A stretch of 39,417 nucleotides of DNA from Armatimonadota bacterium (GTDB lineage Bacteria > Armatimonadota > Fimbriimonadia > Fimbriimonadales > Fimbriimonadaceae): contig JAFDWQ010000011.1 of the NCBI GenBank assembly GCA_018268395.1, positions 1-39,417 of the forward strand, written 5' to 3'. Shown here in pieces: positions 1 to 39,417 of the stretch. The translations under genes were made by a program, and so were the position numbers. A model generated the notes under the pieces. The model had not been told where the DNA came from. It did not search any database and saw only the letters and a program-made list of their open reading frames with translations. Numbering within the stretch: position 1 is the stretch's first letter; every line of letters begins with the position of its first letter.

Positions 1-576
1 ACTTTCAAACTGACCCACTACCGACTATCAGGCTACAGTCTACCTTGGAAAACCGTCTTGGCGATCTCGTCCGCACTTCAAAGGCACGATCTGCATGAAA
101 GGGCACAATTGTGGATGAGTGAGCAATTAACGATCACCCCATCCGTTTGGACGATGTTGGAATATTTGCGTATCACGACAGATGCTCGTGAACGGTTCTC
201 ATTGCCAAGACTGCTGTCGCTCTTAGGAACGGTGCCCGATGAGGAGAGGCGCTTCGCACCACTGCTTGTCACAATGCTTGAGGGCAGGACATCTCATGGA
301 CCTTCTGATCGGCCCATTGAGAGAATGTTCCAATACTTGTGCAAACTCGTACTTGGGGACTCCAGCATCTGGCATTCAAAGGATGATTTGGCACAGCCGA
401 CCATTGACCAACATTTCGTCAGTCCCGATGCAGACGTGATGTATTTTGCGTTTCGACTCTGGCCGGAACCGATAGATCATGAGACTTTAGTTGCAGTTGG
501 AACAGCCCTGGGTTCAGCCTTTTACATTGATCGTGGCCAATATCCTTCGGTTACAGAGCATCGAGTGGATGGTTAA
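1..576 (+). CDS. Unrecognised protein, 5' end cut by window edge
   Basis: The reading frame is open from base 1 to a TAA at 574-576, giving 191 visible residues, so the true start probably lies outside the window. I recognise no family. The product looks soluble, with Leu/Arg-rich helical stretches (LPRLLSLLGTVPDEERR) and a C-terminal part with many aromatic and acidic residues; no signal peptide or membrane segment is visible in the part present. Base composition is clearly more AT-rich than in the rest of the window, and codons such as TTA, ATA and AAT that are rare elsewhere here are used freely. That suggests a recent arrival by transfer, but this is an inference from composition only. 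An internal TTG at 58 could serve as a start, but no good Shine-Dalgarno sequence precedes it. Confidence 0.55.
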   Translation, partial: TFKLTHYRLSGYSLPWKTVLAISSALQRHDLHERAQLWMSEQLTITPSVWTMLEYLRITTDARERFSLPRLLSLLGTVPDEERRFAPLLVTMLEGRTSHGPSDRPIERMFQYLCKLVLGDSSIWHSKDDLAQPTIDQHFVSPDADVMYFAFRLWPEPIDHETLVAVGTALGSAFYIDRGQYPSVTEHRVDG

Positions 577-712
577 GAAGGTGGGAGGGTTTACCGACAC
601 GCTGAAGCGACGAAAATGCGCTCCTATACGCGTTCCTCAAGGACCGCGTGAAAACGGTACCGGCATCCGGTCATCTTGGGCACACTTCGGTATTCTTTGC
701 AAAGGAGCTTCC

Positions 713-1105
713 ATGGGTGTGCGTTCCTCCAGGGTTTTGTTTTTTGGCCTTCTTATCGGGTTCGCGTGTGCGCCTTCTGGCGATGGGGCCTTCATCGGAA
801 CGTGGAGGAACGACCCAAGCCTTGCCAGTCCGCCGTACAAAGACGGCGAATATCGGTTGCAGGATCGATTGGTCGTATCGGCCGATCACACGTTCCGTTG
901 GGAACCGACGGGTCTCGTCGGTCGCTGGCAAGTGAGCGGCTCGGAGATGCAATGCCGTCTGGACGCGCCCTTTCCCCCACTGACAATGTTGTCCGGCGAC
1001 GAAACGAAGTTCTCCCTGTCGTTAAAGGACGATCGGTTGGTCTGGAAGGCCGTCGGCGCCCGCGTCGACCCGAAGCCTGTCTATGTCTATGTCAGGCAAC
1101 GCTAA
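713..1105 (+). CDS. Small exported probable lipoprotein
   Basis: This 130-residue protein starts at ATG 713, which has a Shine-Dalgarno (AAAGGAGC, 701-708) at good spacing; the frame stays open upstream but without a comparable site. Residues 1-19 form a basic N-terminus (MGVRSSR) and a hydrophobic core ending in GFAC, a loose lipobox, so the mature protein may be lipidated at that Cys. The rest (FIGTWRNDPS, then alternating polar and hydrophobic strands such as LVVSADHTFRWEP and GRWQVSGSEMQC) reads as a small beta-sheet domain of the kind seen in lipocalin-like 'GTW' proteins; that fold is an inference. It stands alone, and a strong hairpin follows at 1175-1213. Function unknown. Confidence 0.7.
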   Translation: MGVRSSRVLFFGLLIGFACAPSGDGAFIGTWRNDPSLASPPYKDGEYRLQDRLVVSADHTFRWEPTGLVGRWQVSGSEMQCRLDAPFPPLTMLSGDETKFSLSLKDDRLVWKAVGARVDPKPVYVYVRQR

Positions 1106-1174
1106 GGGCGTATCGGCGATAGGAAGCCAGACTCCGATGTGTGCCTAGTCTAAGGGCGACCGCATCCGGGGTGG

Positions 1175-1213
1175 CCGGGGTGAACGGGATGGACCGTGCC
1201 CGTTGCACCCCGG
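1175..1213. terminator. Strong hairpin in the 1106-1351 gap
   Basis: The arms CCGGGGTGAACGGG and CCCGTTGCACCCCGG pair with a single bulge around a 10-nt loop. It lies between two convergent genes and could end transcription from either side. No T-run follows on either strand, so an intrinsic terminator of the standard type is not shown. The rest of the 246-bp gap contains nothing I can identify. Confidence 0.4.
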
Positions 1214-1351
1214 TTCCGAAGGAACGTCTTCTGGCGAGGTCTTGCAGACAAGGACAGAAACGCTCGCCCGGTCCACGAGCCACGCCGAGGGCAGAAAGGA
1301 GCGTTTTGTCCTTGCCGCCCGCCGTCGAATCCGTGAGCCACGGCCCCTTCT

Positions 1352-1564
1352 TCAGAGGAGCTGCTTGAACTCGTCGACCGTCAGGCCCGCGCCGATGACG
1401 ATCGCGCCCATCGTGTACTGGTCGATAGGGTTGTGGCGTGGAACGGTGACGACGCGCGAGCCGTTCGTCATGACGATGTGCTTGCCCTGGCGGACGACCC
1501 AGAACCCCGCTTTTTCTAGTCCTCTGACGGCCGCCAAGTGGTGGATGCCGGGAAGCCTAGGCAA
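1352..1564 (-). CDS. HicA-type mRNA interferase toxin
   Basis: This 70-residue protein has the HicA/YcfA double-stranded-RNA-binding-like fold signature: an N-terminal helix with the 'GLEKAGFWVVRQGKH' pattern (the GKH His at about residue 29 aligns with the catalytic His of HicA toxins), then strands IVMTNGSRVVTVPRHN and the terminal helix GLTVDEFKQLL. HicA toxins cleave mRNA and are held inactive by HicB. Its ATG overlaps the 3' end of the upstream hicB-like gene by 8 bp, so the two are translationally linked. The gene order (antitoxin first) is the reverse of the classic hicAB order, but is common for this HicB-like subfamily. No regulatory site of its own is visible. Confidence 0.85.
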   Translation of the reverse strand: MPRLPGIHHLAAVRGLEKAGFWVVRQGKHIVMTNGSRVVTVPRHNPIDQYTMGAIVIGAGLTVDEFKQLL

Positions 1565-1769
1565 CCTTGTCGTCCACAGTGACCGTCTCCTCGACGGAGC
1601 CGTCCTCTCCGTGAAGCTCGGCCACGACCGACAGGTATTCCCGGATCGCGGCCTTGATCGCGTCCAAGGCTTGCTCGCGGGTCGCGCCCTGTGACGCGCA
1701 ACCGGGCAGTGCCGGCACCCAGACGGCCCAGCCCTGATCGGATTCTTTCAACCTGACGCTGAAGGTCAC
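1557..1769 (-). CDS. HicB-family antitoxin
   Basis: This 70-residue protein starts at GTG (1769-1767). The pattern VTFSVRLKESDQGWAVWVPALPGCASQGATREQALDAIKAAIREYL is the partial RNase-H-like fold of HicB antitoxins: the 'P.LPGC.SQG.T..EAL..I..AI..YL' signature. It lacks the C-terminal helix-turn-helix or ribbon-helix-helix DNA-binding domain of longer HicB proteins, so autorepression, if any, must come from the complex or another protein. The frame is open upstream to 2087, but that extension is translated repeat DNA. The GTG is preferred because a perfect TATAAT lies 6 nt upstream, so transcription would begin at the start codon itself (leaderless). It is co-transcribed with the downstream toxin. 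Confidence 0.82.
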   Translation of the reverse strand: MTFSVRLKESDQGWAVWVPALPGCASQGATREQALDAIKAAIREYLSVVAELHGEDGSVEETVTVDDKVA

Positions 1770-1775
1770 GGATGC

Positions 1776-1781
1776 ATTATA
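1776..1781 (-). promoter_or_regulatory. -10 box of the hicB-hicA operon (leaderless)
   Basis: A perfect TATAAT on the minus strand ends 6 nt before the GTG start codon at 1769, so initiation about 7 nt downstream would place +1 on the start codon. No convincing -35 hexamer is seen at 16-18 nt spacing. Confidence 0.6.
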
Positions 1782-1857
1782 CGGCGGCGGGCGAAGTGAA
1801 GGCGGATGACACGTTCGGTCCGACCGCACGTGGGTCCGACGACGCACCGCTGATCGC

Positions 1858-2146
1858 CGGGAGGTCCCTCCCACGGCAAGCCGGGGCAGGCGGCTTCGCT
1901 CGGGATGACGTCGTTGGGCGACGGCCCTCTCACATCGGTTCACGTCATCCCGACCGACCGCAGGGAGCGGAGGGATCTCCCCTTCCGAACTACCCGAACC
2001 ACTCGAACTTTCGAACTCGCTTCCATTCCCGGAGGTCCCTCGACTACGCTCGGGATGACGTGTTTGAGGGGGCGGGCGCTCCGACATCGTTTCACGTCAT
2101 CCCGACCGACCGGAGGGAGCGGAGGGACCTCCCCTTCCGGGCTTCC
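1858..2146. repeat. Four REP-like intergenic repeats in alternating orientation
   Basis: Four related elements carry the shared core CGTCATCCCGA...GGAGGGAYCTCC or its reverse complement: about 1858-1911 (reverse), 1941-1986 (forward), 2029-2062 (reverse) and 2092-2140 (forward). Neighbouring copies face each other, so pairs can fold into long hairpins. The forward copies share CGTCATCCCGACCGACC and the reverse copies CGCTCGGGATGACG. This resembles the dispersed palindromic (REP/BIME-like) elements found between genes in many bacterial genomes. The intervening sequence has runs such as CGAAC that may be part of the element. No gene is supported here. Confidence 0.8.
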
Positions 2147-2254
2147 GGACAAACCCGAACCCCCGAACTTCCGAACCCCCCCCGAAAAACGCCGAAACGT
2201 AGACACCTGACTCCATTTCGAACCTAAGGTACGGAAATCAGGTCGTCACGGGAG

Positions 2255-2503
2255 CGATTTTCCAGGCCTGGTGTGCTTCTCACCTCATGCGGAAAATGAT
2301 TTTCCAGGCCTGGTGCGCTTCTCACCTCATGCGGAAAATGATTTTCCAGGCCTGGTGCGCTTCTCACCTCATGCGGAAAATGGTTTTCCAGGCCTGGTGC
2401 GCTCCTCACCTCATGCGGAAAATGATTTTCCAGGCCTGGTGAGCTTCTCACCGCATGCGGAAAATGATCTTCCAGGCCTGGTGAGCTCCTCACCGCATGC
2501 CTT
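2255..2503. repeat. 42-bp tandem repeat array, six copies
   Basis: The sequence TCCAGGCCTG recurs at 2261, 2303, 2345, 2387, 2429 and 2471, exactly 42 bp apart. Each unit contains two overlapping palindromes, GGAAAATGATTTTCC and CCAGGCCTGG, followed by a 17-bp stretch GTGCGCTTCTCACCTCA with single-base variants. The last two units are the most diverged. Because 42 is a multiple of three, both strands stay open across the array, but no start with a ribosome-binding site drives such a frame, and the palindromes explain the sequence better than coding does. There are no unique spacers, so it is not a CRISPR. Confidence 0.9.
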
Positions 2504-2550
2504 TTGCTCCTCCCTGGACGGGATCCGGGGCTCGGGCGGCCTGTCGATTT

Positions 2551-2795
2551 GCCCCCTCCGCCCTGCGGGCACCTCCCCCAGAAGGGGCACGATCATCCCC
2601 GTCTAGGGGAGGACCCCGGAGACACGATCACCCCCGACCAGAGAAGGATCCCGGAGGCGCGATCCTCCCCGACCACGGAGGGGTCCCAAAGAGCGGCCCC
2701 CTCCGCCCTGCGGGCACCTCCCCCAGAAGGGGCACGATCATCCCCGTCTAGGGGAGGACCCCGGAGACACGATCATCCCCGTCTTGGGGAGGAGC
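2551..2795. repeat. Composite array of 40-bp and 35-bp repeats
   Basis: A 40-bp unit (starting GCCCCCTCCGCCCTGCGGGC) at 2551-2590 is followed by three 35-bp units starting at 2591, 2626 and 2661. The same 40-bp unit recurs at 2696-2735 and is followed by two 35-bp units, at 2736 and 2771 (the last truncated). Each 35-bp unit begins GATC and holds a CCCCGTCTAGGGG-type hairpin core. The stretches 2551-2630 and 2696-2775 are identical over 80 bp, so one is a recent duplication of the other. The array abuts the stop codon of the MFS gene and could act in its 3' end formation. Confidence 0.88.
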
Positions 2796-3995
2796 TCAGA
2801 CCTTGCGCCACATCGCGAGCAGGCCGATGAGGGCGAGGGTCGCGAGGGAGCCGCCGATCCAGAACGGGGCGCGGTGGTCGACGCGGTCCCAGGTGACGCC
2901 CGCCACGAGGCTGCCCGCCAGGACCGCGAAGCCGTTCGCCATCGCATAGACCCCCATCGCGGTGCCGCGGTTCTCCGGCTCCGAGGCGTCCTTCACCCAG
3001 GCGCGGGAGACGCCGTCGCACGCGCCGTTGTAGATCCCATAGAGCGCCATCAACGGCCAGACGCCTGCGAGCGGGGTCGCGGCGAAGCCGAAATACGTGA
3101 GGGCGTAGACCGCCCACCCGATCGCGAGGACGGTCTTGCGGCCGACCTTGTCCGAGAGGTGGCCGAGAGGGAAGGCGGAGACCGAATAGACGGCGTTGAA
3201 GACGACGTACGAGAGCACGACGAGGCTGTCGCTCAGGCCGAGGTCCTTGGCCCGGAGCAGTAAAAACATGTCGGCGCTGTTGGCGAGGCCGAACACGATC
3301 GAGACGGCGAGCACGCGATAGAACTTTGGCGAGAGCTGAGGACGCACCGCGCTCGCGACGACGGGGGTTTCGGGCTCTTCGGGCCGGGCGGCAGGGTGTT
3401 TGTCGCGGAGCTGGAAGGTCAGCCAGACTGCGACGATCCCAGGCAGCAGCGTCCCGAGGAAAACGAGCCGGTACTGGCCGGGCAACATCCAAAGCAGCAC
3501 GCAACCCGTGAGGCTGCCGACGACCGCGCCCGCCGCGTCCATCGCTCGGTGGAACCCGAACGCCCGGCCTGCGATCCCCGGCTCGACGGCGTCCGCGAGC
3601 AAAGCGTCGCGAGGCGAATAGCGGACGCCCTTACCGAAGCGGTCGACGATCCGCAGCAGCGCGACGAGCGGCCAACTGAAGGCGAGCGCGGTCAAGGGTT
3701 TCGAAACGGCCGTCATCGCGTAGCCGATGCGCACGAACGGCACCCGCGTCCCGAGTTTGTCGCTGAGGTGGCCGCTCCAGCCTTTGACGAAGTTGAGGAC
3801 GATGTTGGCCGCGCCTTCCATGCCGGCGAGCACCGCGGCGGGGGCTTTGAGCGGGCCGGTGACGTAGAGCGGGATGACGGGGTAGACCATCTCCGAGGCG
3901 ACGTCGGCCCAGAAGCTGACCCAGGCCATGATCCGGACAGGCCTTGGAAACTTGCCCTTGTCGTGGTCCGGTCCGGCCATGTCGTTCGCGTCCAT
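2796..3995 (-). CDS. Major facilitator superfamily transporter
   Basis: This 399-residue integral inner-membrane protein has the usual MFS layout of 12 predicted membrane segments in two halves. Family marks are the loop 2-3 signature GHLSDKLGTR in the first half and its counterpart GHLSDKVGRKT in the second, plus the DRFGKGVRYSPRDALLAD motif of a drug/efflux-type MFS subgroup. The substrate cannot be read from sequence. It is the last gene of a minus-strand run with an ABC permease (33-bp gap) and a substrate-binding protein, and its stop lies at the edge of a repeat array. Co-transcription with the ABC genes is inferred from spacing. Confidence 0.88.
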   Translation of the reverse strand: MDANDMAGPDHDKGKFPRPVRIMAWVSFWADVASEMVYPVIPLYVTGPLKAPAAVLAGMEGAANIVLNFVKGWSGHLSDKLGTRVPFVRIGYAMTAVSKPLTALAFSWPLVALLRIVDRFGKGVRYSPRDALLADAVEPGIAGRAFGFHRAMDAAGAVVGSLTGCVLLWMLPGQYRLVFLGTLLPGIVAVWLTFQLRDKHPAARPEEPETPVVASAVRPQLSPKFYRVLAVSIVFGLANSADMFLLLRAKDLGLSDSLVVLSYVVFNAVYSVSAFPLGHLSDKVGRKTVLAIGWAVYALTYFGFAATPLAGVWPLMALYGIYNGACDGVSRAWVKDASEPENRGTAMGVYAMANGFAVLAGSLVAGVTWDRVDHRAPFWIGGSLATLALIGLLAMWRKV

Positions 3996-4028
3996 CTTAA
4001 CCCGTTCCGGGCGCCCGAACGCCGTCGC

Positions 4029-4985
4029 TCAAGAAGCCCGGGCCGCCCGGAGCCGGTCGATCGTGACGGCGGTGACGATGATGACGCCGGTGGCGATCTC
4101 TTGCACCCATTGAGGAAGGCCGATCTGGTTGGACCCGGCGCGGATCGTGGTCATGATGAGGGCGCCGACGAGCGAACCCGCGACCGAGCCTTGTCCTCCA
4201 GTCAACGAGGCTCCGCCGATGACGACGGCGGCGATGACGTCGAGCTCGAGGCCCTGGGCGACGGTCGGGTCGCCGAGCGTCAGGCGGGAGAACATCATGA
4301 GACCGCCGAGGCCGATGAAGAAGCCGCCGATCAGGAAGACGGCGAGCATGTTCCGCTTGACGGGGACGCCTGCGAGGTAGGCGGCGTCTTCGTTGGACCC
4401 GCAGGCGACGACGTTGCGTCCGAAGACGGAGCCTTTGAGCAGCCAGGTCGCGGCGACGGCCATCGCGAGCAAGAGCCAGACGCCGGGAGGGAAGAGCTTC
4501 CACTTCTGCTCCGGCTCGAGGGTGGCCAGGACGTCCTTGAGCCAAGGCGGGCACTTGTCGACGTCGATCTTCTGTTCGTTCCCGAGCCCTTTCGCGAGCC
4601 CTCGGACGACGGACATCGATGCTAGCGTCGCGATGAACGGGCTGACGCGCAGGCCCGTCACCATCAGGCCGTTCACCGCCCCGCACGCGCACCCGGCCAA
4701 GATCCCGACCAAGGACGCGGTGACGCCGTCGGCGTGGTGGACCTGGATCATCCACGCGATGACGACGCTGACGAACGCGACGACGCTTCCGACGGAGAGG
4801 TCGATCGCCCCGCGGACGATGATGTAGGTCATGCCGATCGCGGCGAACCCGACGATCGCGGTCTGGCGCGCGATGGTCTCGATATTGGCCTGAGTGGGGA
4901 AGCTGTTCGGTAGCTTCCAGGCGAACGCCGCGAACAAGAGCGCCCAGGCTGCGACCAAGACGAAGAAGCTGGCGTACGCTTTCAT
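4029..4985 (-). CDS. Sugar-type ABC transporter permease (RbsC-like)
   Basis: This 318-residue membrane protein of the BPD_transp_2 family carries imported pentoses or related sugars through the inner membrane. Visible features are a first membrane segment at residues 6-25 (FFVLVAAWALLFAAFAWKL), the 'FAAIGMTYIIVRGAIDLSVGSVVA' segment that is highly conserved in RbsC/XylH-type permeases, the loop GNEDAAYLAGVPVKR (family 'G.N..AA..SGI.V'), and IAAVVIGGASLTGGQGSVAGSLVGALI near the C-terminus. I start at the ATG giving MKAYASFF; upstream CTG/GTG-type codons are less likely. It sits 37 bp after the binding-protein gene. The ATPase needed to energise it is not in the window. Confidence 0.92.
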   Translation of the reverse strand: MKAYASFFVLVAAWALLFAAFAWKLPNSFPTQANIETIARQTAIVGFAAIGMTYIIVRGAIDLSVGSVVAFVSVVIAWMIQVHHADGVTASLVGILAGCACGAVNGLMVTGLRVSPFIATLASMSVVRGLAKGLGNEQKIDVDKCPPWLKDVLATLEPEQKWKLFPPGVWLLLAMAVAATWLLKGSVFGRNVVACGSNEDAAYLAGVPVKRNMLAVFLIGGFFIGLGGLMMFSRLTLGDPTVAQGLELDVIAAVVIGGASLTGGQGSVAGSLVGALIMTTIRAGSNQIGLPQWVQEIATGVIIVTAVTIDRLRAARAS

Positions 4986-5022
4986 GGCCGCCGGCACCGG
5001 ATCCGGTCGTCGGAGCGGAGCA

Positions 5023-6081
5023 TCAGATCTTCGGCGGGTTCAAGACCTTCTTGACCTCTTCGGTCTCCATGTTCGCTTTGGTCGCCAAGGTCGCTCCGGT
5101 GTCGATCCGGGCCTCGACCTTCTCGCCGCGGATCTGCTTGACGATCGACTCGACGGCGAGTTTGCCCATGTTGAAGGGGTTCTGGACGACGAGGCCGTCG
5201 ATCTCGCCCGCGGCGAGCCCGTCGACGAGCTTGGGCGAGGAGTCGAAGCCGTAGAACTTGACCTTGCCCGCGAGCTTGGCGTCCTGGAGGGCGCGGAGCA
5301 TGCCGAAAGTGGAAGATTCGTTCGGGCAGAAGATCCCGGCGACGGCGAGGTTGCCGTCCGGGCCTTTGAACCGGTTGAGGAGGTTTTCGGCCGCCTTTTG
5401 GGCCGTCTCGACGCTGGCTCCTGCGAACTGGTTCTCGCTGACGATCTCCAAGCCGCCGGCCTTCGCCGCTTCGATGAAGCCGGTCTCGCGCTCGGTCGTG
5501 CTCGCCGAGCCGGACTGATAGCGCAGGACGATGACTTTGCCGCCTTTACCGATGGCGGCGACCATCGCTTCGCCGGCCGTCGAGCCGCCTTTCTTGTTGT
5601 CGGTGGCGACGAAGCTGACGGTCCCGGTGGCGTCGGCAAGGGCCGAGTCGAAGATCAAGACAGGGATCTTGGCCTTCAGCGCGCTGTCGACGGGCGTCCG
5701 CAGGGCTTTGTCGTCCAACGGGGCGAGGCAGATGCCGTCGACCTTCGCGGTGATCTGGTCTTCGACGACTTGGATCTGGGCGTCGCGGTCGTCTTCCTTG
5801 AGGGGCCCTTTCCAGATCAGTTCGACGCCTTGGGCCTTGGCGGCCTCGTCGGCGCCCGCATGGACGGACTTCCAGAATTCGTGGGCGGTGCCTTTCGGGA
5901 TCATCGCGATCTTCAGGCTTCCGCCTCCCGACGGCCCCTTGGGTCCGGACGTCGTCGATCCGGACGTGGTGCCTGTGCTCCCCGACGTGCCGGTGGTCTG
6001 CCCAGGGCCTCCATTGTCGGGAGGGTTGCATCCGGCCGCCACGACGGCGAGGCCGGTCAGTGCAAGGTGCCACAGCTTCAT
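5023..6081 (-). CDS. Sugar-binding lipoprotein of ABC importer (RbsB-like)
   Basis: This 352-residue exported protein has the signal MKLWHLALTGLAVVAAGC with a clear lipobox (VAAGC), so it is anchored by lipid at Cys18. A Gly/Ser/Thr/Pro-rich linker follows to about residue 50, then a periplasmic-binding-protein type 1 domain (Peripla_BP_4) beginning LKIAMIPKGTAHEFWKSVHAGA. Other family marks are QVVEDQITAKVDGICLAPLD, PVLIFDSAL, and NPFNMGKLAVESIVKQIRG near the end. It delivers a sugar or sugar-like ligand to the permease encoded next; the ligand is unknown. I chose ATG 6081 because it begins the signal peptide. A weak -10-like TAAAAA lies 7 nt upstream. Confidence 0.92.
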   Translation of the reverse strand: MKLWHLALTGLAVVAAGCNPPDNGGPGQTTGTSGSTGTTSGSTTSGPKGPSGGGSLKIAMIPKGTAHEFWKSVHAGADEAAKAQGVELIWKGPLKEDDRDAQIQVVEDQITAKVDGICLAPLDDKALRTPVDSALKAKIPVLIFDSALADATGTVSFVATDNKKGGSTAGEAMVAAIGKGGKVIVLRYQSGSASTTERETGFIEAAKAGGLEIVSENQFAGASVETAQKAAENLLNRFKGPDGNLAVAGIFCPNESSTFGMLRALQDAKLAGKVKFYGFDSSPKLVDGLAAGEIDGLVVQNPFNMGKLAVESIVKQIRGEKVEARIDTGATLATKANMETEEVKKVLNPPKI

Positions 6082-6147
6082 CGAGGGCTTTTTACCATCG
6101 GGCCCGCACGGATTGCGCGGTGCGCGTAGCGGTATCCTGACCGACCG

Positions 6148-6393
6148 ATGGCAGAAGTGGACATCAACCTGACGGCACGGGGCGAGCAGGTCGTCCAGCC
6201 TTGGATCTGGAGGCTGTGCAAGGAGTTCGACTGCAAGGTCTCGATCACCAAGGCCAACGTCGACACCGATTTCGGTTGGATCCAAGTCAGACTGAGCGGC
6301 TCGGTCGAGGAGATCCAGCGGGCCACGGCCTGGCTGATGACGACGGGCCTGCACGTGGACGCGCTACAAAGGTCGGTCGGGGCCAACGCGTGA
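6148..6393 (+). CDS. Stand-alone NIL-domain protein
   Basis: This 81-residue protein is almost entirely one NIL domain, the small ACT-like ferredoxin fold named after a conserved Asn-Ile-Leu motif and usually found at the C-terminus of the methionine ABC ATPase MetN, where it binds methionine. Matching features are the strand VDINLTARGEQVVQPWIWRLCKEF, then VSITKANVDTDFGWIQVRLSGSVEEIQRATAWL, a strand-turn-strand-helix. Here there is no ATPase attached or nearby. The stop overlaps the GTG of the following esterase gene (GTGA), so they are translationally coupled. A TATCCT hexamer 9 nt before the ATG is a plausible -10 box. Confidence 0.8.
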   Translation: MAEVDINLTARGEQVVQPWIWRLCKEFDCKVSITKANVDTDFGWIQVRLSGSVEEIQRATAWLMTTGLHVDALQRSVGANA

Positions 6394-7298
6394 CGGCCGA
6401 GCCCGACCTGTTCGGGCCGTATCTGCCCGAAGACTTTGACGCGTTCTGGGACGACGTGACGGCCGAAGCCGTGTCCGCCCCGATGGACTACAAGCGGTCG
6501 GGTACGAACGACTATCTCAAGTCCGGTTTCCGGGTCGAATCGCTCACGTTCCGCGGCATCGACGGCGGCACCCGGCACGGCTGGATCGCGTTCCCGGTGG
6601 ACGCGCTCCGACTACCCGGATTCCTTTGGGTGCCCCCCTATGGCCGTTGGTCGATGATGCCCGACCAATACGGCACCCGCGACGGCATGGTCAGCCTCAG
6701 TTTCAATTTCTTCGGAGAAAGCGCGTTCCATAAGGAGGACTACGTTCCGTCCCGGGGCTACTTCGCCGACGGCGCGGGTTCGCGCGACACCTGGGTGTTC
6801 AAACGCATGTACCAGGACGCGGTCATCGCCTTGCGCGTCCTTCAATCGCAGTCCGAGGCCGATGAAGACCGCTTGGGCGCCATGGGCCTGAGCCAGGGAG
6901 GAGGGATCGCGCTTTGGCTCGGAGCCTGGTGCCGACAGGTCAAGACGGTCGTGGGTGATTTTCCGTTCCTCTCGGCGATGCGTTGGGTGCTCTCTCAGAG
7001 GGTCCATCGCTACCCGCTCAAGGAACTCGTGGAGTTTACGGACACGCTTCCCTTGGGCCGAGAGCAGATCGGCCACGTCCTCAGCTACTTCGATACCGTC
7101 AACCATGCCACGCGCTGTCGCGTCCCGACGCTGGTCACCCTCGGAACGAAGGACCCTGCCGTCCGGTCCGAACAGGTCCGCGCGGTCTTTGACGCCTTAC
7201 CCGGCCCGAAGGAACTCGCCGAGATCGATTACGGCCATGACTGGCACCCGAGCATGGTCGGACGCAATCGGGACTGGCTTTTGAAGCACCTCGGCTAG
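6390..7298 (+). CDS. Acetyl xylan esterase (AXE1)-family alpha/beta hydrolase
   Basis: This 302-residue protein starts at a GTG overlapping the previous stop by 4 bp. It has the AXE1/cephalosporin-C deacetylase layout: an N-terminal 'PEDFDAFWDDV' stretch, the 'GFRVESLTFRGIDGGTRHGWIAFP' strands, the nucleophile elbow GLSQGG (Ser about residue 171), a conserved RTR-like region, the acid Asp in VTLGTKDPAV and the terminal His in DYGHDWHPS. Enzymes of this family remove acetyl groups from acetylated sugars and cephalosporins. No signal peptide is seen, so it probably acts in the cytoplasm on small substrates. Its stop codon overlaps that of the convergent small gene in a shared CTAG. Confidence 0.85.
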   Translation: MTAEPDLFGPYLPEDFDAFWDDVTAEAVSAPMDYKRSGTNDYLKSGFRVESLTFRGIDGGTRHGWIAFPVDALRLPGFLWVPPYGRWSMMPDQYGTRDGMVSLSFNFFGESAFHKEDYVPSRGYFADGAGSRDTWVFKRMYQDAVIALRVLQSQSEADEDRLGAMGLSQGGGIALWLGAWCRQVKTVVGDFPFLSAMRWVLSQRVHRYPLKELVEFTDTLPLGREQIGHVLSYFDTVNHATRCRVPTLVTLGTKDPAVRSEQVRAVFDALPGPKELAEIDYGHDWHPSMVGRNRDWLLKHLG

Positions 7299-7501
7299 GA
7301 AGCTTGTTTCCGACTTTTCCTCTTGTCCGGCTTGGGCTTCAGAGGGATCGTGCCTTTCGGCAACATCGGATGGGTCAGTTCGGGGGTGAACGTGGGCTCT
7401 TCCGTCGCCGGATAGACGTCGCGATGGCCGGGACGAAGGCCGCCGGAACGGTCCGGGATCGGCCAGGATTTGGGATCCTGACCGTCACGCTCCTGGTTCA
7501 T
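7295..7501 (-). CDS. Small basic hypothetical protein
   Basis: This 68-residue protein is Pro-, Lys- and Arg-rich, with a strongly basic tail (KPKPDKRKSRKQAS), and looks mostly disordered. I recognise no family. The case for it being real is context: its ATG overlaps the stop of the upstream 91-residue gene (ATGA), which suggests translational coupling, and its stop overlaps the stop of the convergent esterase gene in a CTAG. The sequence also keeps the local GC-rich codon pattern. It might be an accessory to the upstream ferritin-like protein; that is only a guess from position. Confidence 0.5.
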   Translation of the reverse strand: MNQERDGQDPKSWPIPDRSGGLRPGHRDVYPATEEPTFTPELTHPMLPKGTIPLKPKPDKRKSRKQAS

Positions 7502-7773
7502 ACGGTCCCGCCCTGGGCCGAGAACAGAAAAACCGTCCGAGCCCCTGTCGGCCGCACCTCGTCCTGGGACGGGGACGACATGTCGTCGATCAACGCCCGA
7601 AGGTGCTTCACCTGGTCTTGCACCTCGGCCAAACGGACTCTGACTGCGCGCCGGACGTTCTCGTCTTGCGACGAGAAGAGAAGCTTCAGGACAGAGTGTC
7701 CTAGCCGAAGCTGGGCGTCCAGCGCGTCACGTAGGTTCTCGACATAAAGCTGTTTCACCTTGTCCACAGTCAT
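7498..7773 (-). CDS. Short DUF892 (YciF)-like helical protein
   Basis: This 91-residue protein starts at ATG 7773 behind GGAAGGA. The N-terminal two thirds (KVKQLYVENLRDALDAQLRLGHSV, then a helix ending VQDQVKHLRALID) resembles the first two helices of the ferritin-like DUF892/YciF family ('L...Y..EL.D...AE..L'). Full DUF892 proteins run to about 160 residues with four helices and a di-metal site; only the first half is present here, and the family's metal ligands are mostly absent. It could be a dimer-forming half-ferritin or a domain relic. It is followed by a coupled small gene. Confidence 0.6.
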   Translation of the reverse strand: MTVDKVKQLYVENLRDALDAQLRLGHSVLKLLFSSQDENVRRAVRVRLAEVQDQVKHLRALIDDMSSPSQDEVRPTGARTVFLFSAQGGTV

Positions 7774-7852
7774 GGTGGTCCTTCCGCAACGATTCAACGA
7801 TACGCGGCGGAAGGGCGGGCGAAGAGAGCGGTCCGAGACGATAAGAACGCCG

Positions 7853-9244
7853 CTAAAAGCCGCGGAGGCCGGACTGGGCGATCTCGATCGCCCGTAACGA
7901 AGCTTGTGCCTTGCGGACACATTCGCGCCACTCCGAACCCGGATCGGAATCGAACACGATCCCTGCGCCCGCCTGTACGTACGCGGTGCCGTCCTTGATC
8001 AAGACCGTACGGATGGCGATCGCAAGGTCGACGTCCCCATTGACGCTGAAGTAGCCGACCGCACCGGCGTACAGACCGCGGCGCGTCGGTTCGAGTTCGT
8101 CGATGATCTGCATCGCCCGGACCTTTTGCGCCCCGCTCACCGTTCCGGCCGGAAAGGTCGCCCGCACCAGGTCGACCCCGTCGAGCCCTTCGGCGAGGCG
8201 TCCTTCGACCGAACTCACGATGTGCATCACGTGGCTGTACCGTTCGACGACCATCAAATCGCGCACGTGGACCGATCCCGTCTCGCTGACCCTTCCGAGG
8301 TCGTTGCGGCCCAGGTCGACGAGCATGATGTGCTCCGCACGCTCTTTCTCGTCGGCCAAAAGCTCGGAGGCGAGGGCATCGTCCTCGACCTGCGTCGCGC
8401 CCCTGGCCCTCGTGCCCGCGATCGGCCGGACGCGGGCCTCGCGCCCGACGAGGCTGACCAGCAGTTCGGGGGAAGCGCCGACGACGTCGAAGTCCCCGAA
8501 CCGTAACAGATACATGTAAGGCGAAGGGTTGACCGACCGCAACGCCCGGTACACGTTGACCGCATGGGCGTCGACCTTTGTCGCGAAGCGGACGGACGGG
8601 ACGACCTGGATACAGTCCCCCGCCGCGACGTACCCGATGATTTTCGAAACGGCCGCTTCGTAGTCGCCTTGAGTCCGGTTCGCCAGCACCGGACCGGGAC
8701 CCGAAGCGCCCTTCGGGAGGTCGGGCAAGGGCCCTGAAAGGCGATCGACGATCCGCTCGATCTCCGTCTCGGCTTGGGACCGGCCTTGTGCCGTCCCGTC
8801 GCAGAGCGAGACCACGACGATCCGGTTCTTCACGTGGTCGAAGGCGACGACCGTCTCGACGACCATGAACGCCACGTCGTCTAGCCCTAAATCGTCGGCC
8901 GGAGGCTCTGGCAGACGTTCGAGCGACCGGACGAAGTCATAAGCGATCATGCCGACAGCGCCACCGACGAACTTGGGGAGGCCCTCCCATGATTCGGGAT
9001 CGAGCCGGGGGAGGTTGCGGACTTCGGCGAGCCGCTCCGCCCCTCCACGGATCATCGCTTTCGGCCGGACGCCGATGAAGCTGTACCGGGCGAGCTGCTC
9101 GCCTCCGGTGACGCTTTCCAGGAGGAAACTGACGGGCTCGTCGTGGGCGAGCTTCCAATAGGCGGACAGCGGCGTGTCGAAGTCCGCCAATACTTCGCGC
9201 CACACGGGAACGGCTGCGTTCGGGCGGGGCGCTTCTTCGGGCAT
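7853..9244 (-). CDS. trpE: Anthranilate synthase component I
   Basis: This 463-residue enzyme converts chorismate to anthranilate with ammonia supplied by the TrpG glutaminase, the first step of tryptophan synthesis. The N-terminal half carries the feedback-inhibition site FLLES (about residue 40). The chorismate-binding half contains NPSPYMYLLRFGDFDVVGASPE, RPIAGTRARG, DEKERAEHIMLVDLGRNDLGRV, TFPAGTVSGAQKVRAMQIIDELEP and a terminal GAGIVFDSDPGSEWRECVRKA, all hallmarks of TrpE. PAGTVSG is typical of TrpE and PabB alike; the overall match and the LLES favour TrpE. No trpG, trpD or trpC lies nearby. TAAACT, 9 nt before the ATG, is a likely -10 box giving a very short leader, so leader-peptide attenuation is not expected. 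Confidence 0.93.
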   Translation of the reverse strand: MPEEAPRPNAAVPVWREVLADFDTPLSAYWKLAHDEPVSFLLESVTGGEQLARYSFIGVRPKAMIRGGAERLAEVRNLPRLDPESWEGLPKFVGGAVGMIAYDFVRSLERLPEPPADDLGLDDVAFMVVETVVAFDHVKNRIVVVSLCDGTAQGRSQAETEIERIVDRLSGPLPDLPKGASGPGPVLANRTQGDYEAAVSKIIGYVAAGDCIQVVPSVRFATKVDAHAVNVYRALRSVNPSPYMYLLRFGDFDVVGASPELLVSLVGREARVRPIAGTRARGATQVEDDALASELLADEKERAEHIMLVDLGRNDLGRVSETGSVHVRDLMVVERYSHVMHIVSSVEGRLAEGLDGVDLVRATFPAGTVSGAQKVRAMQIIDELEPTRRGLYAGAVGYFSVNGDVDLAIAIRTVLIKDGTAYVQAGAGIVFDSDPGSEWRECVRKAQASLRAIEIAQSGLRGF

Positions 9245-9253
9245 GGGTGACCG

Positions 9254-9259
9254 AGTTTA
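9254..9259 (-). promoter_or_regulatory. Probable -10 box of trpE
   Basis: TAAACT on the minus strand ends 9 nt before the trpE ATG, predicting a leader of only about 2-3 nt. No clear -35 element. Confidence 0.4.
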
Positions 9260-9310
9260 GCCGAGGCGCCCGGTCACGGGAAGGCGCTTGAAGGATGGGA
9301 GAATAGGAGG

Positions 9311-9964
9311 GTGGGAGGATTGAAAGCGCGGTGGGCCGGCATCCAGGACCAAGTGGCCTCGGCGTGCGCCTCGGTCGGACGCGATCCGGCAGACGTCACG
9401 GTCATCGCCGTGAGCAAGACCGTGCCCCTGGCGCTCGTCGAAGAAGCCTATGGGCTTGGCGTCAGAGAATTCGGCGAAAGCCGCCTCCAAGAAGCCGGCC
9501 CCAAAATCTTAGCGATGCCGGATGACTCGGTCTGGCACTTTGTCGGAAAACTTCAATCGAACAAAGCCAAAAAGGCCGCAGGACTTTTCGACGTGGTCCA
9601 CACGGTGGAAAGCGAGAAACAGGTCCAAGAGCTGGAAAAAGCCGGTCGAAAGGTCCATGCCTTGATCGAAGTCAACGTCGCACGGGAACCGCAAAAAGCC
9701 GGCGTTTTCCCTGAGGATATTGACAGCATGGTCCGGTGTCTGTCATCCTGTGGGAACGTTCGTTATCGGGGCCTCATGACCATCGGGCCAGTCGTCCCCG
9801 ACCCCGGACTGAGCCGCCCGGTCTTTCGGACGCTCGCCGAACTCGGCAAGCGCCACGGGGCCGAATGGTTGAGTATGGGGATGAGCGCCGACTTCGACGT
9901 GGCGATCCAGGAAGGAGCCACCCACGTCAGGATCGGTACGGCGCTCTTTGGCGGACGGACCTGA
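9311..9964 (+). CDS. yggS: YggS/PLPBP pyridoxal-phosphate homeostasis protein
   Basis: This 217-residue single-domain TIM-barrel protein binds PLP without catalysing a known reaction and buffers the cofactor. Visible marks are VTVIAVSKTVP (PLP-binding Lys about residue 37), GVREFGESRLQEA, WHFVGKLQSNKAKKAAGLFDVVHTVES, YRGLMTIGP and the C-terminal LSMGMSADFDVAIQEGATHVRIGTALFG. GTG 9311 gives the longest form; TTG 9320, better placed behind AGGAGG, would shorten it by three residues. The next gene is sepF, the arrangement found near the division genes of many Gram-positive-type and related bacteria. Confidence 0.93.
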   Translation: MGGLKARWAGIQDQVASACASVGRDPADVTVIAVSKTVPLALVEEAYGLGVREFGESRLQEAGPKILAMPDDSVWHFVGKLQSNKAKKAAGLFDVVHTVESEKQVQELEKAGRKVHALIEVNVAREPQKAGVFPEDIDSMVRCLSSCGNVRYRGLMTIGPVVPDPGLSRPVFRTLAELGKRHGAEWLSMGMSADFDVAIQEGATHVRIGTALFGGRT

Positions 9965-9990
9965 TCCACGGACGGAGATACAGAAGCATC

Positions 9991-10389
9991 ATGGAAGAAG
10001 CAGTCGCACGACCGGGCCTCTTTTCGCGCCTAGCCGGCATCGTCAACCGCAACCACGACGACTACGAAGAGGATTTCGACGCGCCCGCCGGGGCGCCTTT
10101 GCGCGTCCACTCGGCGCACAGGTACAGCATCACCGTGAGACGGCAGATCTCGTCGTTCCAGGACGCGGTCGCTGCGGCGGACGGCTTAAAGCGCGGCGAG
10201 CAACAGATCCTGAACCTGTCGATGGCGTCGATGGAACTTCGGGAGAAGATCAAGGACTTCATGTGCGGCGTCAATTACGCGGCCGAGGGGTCTTGGGAGG
10301 AACTGGGCGACAACGTCTTCCTTCTGGCACCTGCCTCCGCGTTCGTCGAAGTCGCCCCTGCTACGCCGCGCGGGCACGAAAAGAACTGA
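9991..10389 (+). CDS. sepF: Cell division protein SepF
   Basis: This 132-residue protein starts at ATG 9991, 26 bp after yggS. SepF bundles and anchors FtsZ filaments to the membrane. The N-terminus (about residues 7-20, GLFSRLAGIVNRN) can form the amphipathic membrane-binding helix; a short acidic linker (DDYEEDF) follows. The SepF fold runs from about residue 45: the 'ITVRRQISSFQDAVAAADGLKRGEQQILNLSMASMELREKIKDFMCGVNYAAEG' block, then the final VFLLAP strand, which ends the family domain. The yggS-sepF neighbourhood supports the call. A hairpin follows the stop. Confidence 0.92.
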   Translation: MEEAVARPGLFSRLAGIVNRNHDDYEEDFDAPAGAPLRVHSAHRYSITVRRQISSFQDAVAAADGLKRGEQQILNLSMASMELREKIKDFMCGVNYAAEGSWEELGDNVFLLAPASAFVEVAPATPRGHEKN

Positions 10390-10408
10390 GCATCTCCTCA
10401 AGTGGAGT

Positions 10409-10452
10409 GATCCCGTCCCTGCCGTCTGAGGGTTTTCCGGCAGGGCGGGGTC
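10409..10452. terminator. Long hairpin between convergent sepF and rqcH
   Basis: The arms GATCCCGTCCCTGCCG and CGGCAGGGCGGGGTC pair with one bulge around a loop of about 13 nt. It lies in the 74-bp gap where two genes converge and probably terminates both. No strong T-run follows on either side. Confidence 0.55.
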
Positions 10453-10463
10453 ATTGCACCGTC

Positions 10464-12020
10464 CTAACGCGACGTGACATGGACGGTCTTTTCGCGCGTG
10501 TAGACCGCAAGGCCGGGTTGCGACCCCTTCGGCCGACGGACGTAGCGCTTCTGCGTGTAATCGACCGACACGTAGGACGAGTGTTTCGACGACGAGTGGT
10601 CCACGGCGACCTTGGCCGCGAACTCGATGTCCGCGCGTTGGACCTTGTCCGGCCTGTTGTCCGTACACAGGACGACGTGGGCCGAAGGAGCCCCTCGGAC
10701 GTGGAACCAAAGGTCGGCAGGCTTCGCGACCTTCGTGGTCAGATAATCGTTCGAGGTCGCGTTCTCGCCATAAAGGACGCGCCATCCGCCCGGTGACAGA
10801 AGTTCGCGGACGGCGTGACCTTCGAAAGGACGGTCTTCTTTGCGGACCGCCGTGCCCGGACGCTGGAGCCAGCGTCTCCGGGCGGCCGCTTCCCGGACCG
10901 CATCGAGGTCCTTCGCGTCGTCCGCGGACTCCAATGCCGCCAGCGACGAGAGCAAGGCCTCTCGGTCCTCGGTGAGACGGTCGTTCTGGCCACGCAGTTC
11001 GTCGGCGCGGGACTTGGCCTTCTTCGCCTTGGAGAAGTAACGCTCGGCGTTCTCAAGGGCCGACGCGTCCGGTTTCAGCGGCACCGCCACCTCTTGGCCG
11101 TCGTAGTCCCACGCGTCCAAGATCCGGGCGCCTTCCGGGATCGAGGACTGATATGCGAGGATGAGCTCGCCATAAAGTTGGAGCCGCCGAGCGTTCCGGG
11201 CCGCGTCGAGGGCTTCGGCCAAGTCGCGTAATGCGACGTCCCGCGCAAGCAGCACACGTTCGAGCTGTGAACGAAGCCCCGCTTGCTCCGAACGGAACCG
11301 GGCCTCCGCTATCGCGCTTTCGAAGTGCTGTTCGAGGGCTTGACCGATCGAAGCCCGTGAAACGCCGTCCAAGCCTAACGCCGCCACGTCGACCGGGTAC
11401 GCGCCGGATCCTGGGACGAACGTCGCACCGGGCGACGTCCCCTGCCAGACGGCGTCGACGGCGGTCGCGTCGCCGCCCGCTGCCAGGAGTTTCCGCAAGA
11501 ACGGGGATGATCCGTCTCCGTCCGGAACCGGGGGAAGCGCATATTCTCCGCCCGGCAAGACAGGCCTGACGGACCGGGCCGGGCCGATGAACTCGGCAGC
11601 GGCCACGGCCCGTCCTCGGCCGTCGACGAGGACGATGTTGCCGTGCCGGCCCGTGGCTTCCACCATCAGTCGGTACGATTCCGTTTCCGTCCGGAACGCG
11701 AACTCGACCACACGGTCGCGGCCGATCTGGCGTACTGAAGTCAACTCCGATCCGTGGAGCCGCTTCCGGATTTCGGTCGCCAAGGAAGGAGCGTCCTTCG
11801 GGAATTCGGGCCGCCTCGTCGCCGGATAGATCCGAGCGAACTCGCGGTCGACGCTGGCGACGACCCACCTCTCCCCGCCGTCATAGAAGCCGAGGACAAG
11901 GGTCCGCGCGTCCGGTTGCGCCGCTCGTTCCAGCTTCGATCCGACGAAGACTTGGAGCTCGGAGACGACCGCCGCCGTCGACAGGCTGTCGAAAGGGATC
12001 TTCACGCTCGCCAGGATCAT
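10464..12020 (-). CDS. rqcH: NFACT-family ribosome quality control protein (RqcH)
   Basis: This 518-residue protein is the bacterial relative of Rqc2/NEMF, which binds stalled 50S subunits and directs C-terminal alanine tailing of the trapped chain. The N-terminal NFACT-N domain starts at MILASVKIPFDSLSTAAVV and has LSGEYALPP-like sequence near residue 150. A middle Arg/Glu/Ala-rich coiled-coil region covers roughly residues 270-390. The C-terminal NFACT-R domain carries LLYGENATSNDYLTTKVAKPADLWFHVRGAPSAHV and PKGSQPGLAVYTREKT. Older annotations call this family fibronectin-binding protein. The NFACT-R segment has the 'N..ND.LT' pattern typical of Rqc2 proteins. I start at the ATG behind GAT; its upstream region overlaps the promoter of the divergent small membrane protein. 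Confidence 0.88.
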   Translation of the reverse strand: MILASVKIPFDSLSTAAVVSELQVFVGSKLERAAQPDARTLVLGFYDGGERWVVASVDREFARIYPATRRPEFPKDAPSLATEIRKRLHGSELTSVRQIGRDRVVEFAFRTETESYRLMVEATGRHGNIVLVDGRGRAVAAAEFIGPARSVRPVLPGGEYALPPVPDGDGSSPFLRKLLAAGGDATAVDAVWQGTSPGATFVPGSGAYPVDVAALGLDGVSRASIGQALEQHFESAIAEARFRSEQAGLRSQLERVLLARDVALRDLAEALDAARNARRLQLYGELILAYQSSIPEGARILDAWDYDGQEVAVPLKPDASALENAERYFSKAKKAKSRADELRGQNDRLTEDREALLSSLAALESADDAKDLDAVREAAARRRWLQRPGTAVRKEDRPFEGHAVRELLSPGGWRVLYGENATSNDYLTTKVAKPADLWFHVRGAPSAHVVLCTDNRPDKVQRADIEFAAKVAVDHSSSKHSSYVSVDYTQKRYVRRPKGSQPGLAVYTREKTVHVTSR

Positions 12021-12031
12021 ATCCGTTGGAC

Positions 12032-12037
12032 TAGAAT
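12032..12037 (+). promoter_or_regulatory. -10 box for the gene at 12045 (leaderless)
   Basis: TAGAAT ends 7 nt before the GTG start at 12045, so +1 would fall at or next to the start codon. It lies in the 24-bp gap between two divergent genes. No good -35 is seen. Confidence 0.5.
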
Positions 12038-12044
12038 CGCCTTT

Positions 12045-12392
12045 GTGCCCCGAGCGGTCGTCTGGTACGGCGTCTATTGCGTCCTTCAAGCGGTCTTAAA
12101 CCTGGTGTGGTTCGGGCTGGCGGTCTGGTTGGTCGTCAAGAACAAGGAGGTCGCGAACGAGTACTTTCCCGCCGGGTTCTTTCTAGCGGGCGGGCTGTTC
12201 CTGATGCCGACGACGCTCTTTGTCGGTGTGGGGAACGTGTGGCTGATGTTCCGGCCTCGGACGAAGAAAGCGTGGTCGATGCACATGGGGAACCTCGCCG
12301 TCGGTGCGGGCACCTGCGTCTTGACGCCACTCGCCTTGCCCTTGCTCTTCGCCTGGTTCCGTCCGGCCGTGCGAGAATGGTACGGGTCGTGA
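12045..12392 (+). CDS. Small membrane protein, four predicted helices
   Basis: This 115-residue protein starts at GTG 12045, immediately after a -10 box. Hydrophobic segments lie at about residues 5-27 (VVWYGVYCVLQAVLNLVWFGLAVWLV), 40-65 (AGFFLAGGLFLMPTTLFVGVGNVWLMF), and 82-105 (LAVGAGTCVLTPLALPLLFAWF), separated by short charged loops (KNKEVANEY; RPRTKKAW). I recognise no family. Its stop codon is 3 bp from the stop of the convergent holA gene. Function unknown; the divergence from rqcH does not by itself link them. Confidence 0.7.
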   Translation: MPRAVVWYGVYCVLQAVLNLVWFGLAVWLVVKNKEVANEYFPAGFFLAGGLFLMPTTLFVGVGNVWLMFRPRTKKAWSMHMGNLAVGAGTCVLTPLALPLLFAWFRPAVREWYGS

Positions 12393-12395
12393 CCG

Positions 12396-13493
12396 TCAGG
12401 CCTTGGCGCCGCAGAGCCGGCACATGGTGAGGGTCATCCGCTCGACCGTGTCGCCTGCCGAGTAACTGGGCAGGGCGCCCTTGAGCATGGCGTCTGCAGC
12501 GGTGATCTCTCCGATGCAGCCCGAAATCTGGTGCAAGGAGAGCCTCTTCGCTGCTCCGACGATCTTCCGTTGGCGCCAATCGGGCTCGTTGCCGAGCCGT
12601 TTTTCCGGCAGCCAACGTTCGACGTGAGCGTCCGGATGGACGGGGTTGGTACCCGAGTCCAAGCAGAACCGCGCTTGCCAAAGCGCCCGGAACTGACTGA
12701 CAAGGACAGGGAACACTCGTTGTATGGCCATGCTGCTCGCGTCGGGGGAGCGGCCGAAAAGGAGCCGGACCTGGGTCACGGCCGTGGCCGCGTCGCCTGC
12801 GACGACGGCGTCCACGAGTTTGAAAGCGTTGTATTCGAGGTCGGGCGTGACCGCCGCTTTCACGTCTGCTTCCCGGACCTCCGGTGATTCTCCTGCGAAA
12901 AGGGCCGCCTTTTCGGCCTCAGCGATGGCCGAGCCAGGCTTGTTGCCGACCATTTGGGCCAGCGTGTTGGCCGCCTTTTCAGAGATCGTCTTATCGTGCT
13001 TGGCCACTGCTTCACGGATCAGGACGAGCGTACGTGAGGGATCTTCGTTGAAGACGTAGGATTTGCCTCCGGCGAGGTCGACGATCTTGGCCCAGACGTC
13101 TGCGGATTTGCGCAGCCTTTGCTGACGGTCGTCGTCTCCACTGTCCTCGTCATGGACGAGGACCAGCAGCGACGTCTCAGGCAGGGCCGCCAAGAGTCGT
13201 ACGACGCTATGGTTCTTACCGATGCTCTCGTCGGTCCGCTTAGCGACGTCGTACCGACCGATCGAGCGGACGATGACGGTCCGACGTTCGGAAAAGAACG
13301 GAACGGTCGCGGCCAGCCCGCACCATTCGGACGGGTCTTTCGCGTCGGCCTGGAACTGTTCGGTCTCTGAAGGATCGATCCCCTCGCTCGAAGTCAGTTC
13401 TTCCAAGGCCGAAGCGCGGGAAACCGGGTCGTCTCCGGAGATCAGCACGACGCGACGCTGCAACGCGGACGCCGTTTCGAACCGGGCCGCCAT
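12396..13493 (-). CDS. holA: DNA polymerase III subunit delta
   Basis: This 365-residue AAA+-like protein is the delta 'wrench' of the clamp loader, which opens the beta clamp. Matching features are the N-terminal strand RRVVLISGDDPVSRASALEEL (degenerate nucleotide fold without a working Walker A), FSERRTVIVRSIGRYDVAKRT, the middle domain with ISEKAANTLAQMVGNKPGSAIAEAEKAALFAG, and a C-terminal helical collar domain starting near NAFKLVDAVVAGDAATAVTQVRLL. It ends with a CRLCGAKA tail, a CxxC not usual for the family. Its ATG shares one base with the TAA of the transglutaminase gene, so it is the last gene of the MoxR-DUF58-transglutaminase operon. Confidence 0.85.
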   Translation of the reverse strand: MAARFETASALQRRVVLISGDDPVSRASALEELTSSEGIDPSETEQFQADAKDPSEWCGLAATVPFFSERRTVIVRSIGRYDVAKRTDESIGKNHSVVRLLAALPETSLLVLVHDEDSGDDDRQQRLRKSADVWAKIVDLAGGKSYVFNEDPSRTLVLIREAVAKHDKTISEKAANTLAQMVGNKPGSAIAEAEKAALFAGESPEVREADVKAAVTPDLEYNAFKLVDAVVAGDAATAVTQVRLLFGRSPDASSMAIQRVFPVLVSQFRALWQARFCLDSGTNPVHPDAHVERWLPEKRLGNEPDWRQRKIVGAAKRLSLHQISGCIGEITAADAMLKGALPSYSAGDTVERMTLTMCRLCGAKA

Positions 13494-15556
13494 TACCGGC
13501 CCCCCTTCGTGGACTTCGCCGACCGGAGGTCCTTCAAGAGACGTTTGATCGTCTCTCGCTCATCGACGGTCATGGCGGCAGGGCCGAACGCGGCTTTGTC
13601 CAGGGCCGCGACGACCGCCTTCAGTTCCTCGTGACCGGTTTCGAACCTCGGTGCGGCGATGTCCGCATATTCCTTGACCGTCATGCTGAAGCGTCGGTTG
13701 ACCCCCGTCTTCGACCGGACGGTCCGGTCGAACTCACGTTGAAGCGGAGCGACTTCGGACTTACCTGCCGCTACCGTCCGAGCGGCGACGAACGCCTTGA
13801 TCTGGGGCAGGAGCAGGACGACGATGCCGATCGTGCTCGCGAGCGCGACCACGAAGACCACGTTCCTCCAGAACGTCCCACCGTCGTTCCCGGTGTTGGA
13901 CTCGTCGTCGTCGGCAGCGATCGCACCCTCCGTCGGGTCGAACGGCACCCACCCTCGTCCTTCGAAGTACACCTCGGCCCAGGCATGGGCGTCCTTCTGC
14001 CTGACCGTGTAGAAACCTTGCTCGTCCTTCTTCATGTCCTGGACGACGTAGCCGACCGTATAGCGGGCCGGCAGTCCGACGGCGCGGGCGCAGACGACCA
14101 TCGATGTCGCGAAGAGGTCGCAGTACCCGACCCTGCTCGAAAAGAGGAAATGCTCGGACGGGTCGGACCCGCTCGGCACGGGCGGCGACTTGAGGCTGTA
14201 TTTGGCCGCCGACGCGATCGCGGCCTTGATCCTCTCGGCCTTGTCGTAGTCCGAGCCTGCGTTCGCGGTCGCTGCGAGGGCGAAACTGACCACCGACGAA
14301 GGGATGCGACGGTCATCCAAGAAGTAGCTTTCGATGGGCCGCAGATCGGCCGGCATCCTCGCCGAACCCGGTTCGGCCGCAGCCTTCGGTCGAAGATAAG
14401 TGACGTCGACCGACTGCCCCGTCTGGAGTTCCGTCCGCCGCAAGGCGAGGCCGGACAGAGAGAACGTGTAACCCGCGGGCGCCGAGTCTTGAATCTGTGC
14501 GACGGAACCGGGTGTCCCGATCGCAGGGACACGGCGGAACGCGGCGAGGACCGTCAATCGGGCCGGTTCAGGATCCGGGAACGGTTCGAGCGGTGCACCT
14601 TTGAGCCAACCCGTGGCGAGGGTCGGCGACCCGTCGTCGGGGGGAGTGACGACGATCGGGCCTGACGAAAGAACGGACTGCACGTCCGTCGAACGGAGCC
14701 GCGACCAGCCCGCCTTGTTGTAGAACACGTAGAACCCCGTGCGGAGGTACACGTCGTTGCTGACCTTGACTTTGAACAACGGGGTGGGATCGCTGTCGAT
14801 CCGTCCACGGCCGACCGGCATCTCCGCATTGTCCTGGTTCGACGCGGCCGCAGCCGCCGACGGTGCCGAAGGGAGGCTGACCTTGACCGCTCCCGATACC
14901 TGCTGGACCGACATACGGAGCAACGGAGCACCAAGGAGACTGACGAGGACGATCACGGCCGCCGATGCGAACGCCCACTCCGGCCCAGCCATCCAGCGCC
15001 AGGAGTCCCGTTCGAGCAGGACGGGGTCGTCGACGCCGGCGAGTTGGGCCCTCCGGACCATGGCACGGCGATGGATTCGAGCGTAGAGAAGGCTCGAACA
15101 GACCAAGAACAGGAAGAACAGGACGGTGGCCGGCGGATAGCTGTCGAACGTGCCGACAAGGGCGAACAACGACAGGCACGGTAAGTTCAAAAAGAGCAAC
15201 GTCTGGTCGCGCCACGAGACGAACCCGCAGAAGAGGATCATCCAGGACAGCCAGGCTCCCGCGAAGATCGCGAACGGGACGCCCTCTTCCGGAAGCAACC
15301 GATTGAGCGGTTGCGTTCCGAGCGCCGAAGCGACGACGAAAAAGCTCCATAGATAGCTGTCGGCGTTAGCCGCCTTCTTGTCCTTGACCGCCCTCGAAAC
15401 GAAGTACCCGGCCAGAAGCGAGACGATCGAGCCGACGGAAAGGAACTGGGCCAGCAAAGGCTTACCGAGGCTTTGGCCGAGCGCGAACAACGATGTCGCG
15501 CACGACACGATGACCAGGAAATGGTCGAGGAACGTCGTCTCGCTCGGTTTCTTCAC
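13493..15556 (-). CDS. Membrane-bound transglutaminase-like protein (TgpA type)
   Basis: This 687-residue protein has an N-terminal block of five to six membrane segments (residues about 10-190, with a further one near 195-215), a long external part, and a transglutaminase core. The catalytic triad is readable: Cys in SSRVGYCDLFATSMVVCARAVGLPARYTVGYV, His in DAHAWAEVYFEGRGW and Asp in VPFDPTEG. One more membrane segment follows (VVFVVALASTIGIVVLLL), then a DUF4129-like C-terminal tail (REFDRTVRSKTGVNRRF). It sits directly after DUF58 and MoxR genes, the standard association of this family. The biochemical substrate is not known. The ATG overlaps the DUF58 stop by 4 bp. Confidence 0.9.
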   Translation of the reverse strand: MKKPSETTFLDHFLVIVSCATSLFALGQSLGKPLLAQFLSVGSIVSLLAGYFVSRAVKDKKAANADSYLWSFFVVASALGTQPLNRLLPEEGVPFAIFAGAWLSWMILFCGFVSWRDQTLLFLNLPCLSLFALVGTFDSYPPATVLFFLFLVCSSLLYARIHRRAMVRRAQLAGVDDPVLLERDSWRWMAGPEWAFASAAVIVLVSLLGAPLLRMSVQQVSGAVKVSLPSAPSAAAAASNQDNAEMPVGRGRIDSDPTPLFKVKVSNDVYLRTGFYVFYNKAGWSRLRSTDVQSVLSSGPIVVTPPDDGSPTLATGWLKGAPLEPFPDPEPARLTVLAAFRRVPAIGTPGSVAQIQDSAPAGYTFSLSGLALRRTELQTGQSVDVTYLRPKAAAEPGSARMPADLRPIESYFLDDRRIPSSVVSFALAATANAGSDYDKAERIKAAIASAAKYSLKSPPVPSGSDPSEHFLFSSRVGYCDLFATSMVVCARAVGLPARYTVGYVVQDMKKDEQGFYTVRQKDAHAWAEVYFEGRGWVPFDPTEGAIAADDDESNTGNDGGTFWRNVVFVVALASTIGIVVLLLPQIKAFVAARTVAAGKSEVAPLQREFDRTVRSKTGVNRRFSMTVKEYADIAAPRFETGHEELKAVVAALDKAAFGPAAMTVDERETIKRLLKDLRSAKSTKGGR

Positions 15557-16737
15557 TTGACCGCCTCGACCTTCGGCATCATTTGGACTTCGGCCCCCGC
15601 CGTTTCCAGTGCGGCGATGTAGGCAGGGTCGGCCGCCGACAAGGCTTTCGACGCCGGGTCGAACTCGGCGGCGTCATAGATCAGGCAGACCGCCTTTAAC
15701 CCCGAGAGGGAACTGACGACGTCCGGAAGCCCGGGATCCTGCACGGAGAGCATGACGGCCAACGTGGCGCCCTCTCGGACGCCGATCCGTGACACGTCGG
15801 CGCTCACCGGATCCTTCTGGTCGCACTGGACGTCGGTCAGGATCTCGCGGACCGCCCGCAATCGGGACAACGGGTGCTGCTGGGCCATCTCGCGGCCCTC
15901 ATGGACGGGGAACCACACGGACGCTCCCTTTTCGATGTACGTGTCAGCGATATAAAGGGCGTGTCCGCACATCGCTTCGAACGTCGTCGCACCGGCCTGC
16001 CCGACCTCGGTCCCCGCGGTCCTTTGCAGCACGATGGCCATGTTCAGTCCCGAACCGGTCTCGAACTCCTTCACCATGAGCCGTCCGGTCTTGGCCGTCG
16101 TCGGCCAATGGATGTGCCGGATCGAGTCGCCGGACGCGTACTCGCGGACGCCTCGTGAATCTGTTCCCTGACCTCGGGCCAGACCCGACTCGAGGTCGGA
16201 GACGCCCCATCCTGCAGAAGGCCGGACGGTGACGCTGACCGGAATCGGTACAGGAGAGACCGTGAGTTCGACAGGTTCGGTCTGCACGGAGCGCTCCATC
16301 GTCACAAGCCCCAAGGCGTCCGTGCCGCGAATGACCACCCGCCTCCATCGGAAGCGGCCCCGCCGAAGAGGTTTGAACCGGAACCGGGTCGTGATCGGCT
16401 GGTCGAACGAAGGCGCAACGGGCAAAGAAGGGGTCCTGTCCCGCACGATGAGGCCTTCGGGAAGGACGTCTTCAAGGCTGACGAGCGGCCGTTTCAGCTT
16501 ATGGTCGCTCCAAACGACCGTCTCGACCGTCACCCATTCGCCAAGGGTCACCATCGGCGGGACGTTGCGTTCGAACCGCAGGCCCTGGATCGCGAGCCAT
16601 GCCTGGAGCCGTGAGGCGGCAAGCGTCGCGACGACGGCCACCGTCATATAGAAAAGAGGCGGCGAGTTCACGAGGACGGCCATGACGATGAGGAACACCG
16701 CCGCGACCGTGAGGGCCATCGTGACGTACCGGGTCAA
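15553..16737 (-). CDS. DUF58 domain protein
   Basis: This 394-residue protein has two N-terminal membrane segments (about residues 4-40, with VFLIVMAVLVNSPPLFYMTVAVVATLAA), an external beta-rich stretch, and the DUF58 core with its signature SRGVREYASGDSIRHIHWPTTAKTGRLMVKEFE (about residues 190-225). A von Willebrand A-like region follows, typical for DUF58. In known clusters the DUF58 protein works with a MoxR ATPase and a transglutaminase, and those are its neighbours here, with gaps of -4 and +3 bp. The role is thought to be chaperone-like assembly of a membrane or envelope complex, but is not defined for this lineage. Confidence 0.9.
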   Translation of the reverse strand: MTRYVTMALTVAAVFLIVMAVLVNSPPLFYMTVAVVATLAASRLQAWLAIQGLRFERNVPPMVTLGEWVTVETVVWSDHKLKRPLVSLEDVLPEGLIVRDRTPSLPVAPSFDQPITTRFRFKPLRRGRFRWRRVVIRGTDALGLVTMERSVQTEPVELTVSPVPIPVSVTVRPSAGWGVSDLESGLARGQGTDSRGVREYASGDSIRHIHWPTTAKTGRLMVKEFETGSGLNMAIVLQRTAGTEVGQAGATTFEAMCGHALYIADTYIEKGASVWFPVHEGREMAQQHPLSRLRAVREILTDVQCDQKDPVSADVSRIGVREGATLAVMLSVQDPGLPDVVSSLSGLKAVCLIYDAAEFDPASKALSAADPAYIAALETAGAEVQMMPKVEAVK

Positions 16738-16740
16738 TCG

Positions 16741-17691
16741 TCACCCCACCGCCAGGGGGACCGGCACGGTCGTCAACAAGTGTTCGACGACGTCGTCTCC
16801 CGTCGTACCTCTCGCACGGACTTCGCCCCGGACGATCAGTCTGTGTCCGAGAACGGACGGGGCGCAGAACTTGACGTCGTCCAAGCGGACGAAGTCGACA
16901 CCTTCCATCGCGGCGCGGGCCTGTCCCGCATGGAGCAGGTAGAGCGAGCCTCGTGGCGATGCGCCCAAGTGGACCTGGTTCGACTCGCGCGTCGCACGGA
17001 CGACGTCGACGACGTACTCCCTGATCTTCTCGTCCACGTGGACGTCTCGGACCGTGCGTTGGGCCTGGACGAGGCGCTCGAGCGTTGCGACCTGCTTGAC
17101 GTGTTCGACCGCGCTCTCCTTCTGTTGCCGACTGAGGATCTCTTGCTCGTAGTCCCGGCTGGGATATCCGAGCTGGACCCGGGCGAAGAACCTGTCGAGC
17201 TGCGCTTCGGGAAGGGGGAACGTCCCCGTCATCTCGATGTTGTTCTGGGTCGCGAGGACGAAAAACGGGGGAGCCAGAAGCCGCGTGTGCCCGTCGCTCG
17301 TGACCTGGCGCTCTTCCATCGCTTCGAGGAGGGCGGCCTGGGTCTTCGGCGTCGCGCGGTTGATCTCGTCGACCAGGACGACGTTGGCGAAGAGCGGGCC
17401 GGCACGGAACTCGAACTCGCGGGTCTCCTGGTTGTAAATGCTCGATCCGGTGATGTCGGCGGGCAGAAGGTCGGGCGTGAACTGGATCCGGCGGAACTCG
17501 CCGCCGATCGCTCGGGCGAGCGCCTTCGCCAAGGTCGTCTTTCCGACCCCGGGGACGTCTTCGATCAAGAGGTGGCCCTCGCAGAGCAAAGCGAGCACGC
17601 TGGTTTCGACCGTCGACCGTTTGCCGACGATGGCGCGTTCGACCTCGTCGACGATGGAGGCGGCTAGTTGGGAGACTTCGCTGACGGTCAA
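16741..17691 (-). CDS. MoxR-family AAA+ ATPase
   Basis: This 316-residue ATPase has Walker A EDVPGVGKTTLAKALA (about residues 38-53), Walker B NVVLVDEINRATPKTQAALLEAMEE, sensor 1 FFVLATQNNIEMTGTFPLPEAQLDRF and the AAA_lid_2 C-terminal domain with GASPRGSLYLLHAGQARAAMEG. MoxR proteins act as chaperones for assembly or activation of partner complexes. It is the first gene of the operon with DUF58, transglutaminase and holA. The start is TTG 17691, the only usable start after an in-frame TAA; the Shine-Dalgarno AAGGAGGT (17711-17704) is strong but 12 nt away, longer than usual. Confidence 0.93.
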   Translation of the reverse strand: MTVSEVSQLAASIVDEVERAIVGKRSTVETSVLALLCEGHLLIEDVPGVGKTTLAKALARAIGGEFRRIQFTPDLLPADITGSSIYNQETREFEFRAGPLFANVVLVDEINRATPKTQAALLEAMEERQVTSDGHTRLLAPPFFVLATQNNIEMTGTFPLPEAQLDRFFARVQLGYPSRDYEQEILSRQQKESAVEHVKQVATLERLVQAQRTVRDVHVDEKIREYVVDVVRATRESNQVHLGASPRGSLYLLHAGQARAAMEGVDFVRLDDVKFCAPSVLGHRLIVRGEVRARGTTGDDVVEHLLTTVPVPLAVG

Positions 17692-17784
17692 GGGTCTATT
17701 GGTACCTCCTTAGCAATACTCAATGACGGGAAAGGGCACAGAGTTCGTTCCCAGACCGTCCGAACCGGCATAATCCCGTCAGTA

Positions 17785-18810
17785 ATGGGCGAGACCTGCG
17801 TCATCGGAGTCGATCTGGGCGGGACGAACGTGAGGGCCATGGCCCTCGCTCCTGACGGGACGGTGACCGGGGAGCGCTACGAAGGTCCATCGTTCGCCCA
17901 AGAGGGTACTCGAAGGATCGTCACGGCCGTCAGCGACGCCGTACGGACGGTCGCCTCGGGTTGCGGCCGCACGGTCAAGGGCGTCGGAATGGCAGTGCCC
18001 GGCCATATCGACGATGCGGCGGGGCTCGTCCGGTGGGCCCCCAACTTCGGGACGACCGTGGACGGCTTGTTCCATTACTGGAAGGACGTGCCCCTGAAGT
18101 CGTTGCTGGCCGACGAATCCGGGTTCCCGATCGTGCTCGGGAACGATGCGAACTGTGCCGCCCTCGGCGAGTACGCCTACGGATCGGGCAAAAACTCCGC
18201 GAACTGTCTCGTCCTCTTGACCCTTGGCACCGGCATCGGCGGCGGCGTCGTGATGGCACCGTCGGCCGTCCAAGGCCGTGCCGCCGGGCCCCTGTTGCTC
18301 TTGGGAGGCAACAAGGGCGGGGCCGAGCTCGGCCACGTCACGGTGGCGAGGGGCGGACTGGACTGCAACGCGGGATCCTATGGGGCGATCGAGGCTTACT
18401 GCCAGCGCGACTCCATCGTCCGGAGGGCCCAGCACAAATTGAAGCGGGGACGGGAGTCCCTGTTGAGCGACATCGTCGGGGACGACCTGGGATGCCTGAC
18501 CCCGCGCCACCTGAGCGAAGCCGCCGACAGGGGCGACGGATTGGCGATCGAAGTCTGGCGAGAGGTCGGCGAATATCTGGGGACCGGCATGGGCAGCTTC
18601 ATCAACGTGTTCGCACCGGACGTCCTGGCGATCGGGGGACAGGTGAGCAAGGCAGGTAAGTGGATCCTCGGCCCGGCGATCGCTGAAGCCCGAAACGTCG
18701 CGATCCCGTCGCTCTTCGAAGATTGCCGGATCGTTCTGGCCGAGCAGACCGAAGACGCCGGGATCTTAGGCGCCGCAGCCCTGGCATGGCAGACGTTCGG
18801 ACAGGCCTGA
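17785..18810 (+). CDS. ROK-family sugar kinase (glucokinase-like) without the zinc motif
   Basis: This 341-residue kinase phosphorylates a hexose with ATP. It shows the phosphate-1 loop VIGVDLGGTNVRA, the PGHIDDAAGLVRWAPNF sugar-binding loop, LGNDANCAALGEYAYG with the catalytic Asp, and the adenosine-binding LLTLGTGIGGGVVM. The ELGHVTV His of the ROK zinc site is kept, but the usual CxCGxxGCxE cluster is replaced by DCNAGSYGAIEA, leaving a single Cys, so zinc binding is probably lost. Glucose is the most likely substrate but is not proven. ATG 17785 is chosen; a CATAAT 10 nt before it may be its -10 box. Confidence 0.88.
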   Translation: MGETCVIGVDLGGTNVRAMALAPDGTVTGERYEGPSFAQEGTRRIVTAVSDAVRTVASGCGRTVKGVGMAVPGHIDDAAGLVRWAPNFGTTVDGLFHYWKDVPLKSLLADESGFPIVLGNDANCAALGEYAYGSGKNSANCLVLLTLGTGIGGGVVMAPSAVQGRAAGPLLLLGGNKGGAELGHVTVARGGLDCNAGSYGAIEAYCQRDSIVRRAQHKLKRGRESLLSDIVGDDLGCLTPRHLSEAADRGDGLAIEVWREVGEYLGTGMGSFINVFAPDVLAIGGQVSKAGKWILGPAIAEARNVAIPSLFEDCRIVLAEQTEDAGILGAAALAWQTFGQA

Positions 18811-18835
18811 AACCCTCGACGGCGAACGATATACT
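18807..18835 (+). promoter_or_regulatory. Promoter of gcvT (leaderless)
   Basis: CTGAAA (18807-18812, 4 of 6 to TTGACA), a 17-bp spacer and TATACT (18830-18835) end 6 nt before the ATG at 18842, so transcription should begin at the start codon. The -35 overlaps the end of the ROK kinase gene. A glycine riboswitch, common upstream of gcvT in other bacteria, has no room here. Confidence 0.6.
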
Positions 18836-18841
18836 CGGTTC

Positions 18842-19942
18842 ATGAGCGCGCCGATGACGTCCGCACTGACCACTCCGCTTTATGACCGTCATGTCGCTTT
18901 GGGCGGCCGTATGGTCGAGTTCGCCTCGTACTTGCTGCCGGTCCAGTACAAGGGCGTGATCGCCGAAGCCAAGGCCGTTCGCGAAGGGGCCGGGATGTTC
19001 GACGTCAGCCACATGGCCCGACTGACGCTCTCAGGAGACCGTGTCCTCGACTATCTCGAGTTCGTCACGAGCAACGACGTTTCGAAGCTGGCCGACGGTC
19101 ATGGCCAGTATTCGCTCTTGCCGAACGCCGACGGTGGCGTCGTCGACGACATCATCGTGTACCGGATCCTTGACGGGCTGTTCAAAATGGTCGTCAACGC
19201 GGCCAACCATGGCAAGGACGTCGCCCATTTGATCGCGCAGAACACATACGGGGTCGAGATCGACGATTACTCGTCCAAGACGGCGATGATCGCCGTCCAA
19301 GGGCCGAAAGCCGCCGACATCGTCGCTTCTCTCAGTTCCGACCCGAACGCGGTGCATTCGGCGCCGTTCTTCGGAACGATGGACGTCGTCGTCGCAGGAG
19401 TGCCTTGTTTCGCGGCCCGGTCGGGCTACACGGGTGAGGACGGCTACGAACTCCAATGTCCCTCGGAGCAAGCGGGAGAACTCTGGGACGCGCTGGTCGA
19501 GGCCGGTGTCGAACCTTGCGGCCTCGGCTCAAGGGACACCTTGAGGGTCGAAGCCGGTCTGCCGCTTTACGGCCATGAATTGAACGACGGCCTGTCCCCG
19601 ATCGCGGCCGGGCTGGGCTGGGTCGTCTCAAAGACGAAGACGTTCCTCGGTTCGGGCCCCATGAACCTGGCGAGGACGGAAGGCACGGCGATCAAGCTCC
19701 AAGGCGTCCGGCTCGAAGGGAAGCGATTGCCGATGCCGGGAATGGAAGTGTTCGGCCCAGGAGAGGACGGCCCCCGGATCGGGGTCGTTTCGTCCGGCGT
19801 GTACTCGCCGCTGTTGGAATGCGGCGTCGCGTTCGCTTTCTTGGACCGGCACGTCAAGCAGGGCGACGCCTGCACCGTGGACGTCCGAGGCGCCCGCGTG
19901 CCCGGTCAAGTCGTGAACAAGCGGTTCTTCGTCCGCGACTAA
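18842..19942 (+). CDS. gcvT: Aminomethyltransferase (glycine cleavage T protein)
   Basis: This 366-residue T protein transfers the methylene group from the aminomethyl-lipoyl H protein to tetrahydrofolate, releasing ammonia. Family marks are TTPLYDRHVALGGRMVEFASYLLPVQY, AGMFDVSHMARL, FVTSNDVSKLADGHGQYSLLPNADGGVVDDIIVYR, GYTGEDGYELQCPSEQAGELWDAL and DTLRVEAGLPLYGHELNDGLSPIAAGLGWVV; the last contains the folate-site region. gcvH and gcvP are not in the window. ATG 18842 follows its -10 box directly. Its TAA overlaps the stop of the convergent flagellin gene by 4 bp (CTAA). Confidence 0.95.
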   Translation: MSAPMTSALTTPLYDRHVALGGRMVEFASYLLPVQYKGVIAEAKAVREGAGMFDVSHMARLTLSGDRVLDYLEFVTSNDVSKLADGHGQYSLLPNADGGVVDDIIVYRILDGLFKMVVNAANHGKDVAHLIAQNTYGVEIDDYSSKTAMIAVQGPKAADIVASLSSDPNAVHSAPFFGTMDVVVAGVPCFAARSGYTGEDGYELQCPSEQAGELWDALVEAGVEPCGLGSRDTLRVEAGLPLYGHELNDGLSPIAAGLGWVVSKTKTFLGSGPMNLARTEGTAIKLQGVRLEGKRLPMPGMEVFGPGEDGPRIGVVSSGVYSPLLECGVAFAFLDRHVKQGDACTVDVRGARVPGQVVNKRFFVRD

Positions 19943-21393
19943 CCGCGGAGCAGCGACAGGATGCTCTGAGGCGCCTTGTTCGCCTGGGCGAGGACCGCGA
20001 TCCCGCTTTCGCGCAGGATCTGCACCTTGGTGTAGTCGCTCATTTCTCGGGCGATGTCGGCGTCACGGATCTGGCTTTCACTGGCGGTGAGGTTCTCTTG
20101 TGCGACCTCCAGGGACCTTGCCGTCGACTCCAGGAAGTTCTTCTGGAACGAGCCAAGGTTGCCGCGGAGCAGACCCATCTGGGAGACCGCCTCGTCAACG
20201 ATCCTCATCGCGTTCAACGCTCCTTGCTGGCTCGTGACGTCGATGGTCGAGACGTTTTGACCGGACACCGCCGCTGTGCCGAGCATGTTCGCGAACATAC
20301 TAGGAATGCTGAAGAGGGCCGCTTGGTCGGCGTTCGGACCGATCTGGAACCGCATCGAACCGACCGTGATCTGACCGATCGTGGTCGCGCCGGCCGTGCT
20401 GTTGCCGCTCGGAGTCACGACAAGGCGGTTGCCGGAAGGCGAAGTCATCGTCAGTCCGTCGATCCCCGGACCCAAGCCGCCGGTGAACGTCTCCGTCTGA
20501 CTCCCGCTCGTCGTCGGCACGGTGACCGTGTACACGGCGTCGGCACCGACGGCAGGGGTGACACCGGAGCCACCGTTGAGGATCGTGCTCGTTTCCAGAT
20601 AACTGATAGGGAACTGGCTGCCGTATTTGACGGACGTCAACTGCATGGCGACGTTGCCGCCGCTCGGCACGATCGAGGCGCTCACCCCGGTCTCTCCGGA
20701 AGCGATGTTGATCATCTGGGCGACTTCGGCCAAGGTCTGGTTGGCCTGGACCGTGAACGTCCTTCCATTGATGACGAACGTACCGGCGTTGACGGTGGAA
20801 GAAGCCGAGGCGAACGTGGTCGCCATCGCGCCCGTCGACGTTTGGGTCGCGGCCGTCGTCCGGGTCATCGAGACGTTGCCCGAGGCGACCGCCTCGCCGT
20901 TGAACTCGGGTCCGACATAGAGGCTCGAAACGAGATCGGTGCGTGTGATCGCCGACTGGACGCCCGCAGCACCGTTCAAGAGCTTCTTGGTGCCCCACGA
21001 CGTCTGTGTCGCGATGCGGTCGATGGAATCGATGATGTTGCGGACCTGCTGCTGGTTCGCTTGAAGCTGCGAAGCATCGATCGTGGCGGTGTTGGACGAA
21101 TGGACGGCCAACGCCCGGAGATCGCGCAGAAGGCGGGACACTTCGTCCAAGGCCGATTCGGCCGTCTTGGCCATGTTGACCGCGTCTTGCACGTTCCGAT
21201 TGGCCTGCTCGATGCCTTTGATCTGGGTCCGAAGGCCTTCGCTGATGATGAGTCCGGCAGGATCGTCGGCGGCGTTGTTGATACGGAGGCCCGTGCTGAG
21301 TCGCGTGACGGACGTTTCCATCATGCTCTCCGTGTTGTTCAAGTGCCGCATCGCCGTCAAGGCGGACACGTTCGTATTGATCCTCAGGCTCAA
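19939..21393 (-). CDS. fliC: Flagellin
   Basis: This 484-residue protein starts at TTG 21393 behind GGAG. The conserved N-terminal D0/D1 part reads SLRINTNVSALTAMRHLNN, then VTRLSTGLRINNAADDPAGLIISEGLRTQIKGIEQANRNVQDAVNMAKTAESALDEV; the C-terminal D1/D0 part reads SQIRDADIAREMSDYTKVQILRESGIAVLAQANKAPQSILSLLRG, a complete flagellin end. The middle (about 170-390), Ser/Thr/Gly-rich, is the variable surface region. Flagellins need no signal peptide; the flagellar type III system exports them. No other flagellar gene is in the window. Its stop overlaps that of gcvT. Confidence 0.95.
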   Translation of the reverse strand: MSLRINTNVSALTAMRHLNNTESMMETSVTRLSTGLRINNAADDPAGLIISEGLRTQIKGIEQANRNVQDAVNMAKTAESALDEVSRLLRDLRALAVHSSNTATIDASQLQANQQQVRNIIDSIDRIATQTSWGTKKLLNGAAGVQSAITRTDLVSSLYVGPEFNGEAVASGNVSMTRTTAATQTSTGAMATTFASASSTVNAGTFVINGRTFTVQANQTLAEVAQMINIASGETGVSASIVPSGGNVAMQLTSVKYGSQFPISYLETSTILNGGSGVTPAVGADAVYTVTVPTTSGSQTETFTGGLGPGIDGLTMTSPSGNRLVVTPSGNSTAGATTIGQITVGSMRFQIGPNADQAALFSIPSMFANMLGTAAVSGQNVSTIDVTSQQGALNAMRIVDEAVSQMGLLRGNLGSFQKNFLESTARSLEVAQENLTASESQIRDADIAREMSDYTKVQILRESGIAVLAQANKAPQSILSLLRG

Positions 21394-21447
21394 GCTGGTC
21401 GCTCCATATGGGAATTCCGGACGAACCGGTAGAAGTCCTGTGTGAAA

Positions 21448-21475
21448 TCTTCGGTCGGATGTGGAACAAACCTGA
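21448..21475 (-). promoter_or_regulatory. Possible sigma-28 type promoter of flagellin
   Basis: Reading the minus strand: TCAGGTTT (6 of 8 to TAAAGTTT), a 12-nt spacer, then ACCGAAGA (5 of 8 to GCCGATAA), about 50 nt before the flagellin start. Sigma-28 control of flagellin is the rule in other bacteria, but the match here is partial. Confidence 0.3.
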
Positions 21476-21495
21476 GCCTTGGGGGTCAAGGACGC

Positions 21496-21533
21496 AAAAG
21501 AAAGCGGCCCTGTCCCTAGGGAACAAGGCCGCT
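21496..21533 (-). terminator. Intrinsic terminator after the repeat-protein gene
   Basis: On the minus strand AGCGGCC and GGCCGCT enclose a further-paired centre around CCTAGG, and the hairpin is followed by TTTCTTTT. It lies 15 bp past the stop at 21548 and upstream of the flagellin promoter, so the two minus-strand genes are separate units. Confidence 0.8.
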
Positions 21534-21547
21534 CGACCGACCAGGTT

Positions 21548-23062
21548 TTAGCGTTCGATGCTCTTGAAGTAGGCGATCTCGTATCCGCCGTGGCGGGCGC
21601 GAAGGCCATACGTGTGGCGGACGCACCGCTCGTCACCGAACGAGTCGCGGTAGCGGTGGTCGGCTACGACCGTGGCTCGGTCGCCGTCGCGGTACACGTC
21701 GACGATGCGGTAGTCCACGGTGCTCGTCGATTCGACGAGGTCACGGAGCATCTCGGCGAAGTCGGAGCTGCTGACGGTGTAGCCTTCGCCGCCTTCGGCT
21801 TCGATCTCGACCCGGCCACCGTCCGGAACGAGGTCGTACAGGTACCGCATGCTCTGCCTGTCGAAAGCGAGCCGGATGTTGTCGACCGCGTAGTCGAGTT
21901 GGTTCCCACGGTTCCGGTCGTAGTAACCGAGGTTGTTGTAGGTCGGGGCGTACCATTGGTACCGCGTCGAACAACTGATCCACGTGATCGGGCCGATACG
22001 GACGCAGGTGTAGTCGAGGTACGGCGGAAGGTGGTAGTACCAATAGAAGGGGGACGGCACGTAGGAGCATCCGTCGTACCACGTGTAGCCGTAGCGGCCG
22101 AAGTGGAAGTCCGTATCGCACCATCCGCGGTTGTAGGCCCAGTAGCCGTTCCGGTAGCGGTTGTCGACCGTATGCACGCGGTTCTCGCGATTGACTTCGC
22201 GGACGATCCTGTTGCTCGGGCCCACTTTGGGGATCGAGCGGACGTTCGACGGCTTCACAGAGCCGTAACCGTTATGACTCCCGTTGTTCGGAAGCCCGTT
22301 GCCCCGCTTGCCGAGGTCGTTGCCGTTGCCGATCTGACCCGAAGCACCCCGGTCGGGACGTCCGAGGACGCTACCGGAGCCGTTCTGGCCCTTGCCGAGC
22401 CCGCTGTTGCCGGAGTTCGTGCGGTCTGGCCGTCCGAGGACGCTGCCCGAGCCGTTCTGGCCTTTGCCGAGGCCGCTGTTGCCGGAGTTCGTGCGGTCCG
22501 GACGTCCGAGGACGCTGCCCGAGCCGTTCTGGCCCTTGCCAAGCCCGCTGTTGCCGGAGTTCGTGCGGTCGGGCCGTCCGAGGACGCTGCCCGAGCCGTT
22601 CTGGCCTTTGCCGAGGCCGCTGTTGCCGGAGTTCGTGCGGTCCGGACGTCCAAGGACGCTGCCGGAGCCGTTCTGGCCTTTGCCGAGCCCGCTGTTGCCG
22701 GAGTTCGTGCGGTCCGGCCGTCCGAGGACGCTGCCAGAGCCGTTGCTTTGGCCACGGTTCGCGTTTCCGAGCGGGACGCCGCTGTCGCGTTTACCTAGCC
22801 CTGGGTTGCCGCTTTGGCCACGGCTTACCGGGCTTCCGCCACGGTTCTGGTTCGAAGGGCCGGAGCGGACGCTGGATCCGCCGCGCGGGCCGGGATCGCT
22901 CTTCACGCCGGACGACGTGCGGCCGGAACTCCCTCTGGACGAGGATCCGGACTGGCCGCTTTGGGAAGGGCCGCTTTTCTTGCCGAGCCCGCTCTGCGCC
23001 ATCGAAAACTGGGCGCCAAGCAAGCCGAGAAGGGCCATAGTCAGAAAGAACTTTAATCTCAT
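21548..23062 (-). CDS. Exported protein with 24-residue Gly/Asn/Ser repeats
   Basis: This 504-residue protein starts at ATG 23062, giving the signal peptide MRLKFFLTMALLGLLGAQFSMA. The region from about residue 25 to 290 is low-complexity Gly/Ser/Asn/Arg, with GLGK-type motifs throughout; five full repeats (LGRPDRTNSG, then NSGLGKGQNGSGSV) and a sixth partial one lie at about residues 105-245. The C-terminal half is globular: an aromatic-rich stretch with three to four Cys (WCDTDFHFGRYGYTWYDGC, LDYTCVRIG, ISCSTRYQW), then an alpha/beta domain ending YRDSFGDERCVRHTYGLRARHGGYEIAYFKSIER. The make-up suggests a secreted or surface-attached protein with a flexible stalk. I recognise no family for the C-terminal domain. 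Confidence 0.82.
   Translation of the reverse strand: MRLKFFLTMALLGLLGAQFSMAQSGLGKKSGPSQSGQSGSSSRGSSGRTSSGVKSDPGPRGGSSVRSGPSNQNRGGSPVSRGQSGNPGLGKRDSGVPLGNANRGQSNGSGSVLGRPDRTNSGNSGLGKGQNGSGSVLGRPDRTNSGNSGLGKGQNGSGSVLGRPDRTNSGNSGLGKGQNGSGSVLGRPDRTNSGNSGLGKGQNGSGSVLGRPDRTNSGNSGLGKGQNGSGSVLGRPDRGASGQIGNGNDLGKRGNGLPNNGSHNGYGSVKPSNVRSIPKVGPSNRIVREVNRENRVHTVDNRYRNGYWAYNRGWCDTDFHFGRYGYTWYDGCSYVPSPFYWYYHLPPYLDYTCVRIGPITWISCSTRYQWYAPTYNNLGYYDRNRGNQLDYAVDNIRLAFDRQSMRYLYDLVPDGGRVEIEAEGGEGYTVSSSDFAEMLRDLVESTSTVDYRIVDVYRDGDRATVVADHRYRDSFGDERCVRHTYGLRARHGGYEIAYFKSIER
22330..22745 (-). repeat. 72-bp coding tandem repeats
   Basis: Five full 72-bp units within the exported repeat protein, with GTTGCCGGAGTTCGTGCGGT recurring every 72 bp (for example at 22406 and 22478 on the plus strand) and flanking partial units. 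The copies differ mainly by silent changes such as CTGCCC/CTGCCG and CTTTGCC/CCTTGCC, which points to selection on the protein sequence. Confidence 0.9.
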
Positions 23063-23191
23063 CGCCTGCACCTGTGCAGTCCATGATACAAGACGGCTTG
23101 GCGATGTGGACGTTACACTCGACATTAGGACTCGCAAACCGGGAAAAGGCGTGGTGGAACAGGTAGAAATTCTGGATCGGGCGGTGACGTC

Positions 23192-24079
23192 GTGAGGGTG
23201 TTGCTCCTCGGATCTTCGGGAATGTTGGGCAGCGACGTCGGCTCAGAGCTTCACGGACGGGGCTGGGACGTAAGGACTCCCTCCCCGACCGAGCTCGACG
23301 TCACCTCCCGCACGTCGATCGAACGGTTGCGCCGAAGAGAGTTCGGTGACGCCGATTGGGTCGTCAATTGCACCGGCTTCACCGATGTGGACGGGGCCGA
23401 ATCCCAAATGATGGCGGCGATGGCCTTGAACGCCATGGCCCCCGGCGCCTTGGCGGCGGTCTGCCGGGAAAACGGTTGGCGCCTTTTGCACGTCAGCACC
23501 GACTTCGTGTTCGACGGAAAGAAGGGCTCGCCCTACCTCGAAACCGATGCCGCAGGACCGCTCGGGGTCTACGGCAAGAGCAAGCTTGCGGGCGAGGTCA
23601 ACGCGCTTCAAGAGGCTCCGGACAGCGTCGTCGTCAGAACGTCGTGGTTGTTCGGGCCGAAGGGGCGGTCGTTTCCACGGACGATCATCGAAGCGGCCCT
23701 AGCCGGACGGGAGTTACGGGTCGTTTCGGACCAGTTCGGCAAACCGACGTATACCGCCGACCTCGCCCGCCAGTTTGCCGACCTGATCGCTTCGTCGCCA
23801 CAAGGAGGTCTGTTCCACGCGGCCGGACCGGACGTCGTGTCCTGGCACGGGTTCGCTGTCGCCGCCTTGACCGCCGCAAGCGAACACGGGTTGGTCGGAA
23901 GGACCGACGTCGAAGCCGTCCCGACGTCGGCCTGGCCGACGGCCGCGGTCCGGCCCGCCTACAGCGTCCTGGACGGTTCGAAACTGACCTCAGCGGGTGT
24001 CGTTCAAGCCCCACCGCTGAAAGAGGCGCTGGACCGGTTCGTCCAGCGCCTCTCGTTCGGGTCTTCAGGGCCTTTCTGA
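23192..24079 (+). CDS. rfbD: dTDP-4-dehydrorhamnose reductase
   Basis: This 295-residue extended short-chain dehydrogenase reduces dTDP-4-dehydrorhamnose to dTDP-L-rhamnose with NAD(P)H. It has the nucleotide loop VLLLGSSGMLGSDV, then DVTSRTSIERLRR, VVNCTGFTDVDGAE, LLHVSTDFVFDGKKGSPYLETDAAGPLGVYGKSKLAGE (the YxxxK active site) and VVRTSWLFGPKGRSFPRTIIEAA. These are all RfbD marks. The start is GTG 23192, overlapping the stop of a possible 29-codon upstream frame. The other dTDP-rhamnose genes (rfbA, rfbB, rfbC) are not nearby, so the pathway is scattered or the substrate differs. Confidence 0.9.
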   Translation: MRVLLLGSSGMLGSDVGSELHGRGWDVRTPSPTELDVTSRTSIERLRRREFGDADWVVNCTGFTDVDGAESQMMAAMALNAMAPGALAAVCRENGWRLLHVSTDFVFDGKKGSPYLETDAAGPLGVYGKSKLAGEVNALQEAPDSVVVRTSWLFGPKGRSFPRTIIEAALAGRELRVVSDQFGKPTYTADLARQFADLIASSPQGGLFHAAGPDVVSWHGFAVAALTAASEHGLVGRTDVEAVPTSAWPTAAVRPAYSVLDGSKLTSAGVVQAPPLKEALDRFVQRLSFGSSGPF

Positions 24080-24092
24080 CCCGGAAACCTTG

Positions 24093-24677
24093 TCAGCCTT
24101 TCTTCGGGGCGGCGATCGCGACCGGGGCGGTCACTTTGGCCTTGCCCTCTCCGAGCACCTTAGCGGTGTCCTTGCGGAGCTTTTCGAAGCAGTCCGGGCA
24201 GCACGTATAGTAGCGGACGCCGCCGTTGTCGACGAATCCGGCCGCTTCGGAATAAGCCTTGATCGTCTCGCCGGAACCCGGGCAGACCAGACTTTCCTTG
24301 ACGGGAGCCTTGGCGTACTTGGCAGGATCCTTCTCGAAGGTGCCCTTGCAGCTGTCGCAACAGAAGCCGTAGCGCATCCCCTTGTAGTCCATCGAGGCTT
24401 TCACCTTAGACCAGTCGAGTTTCTCTCCCGAAACCGGGCAGAACATCGTCTCTCCGATGGTCTCGCCCGACTTGGCGGCGGTTTCGATGAACTTCTTCGG
24501 CTCCTTGGAGAAAGCGGCCGGGCAACCGCCGCAACACATCGGATATTTGTTTCCGGCGTACTCGATGGCGACGGATTTTTCGTTCGTCGGCGAATGCATG
24601 ACCGCGCACTTGATGGGCCCGTCTCCTGAGGTTGCAGGGACCATAGCGACGGCTGCGAGCAAGGTCGTAAGGATCAT
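24093..24677 (-). CDS. Exported protein with three YHS/TRASH-type metal-binding repeats
   Basis: This 194-residue protein begins with a signal peptide (MILTTLLAAVAMVPATSG) and contains three similar repeats, each with one Cys near the start and a CC..C group at the end: IKCAVMHSPTNEK...YPMCCGGCPAAF, MFCPVSGEKLD...YGFCCDSCKGTF and LVCPGSGETIK...YYTCCPDCFEKL. This is the treble-clef YHS/TRASH pattern known from metal-sensing and metal-transport proteins. The Ala/Lys-rich tail (GEGKAKVTAPVAIAAPKKG) is probably flexible. It likely binds copper or another soft metal outside the cytoplasm; the metal is an inference. ATG 24677 is chosen, with TTG 24692 as an alternative. Confidence 0.8.
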   Translation of the reverse strand: MILTTLLAAVAMVPATSGDGPIKCAVMHSPTNEKSVAIEYAGNKYPMCCGGCPAAFSKEPKKFIETAAKSGETIGETMFCPVSGEKLDWSKVKASMDYKGMRYGFCCDSCKGTFEKDPAKYAKAPVKESLVCPGSGETIKAYSEAAGFVDNGGVRYYTCCPDCFEKLRKDTAKVLGEGKAKVTAPVAIAAPKKG

Positions 24678-24696
24678 AAGCGTTCGTTCCAACCGG

Positions 24697-24732
24697 ATTA
24701 TAGCCGCCCACCAGGCCGGCTTGAGCCTGGTG
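24697..24732 (-). promoter_or_regulatory. Promoter and inverted-repeat operator of the YHS gene
   Basis: A perfect TATAAT (24702-24697, minus strand) lies 19 nt before the ATG. The inverted repeat CACCAGGC-N8-GCCTGGTG (24709-24732) covers the spacer and -35 position, as a repressor or metal-responsive activator site would. No good -35 is present, which fits an activator-dependent promoter. Confidence 0.5.
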
Positions 24733-24846
24733 ACGGGCCGATGAGAGAAATCTACGGTCTGGGAGCCGTGAGACACATCGGGGACGGCCCCGTCATAATG
24801 ACCGGGTCTGCGCGAGTCCGCGCGGACGGGAAACGGGAGCGGAACC

Positions 24847-25269
24847 ATGTTGAACGAGTTCAAACAGTTCGTCATGCGGGGCAACGTCATGGACCTCGCG
24901 ATCGGCGTGATCATCGGTGCGGCCTTCGGCAAGATCGTCGACTCGCTCGTCAAGGACGTCATCATGCCGCCGATAGGACTTCTGATGGGCGGTGTCGATA
25001 TGACGAACGCGTTCACCGTGCTCAAAGAAGGCAAGACGCCCGGTCCGTACTCGAGCCTGAAGGCAGCGACGGACGCAGGGGCGAACGTGCTCGCATACGG
25101 CAACTTCGTCAACACCGTGTTCCAGTTCTTGATCTTGGCGTTCGTCATCTTCATGATGGTCAAGGCCTTGAACAGGATGAAGATCATGAGGGAGGCCGAA
25201 CCTGCGGCGACACCGCCCGACGTCCTCCTCCTGGAGGAGATCCGCGACTTGCTCAAGGCCAAGGGCTGA
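24847..25269 (+). CDS. mscL: Large-conductance mechanosensitive channel
   Basis: This 140-residue inner-membrane protein opens under membrane tension and releases solutes on osmotic downshock. The conserved first helix [42 protein letters not shown] is almost canonical, the periplasmic loop holds [34 protein letters not shown] (second helix), and the C-terminal bundle ends [16 protein letters not shown] 24847 has GGGAGCGGAA in front. It is divergent from the YHS gene and its stop lies within 1 bp of the convergent M48 peptidase stop. Confidence 0.97.
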
Positions 25270-25279
25270 ATCAGCCCTT
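25261..25279. terminator. Palindrome holding both convergent stop codons
   Basis: AAGGGCTGAATCAGCCCTT is a perfect 9-1-9 inverted repeat containing the TGA of mscL and, on the other strand, the TGA of the M48 gene. A 7-bp stem with a 5-nt loop can form in either RNA; a T-run is lacking, so it may be a weak bidirectional terminator. Confidence 0.45.
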
Positions 25280-26044
25280 CAACGGCTTTTGCGGCGGGAA
25301 CGACCGGCCTGCCTTATCAAGGCGTTGTTTGATCTTCGCGATCCGGCCGTCGAGAGAGGGGTGGTCGGACACCCATTCGGTGTTCCGGCCGCCTCCCGAC
25401 TTTTTCTTCAGGACTTCGAAGACGTCGATCATGCCCTGAGGGTTCAAGTCGGCCTTGACCATGAGGTCGAACCCGTAAGTGTCGGCTTCCGACTCGTGCT
25501 TGCGCGAATACGGGAGCTCGAAGAGTAAGGCGTCGGATACGGAAGCGGCGTTGAAAATCGTGTCGTTCGCGTTCAGGACCGTGAGGATCACAGCCAGTCC
25601 GAGTTTCCGCTTCTGGTTGTCGGCATAGGCTCCGGCCCAGTGTTCCTTGAGCACGTGGGTCAACTCGTGGGCGAGGATGCCTGTGAGCTGGTCTTGCGTC
25701 TCAAGTTTTTCCAACAGGCCGGAATAGACGTAGATCGGCCCGCCGGGCAAGGCGAACGCGTTCAGCTCCTTGCTCTCGATGAGGTTGAAGCTGTATTCGA
25801 ACGGCTTCTTTTTCCGCTCCGCTGCCGGGATCAGTGCAACGAGACTGCTCCCGATCGCCCGGATGTTCTGGACGCGCGGATCGCTCGCGCCGACGACCTT
25901 TTCCTCCTTTTCGATCTGGCCCGCCGCCCTCTTTCCGAGTCCGATCTGGTCCTTGACGGACGGCTTGAACATATCGGCCGGTGCGGCGACCGGGAACGCG
26001 GCGAGAAGGACGGCCAGGCCGAAAGACAGGCGGGTACGGGTCAT
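25271..26044 (-). CDS. Exported M48-family zinc metallopeptidase
   Basis: This 257-residue protein starts at ATG 26044, giving the signal peptide MTRTRLSFGLAVLLAAFPVAAPA. The peptidase core has the zinc motif HELTH (HExxH; about residue 138), the downstream Glu in ESEADTYGFDLMVKADLNPQGMIDVF (third ligand) and ELNAFALPGGPIYVYSGLL just before the active site, all characteristic of M48B/BepA-LoiP type peptidases. Those act in the periplasm on misfolded or mis-assembled envelope proteins. The TPR domain of BepA is absent, so it is closer to the small lone M48 peptidases. It is a single-gene unit. Confidence 0.9.
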   Translation of the reverse strand: MTRTRLSFGLAVLLAAFPVAAPADMFKPSVKDQIGLGKRAAGQIEKEEKVVGASDPRVQNIRAIGSSLVALIPAAERKKKPFEYSFNLIESKELNAFALPGGPIYVYSGLLEKLETQDQLTGILAHELTHVLKEHWAGAYADNQKRKLGLAVILTVLNANDTIFNAASVSDALLFELPYSRKHESEADTYGFDLMVKADLNPQGMIDVFEVLKKKSGGGRNTEWVSDHPSLDGRIAKIKQRLDKAGRSFPPQKPLKG

Positions 26045-26213
26045 GTCTTCTAGGACGCAGCCGGCCCGGCGCGAGTTTCCGGACTCGGGACAGATGCCGG
26101 ACCGAGAACCGGTATTCCTGCGGGCGGGCGTCCGCTTCCAAGGTGGAACACAGGCCACAGGTGGGCCATGTGCCCGACTTAAGAAGGAACTCAGAACTCC
26201 GGAGGAAAGAAAC

Positions 26214-26576
26214 ATGAAGCGAACGAACAAGAGAAGGAAAGGCTTTACCCTTGTCGAGATCATGATCGTGGTCTTGATCATCGGCATCCTTCTGGCCATT
26301 GCCGTGCCGAACTTTATCACGGCCCGCCAGAACAGCCGTGCGCAGACGATCGTCGCCACGCTGAAGCAGGTCGAAGCGGCCAAGGACCAGTGTGCGATGG
26401 ACAAAGGTCTGACCACCGGTGACGACTGCACCGACGCCGACATGGGCAGCTACCTGAAGAAGTACCCGCCGACCTTCCCGGTCGGAGGCGCCTACGTCAA
26501 GAACTCGATCGGCACGAACCCGACGTTCAAGGGTAAGGACGCCGACCAGTGGTCTTCCGATAAGAGCGGTCTCTAA
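26214..26576 (+). CDS. Type IV pilin / major pseudopilin-like protein
   Basis: This 120-residue prepilin has a basic leader MKRTNKRRKG followed by FTLVEIMIVVLIIGILLAIAVPNFITARQNSRAQTIVATLKQVEAAKDQ, a textbook class III signal cut after Gly10 with Glu5 of the mature protein present. Two Cys (about residues 61 and 70) can form the disulfide of the globular head. The short C-terminal part (YLKKYPPTFPVGGAYVKNSIGTNPTF) resembles GspG/competence-type pilins. The Shine-Dalgarno GGAGGAAAG (26201-) is strong, stronger than for most genes here, which fits high expression. It leads the pilin cluster. Confidence 0.92.
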   Translation: MKRTNKRRKGFTLVEIMIVVLIIGILLAIAVPNFITARQNSRAQTIVATLKQVEAAKDQCAMDKGLTTGDDCTDADMGSYLKKYPPTFPVGGAYVKNSIGTNPTFKGKDADQWSSDKSGL

Positions 26577-26659
26577 GCCGCGGACCGGTACAGAGCGCGG
26601 TGGGCGGCAGTCGCTGTCCGCCGCGTTCTTGCCTCTGAACTTTGAATTCGAGAGTACCC

Positions 26660-27121
26660 ATGACACGAAAACCGTCACGACTGAGGAGGGGCGCGATGCT
26701 CGTGGAGTCGCTCTTCGCGATCGGCATTGCGGTGACCGCAGCGACCATCGTCGCAGCGTCCATGCCTGTCGCGAACGCTGGAAGGGCCAGGGCCGACATG
26801 CAGAACCGGGCTACAGGCTTGGCGCAGAAAGAGCTCGAGGGCCTGAAGTCGGTCGACCCTAGCCTCAATCCGTCGACGTTGGTCCAAGCAGGGCTGCTCG
26901 ACAGCGACGTGCCCATCGGCACGAACACGTATTCGTTCACCAACGCGGACAACGCCAGCCTCGACAACCCCGCGAAAGTTTTGCCGAGCGGCAAAGGATC
27001 GGTGAAGATCGAACAGATCGACCTTGAACTTCGACGGGTCACCGTCGAGGTCACGTGGAAGGAGTCGGGCAAGTCCCGCGCGACCAAGGTTGGGACGCTC
27101 GTCGCCAACCTCGGAGGTTGA
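26660..27121 (+). CDS. Minor pilin-like protein (PilV/GspI position)
   Basis: This 153-residue protein has leader MTRKPSRLRRG, then AMLVESLFAIGIAVTAATIVAASMPVANAG: a class III signal with Glu5 of the mature form. The rest, about 110 residues with ARADMQNRATGLAQKELEGLKSVD (helix) and a beta-rich C-terminus (LELRRVTVEVTWKESGKSRATKVGTLVANLGG), resembles PilV/GspI minor pilins. It lies between the pilin and a PilW/GspJ-like gene, 1 bp from the latter. The upstream ATG at 26660 is preferred to GTG 26642 since it begins the leader. Confidence 0.82.
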   Translation: MTRKPSRLRRGAMLVESLFAIGIAVTAATIVAASMPVANAGRARADMQNRATGLAQKELEGLKSVDPSLNPSTLVQAGLLDSDVPIGTNTYSFTNADNASLDNPAKVLPSGKGSVKIEQIDLELRRVTVEVTWKESGKSRATKVGTLVANLGG

Positions 27122-27122
27122 C

Positions 27123-27710
27123 ATGGCCCGCAAGATCACGGGACGACGGACCGGCGCGACGCTCGTCGAGGCGATGATCTCGGCCGTCGTCACGGTCTTG
27201 GTCGTCGGGACCGCGACGGGCGTCTGGCTCGCAGGGGCCAAGTCCTGGTACCGCGGTGCCGGCAAGATCGATTCCGAGACTCAGAGCCGCAAGGCGGTCA
27301 AGCTCGTCACGAACGAACTGGCCGAAGCCATGATGGTCACGGTCGACGCCGACGGATACGGCATCACTTTCCAAAAGCCTGCCAAGGACAACACAGGCTT
27401 TTACAAGACCGACATCTTGGGCCAGCCTGTGTCCGACGGCTTCGACCGCCGGATCTGGCTCGACGGCACGAAACTCAAGTACCTGAGCCCTCAAGGCACC
27501 CGCGTCCTTTCGACGGTCGTGATCAAGACCGATCCCCTGTCGAGCGGCGGAAGCCAGACGTACAAGGTCTTTACGCCCGGAAACGGCAGCATCTGCCGTC
27601 AGGTCACCGTCATGGTCGCCACGCGAACCGTCGGAGCGGGCGCTGAAAAGGTGACCGGCCGGAACCGCGAAATCGTCTTTCTTCGCAACATCTACGACAC
27701 GACACGCTAG
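27123..27710 (+). CDS. Minor pilin-like protein (PilW/GspJ position)
   Basis: This 195-residue protein has the leader MARKITGRRTG and then ATLVEAMISAVVTVLVVGTATGVWLAGAKSWYRGAGKIDSETQSRKAVKLVTNELAEAM, a class III signal with Glu5 followed by a long amphipathic helix typical of PilW/GspJ. The C-terminal half is beta-rich and ends with VTVMVATRTVGAGAEKVTGRNREIVFLRNIYDTTR. It starts at 27123, one base after the previous stop. In known systems these minor pilins form the tip complex that starts pilus assembly. Confidence 0.82.
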   Translation: MARKITGRRTGATLVEAMISAVVTVLVVGTATGVWLAGAKSWYRGAGKIDSETQSRKAVKLVTNELAEAMMVTVDADGYGITFQKPAKDNTGFYKTDILGQPVSDGFDRRIWLDGTKLKYLSPQGTRVLSTVVIKTDPLSSGGSQTYKVFTPGNGSICRQVTVMVATRTVGAGAEKVTGRNREIVFLRNIYDTTR

Positions 27711-27723
27711 GAGAAGTCCCAAC

Positions 27724-29634
27724 ATGAATCTGAAATCCAGGAAGCGTGGCAAAAGACAGAAGGGTTCGGCCCTGCTGACGACGTTCGGTGTCCTCACCCT
27801 CGTCGCCATTGCGGGTTCGACCTATCTTGATTGGTCCACGCAGACCGTCCGCGAGGCCGGCCACAACCTCCGCGACGTCCAGACCACCCACCTCTGCGAG
27901 GCGGGGCTCCAGTCTGTCCAGCGGGCGCTTTGGCGGCCCTTCCGACAAAGCCAGAAGTTCACCGAACTCAAATCGACTTGCCAAGGGGCGACCAACGACA
28001 ACCCGAAGTCCGTCCTGACGGGCAAGATCGACGGTGTCGGGTGCTTCATCACGGGCGTCGTCTCGTACACCCAGGTCAACAGCTACCTGGCGGTCTTGAA
28101 GATCCGCTCGATCGGGTTCATCGACCGCAACGGCAACCAGATCCTCGATGCAGGCGAGTCCTTCAAAGAGGTCATGAGCGTCACCCGGTACGAGCTGGCC
28201 CGGAGCCAAGTCTTCGACTACACCTATTTCATCAACAACTATGGTTGGTGGGACGGCTTCGGTCAGAACGACGCGATCGTGAACGGCGATATGCGGGCGA
28301 ACGGCAACTTCGATTTCTCCAACGGGTCGCCGACCGTCAACGGCACCGTCATCGCGGCGGCCAACGACAAGCTGGATCCCAAGGTTCCCGGCTTCATCAA
28401 TACGCCGCCGGTCAAGTGGACGGACGCGAACTACCTCGTTCAGTGGGGGACAGGTTCGGGTACCGCGCCTCGGTGGCGCCCGCCCTACCAGTCGTCCGTC
28501 CACGGTAACGTCGGGACGTCGAACTTCAACACGTGGCGCGACATGGTCTTCAAGTCCAACGCCCAGTGGGTCAACGGCCATACGGTCGGTGACGAATACG
28601 TACCTCCGAGCTCTTTCGGCGCCGTTCAGGCCGACTCCCGCGGCGTCTACGCCTGGGACCGGGTCAATTCCGGGACGGCGGGGACGAAGTCCCTGCTCGA
28701 TACGAAACCGACCAAGGAAGTCGTCATGCCGGACCTCAGTGACCTGAGCCGGTACCAGCAGCTGAGCAAGGACTTCGGCGACAACCCTTCCGAATACCAA
28801 AAGCAGACGTTCGCGGACGGATCGGCCAATCCGGACTATGGCAGCAAGCCTTACGTCAAAGTCTGGAACTCCACGACGAACTCGTACCAGACGTTGTCCG
28901 ACTCGAACGGTTGCGTGTCCGGAAGCGCCGTCCTGGTCGGTACGACCGACAAACCGATCCTGTTGTACGGCCCTGTGACGGTCGACCAAGACGTGGTCGT
29001 CAAAGGGACGATCAAAGGACAAGGCACCCTGTACGCGGGGCGGAACGTCCACTTGGTGGGCAGCCTGAAGTACAAGAACCCTCCGTCTTGGCAAGGGTCC
29101 GACCCGATCGCTCAGGACATCGCCAACGAGAAGAAGGACATGGTCGGTCTCGCCGCCCGCGGTTCGGTGATCATGGGCGACACGACCACGTTCGGCAACC
29201 CGTGGCCCCTCTACTACATGATGCCGCCGTTCACCCACGGCCGTTACGACGACAACGGGACGTACATCCCGCCGTTCAACGCTATGGACACGGACTCGAC
29301 CGGCCGTAAAAAGTACCAGAGCGTGATCCCGGACGCCACGATGCACAGCATCGCCGAAGGCGTCAACCAGATCGACGCGATCCTCTACACGAACTTCGTC
29401 GGCGGAGGCAACGTCGGCACGGGCGGTAGCGGTGTGACGTTCAACGGCACGCTGGTCAGCAAGGACGAGTCGATCGTGACCTGGAGCCTGCCGATCCGGA
29501 TGAACTATGACAACCGGATCCGTGAGCGCGGCCCGGACACGCCTCCGCTCGTCGACCTCCAACTGCCTCGACAGCCCACGATGATGCGGAGCACGTGGCA
29601 GGACACCGGCTTCTATGACCATGGAAAATCGTAA
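27724..29634 (+). CDS. Large PilX/GspK-like pilus tip protein
   Basis: This 636-residue protein has the leader MNLKSRKRGKRQKG and then SALLTTFGVLTLVAIAGSTYLDWSTQTVREAGHNLRDVQTTHLCEAGLQSVQRALW: a class III signal in which mature residue 5 is Thr, not Glu, as in PilX/GspK-type proteins. The remaining 550 or so residues are far larger than GspK (about 330), have Gly/Ser/Thr/Asn-rich beta-type composition and runs such as GTIKGQGTLYAGRNVHLVGSLKYKNP, which resemble a parallel beta-helix or fibre ('polymer-forming cytoskeletal'-type) domain. It likely caps the pilus and carries a surface-binding domain, but this is inference. It starts 13 bp after the previous gene. Confidence 0.8.
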   Translation: MNLKSRKRGKRQKGSALLTTFGVLTLVAIAGSTYLDWSTQTVREAGHNLRDVQTTHLCEAGLQSVQRALWRPFRQSQKFTELKSTCQGATNDNPKSVLTGKIDGVGCFITGVVSYTQVNSYLAVLKIRSIGFIDRNGNQILDAGESFKEVMSVTRYELARSQVFDYTYFINNYGWWDGFGQNDAIVNGDMRANGNFDFSNGSPTVNGTVIAAANDKLDPKVPGFINTPPVKWTDANYLVQWGTGSGTAPRWRPPYQSSVHGNVGTSNFNTWRDMVFKSNAQWVNGHTVGDEYVPPSSFGAVQADSRGVYAWDRVNSGTAGTKSLLDTKPTKEVVMPDLSDLSRYQQLSKDFGDNPSEYQKQTFADGSANPDYGSKPYVKVWNSTTNSYQTLSDSNGCVSGSAVLVGTTDKPILLYGPVTVDQDVVVKGTIKGQGTLYAGRNVHLVGSLKYKNPPSWQGSDPIAQDIANEKKDMVGLAARGSVIMGDTTTFGNPWPLYYMMPPFTHGRYDDNGTYIPPFNAMDTDSTGRKKYQSVIPDATMHSIAEGVNQIDAILYTNFVGGGNVGTGGSGVTFNGTLVSKDESIVTWSLPIRMNYDNRIRERGPDTPPLVDLQLPRQPTMMRSTWQDTGFYDHGKS

Positions 29635-29650
29635 AGAGAGACCCCGCGCT

Positions 29651-30082
29651 ATGAACGTCCGCTTCAAGTCCGCCGTGCTTCTGGGTCTGGTGCTCGCGGC
29701 CGTGTCCGCGAGCGCGTTCCAGGAGGACAAACCGGGCGGTGCCCGGTTCTACAACGAACAGTCGCAGGAGCGCGTCCAGCAACAACAAGCGTTCTCCGGC
29801 AAGATGGGCGTGGTCGGCTCGGTCCCCGAGTCCACCGCCGACAAGGCGCCCTCGGGTTCGCTGAACTCGAGCGACGCCGGCGATTCGTTCTCCAACGCAG
29901 ACTCCGGAAAGGCGACCAAGGCGATGGTCGCGGCGACCAAACGGGTGGACGAGGCCAAAAGCCAGGGGTCGCCGTTCGGGCTCGTCGCCATCATCTTCGG
30001 CGTCCTGATCGGGCTCGCACTCGTGGCCAAGACCTACTTGGACAAGAGCGTTCCAGTCCCGCGAAGCCTCTCCAGCAGCTGA
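29651..30082 (+). CDS. Exported protein with C-terminal membrane anchor
   Basis: This 143-residue protein is read from ATG 29651, which begins the signal peptide MNVRFKSAVLLGLVLAAVSASA; ATGs at 29615 and 29621 would overlap the previous gene and put a charged stretch before the signal. The middle part is Gln/Ser/Lys-rich, with a coiled-coil look (EQSQERVQQQQAFSGK), and a membrane helix near the C-terminus (GLVAIIFGVLIGLALVA) leaves a short positively charged tail. It is the last gene of the pilin cluster, and I know no family. It could anchor or modify the pilus complex. A perfect hairpin follows at 30092. Confidence 0.75.
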   Translation: MNVRFKSAVLLGLVLAAVSASAFQEDKPGGARFYNEQSQERVQQQQAFSGKMGVVGSVPESTADKAPSGSLNSSDAGDSFSNADSGKATKAMVAATKRVDEAKSQGSPFGLVAIIFGVLIGLALVAKTYLDKSVPVPRSLSSS

Positions 30083-30091
30083 CCTGAAACC

Positions 30092-30116
30092 GAGGGGACG
30101 GCCTTTACGTCCCCTC
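30092..30116 (+). terminator. Hairpin after the pilin cluster
   Basis: GAGGGGACG and CGTCCCCTC pair perfectly around the loop GCCTTTA, 10 bp past the stop of the last cluster gene. No T-run follows. It probably separates the cluster from the EI24-type gene. Confidence 0.6.
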
Positions 30117-30121
30117 AAGTA

Positions 30122-30814
30122 ATGCGACACGTGTGGGGCGCCTTGCGCCTCTTGGTCAAGACGCCGGCGCTCTGGCCCTTGGCCGCTCTTCCCCTTGTTT
30201 CGGCCGTCGTGGCCTATCTGGCGCTCCTCGCCCTAGGGTTCTGGGCGGTCGTGCCGCGCCTGACGGCGGCGGGTTCGAAGTTCGGGCTTCCCGACACTGT
30301 CGGATGGTTGACGGGATCGACCCTGTTCGCCCTCGTGTGGGTGCTCGTCTCGGGCCCCCTCTTCATGATTCTGTTCAGTTTGATCGCCGTCCCGGTCTGG
30401 GACAGGCTGACGGCCAAGGTCGAATCACTGTGCGGCGTCCCGGACCGGGGCACGGCCTTCAGCGTGCGGTTCTTGGCCCGGGATTTGCCGCCTCGGGCCT
30501 GCTTCGCGCTCGGAGCCGCGTGCGCGGCGCTGGTGTTCGGATGGCTCGGGTTCGGACTGGTCGGCGCGGCGCTGGGAGGCTGGGTGATGCTCTACGACCT
30601 GACCGCCCCTTCCTGTGCCCGTCGGGGAACGGCTTTCCTCCAGCAACCCGGGTTCGTCCACCGCCGGCAAGGATGGCTGGGGCTCTGGACGGTGTCCTCG
30701 CTCGTGACGCTCGTTCCCGGCCTGAACGTGCTGTGCCTACCGACGCTGGTCACGGCAGGGACTCTGCTCGTCGTGGAAGGCGAACGGCGAGGGGCCGTCG
30801 CAACCGGGCCGTAA
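30122..30814 (+). CDS. EI24/CysZ-like membrane protein
   Basis: This 230-residue protein has five to six membrane segments: ALWPLAALPLVSAVVAYLALLALGFW, LFALVWVLVSGPLFMILFSLIAVPVW, ACFALGAACAALVFGWLGFGLVGAALGGWVM and WLGLWTVSSLVTLVPGLNVLCLPTLVTAGTLLVVEGE. The opening MRHVWGALRLLVKTPALWPLAALP and the 'FSLIAVPVWDRLTAKVESL' block fit the EI24 domain family, whose bacterial member CysZ is a sulfate channel. Whether this protein moves sulfate cannot be told. Its TAA is part of the -10 box of the next gene. Confidence 0.75.
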   Translation: MRHVWGALRLLVKTPALWPLAALPLVSAVVAYLALLALGFWAVVPRLTAAGSKFGLPDTVGWLTGSTLFALVWVLVSGPLFMILFSLIAVPVWDRLTAKVESLCGVPDRGTAFSVRFLARDLPPRACFALGAACAALVFGWLGFGLVGAALGGWVMLYDLTAPSCARRGTAFLQQPGFVHRRQGWLGLWTVSSLVTLVPGLNVLCLPTLVTAGTLLVVEGERRGAVATGP

Positions 30815-30817
30815 AAT
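30812..30817 (+). promoter_or_regulatory. -10 box of trpB (leaderless)
   Basis: TAAAAT, which begins with the stop codon of the upstream gene, ends 6 nt before the trpB ATG, so +1 falls at the start codon. No -35 match at 16-18 nt. Confidence 0.5.
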
Positions 30818-30823
30818 GGGGAC

Positions 30824-32002
30824 ATGACCCCCGACAGGCTTCAGGACAGGTTCGGAGACTTTGGCGGCCGTTATGTCCCTGAGACCCTCGTACCGGCCCT
30901 GGACGAACTTGAATCGTGCTTCCTACAGGCCTGGGCCGCCCCGCTCTTCCGTGAAGAGTTCGAGAGCCTTTTGACGCACTACGTCGGGCGGCCGACCCCG
31001 TTGACGGAAGCCAAGCGGCTGTCACAGGAACTCGGGCTTCAGGTGAGCGTCAAACGCGAGGACCTGTGCCACACGGGTGCCCACAAGATCAATAACGCGC
31101 TCGGACAGTGTCTCCTGGCCAAGCGGATGGGGAAGAAGAGGATCATCGCCGAAACGGGGGCCGGTCAGCACGGAGTGGCGACCGCGACCGTATGTGCGAT
31201 GCTCGGGATCCCGTGCGAGGTCTATATGGGAGAGGAAGACTGTGCGCGGCAGGAACTGAACGTCTTCCGGATGAGGCTGCTCGGAGCGACGGTCGTACCC
31301 GTGAAGAGCGGGACGAGGACGCTCAAAGACGCGCTGAACGAAGCCATGCGCGATTGGGTGACGAACGTCCGGTCGACCCATTACGTCATTGGGACAGCTG
31401 CGGGACCGCACCCCTATCCGGCGATGGTCCGCGAGTTCCAGGCCGTCATCGGTCGCGAAGCGAGGCGCCAGTACACGAACCGTCATGGCCGATTGCCCGA
31501 CGTGGCGGTGGCGTGCGTCGGAGGAGGTTCGAACGCGATCGGCTTTTTCCACGCGTTCGTCGACGATCCGGTGCGACTGATCGGTGTCGAAGCGGGCGGG
31601 GAAGGGGTCGGAAGCGGCCGGCACGCGGCCCCGCTGACGGCGGGCTCTCCCGGCGTCCTCCATGGGTCGTACAGCTACATGATGCAGGACGAGGACGGGC
31701 AGGTGGTCGAGACGCATTCGGTCTCGGCCGGCCTCGACTATCCTGGCGTCGGTGCCGAACATTCCATGCTCAAAGACAGCGGCCGTGCCGAATACCTGGC
31801 GGCGACGGACGACGATGCCTTGTCCGCGTTCCAGTCCGTGGCCCGGCTGGAAGGGCTGATCCCAGCGTTCGAGACGGCCCATGCGTTCGCCGCACTTTGG
31901 ATGAAAGGGCTTTGGGAACCTGGCGCACGGGTGCTCGTGAACATGAGCGGTCGGGGCGACAAGGACATGGAACGGGCCGCCAAGCTTTTCGGCCTTGGAT
32001 AG
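30824..32002 (+). CDS. trpB: Tryptophan synthase beta chain
   Basis: This 392-residue PLP enzyme joins indole and serine to make tryptophan, normally in complex with TrpA. It shows [21 protein letters not shown] at the N-terminus, the PLP lysine in [14 protein letters not shown] (Lys88), the [20 protein letters not shown] loop, [12 protein letters not shown] for the phosphate and the closing [30 protein letters not shown] region. This is the TrpB1 type, which partners TrpA. trpA is not adjacent. The gene follows a -10 box directly, and is followed by a small hairpin and asd. Confidence 0.96.
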
Positions 32003-32018
32003 GGTCGGCCCCCCGACC
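32003..32018 (+). terminator. Small hairpin between trpB and asd
   Basis: GGTCGG and CCGACC with a CCCC loop begin immediately after the trpB TAG. With only six pairs and no T-run it would be a weak terminator. Confidence 0.35.
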
Positions 32019-32048
32019 GGGAGCGGATGGCGGGTATCCCCTCCAGCC

Positions 32049-33080
32049 ATGGCGGAAGGTCTGAACGTCGCTGTTCTTGGTGCGACCGGTGCGGTCGGAA
32101 TGGAGTTCCTCGACCTGTTCGTCAAACGGTCGTTCCCGATCAAGTCCTTGCGGCTTCTGGCGAGCGAGCGGTCGGCCGGTACGGTCGTGCCCTTCAAGGG
32201 ACAGCCTTTGACGGTCGAAGCCGTCGGCCCGGACAGCTTTCGCGACGTCGACGTGGCGTTCTTCTCAGCCGGCGCGTCCCGGTCGAAGGAATGGGCCCCC
32301 GCCGCCGTTCAGGCCGGTGCGACCGTCATCGACAATTCGAGCGCGTTCCGGATGGATCCGGCCGTCCCGCTCGTCGTGCCCGAGATCAATTTCGACGCGA
32401 TCGGCCCCGACGACAAGCTGATCGCCAACCCGAACTGCAGCGCGATCATCCTCTTAATGGCGGTCGCGCCGTTGCGCGCCTTGGGACGGATCGAACGGCT
32501 CATCGTGAGCACGTACCAAAGTGCGAGCGGTGGGGGAGCGGCGATGATGCAAGACTTGCTCGACCAGACGCGCGACTACCTCGAGGGTCGGCCCGTCGAG
32601 CCCAAAGTGACGCCCCACCCGTACGCGTTCAACCTCTTCAGCCACAACACGGCCGTCAATCCGGACGGGGCGAACGACGAAGAGGCGAAGGTCGTCGCGG
32701 AGTCGCGGAAGATCCTCTCCATGCCCGGTCTCAAGGTCAACGTCACGTGCATCCGGGTCCCCGTCCTTCGGGCCCACAGCGAGTCCGTCACCGTCGAATT
32801 CGCCGGAACGGCGCCCTCCGAGGACGCCGTCCGGATCGTCCTTGACGCGGCCGACGGCGTCCGGGTCGTCGACGACCGGACCGGGAACACGTTCCCGATG
32901 CCTGTCGACTCGAGCGGACAAGACGACGTCCTCGTCGGACGGATCCGCCAAGATCCGAGCCATCCGAACGGGCTGTGCCTGTTCGTCAGTGGCGACCAGC
33001 TCCTCAAAGGGGCCGCGCTCAACGCCGTTCAGATCGCCGAACGTCTCTTCGTCAAGAGCCGCACGCCTGCCGCCGTCTAG
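32049..33080 (+). CDS. asd: Aspartate-semialdehyde dehydrogenase
   Basis: This 343-residue enzyme reduces aspartyl phosphate to aspartate semialdehyde, the branch point for lysine, methionine and threonine. Family marks are the NADP loop VAVLGATGAVGMEF, LLASERSAGTVVPFKG, FFSAGASRSKEWAP, NSSAFRMDPAVPLVVPEIN, the active-site Cys in NPNCSAI, STYQSASGGGAAMMQDLLDQT and NVTCIRVPVLRAHSE. ATG 32049 is chosen; a longer frame from 31995 would overlap the hairpin. TATCCC, 8 nt upstream, may be its -10 box. Its stop overlaps that of the convergent DUF1501 gene in CTAG. Confidence 0.96.
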   Translation: MAEGLNVAVLGATGAVGMEFLDLFVKRSFPIKSLRLLASERSAGTVVPFKGQPLTVEAVGPDSFRDVDVAFFSAGASRSKEWAPAAVQAGATVIDNSSAFRMDPAVPLVVPEINFDAIGPDDKLIANPNCSAIILLMAVAPLRALGRIERLIVSTYQSASGGGAAMMQDLLDQTRDYLEGRPVEPKVTPHPYAFNLFSHNTAVNPDGANDEEAKVVAESRKILSMPGLKVNVTCIRVPVLRAHSESVTVEFAGTAPSEDAVRIVLDAADGVRVVDDRTGNTFPMPVDSSGQDDVLVGRIRQDPSHPNGLCLFVSGDQLLKGAALNAVQIAERLFVKSRTPAAV

Positions 33081-34354
33081 GCTCGGATCAGGCCCAGCCG
33101 GCCGTCCGAGCGGCCAGGGAACACTCGAGAAACGTCGGGACATCCCACGTGCCTCTCGAGGATCTCGGCCAATACGGTCCGATAGTCGGTCGTCACGGCC
33201 AAGTCGCCAGGGCCGACGAGCTGGTCCGGCGACAGCCCCGGCCACCGTCCGTAGACCTTGCCCCCTTGGACCGGCCCGCCGAACGCGAACATGAACCCGC
33301 CGTGTCCGTGGTCCGTTCCAAAGCCGCTGTTCTCTTCGAGGCGCCGGCCGAATTCGGTCTGGACGGTCAGGACGACGCGATCGCTCTTCGGTCCGAGGTC
33401 CTGGAAGAACGAGGCGATGCCGTCTGCCAGCTCCTTGAGGAGGTTCGCCTGCCAACCGGTCGCCGCCCCTTGGGCGACGTGGGTGTCCCAGCCGACCGAC
33501 TCCAGCGCGGCGACCTCGAGACCGAAACCTCCCTTGACCAGGTAGGCGACGTCCCGCAGCGCCGTCGCGATCCCGGTCGAGGGATAGGCGGCGCCGTGGC
33601 CGGGGCGATAGCGGCGGGGATCGCTCGACCGGAGCTTTTCGAGCGCTTCGAGCGTTTTGGCCCCGGCCGCGGCCATGGTGTCTTCACCTTCATGAAGGTT
33701 CCGGAGCAAAGAGCGGAACTTGGATTCCTCGGCGTCGGGGACGTCCAGACGATAGTCCGCGACCCCGCTGAACGTGACCGCACCGACGGCCCCGCGAAGT
33801 GACTCTGGGACCGTCGCTCCTACCGCGACGGCCCTCAATGGGCCGCCCCTACCTGGGTCTTGGTTGACGTGCCGGGCGATCCATCCGCTGGCCTCGCCCT
33901 TCTCGCTCGATCCGAGCCCCCGCTCCATCGCCGACATCGCTTCGAAGTGCGAACGGGTCTCGTCGCCTGATCCGCACGCGACGACCACGGCAAGCCGTCC
34001 CTCTTCGTAGAGGGGGAGGACGGGCTCCAAGGCCGGATGAAGCCCGAACAAACCGTCCAGGTCCAGCGCGCGGCCGTTCGGGGCGGATCCCTTGGGGCCG
34101 CCGAATCCGAGGGTCGGCCGGGCCCGGCGATAGGCGTCTTCGCCATAGGGCGCGACGATGTTCAAGGCATCGGCTCCGCCGCGCAGGAACACGGAGACCA
34201 GGACCGGGCCGTCCTCACGGTCCGGCCGGAACGCCGCCTGAGCGAAGGAGGCTCGGCTAAGGAACCCAAGACCCGCCGTCGCTGCGCCGACGAGCAAAGA
34301 CCGTCTGCCGATCCATTGTCCGAATTCGCGGCACGTGGCCGGATCCGCTTTCAT
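33077..34354 (-). CDS. DUF1501 family protein (Tat-exported)
   Basis: This 425-residue protein begins with a Tat signal: CREFGQWIGRRSLLVGAATAGLGFLSRASFAQA, with the twin arginine at about residues 17-18. The body matches DUF1501 (sulfatase-like fold): LVSVFLRGGADALNIVAPYGEDAYRRARPTLGF at the start, VVACGSGDETRSHFEAMSAMERG in the middle and GTDHGHGGFMFAFGGPVQGGKVYGRWPG near the end. DUF1501 and DUF1800 genes are adjacent in many Planctomycetes, Acidobacteria and relatives; their role is unknown. The gene starts 4 bp after DUF1800. Confidence 0.92.
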   Translation of the reverse strand: MKADPATCREFGQWIGRRSLLVGAATAGLGFLSRASFAQAAFRPDREDGPVLVSVFLRGGADALNIVAPYGEDAYRRARPTLGFGGPKGSAPNGRALDLDGLFGLHPALEPVLPLYEEGRLAVVVACGSGDETRSHFEAMSAMERGLGSSEKGEASGWIARHVNQDPGRGGPLRAVAVGATVPESLRGAVGAVTFSGVADYRLDVPDAEESKFRSLLRNLHEGEDTMAAAGAKTLEALEKLRSSDPRRYRPGHGAAYPSTGIATALRDVAYLVKGGFGLEVAALESVGWDTHVAQGAATGWQANLLKELADGIASFFQDLGPKSDRVVLTVQTEFGRRLEENSGFGTDHGHGGFMFAFGGPVQGGKVYGRWPGLSPDQLVGPGDLAVTTDYRTVLAEILERHVGCPDVSRVFPGRSDGRLGLIRA

Positions 34355-34358
34355 CGCG

Positions 34359-35777
34359 TCATCTCCATTGGAACTCCGGTGTCGAAAGGCAGGCTGCCAG
34401 GCACGTCTCCCGGTCGGGCGCCTGACCCAGTTTCGAGGCGATCGCTCGAGCCCGGTCTTCCGGGAGCCCGCCTCCGAAGACGGCGGACACGGTTTGGGAA
34501 GGCGTGTCCGGTAAGGACGGGACGGACGTCCCCTTGATGCGGCCATGGGCCAGGGCCGCTGCGAAGTTCCATCGGCCTAAGAGGCTCGTCGTCCATGCTT
34601 CCGCAGCGACCGGGAACCCGTCCGGCATCGGCCACTGGTGCAAAGGTTGTCCCATCTTTTCCAAATGCTCCTGAAGAGGGCCGTCACCGTCCGTTTCGGC
34701 CCCAAGGGCCCGGAGCGCACTGACGACCGTATCGAACGGCCGCTTGACGACGGGAGCGACCGAACCGGATTCGTACTCCCGGAAGAGGGCACGCATCGTC
34801 GCCTTGATGTCTCCCTCAGAGTCGGCGAACGTCCGTGCCACCCGTTCGACCGGAGCCACGTCGGTGATCGGGCCCAAGTAGGACCGGCAGAGCTTCTTGG
34901 CCAAGTGACGTGCGGTCGACGGATGTCGCACGGCGAGCCACACGACGGCCTCACCGTCCTCGACCCCGCCTCCGGCCGGGATCTTGGTGCCAAGCACCGT
35001 CTTCGACCCTGTGTCGTGGATCGTTGCATCGAACTGGAACGATCCGACTTGGGCGAAGATCCCGCGCTCTTCCGTCCAACCCGTGAAGCATCGTGCCGCT
35101 TCCATGACGTCGAGTTGCGAATAGCCCCCGTCGACCCCCAGGGTGTGGAGCTCGAAGAGCTCGCGGGCATAGTTCTCGTTCGGATGTCGGGCCGTGCTGG
35201 CCTGTTGGTCCAGGAACAGGAGCATCGCCGTCGACTTCGAGCTTGCAGAGACCATCTCTCCGAAACGCCCCAAGGCGTGTTTGCGCACGACGTCACGTTC
35301 GTCCGTCGGCTTTCGGAACCCGCCAAGCCCTTTTCGGGCATAAACGTTAAAGTGGTCGGACCAAAAGTGCACCAGCCGCTCCCGCACTTGGAAGGGCGAA
35401 TACGTGGCGCGCAAAACGGCCGACAACTGGATCTGTCGGAGGACGTCTTCGATCGGCCAATCCCTGAGGTCCCATGCGCTCAAGTTCTCGATTTCGAGAT
35501 AGGCCAACCGTGAAGCCAGGGCCGGGACTTCGCCTGTCGGCGCCTCGAGCTGTCTCTCGAACCAGGCCTCACGGCCGGCCTTCTTGATCTGGGTCAACTG
35601 CACCGCGTCGGGCCCGAACCCGAAACGGTCGAGGAAACGGACGTCAGGGTCTTTCGAGGACGTCGCGGTCAATGCCAGGCCCGGTCCGAGCTTGGGGCGG
35701 AACGGGTTGCACCCTGCTAGCGCAAGGACTCCCGCACCGCCGAGGGCCGCGAGGGCCTCCCGACGGTCGAGCTTCAC
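34359..35777 (-). CDS. DUF1800 family protein (Tat-type lipoprotein signal)
   Basis: This 472-residue protein starts at GTG (35777), coupled to the previous gene by a GTGA overlap. It begins MKLDRREALAALGGAGVLALAGC: twin-arginine start followed by a lipobox (LALAGC), so it is probably a lipoprotein exported folded by Tat. The DUF1800 body contains DRFGFGPDAVQLTQIKKAGREAWFERQLEAP, LVHFWSDHFNVY, NENYARELFELHTLGVDGGYSQLDVMEAARCFTGWT and VKRPFDTVVSALRALGA. The partner gene DUF1501 follows. Function unknown. Confidence 0.92.
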   Translation of the reverse strand: MKLDRREALAALGGAGVLALAGCNPFRPKLGPGLALTATSSKDPDVRFLDRFGFGPDAVQLTQIKKAGREAWFERQLEAPTGEVPALASRLAYLEIENLSAWDLRDWPIEDVLRQIQLSAVLRATYSPFQVRERLVHFWSDHFNVYARKGLGGFRKPTDERDVVRKHALGRFGEMVSASSKSTAMLLFLDQQASTARHPNENYARELFELHTLGVDGGYSQLDVMEAARCFTGWTEERGIFAQVGSFQFDATIHDTGSKTVLGTKIPAGGGVEDGEAVVWLAVRHPSTARHLAKKLCRSYLGPITDVAPVERVARTFADSEGDIKATMRALFREYESGSVAPVVKRPFDTVVSALRALGAETDGDGPLQEHLEKMGQPLHQWPMPDGFPVAAEAWTTSLLGRWNFAAALAHGRIKGTSVPSLPDTPSQTVSAVFGGGLPEDRARAIASKLGQAPDRETCLAACLSTPEFQWR

Positions 35778-36286
35778 GACGCCTCCGCACCGACGATCGG
35801 GACTGGGGCCCTGTCTTTTCGACCGGACCGGAGCCCGGCCCCGAGCGAGACCACGAGGATCAACGGGGCCAAGAGCGCCCAACCGACGACGGGCAACAGC
35901 GAGCTACCGACGACGAGCGCCGCTCCCACCGCGACCGCCCAAAGAGGCGCTTCGGACGAGTTCCGCGCGTCGATCCGGGACGCGACGAGCCTGGCCAAGC
36001 CTCCCGAACCGGCGCAGGCGACCAGAACGAACACGAGGTAGACGAGCACGCCCAACGTCCGCGTGACGGGGTTCGGGATTTGGAAGAGGACCGTCCCCAC
36101 CAGGAAGAACGCCCCGCCGAGGACGAGCCCGGTCAACGCGCACTTCCAGGGATGGGCTTCGACCTCCTTGGCCGCGCGGGCCGAGCGGGCAGGGAAGAGG
36201 AGCGAGGTCAGCACCATGGTGCAGAGCAGGGCGATCGCGGCGGTGAACACGGTCGCGACGGCGGCGAGGACGTTGCCGATCAACAT
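35774..36286 (-). CDS. Membrane protein, first gene of the DUF1800/DUF1501 operon
   Basis: This 170-residue protein has four or five hydrophobic segments: LIGNVLAAVATVFTAAIALLCTMVLTSLLFPA, CALTGLVLGGAFFLVGTVLF, TRTLGVLVYLVFVLVACAGSGGLA and LWAVAVGAALVVGSSLLPVVGWALLAPLILVVSLGAGLRSG. A good Shine-Dalgarno (GAAGGAGAC) precedes ATG 36286. I recognise no family. Because its stop overlaps the start of DUF1800, it may be the membrane partner of the exported pair; this is inference from operon position. Confidence 0.75.
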   Translation of the reverse strand: MLIGNVLAAVATVFTAAIALLCTMVLTSLLFPARSARAAKEVEAHPWKCALTGLVLGGAFFLVGTVLFQIPNPVTRTLGVLVYLVFVLVACAGSGGLARLVASRIDARNSSEAPLWAVAVGAALVVGSSLLPVVGWALLAPLILVVSLGAGLRSGRKDRAPVPIVGAEAS

Positions 36287-36400
36287 GAAAAGTCTCCTTC
36301 GACGTTTGACGGGGACTGTCCGGACTCCCCGCTTAGGCGGTGCGACGGAGACCGGCGCGACAGGTTGCACGGTCCTGGGCCGACGCCTCGAAGAACGGAC

Positions 36401-36428
36401 TTGAGTCCGGCGCCCAGCCCGGTATCCT
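36401..36428 (+). promoter_or_regulatory. Promoter of galE (leaderless)
   Basis: TTGAGT (36401-36406), a 16-bp spacer and TATCCT (36423-36428) end 6 nt before the GTG start at 36435, so +1 should be at the start codon. It is the fullest example of this arrangement in the window. Confidence 0.65.
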
Positions 36429-36434
36429 GCCTCC

Positions 36435-37415
36435 GTGATCTTGGTCGTCGGCGGCGCGGGCTTCATCGGCTCGCACATGTGCAAGGCGCTGGAGGCCGCC
36501 GGCGAGCCGTTCTTCGTCCTGGACAACCTGGAACGCGGCCATGAAGCCGCCCTGCGGGGCGCCCGGCTCGTCCGGTGCGACCTTCGCGACCGGGACGCGG
36601 TGGCCGAGGTTTTCCGTCAGAACGACATCGAAGCCGTGATCCATTTCGCGGCCTACATCGAGGTCGGCGAGAGCGTTTCCGAGCCTGCCAGGTTCTACGA
36701 GAACAACGTCGTCGGCACCTGGAACCTGTTGGAAGCGATGCGCTCGACGGGCGTCGGCCGCCTTGTCTTCAGTTCGACCGCCGCCGTCTACGGGGAACCG
36801 GACGAAGTCCCGATCCCGGAATCCCACCCGAAGAGACCGACCAACCCCTATGGGGAGACGAAGCTCGCGGTCGAGGGGATGTTGCGCTGGTACGAAGCGG
36901 CCCATGGGATCCGGTCCGTCGCTTTGCGGTACTTCAATGCGGCCGGATCCGACCCTGACGGCGAGATCGGTGAGGACCACCGTCCTGAAACGCACTTGAT
37001 CCCACGGATCCTGTTGAGCGTTTTGGGCCGTGCGGACTTCAAGGTGTTCGGAGACGACTACGACACGCCGGACGGGACGTGCGTGCGGGACTACGTACAC
37101 GTCTGCGACCTGTGCGCGGCCCACCTAGGTGCCTTGCGGTATTTGGGGGCGGGCGGTACGACGGCGGCCTTCAACCTTGGGAACGGCGTGGGGTTCAGCG
37201 TCCAGGAGGTCGTGGACGTCGTCGCTGAGGTCACGGGCCGACGGCTAGAGCCAGAAGTGGCGCCGAGGCGGTCGGGCGACCCGGCGAGGCTCGTCGCCTC
37301 AAGCGGAGCGGCACGGACGGCGCTCGGTTGGGCCCCGGAGCACGGACGGCTGGACGAGATCGTGGGGACGGCTTGGGGCTGGTTCCGGTCCCGGCCTTCG
37401 GGCTATGGCGACTGA
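36435..37415 (+). CDS. galE: UDP-glucose 4-epimerase
   Basis: This 326-residue extended short-chain dehydrogenase interconverts UDP-glucose and UDP-galactose with bound NAD. Marks are ILVVGGAGFIGSHMCKALEAAGEPFFVLDNLERG, VIHFAAYIEVGESVSEPARFYENNV, the active-site SSTAAVYG, NPYGETKLAVEGMLRWYEAAHGI (YxxxK), LRYFNAAGSDPDGEIGEDH and DGTCVRDYVHVCDLCAAH, as in GalE. The start GTG 36435 lies just after a -10 box. Near the rRNA gene it may simply be a local sugar-nucleotide gene; no other galactose gene is nearby. Confidence 0.95.
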   Translation: MILVVGGAGFIGSHMCKALEAAGEPFFVLDNLERGHEAALRGARLVRCDLRDRDAVAEVFRQNDIEAVIHFAAYIEVGESVSEPARFYENNVVGTWNLLEAMRSTGVGRLVFSSTAAVYGEPDEVPIPESHPKRPTNPYGETKLAVEGMLRWYEAAHGIRSVALRYFNAAGSDPDGEIGEDHRPETHLIPRILLSVLGRADFKVFGDDYDTPDGTCVRDYVHVCDLCAAHLGALRYLGAGGTTAAFNLGNGVGFSVQEVVDVVAEVTGRRLEPEVAPRRSGDPARLVASSGAARTALGWAPEHGRLDEIVGTAWGWFRSRPSGYGD

Positions 37416-37501
37416 AGCCTGCCGGGTCGAGGACGGCCAGGCCCCGGGAATGTACGGGGTGAGCCAAGGGTCCCGTTCTTCCGACAATCCCCTGGGGCCC
37501 G

Positions 37502-37530
37502 TTGACACGGCCCCGCCCCGGGGGTATAGT
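37502..37530 (+). promoter_or_regulatory. Strong promoter of the 23S rRNA gene
   Basis: A perfect TTGACA (37502-37507), a 17-bp spacer and TATAGT (37525-37530, 5 of 6 to TATAAT) lie about 120 bp before the 23S 5' end. This is the best consensus promoter in the window. The 237-bp gap 37416-37652 holds no 16S, tRNA or protein gene; the stretch from 37537 to 37652 is probably the leader of the precursor RNA. Confidence 0.85.
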
Positions 37531-37652
37531 CCTCCTTTGCCGACGGACCACTTGGCCCGAGGCGCGCCCAGAGCGGCGAGAGCGTTTTGACAACCGTATA
37601 GAGGGACGTGGAGCGCGCGTTAAAGGCACCGAGTGAAGAGCGCTAAAAGATA

Positions 37653-39417
<1,765 letters not shown>

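Follow-up and report, generated by a model that had tools for sequence, protein, structure and literature searches.

A probable type IVa pilus locus in an Armatimonadota order, with a large putative capping pilin and a co-occurring membrane protein

Five consecutive genes of an Armatimonadota bacterium raise two questions: (i) which machine they belong to and (ii) whether that machine is new. They lie in the stretch of 39,417 nucleotides that was analyzed here (the window), which is contig C11 of a 3.72 Mb genome. A sequence-only reading of this DNA had described a five-gene pilin cassette that encodes a large tip-like protein and regarded it as a candidate for an undescribed system. All five ORFs were found in the order that it gave (26214-30082), and the cassette with its large tip-like protein was borne out.

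26214..26576, forward strand: G1, 120 aa, major pilin-like (PilA/GspG/ComGC type); prepilin motif G/FTLVE, Glu5 present.
26577..26659, forward strand: strong stem-loop (RNA fold) with a stem of ~17 bp, in the gap that separates G1 from the minor-pilin genes.
26660..27121, forward strand: G2, 153 aa, PilV/GspI-like minor pilin; prepilin motif G/AMLVE, Glu5 present.
27123..27710, forward strand: G3, 195 aa, PilW/GspJ-like minor pilin; prepilin motif G/ATLVE, Glu5 present.
27724..29634, forward strand: G4, 636 aa, large putative capping pilin of the PilX/GspK type; prepilin motif G/SALLT, without Glu5.
29651..30082, forward strand: G5, 143 aa, exported protein with a signal peptide, a polar linker, one C-terminal membrane helix, and a short basic tail.

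The gaps between successive genes are 83, 1, 13, and 16 bases, and an upstream ATG at 29615 would extend G5 to 155 aa. A promoter scan found no promoter. Past the cassette, positions 30122-32002 encode a CysZ/EI24-like membrane protein and then trpB, which adjoins the cassette in several relatives too.

The products of G1 to G4 each have a short basic leader ending in G followed by a hydrophobic helix, the hallmark of the type IV pilin superfamily. The leaders of G1 to G3 are ordinary class III leaders, and G1 matches N_methyl (E=7.5e-10); in several relatives this gene occurs in tandem, in two to three copies. The RNA of the gap between G1 and G2 is predicted to fold with -43.1 kcal/mol (z=-4.7), and the corresponding gap gives z <= -2.4 in 10 of the 12 relatives in which both genes were located automatically. 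This stem-loop was not called by a simple terminator scan. It is a possible attenuator or processing hairpin that might tune how much major-pilin mRNA is present relative to minor-pilin mRNA.

Gene order was compared across the loci of 40 relatives. Wherever BLAST detects the genes, they stand in the order G1-G2-G3-G4, so this order is not due to chance. In family f2, which is more diverged, BLAST often misses G2 and G3, and prepilin ORFs occupy the matching positions. Full-length G4 (>400 bits) was found in 73 of the 113 genomes of the order, one copy being cut off at a contig edge, and in 13 genomes of three other families of the phylum (f19, f26, and f31; 291 genomes searched), whose loci likewise hold the cassette with a G5-like ORF. 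No relatives were found among the viral contigs searched. High scores to the G2 profile occur only in genomes with G4, with weaker, second PilV types elsewhere; thus, the cassette appears to have been gained and lost as one unit. Second, more diverged copies of the cassette within one genome occur at L073, L074, and L076 and in genomes G004, G032, G132, G145, G167, and G168, in some cases with a second PilV-PilW pair directly after them.

The identity of G4 bears on both questions. The protein had been said to be about twice the usual size, and it is indeed long: the NCBIfam GspK model has 307 positions and the GspK of the type II secretion system (T2SS) in the same genome has 408 aa. Similarity to the GspK model is confined to the N-terminus (residues 12-84, E=1.1e-4) at 21.8 bits, under the cut-off of 130, and PilX_N is matched by only 4 of 37 G4 members (best E=3.3e-4), so that G4 scores below the curated cut-offs of both families. 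Its homology to the PilX type is instead established via 480-aa PilX-type proteins in three genomes of sister lineages (G205-G207; loci L123-L125). Profile comparison aligns G4 with these over most of its length (probability 98.5%, E=1.6e-15). The sister-lineage loci share the PilA-PilV-PilW-PilX order, whereas their PilX-type proteins lack the NNYGW block and are not accompanied by G5. One of them matches DUF7305 above the cut-off, and Bactofilin and PilX_N below it. In all three genomes the 480-aa gene lies directly upstream of PilM- and PilN-like genes.

A further clue to the role of G4 comes from the fifth residue of the mature pilins. In other type IV pili, Glu5 is required by every pilin except the capping one (PMC12040237). 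Here Glu5 is present in 37/37 G1, 30/30 G2, and 28/30 G3 sequences, and in none of 37 G4 sequences, the pattern that marks a capping pilin. G14 of this protein is kept in 36 of the 37 G4 relatives. We infer from the precedents that G4 is a capping pilin of the PilX/GspK/ComGG type and would occupy the pilus tip. In Myxococcus xanthus, the priming complex from which the pilus grows is made up of PilY1 together with PilX, PilW, and further minor pilins (PMC7541494), and a bulky solenoid pilin, ComZ, has been argued to fit only at the tip (PMC6561018). Like the PilX/ComGG capping pilins of PilX-PilV-PilW tips, G4 lacks Glu5, is encoded among PilV- and PilW-like genes, and has N-terminal PilX_N/GspK similarity; it differs in being about twice the usual size and in having G5 alongside, and no FimT/FimU-like gene was seen in the cassette. 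PilY1/PilC tip adhesins are also large tip components presented by minor pilins, but PilY1 is not a pilin. A search of the relatives for PilY1 was silent, as was its control search.

Which machine would assemble these proteins? A type IV pilus is a retractable surface fiber, and the genome encodes PilB, PilT, PilC, PilM-N-O, and a secretin, as expected of a type IVa system. The genes pilB-pilT-pilC are on contig C1 (202.8-207.2 kb) and a PilM...PilQ operon is on C3 (10.8-16.6 kb), in which PilN, PilO, and PilP were assigned by position and sequence start only. No PilC/GspF family member occurs on the contig of the cassette, only on C1 and C3, in agreement with the proposal that its machinery is encoded elsewhere. 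PilT was found in all 113 genomes of the order. Cassette and assembly genes are unlinked in this order, so we infer their pairing; the homologous cassette does adjoin PilM- and PilN-like genes in G205-G207, and in G205 the adjoining PilM scores 134 bits to the universal (C3) PilM of the genome under study versus 59 bits to its second PilM. The universal type IVa machine is the best candidate machine for the cassette.

Two other machines in the genome were weighed. One is a second PilM-secretin-PilB-PilC cluster on C1 (about 475.9-483.3 kb), which is a nearly complete assembly machine and might be served by the cassette. Its distribution does not track G4: close relatives of its PilM turn up sporadically, in a minority of genomes; many G4-bearing genomes are without them, and seven have such a PilM but no G4 (G016, G134, G156, G050, G138, G021, and G140). 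On these grounds we rejected this cluster as the partner, and consider such a pairing highly improbable. The other is the T2SS on C3 (508.7-519.6 kb), with the cassette forming the tip of a pseudopilus for protein export. T2SS GspK is the best curated model for G4 and shares with it the leader and N-terminal helix, GspK sits at the pseudopilus tip, and pseudopilin sets and minor-pilin sets come in the same order. However, pseudopilins, a GspK, and a secretin are already encoded with this T2SS, which is on a different contig from the cassette; the cassette is not co-encoded with GspE, GspF, and GspD, and the homologous cassettes of sister lineages adjoin pilM-pilN. Service to protein export thus seems quite improbable. 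The T2SS GspK (L114 12498-13724) also differs from G4 in having a ComEA-like helix-hairpin-helix stretch.

Because G4 lacks Glu5, its homologues are linked to pilM-pilN, pilBTC and pilMNOQ are present, and the T2SS is separate and has its own GspK, we conclude that the cassette quite likely encodes the pilins and tip of the ordinary type IVa pilus in this order of Armatimonadota. The proposal of an undescribed system does not hold: the rest of the type IV pilus machinery is in the same genome, a homologous, shorter cassette adjoins pilM-pilN in sister lineages, and a GspK-like tip pilin bearing a solenoid is already known, ComZ of Thermus. Forty of the 113 genomes lack full-length G4 and all of these have PilT; therefore, the pilus can do without G4.

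The genome has other pilin genes in abundance. There are 46 prepilin N-methylation motifs genome-wide, i.e., dozens of pilin-like proteins. Near pilC-pilT-pilB (C1, 188-196 kb) are prepilin-type proteins of 1099 and 710 aa that match no Pfam family (very large prepilin ORFs at L132 7999-11298 and 11288-13192, and at L110 320-3336), a candidate for another tip or surface cassette. A second PilV-PilX cassette on C10 (67.7-70.2 kb; L131 7702-10200) encodes a 506-aa DUF4900-like protein and no G5; in several genomes without G4, the only PilV matches are similar in strength to the PilV of this C10 cassette. Several other prepilin cassettes in the genome, one of them beside pilBTC, could instead provide the main tip.

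The part of G4 beyond the pilin head was described from sequence as repetitive and beta-type, with a beta-helix expected. Features of the G4 protein relevant to this are:

Residues around 181-215, 395-450, 470-490, and 550-600: strand-rich, probable beta-solenoid segments.
Residues 134-145: EF-hand-like loop, with D134 invariant and D142 and E145 each in 34/37 members.

Weak matches to two beta-helix families were detected, MinC_C in 21 of 37 G4 members (at about residues 386-466 in those scanned) and Bactofilin in 5. Short strands were predicted for residues 372-441, a block with pLDDT of 72-90; a full-length AlphaFold model of G4, built with two sequences, had a mean pLDDT of 30 and was discarded. 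Foldseek placed the MinC C-domain first for a 121-residue fragment (E=0.35, not significant), and a second look at the fragment (VIA) gave Z of at most 2.4. Profile searches of solved structures with G4 returned no credible match; that ComZ is missing there does not imply an unrelated fold. The description was thus upheld in part: one piece of the protein is predicted to be strand-rich and no strict repeat emerged, and the fragment prediction and weak family matches suggest a beta-helix, short of establishing it. A beta-solenoid like that of Thermus ComZ is therefore the probable, if weakly supported, fold of the large domain. The conserved loop at residues 134-145 makes calcium binding plausible. 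In family f2 (L061-L070), and only there, an insertion near the C-terminal third carries a further, canonical EF-hand-like loop, e.g., DINQNGIIEDDE, on top of the conserved one.

ComZ of the Thermus thermophilus pilA1-4/comZ locus is a close parallel in architecture: a large GspK-like pilin in a short pilin cassette, a proposed tip protein, and an extra domain that exceeds the pilin head and is rich in beta strands. The two proteins have no detectable sequence relation; the solenoid fold and DNA binding are features of ComZ, the former probable and the latter possible in G4. As described, the Thermus locus comprises four pilins and comZ, with no equivalent of G5 mentioned in the passages used here.

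The parallel raises the possibility of a competence pilus, with the same tip, DNA as its ligand, and natural transformation as its main role. ComZ, whose structure is solved, is a GspK-like pilin with an inserted beta-solenoid; the protein binds DNA, transformation requires it, and it is encoded among pilin genes (PMC6561018). This genome has ComEC, as do 39 of 41 genomes searched, which makes DNA uptake possible. Mean identity to the window is 60% for G1, 53% for G4, 47% for G2, and 40% for G3 (28 loci in which all four could be compared), and better conservation of G4 than of G2 and G3 fits a constant ligand; for a fast-diversifying, host-specific adhesin, G4 would be expected to be less conserved than its neighbors, the opposite of what is seen. 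Against this reading, none of the solved chains, ComZ among them, matches G4 in sequence, genomes without G4 have ComEC just as often, the calculated pI of mature G4 is about 6.1, and counterparts of the lysines with which ComZ binds DNA could not be mapped in G4. A main role in transformation is possible but rather doubtful. Fimbriimonas ginsengisoli is non-motile and attachment was suggested as the role of its pili (PMC4072686), and we weigh surface attachment somewhat above DNA uptake as the function of the G4 tip.

G5 had been described as an exported, C-terminally anchored protein of no known family, and this stands. The signal peptide ends in SASA/F, the polar linker is about 80 residues long, and searches of Pfam and NCBIfam gave no credible match (best NCBIfam E=0.041, 13.8 bits, cut-off 34). 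With a mean column identity of 24%, it evolves fast. Failure of the fifth gene to accompany the cassette in relatives had been named beforehand as one outcome that would speak against the proposal, and G5 does accompany it. In an order-wide profile search (present at E < 1e-5), 73 of 113 genomes have G5 and 72 of these also have G4; both are present in 72, neither in 39, and the two exceptions are G175, with G4 only in a genome 69% complete, and G053, with G5 at a contig edge and no G4. The Fisher value for this co-occurrence ignores shared ancestry and is not taken as a probability; the repeated joint absences and presences of G4 and G5 in genus g19 are the stronger point. Around the locus, an automatic finder detected an ORF with signal peptide and transmembrane helix after 42 of 51 G4-like genes versus 11 of 582 other genes. 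On a looser reading such an ORF follows in 49 of 56 loci; of the others, five encode the shorter PilX-like proteins and two encode G4 (the G005 locus and one from G004). In G005, G5 and G4 are on different contigs; therefore, the pairing is independent of adjacency.

G5 might instead have nothing to do with G4 and be a small membrane protein that happens to sit in its operon, as low sequence conservation and the lack of a known family or a structure would allow. This is improbable given the near-perfect co-occurrence with G4, including in G005, and the absence of G5 beside shorter PilX-like genes. Co-occurrence and membrane topology indicate that G5 probably serves the tip pilin G4 as its dedicated partner in the membrane. 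It is the most novel part of the cassette and probably a new component, which would make the cassette a known kind of machine with one new part. More tentatively, and with less than even confidence, G5 could represent a new class of type IV pilus component that serves only giant capping pilins of the G4 type, holding or licensing them before assembly, with G4 and G5 together replacing the PilX-PilY1 tip module in this phylum.

Under the type IVa reading, assembly would begin with G4, the capping pilin, which would nucleate a priming complex in the inner membrane, and G3 (PilW) and G2 (PilV) would join beneath it. G1 would then polymerize behind the minor pilins, driven by PilB/PilC and guided by PilMNO(P)Q encoded elsewhere, and PilT would retract the fiber. 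The extra domain of G4, a probable beta-solenoid set into the pilin head like that of ComZ, may thus be displayed at the tip and bind a surface or polymer. G5 would stay in the inner membrane, facing the periplasm, as a partner of G4 that may, for example, hold or stabilize it before assembly.

Giant modular tip pilins are believed to determine the binding range of type IV pili. To our knowledge, few have been described and their biogenesis is not understood. The locus described here is likely the pilin and tip locus of a type IV pilus in a phylum that has received little study. A family of giant tip pilins, found across much of that phylum with a nearly obligate membrane partner, would make the holding and loading of a bulky capping pilin testable via one gene pair, and it is this nearly obligate pair, G4 and G5, that deserves experimental work.
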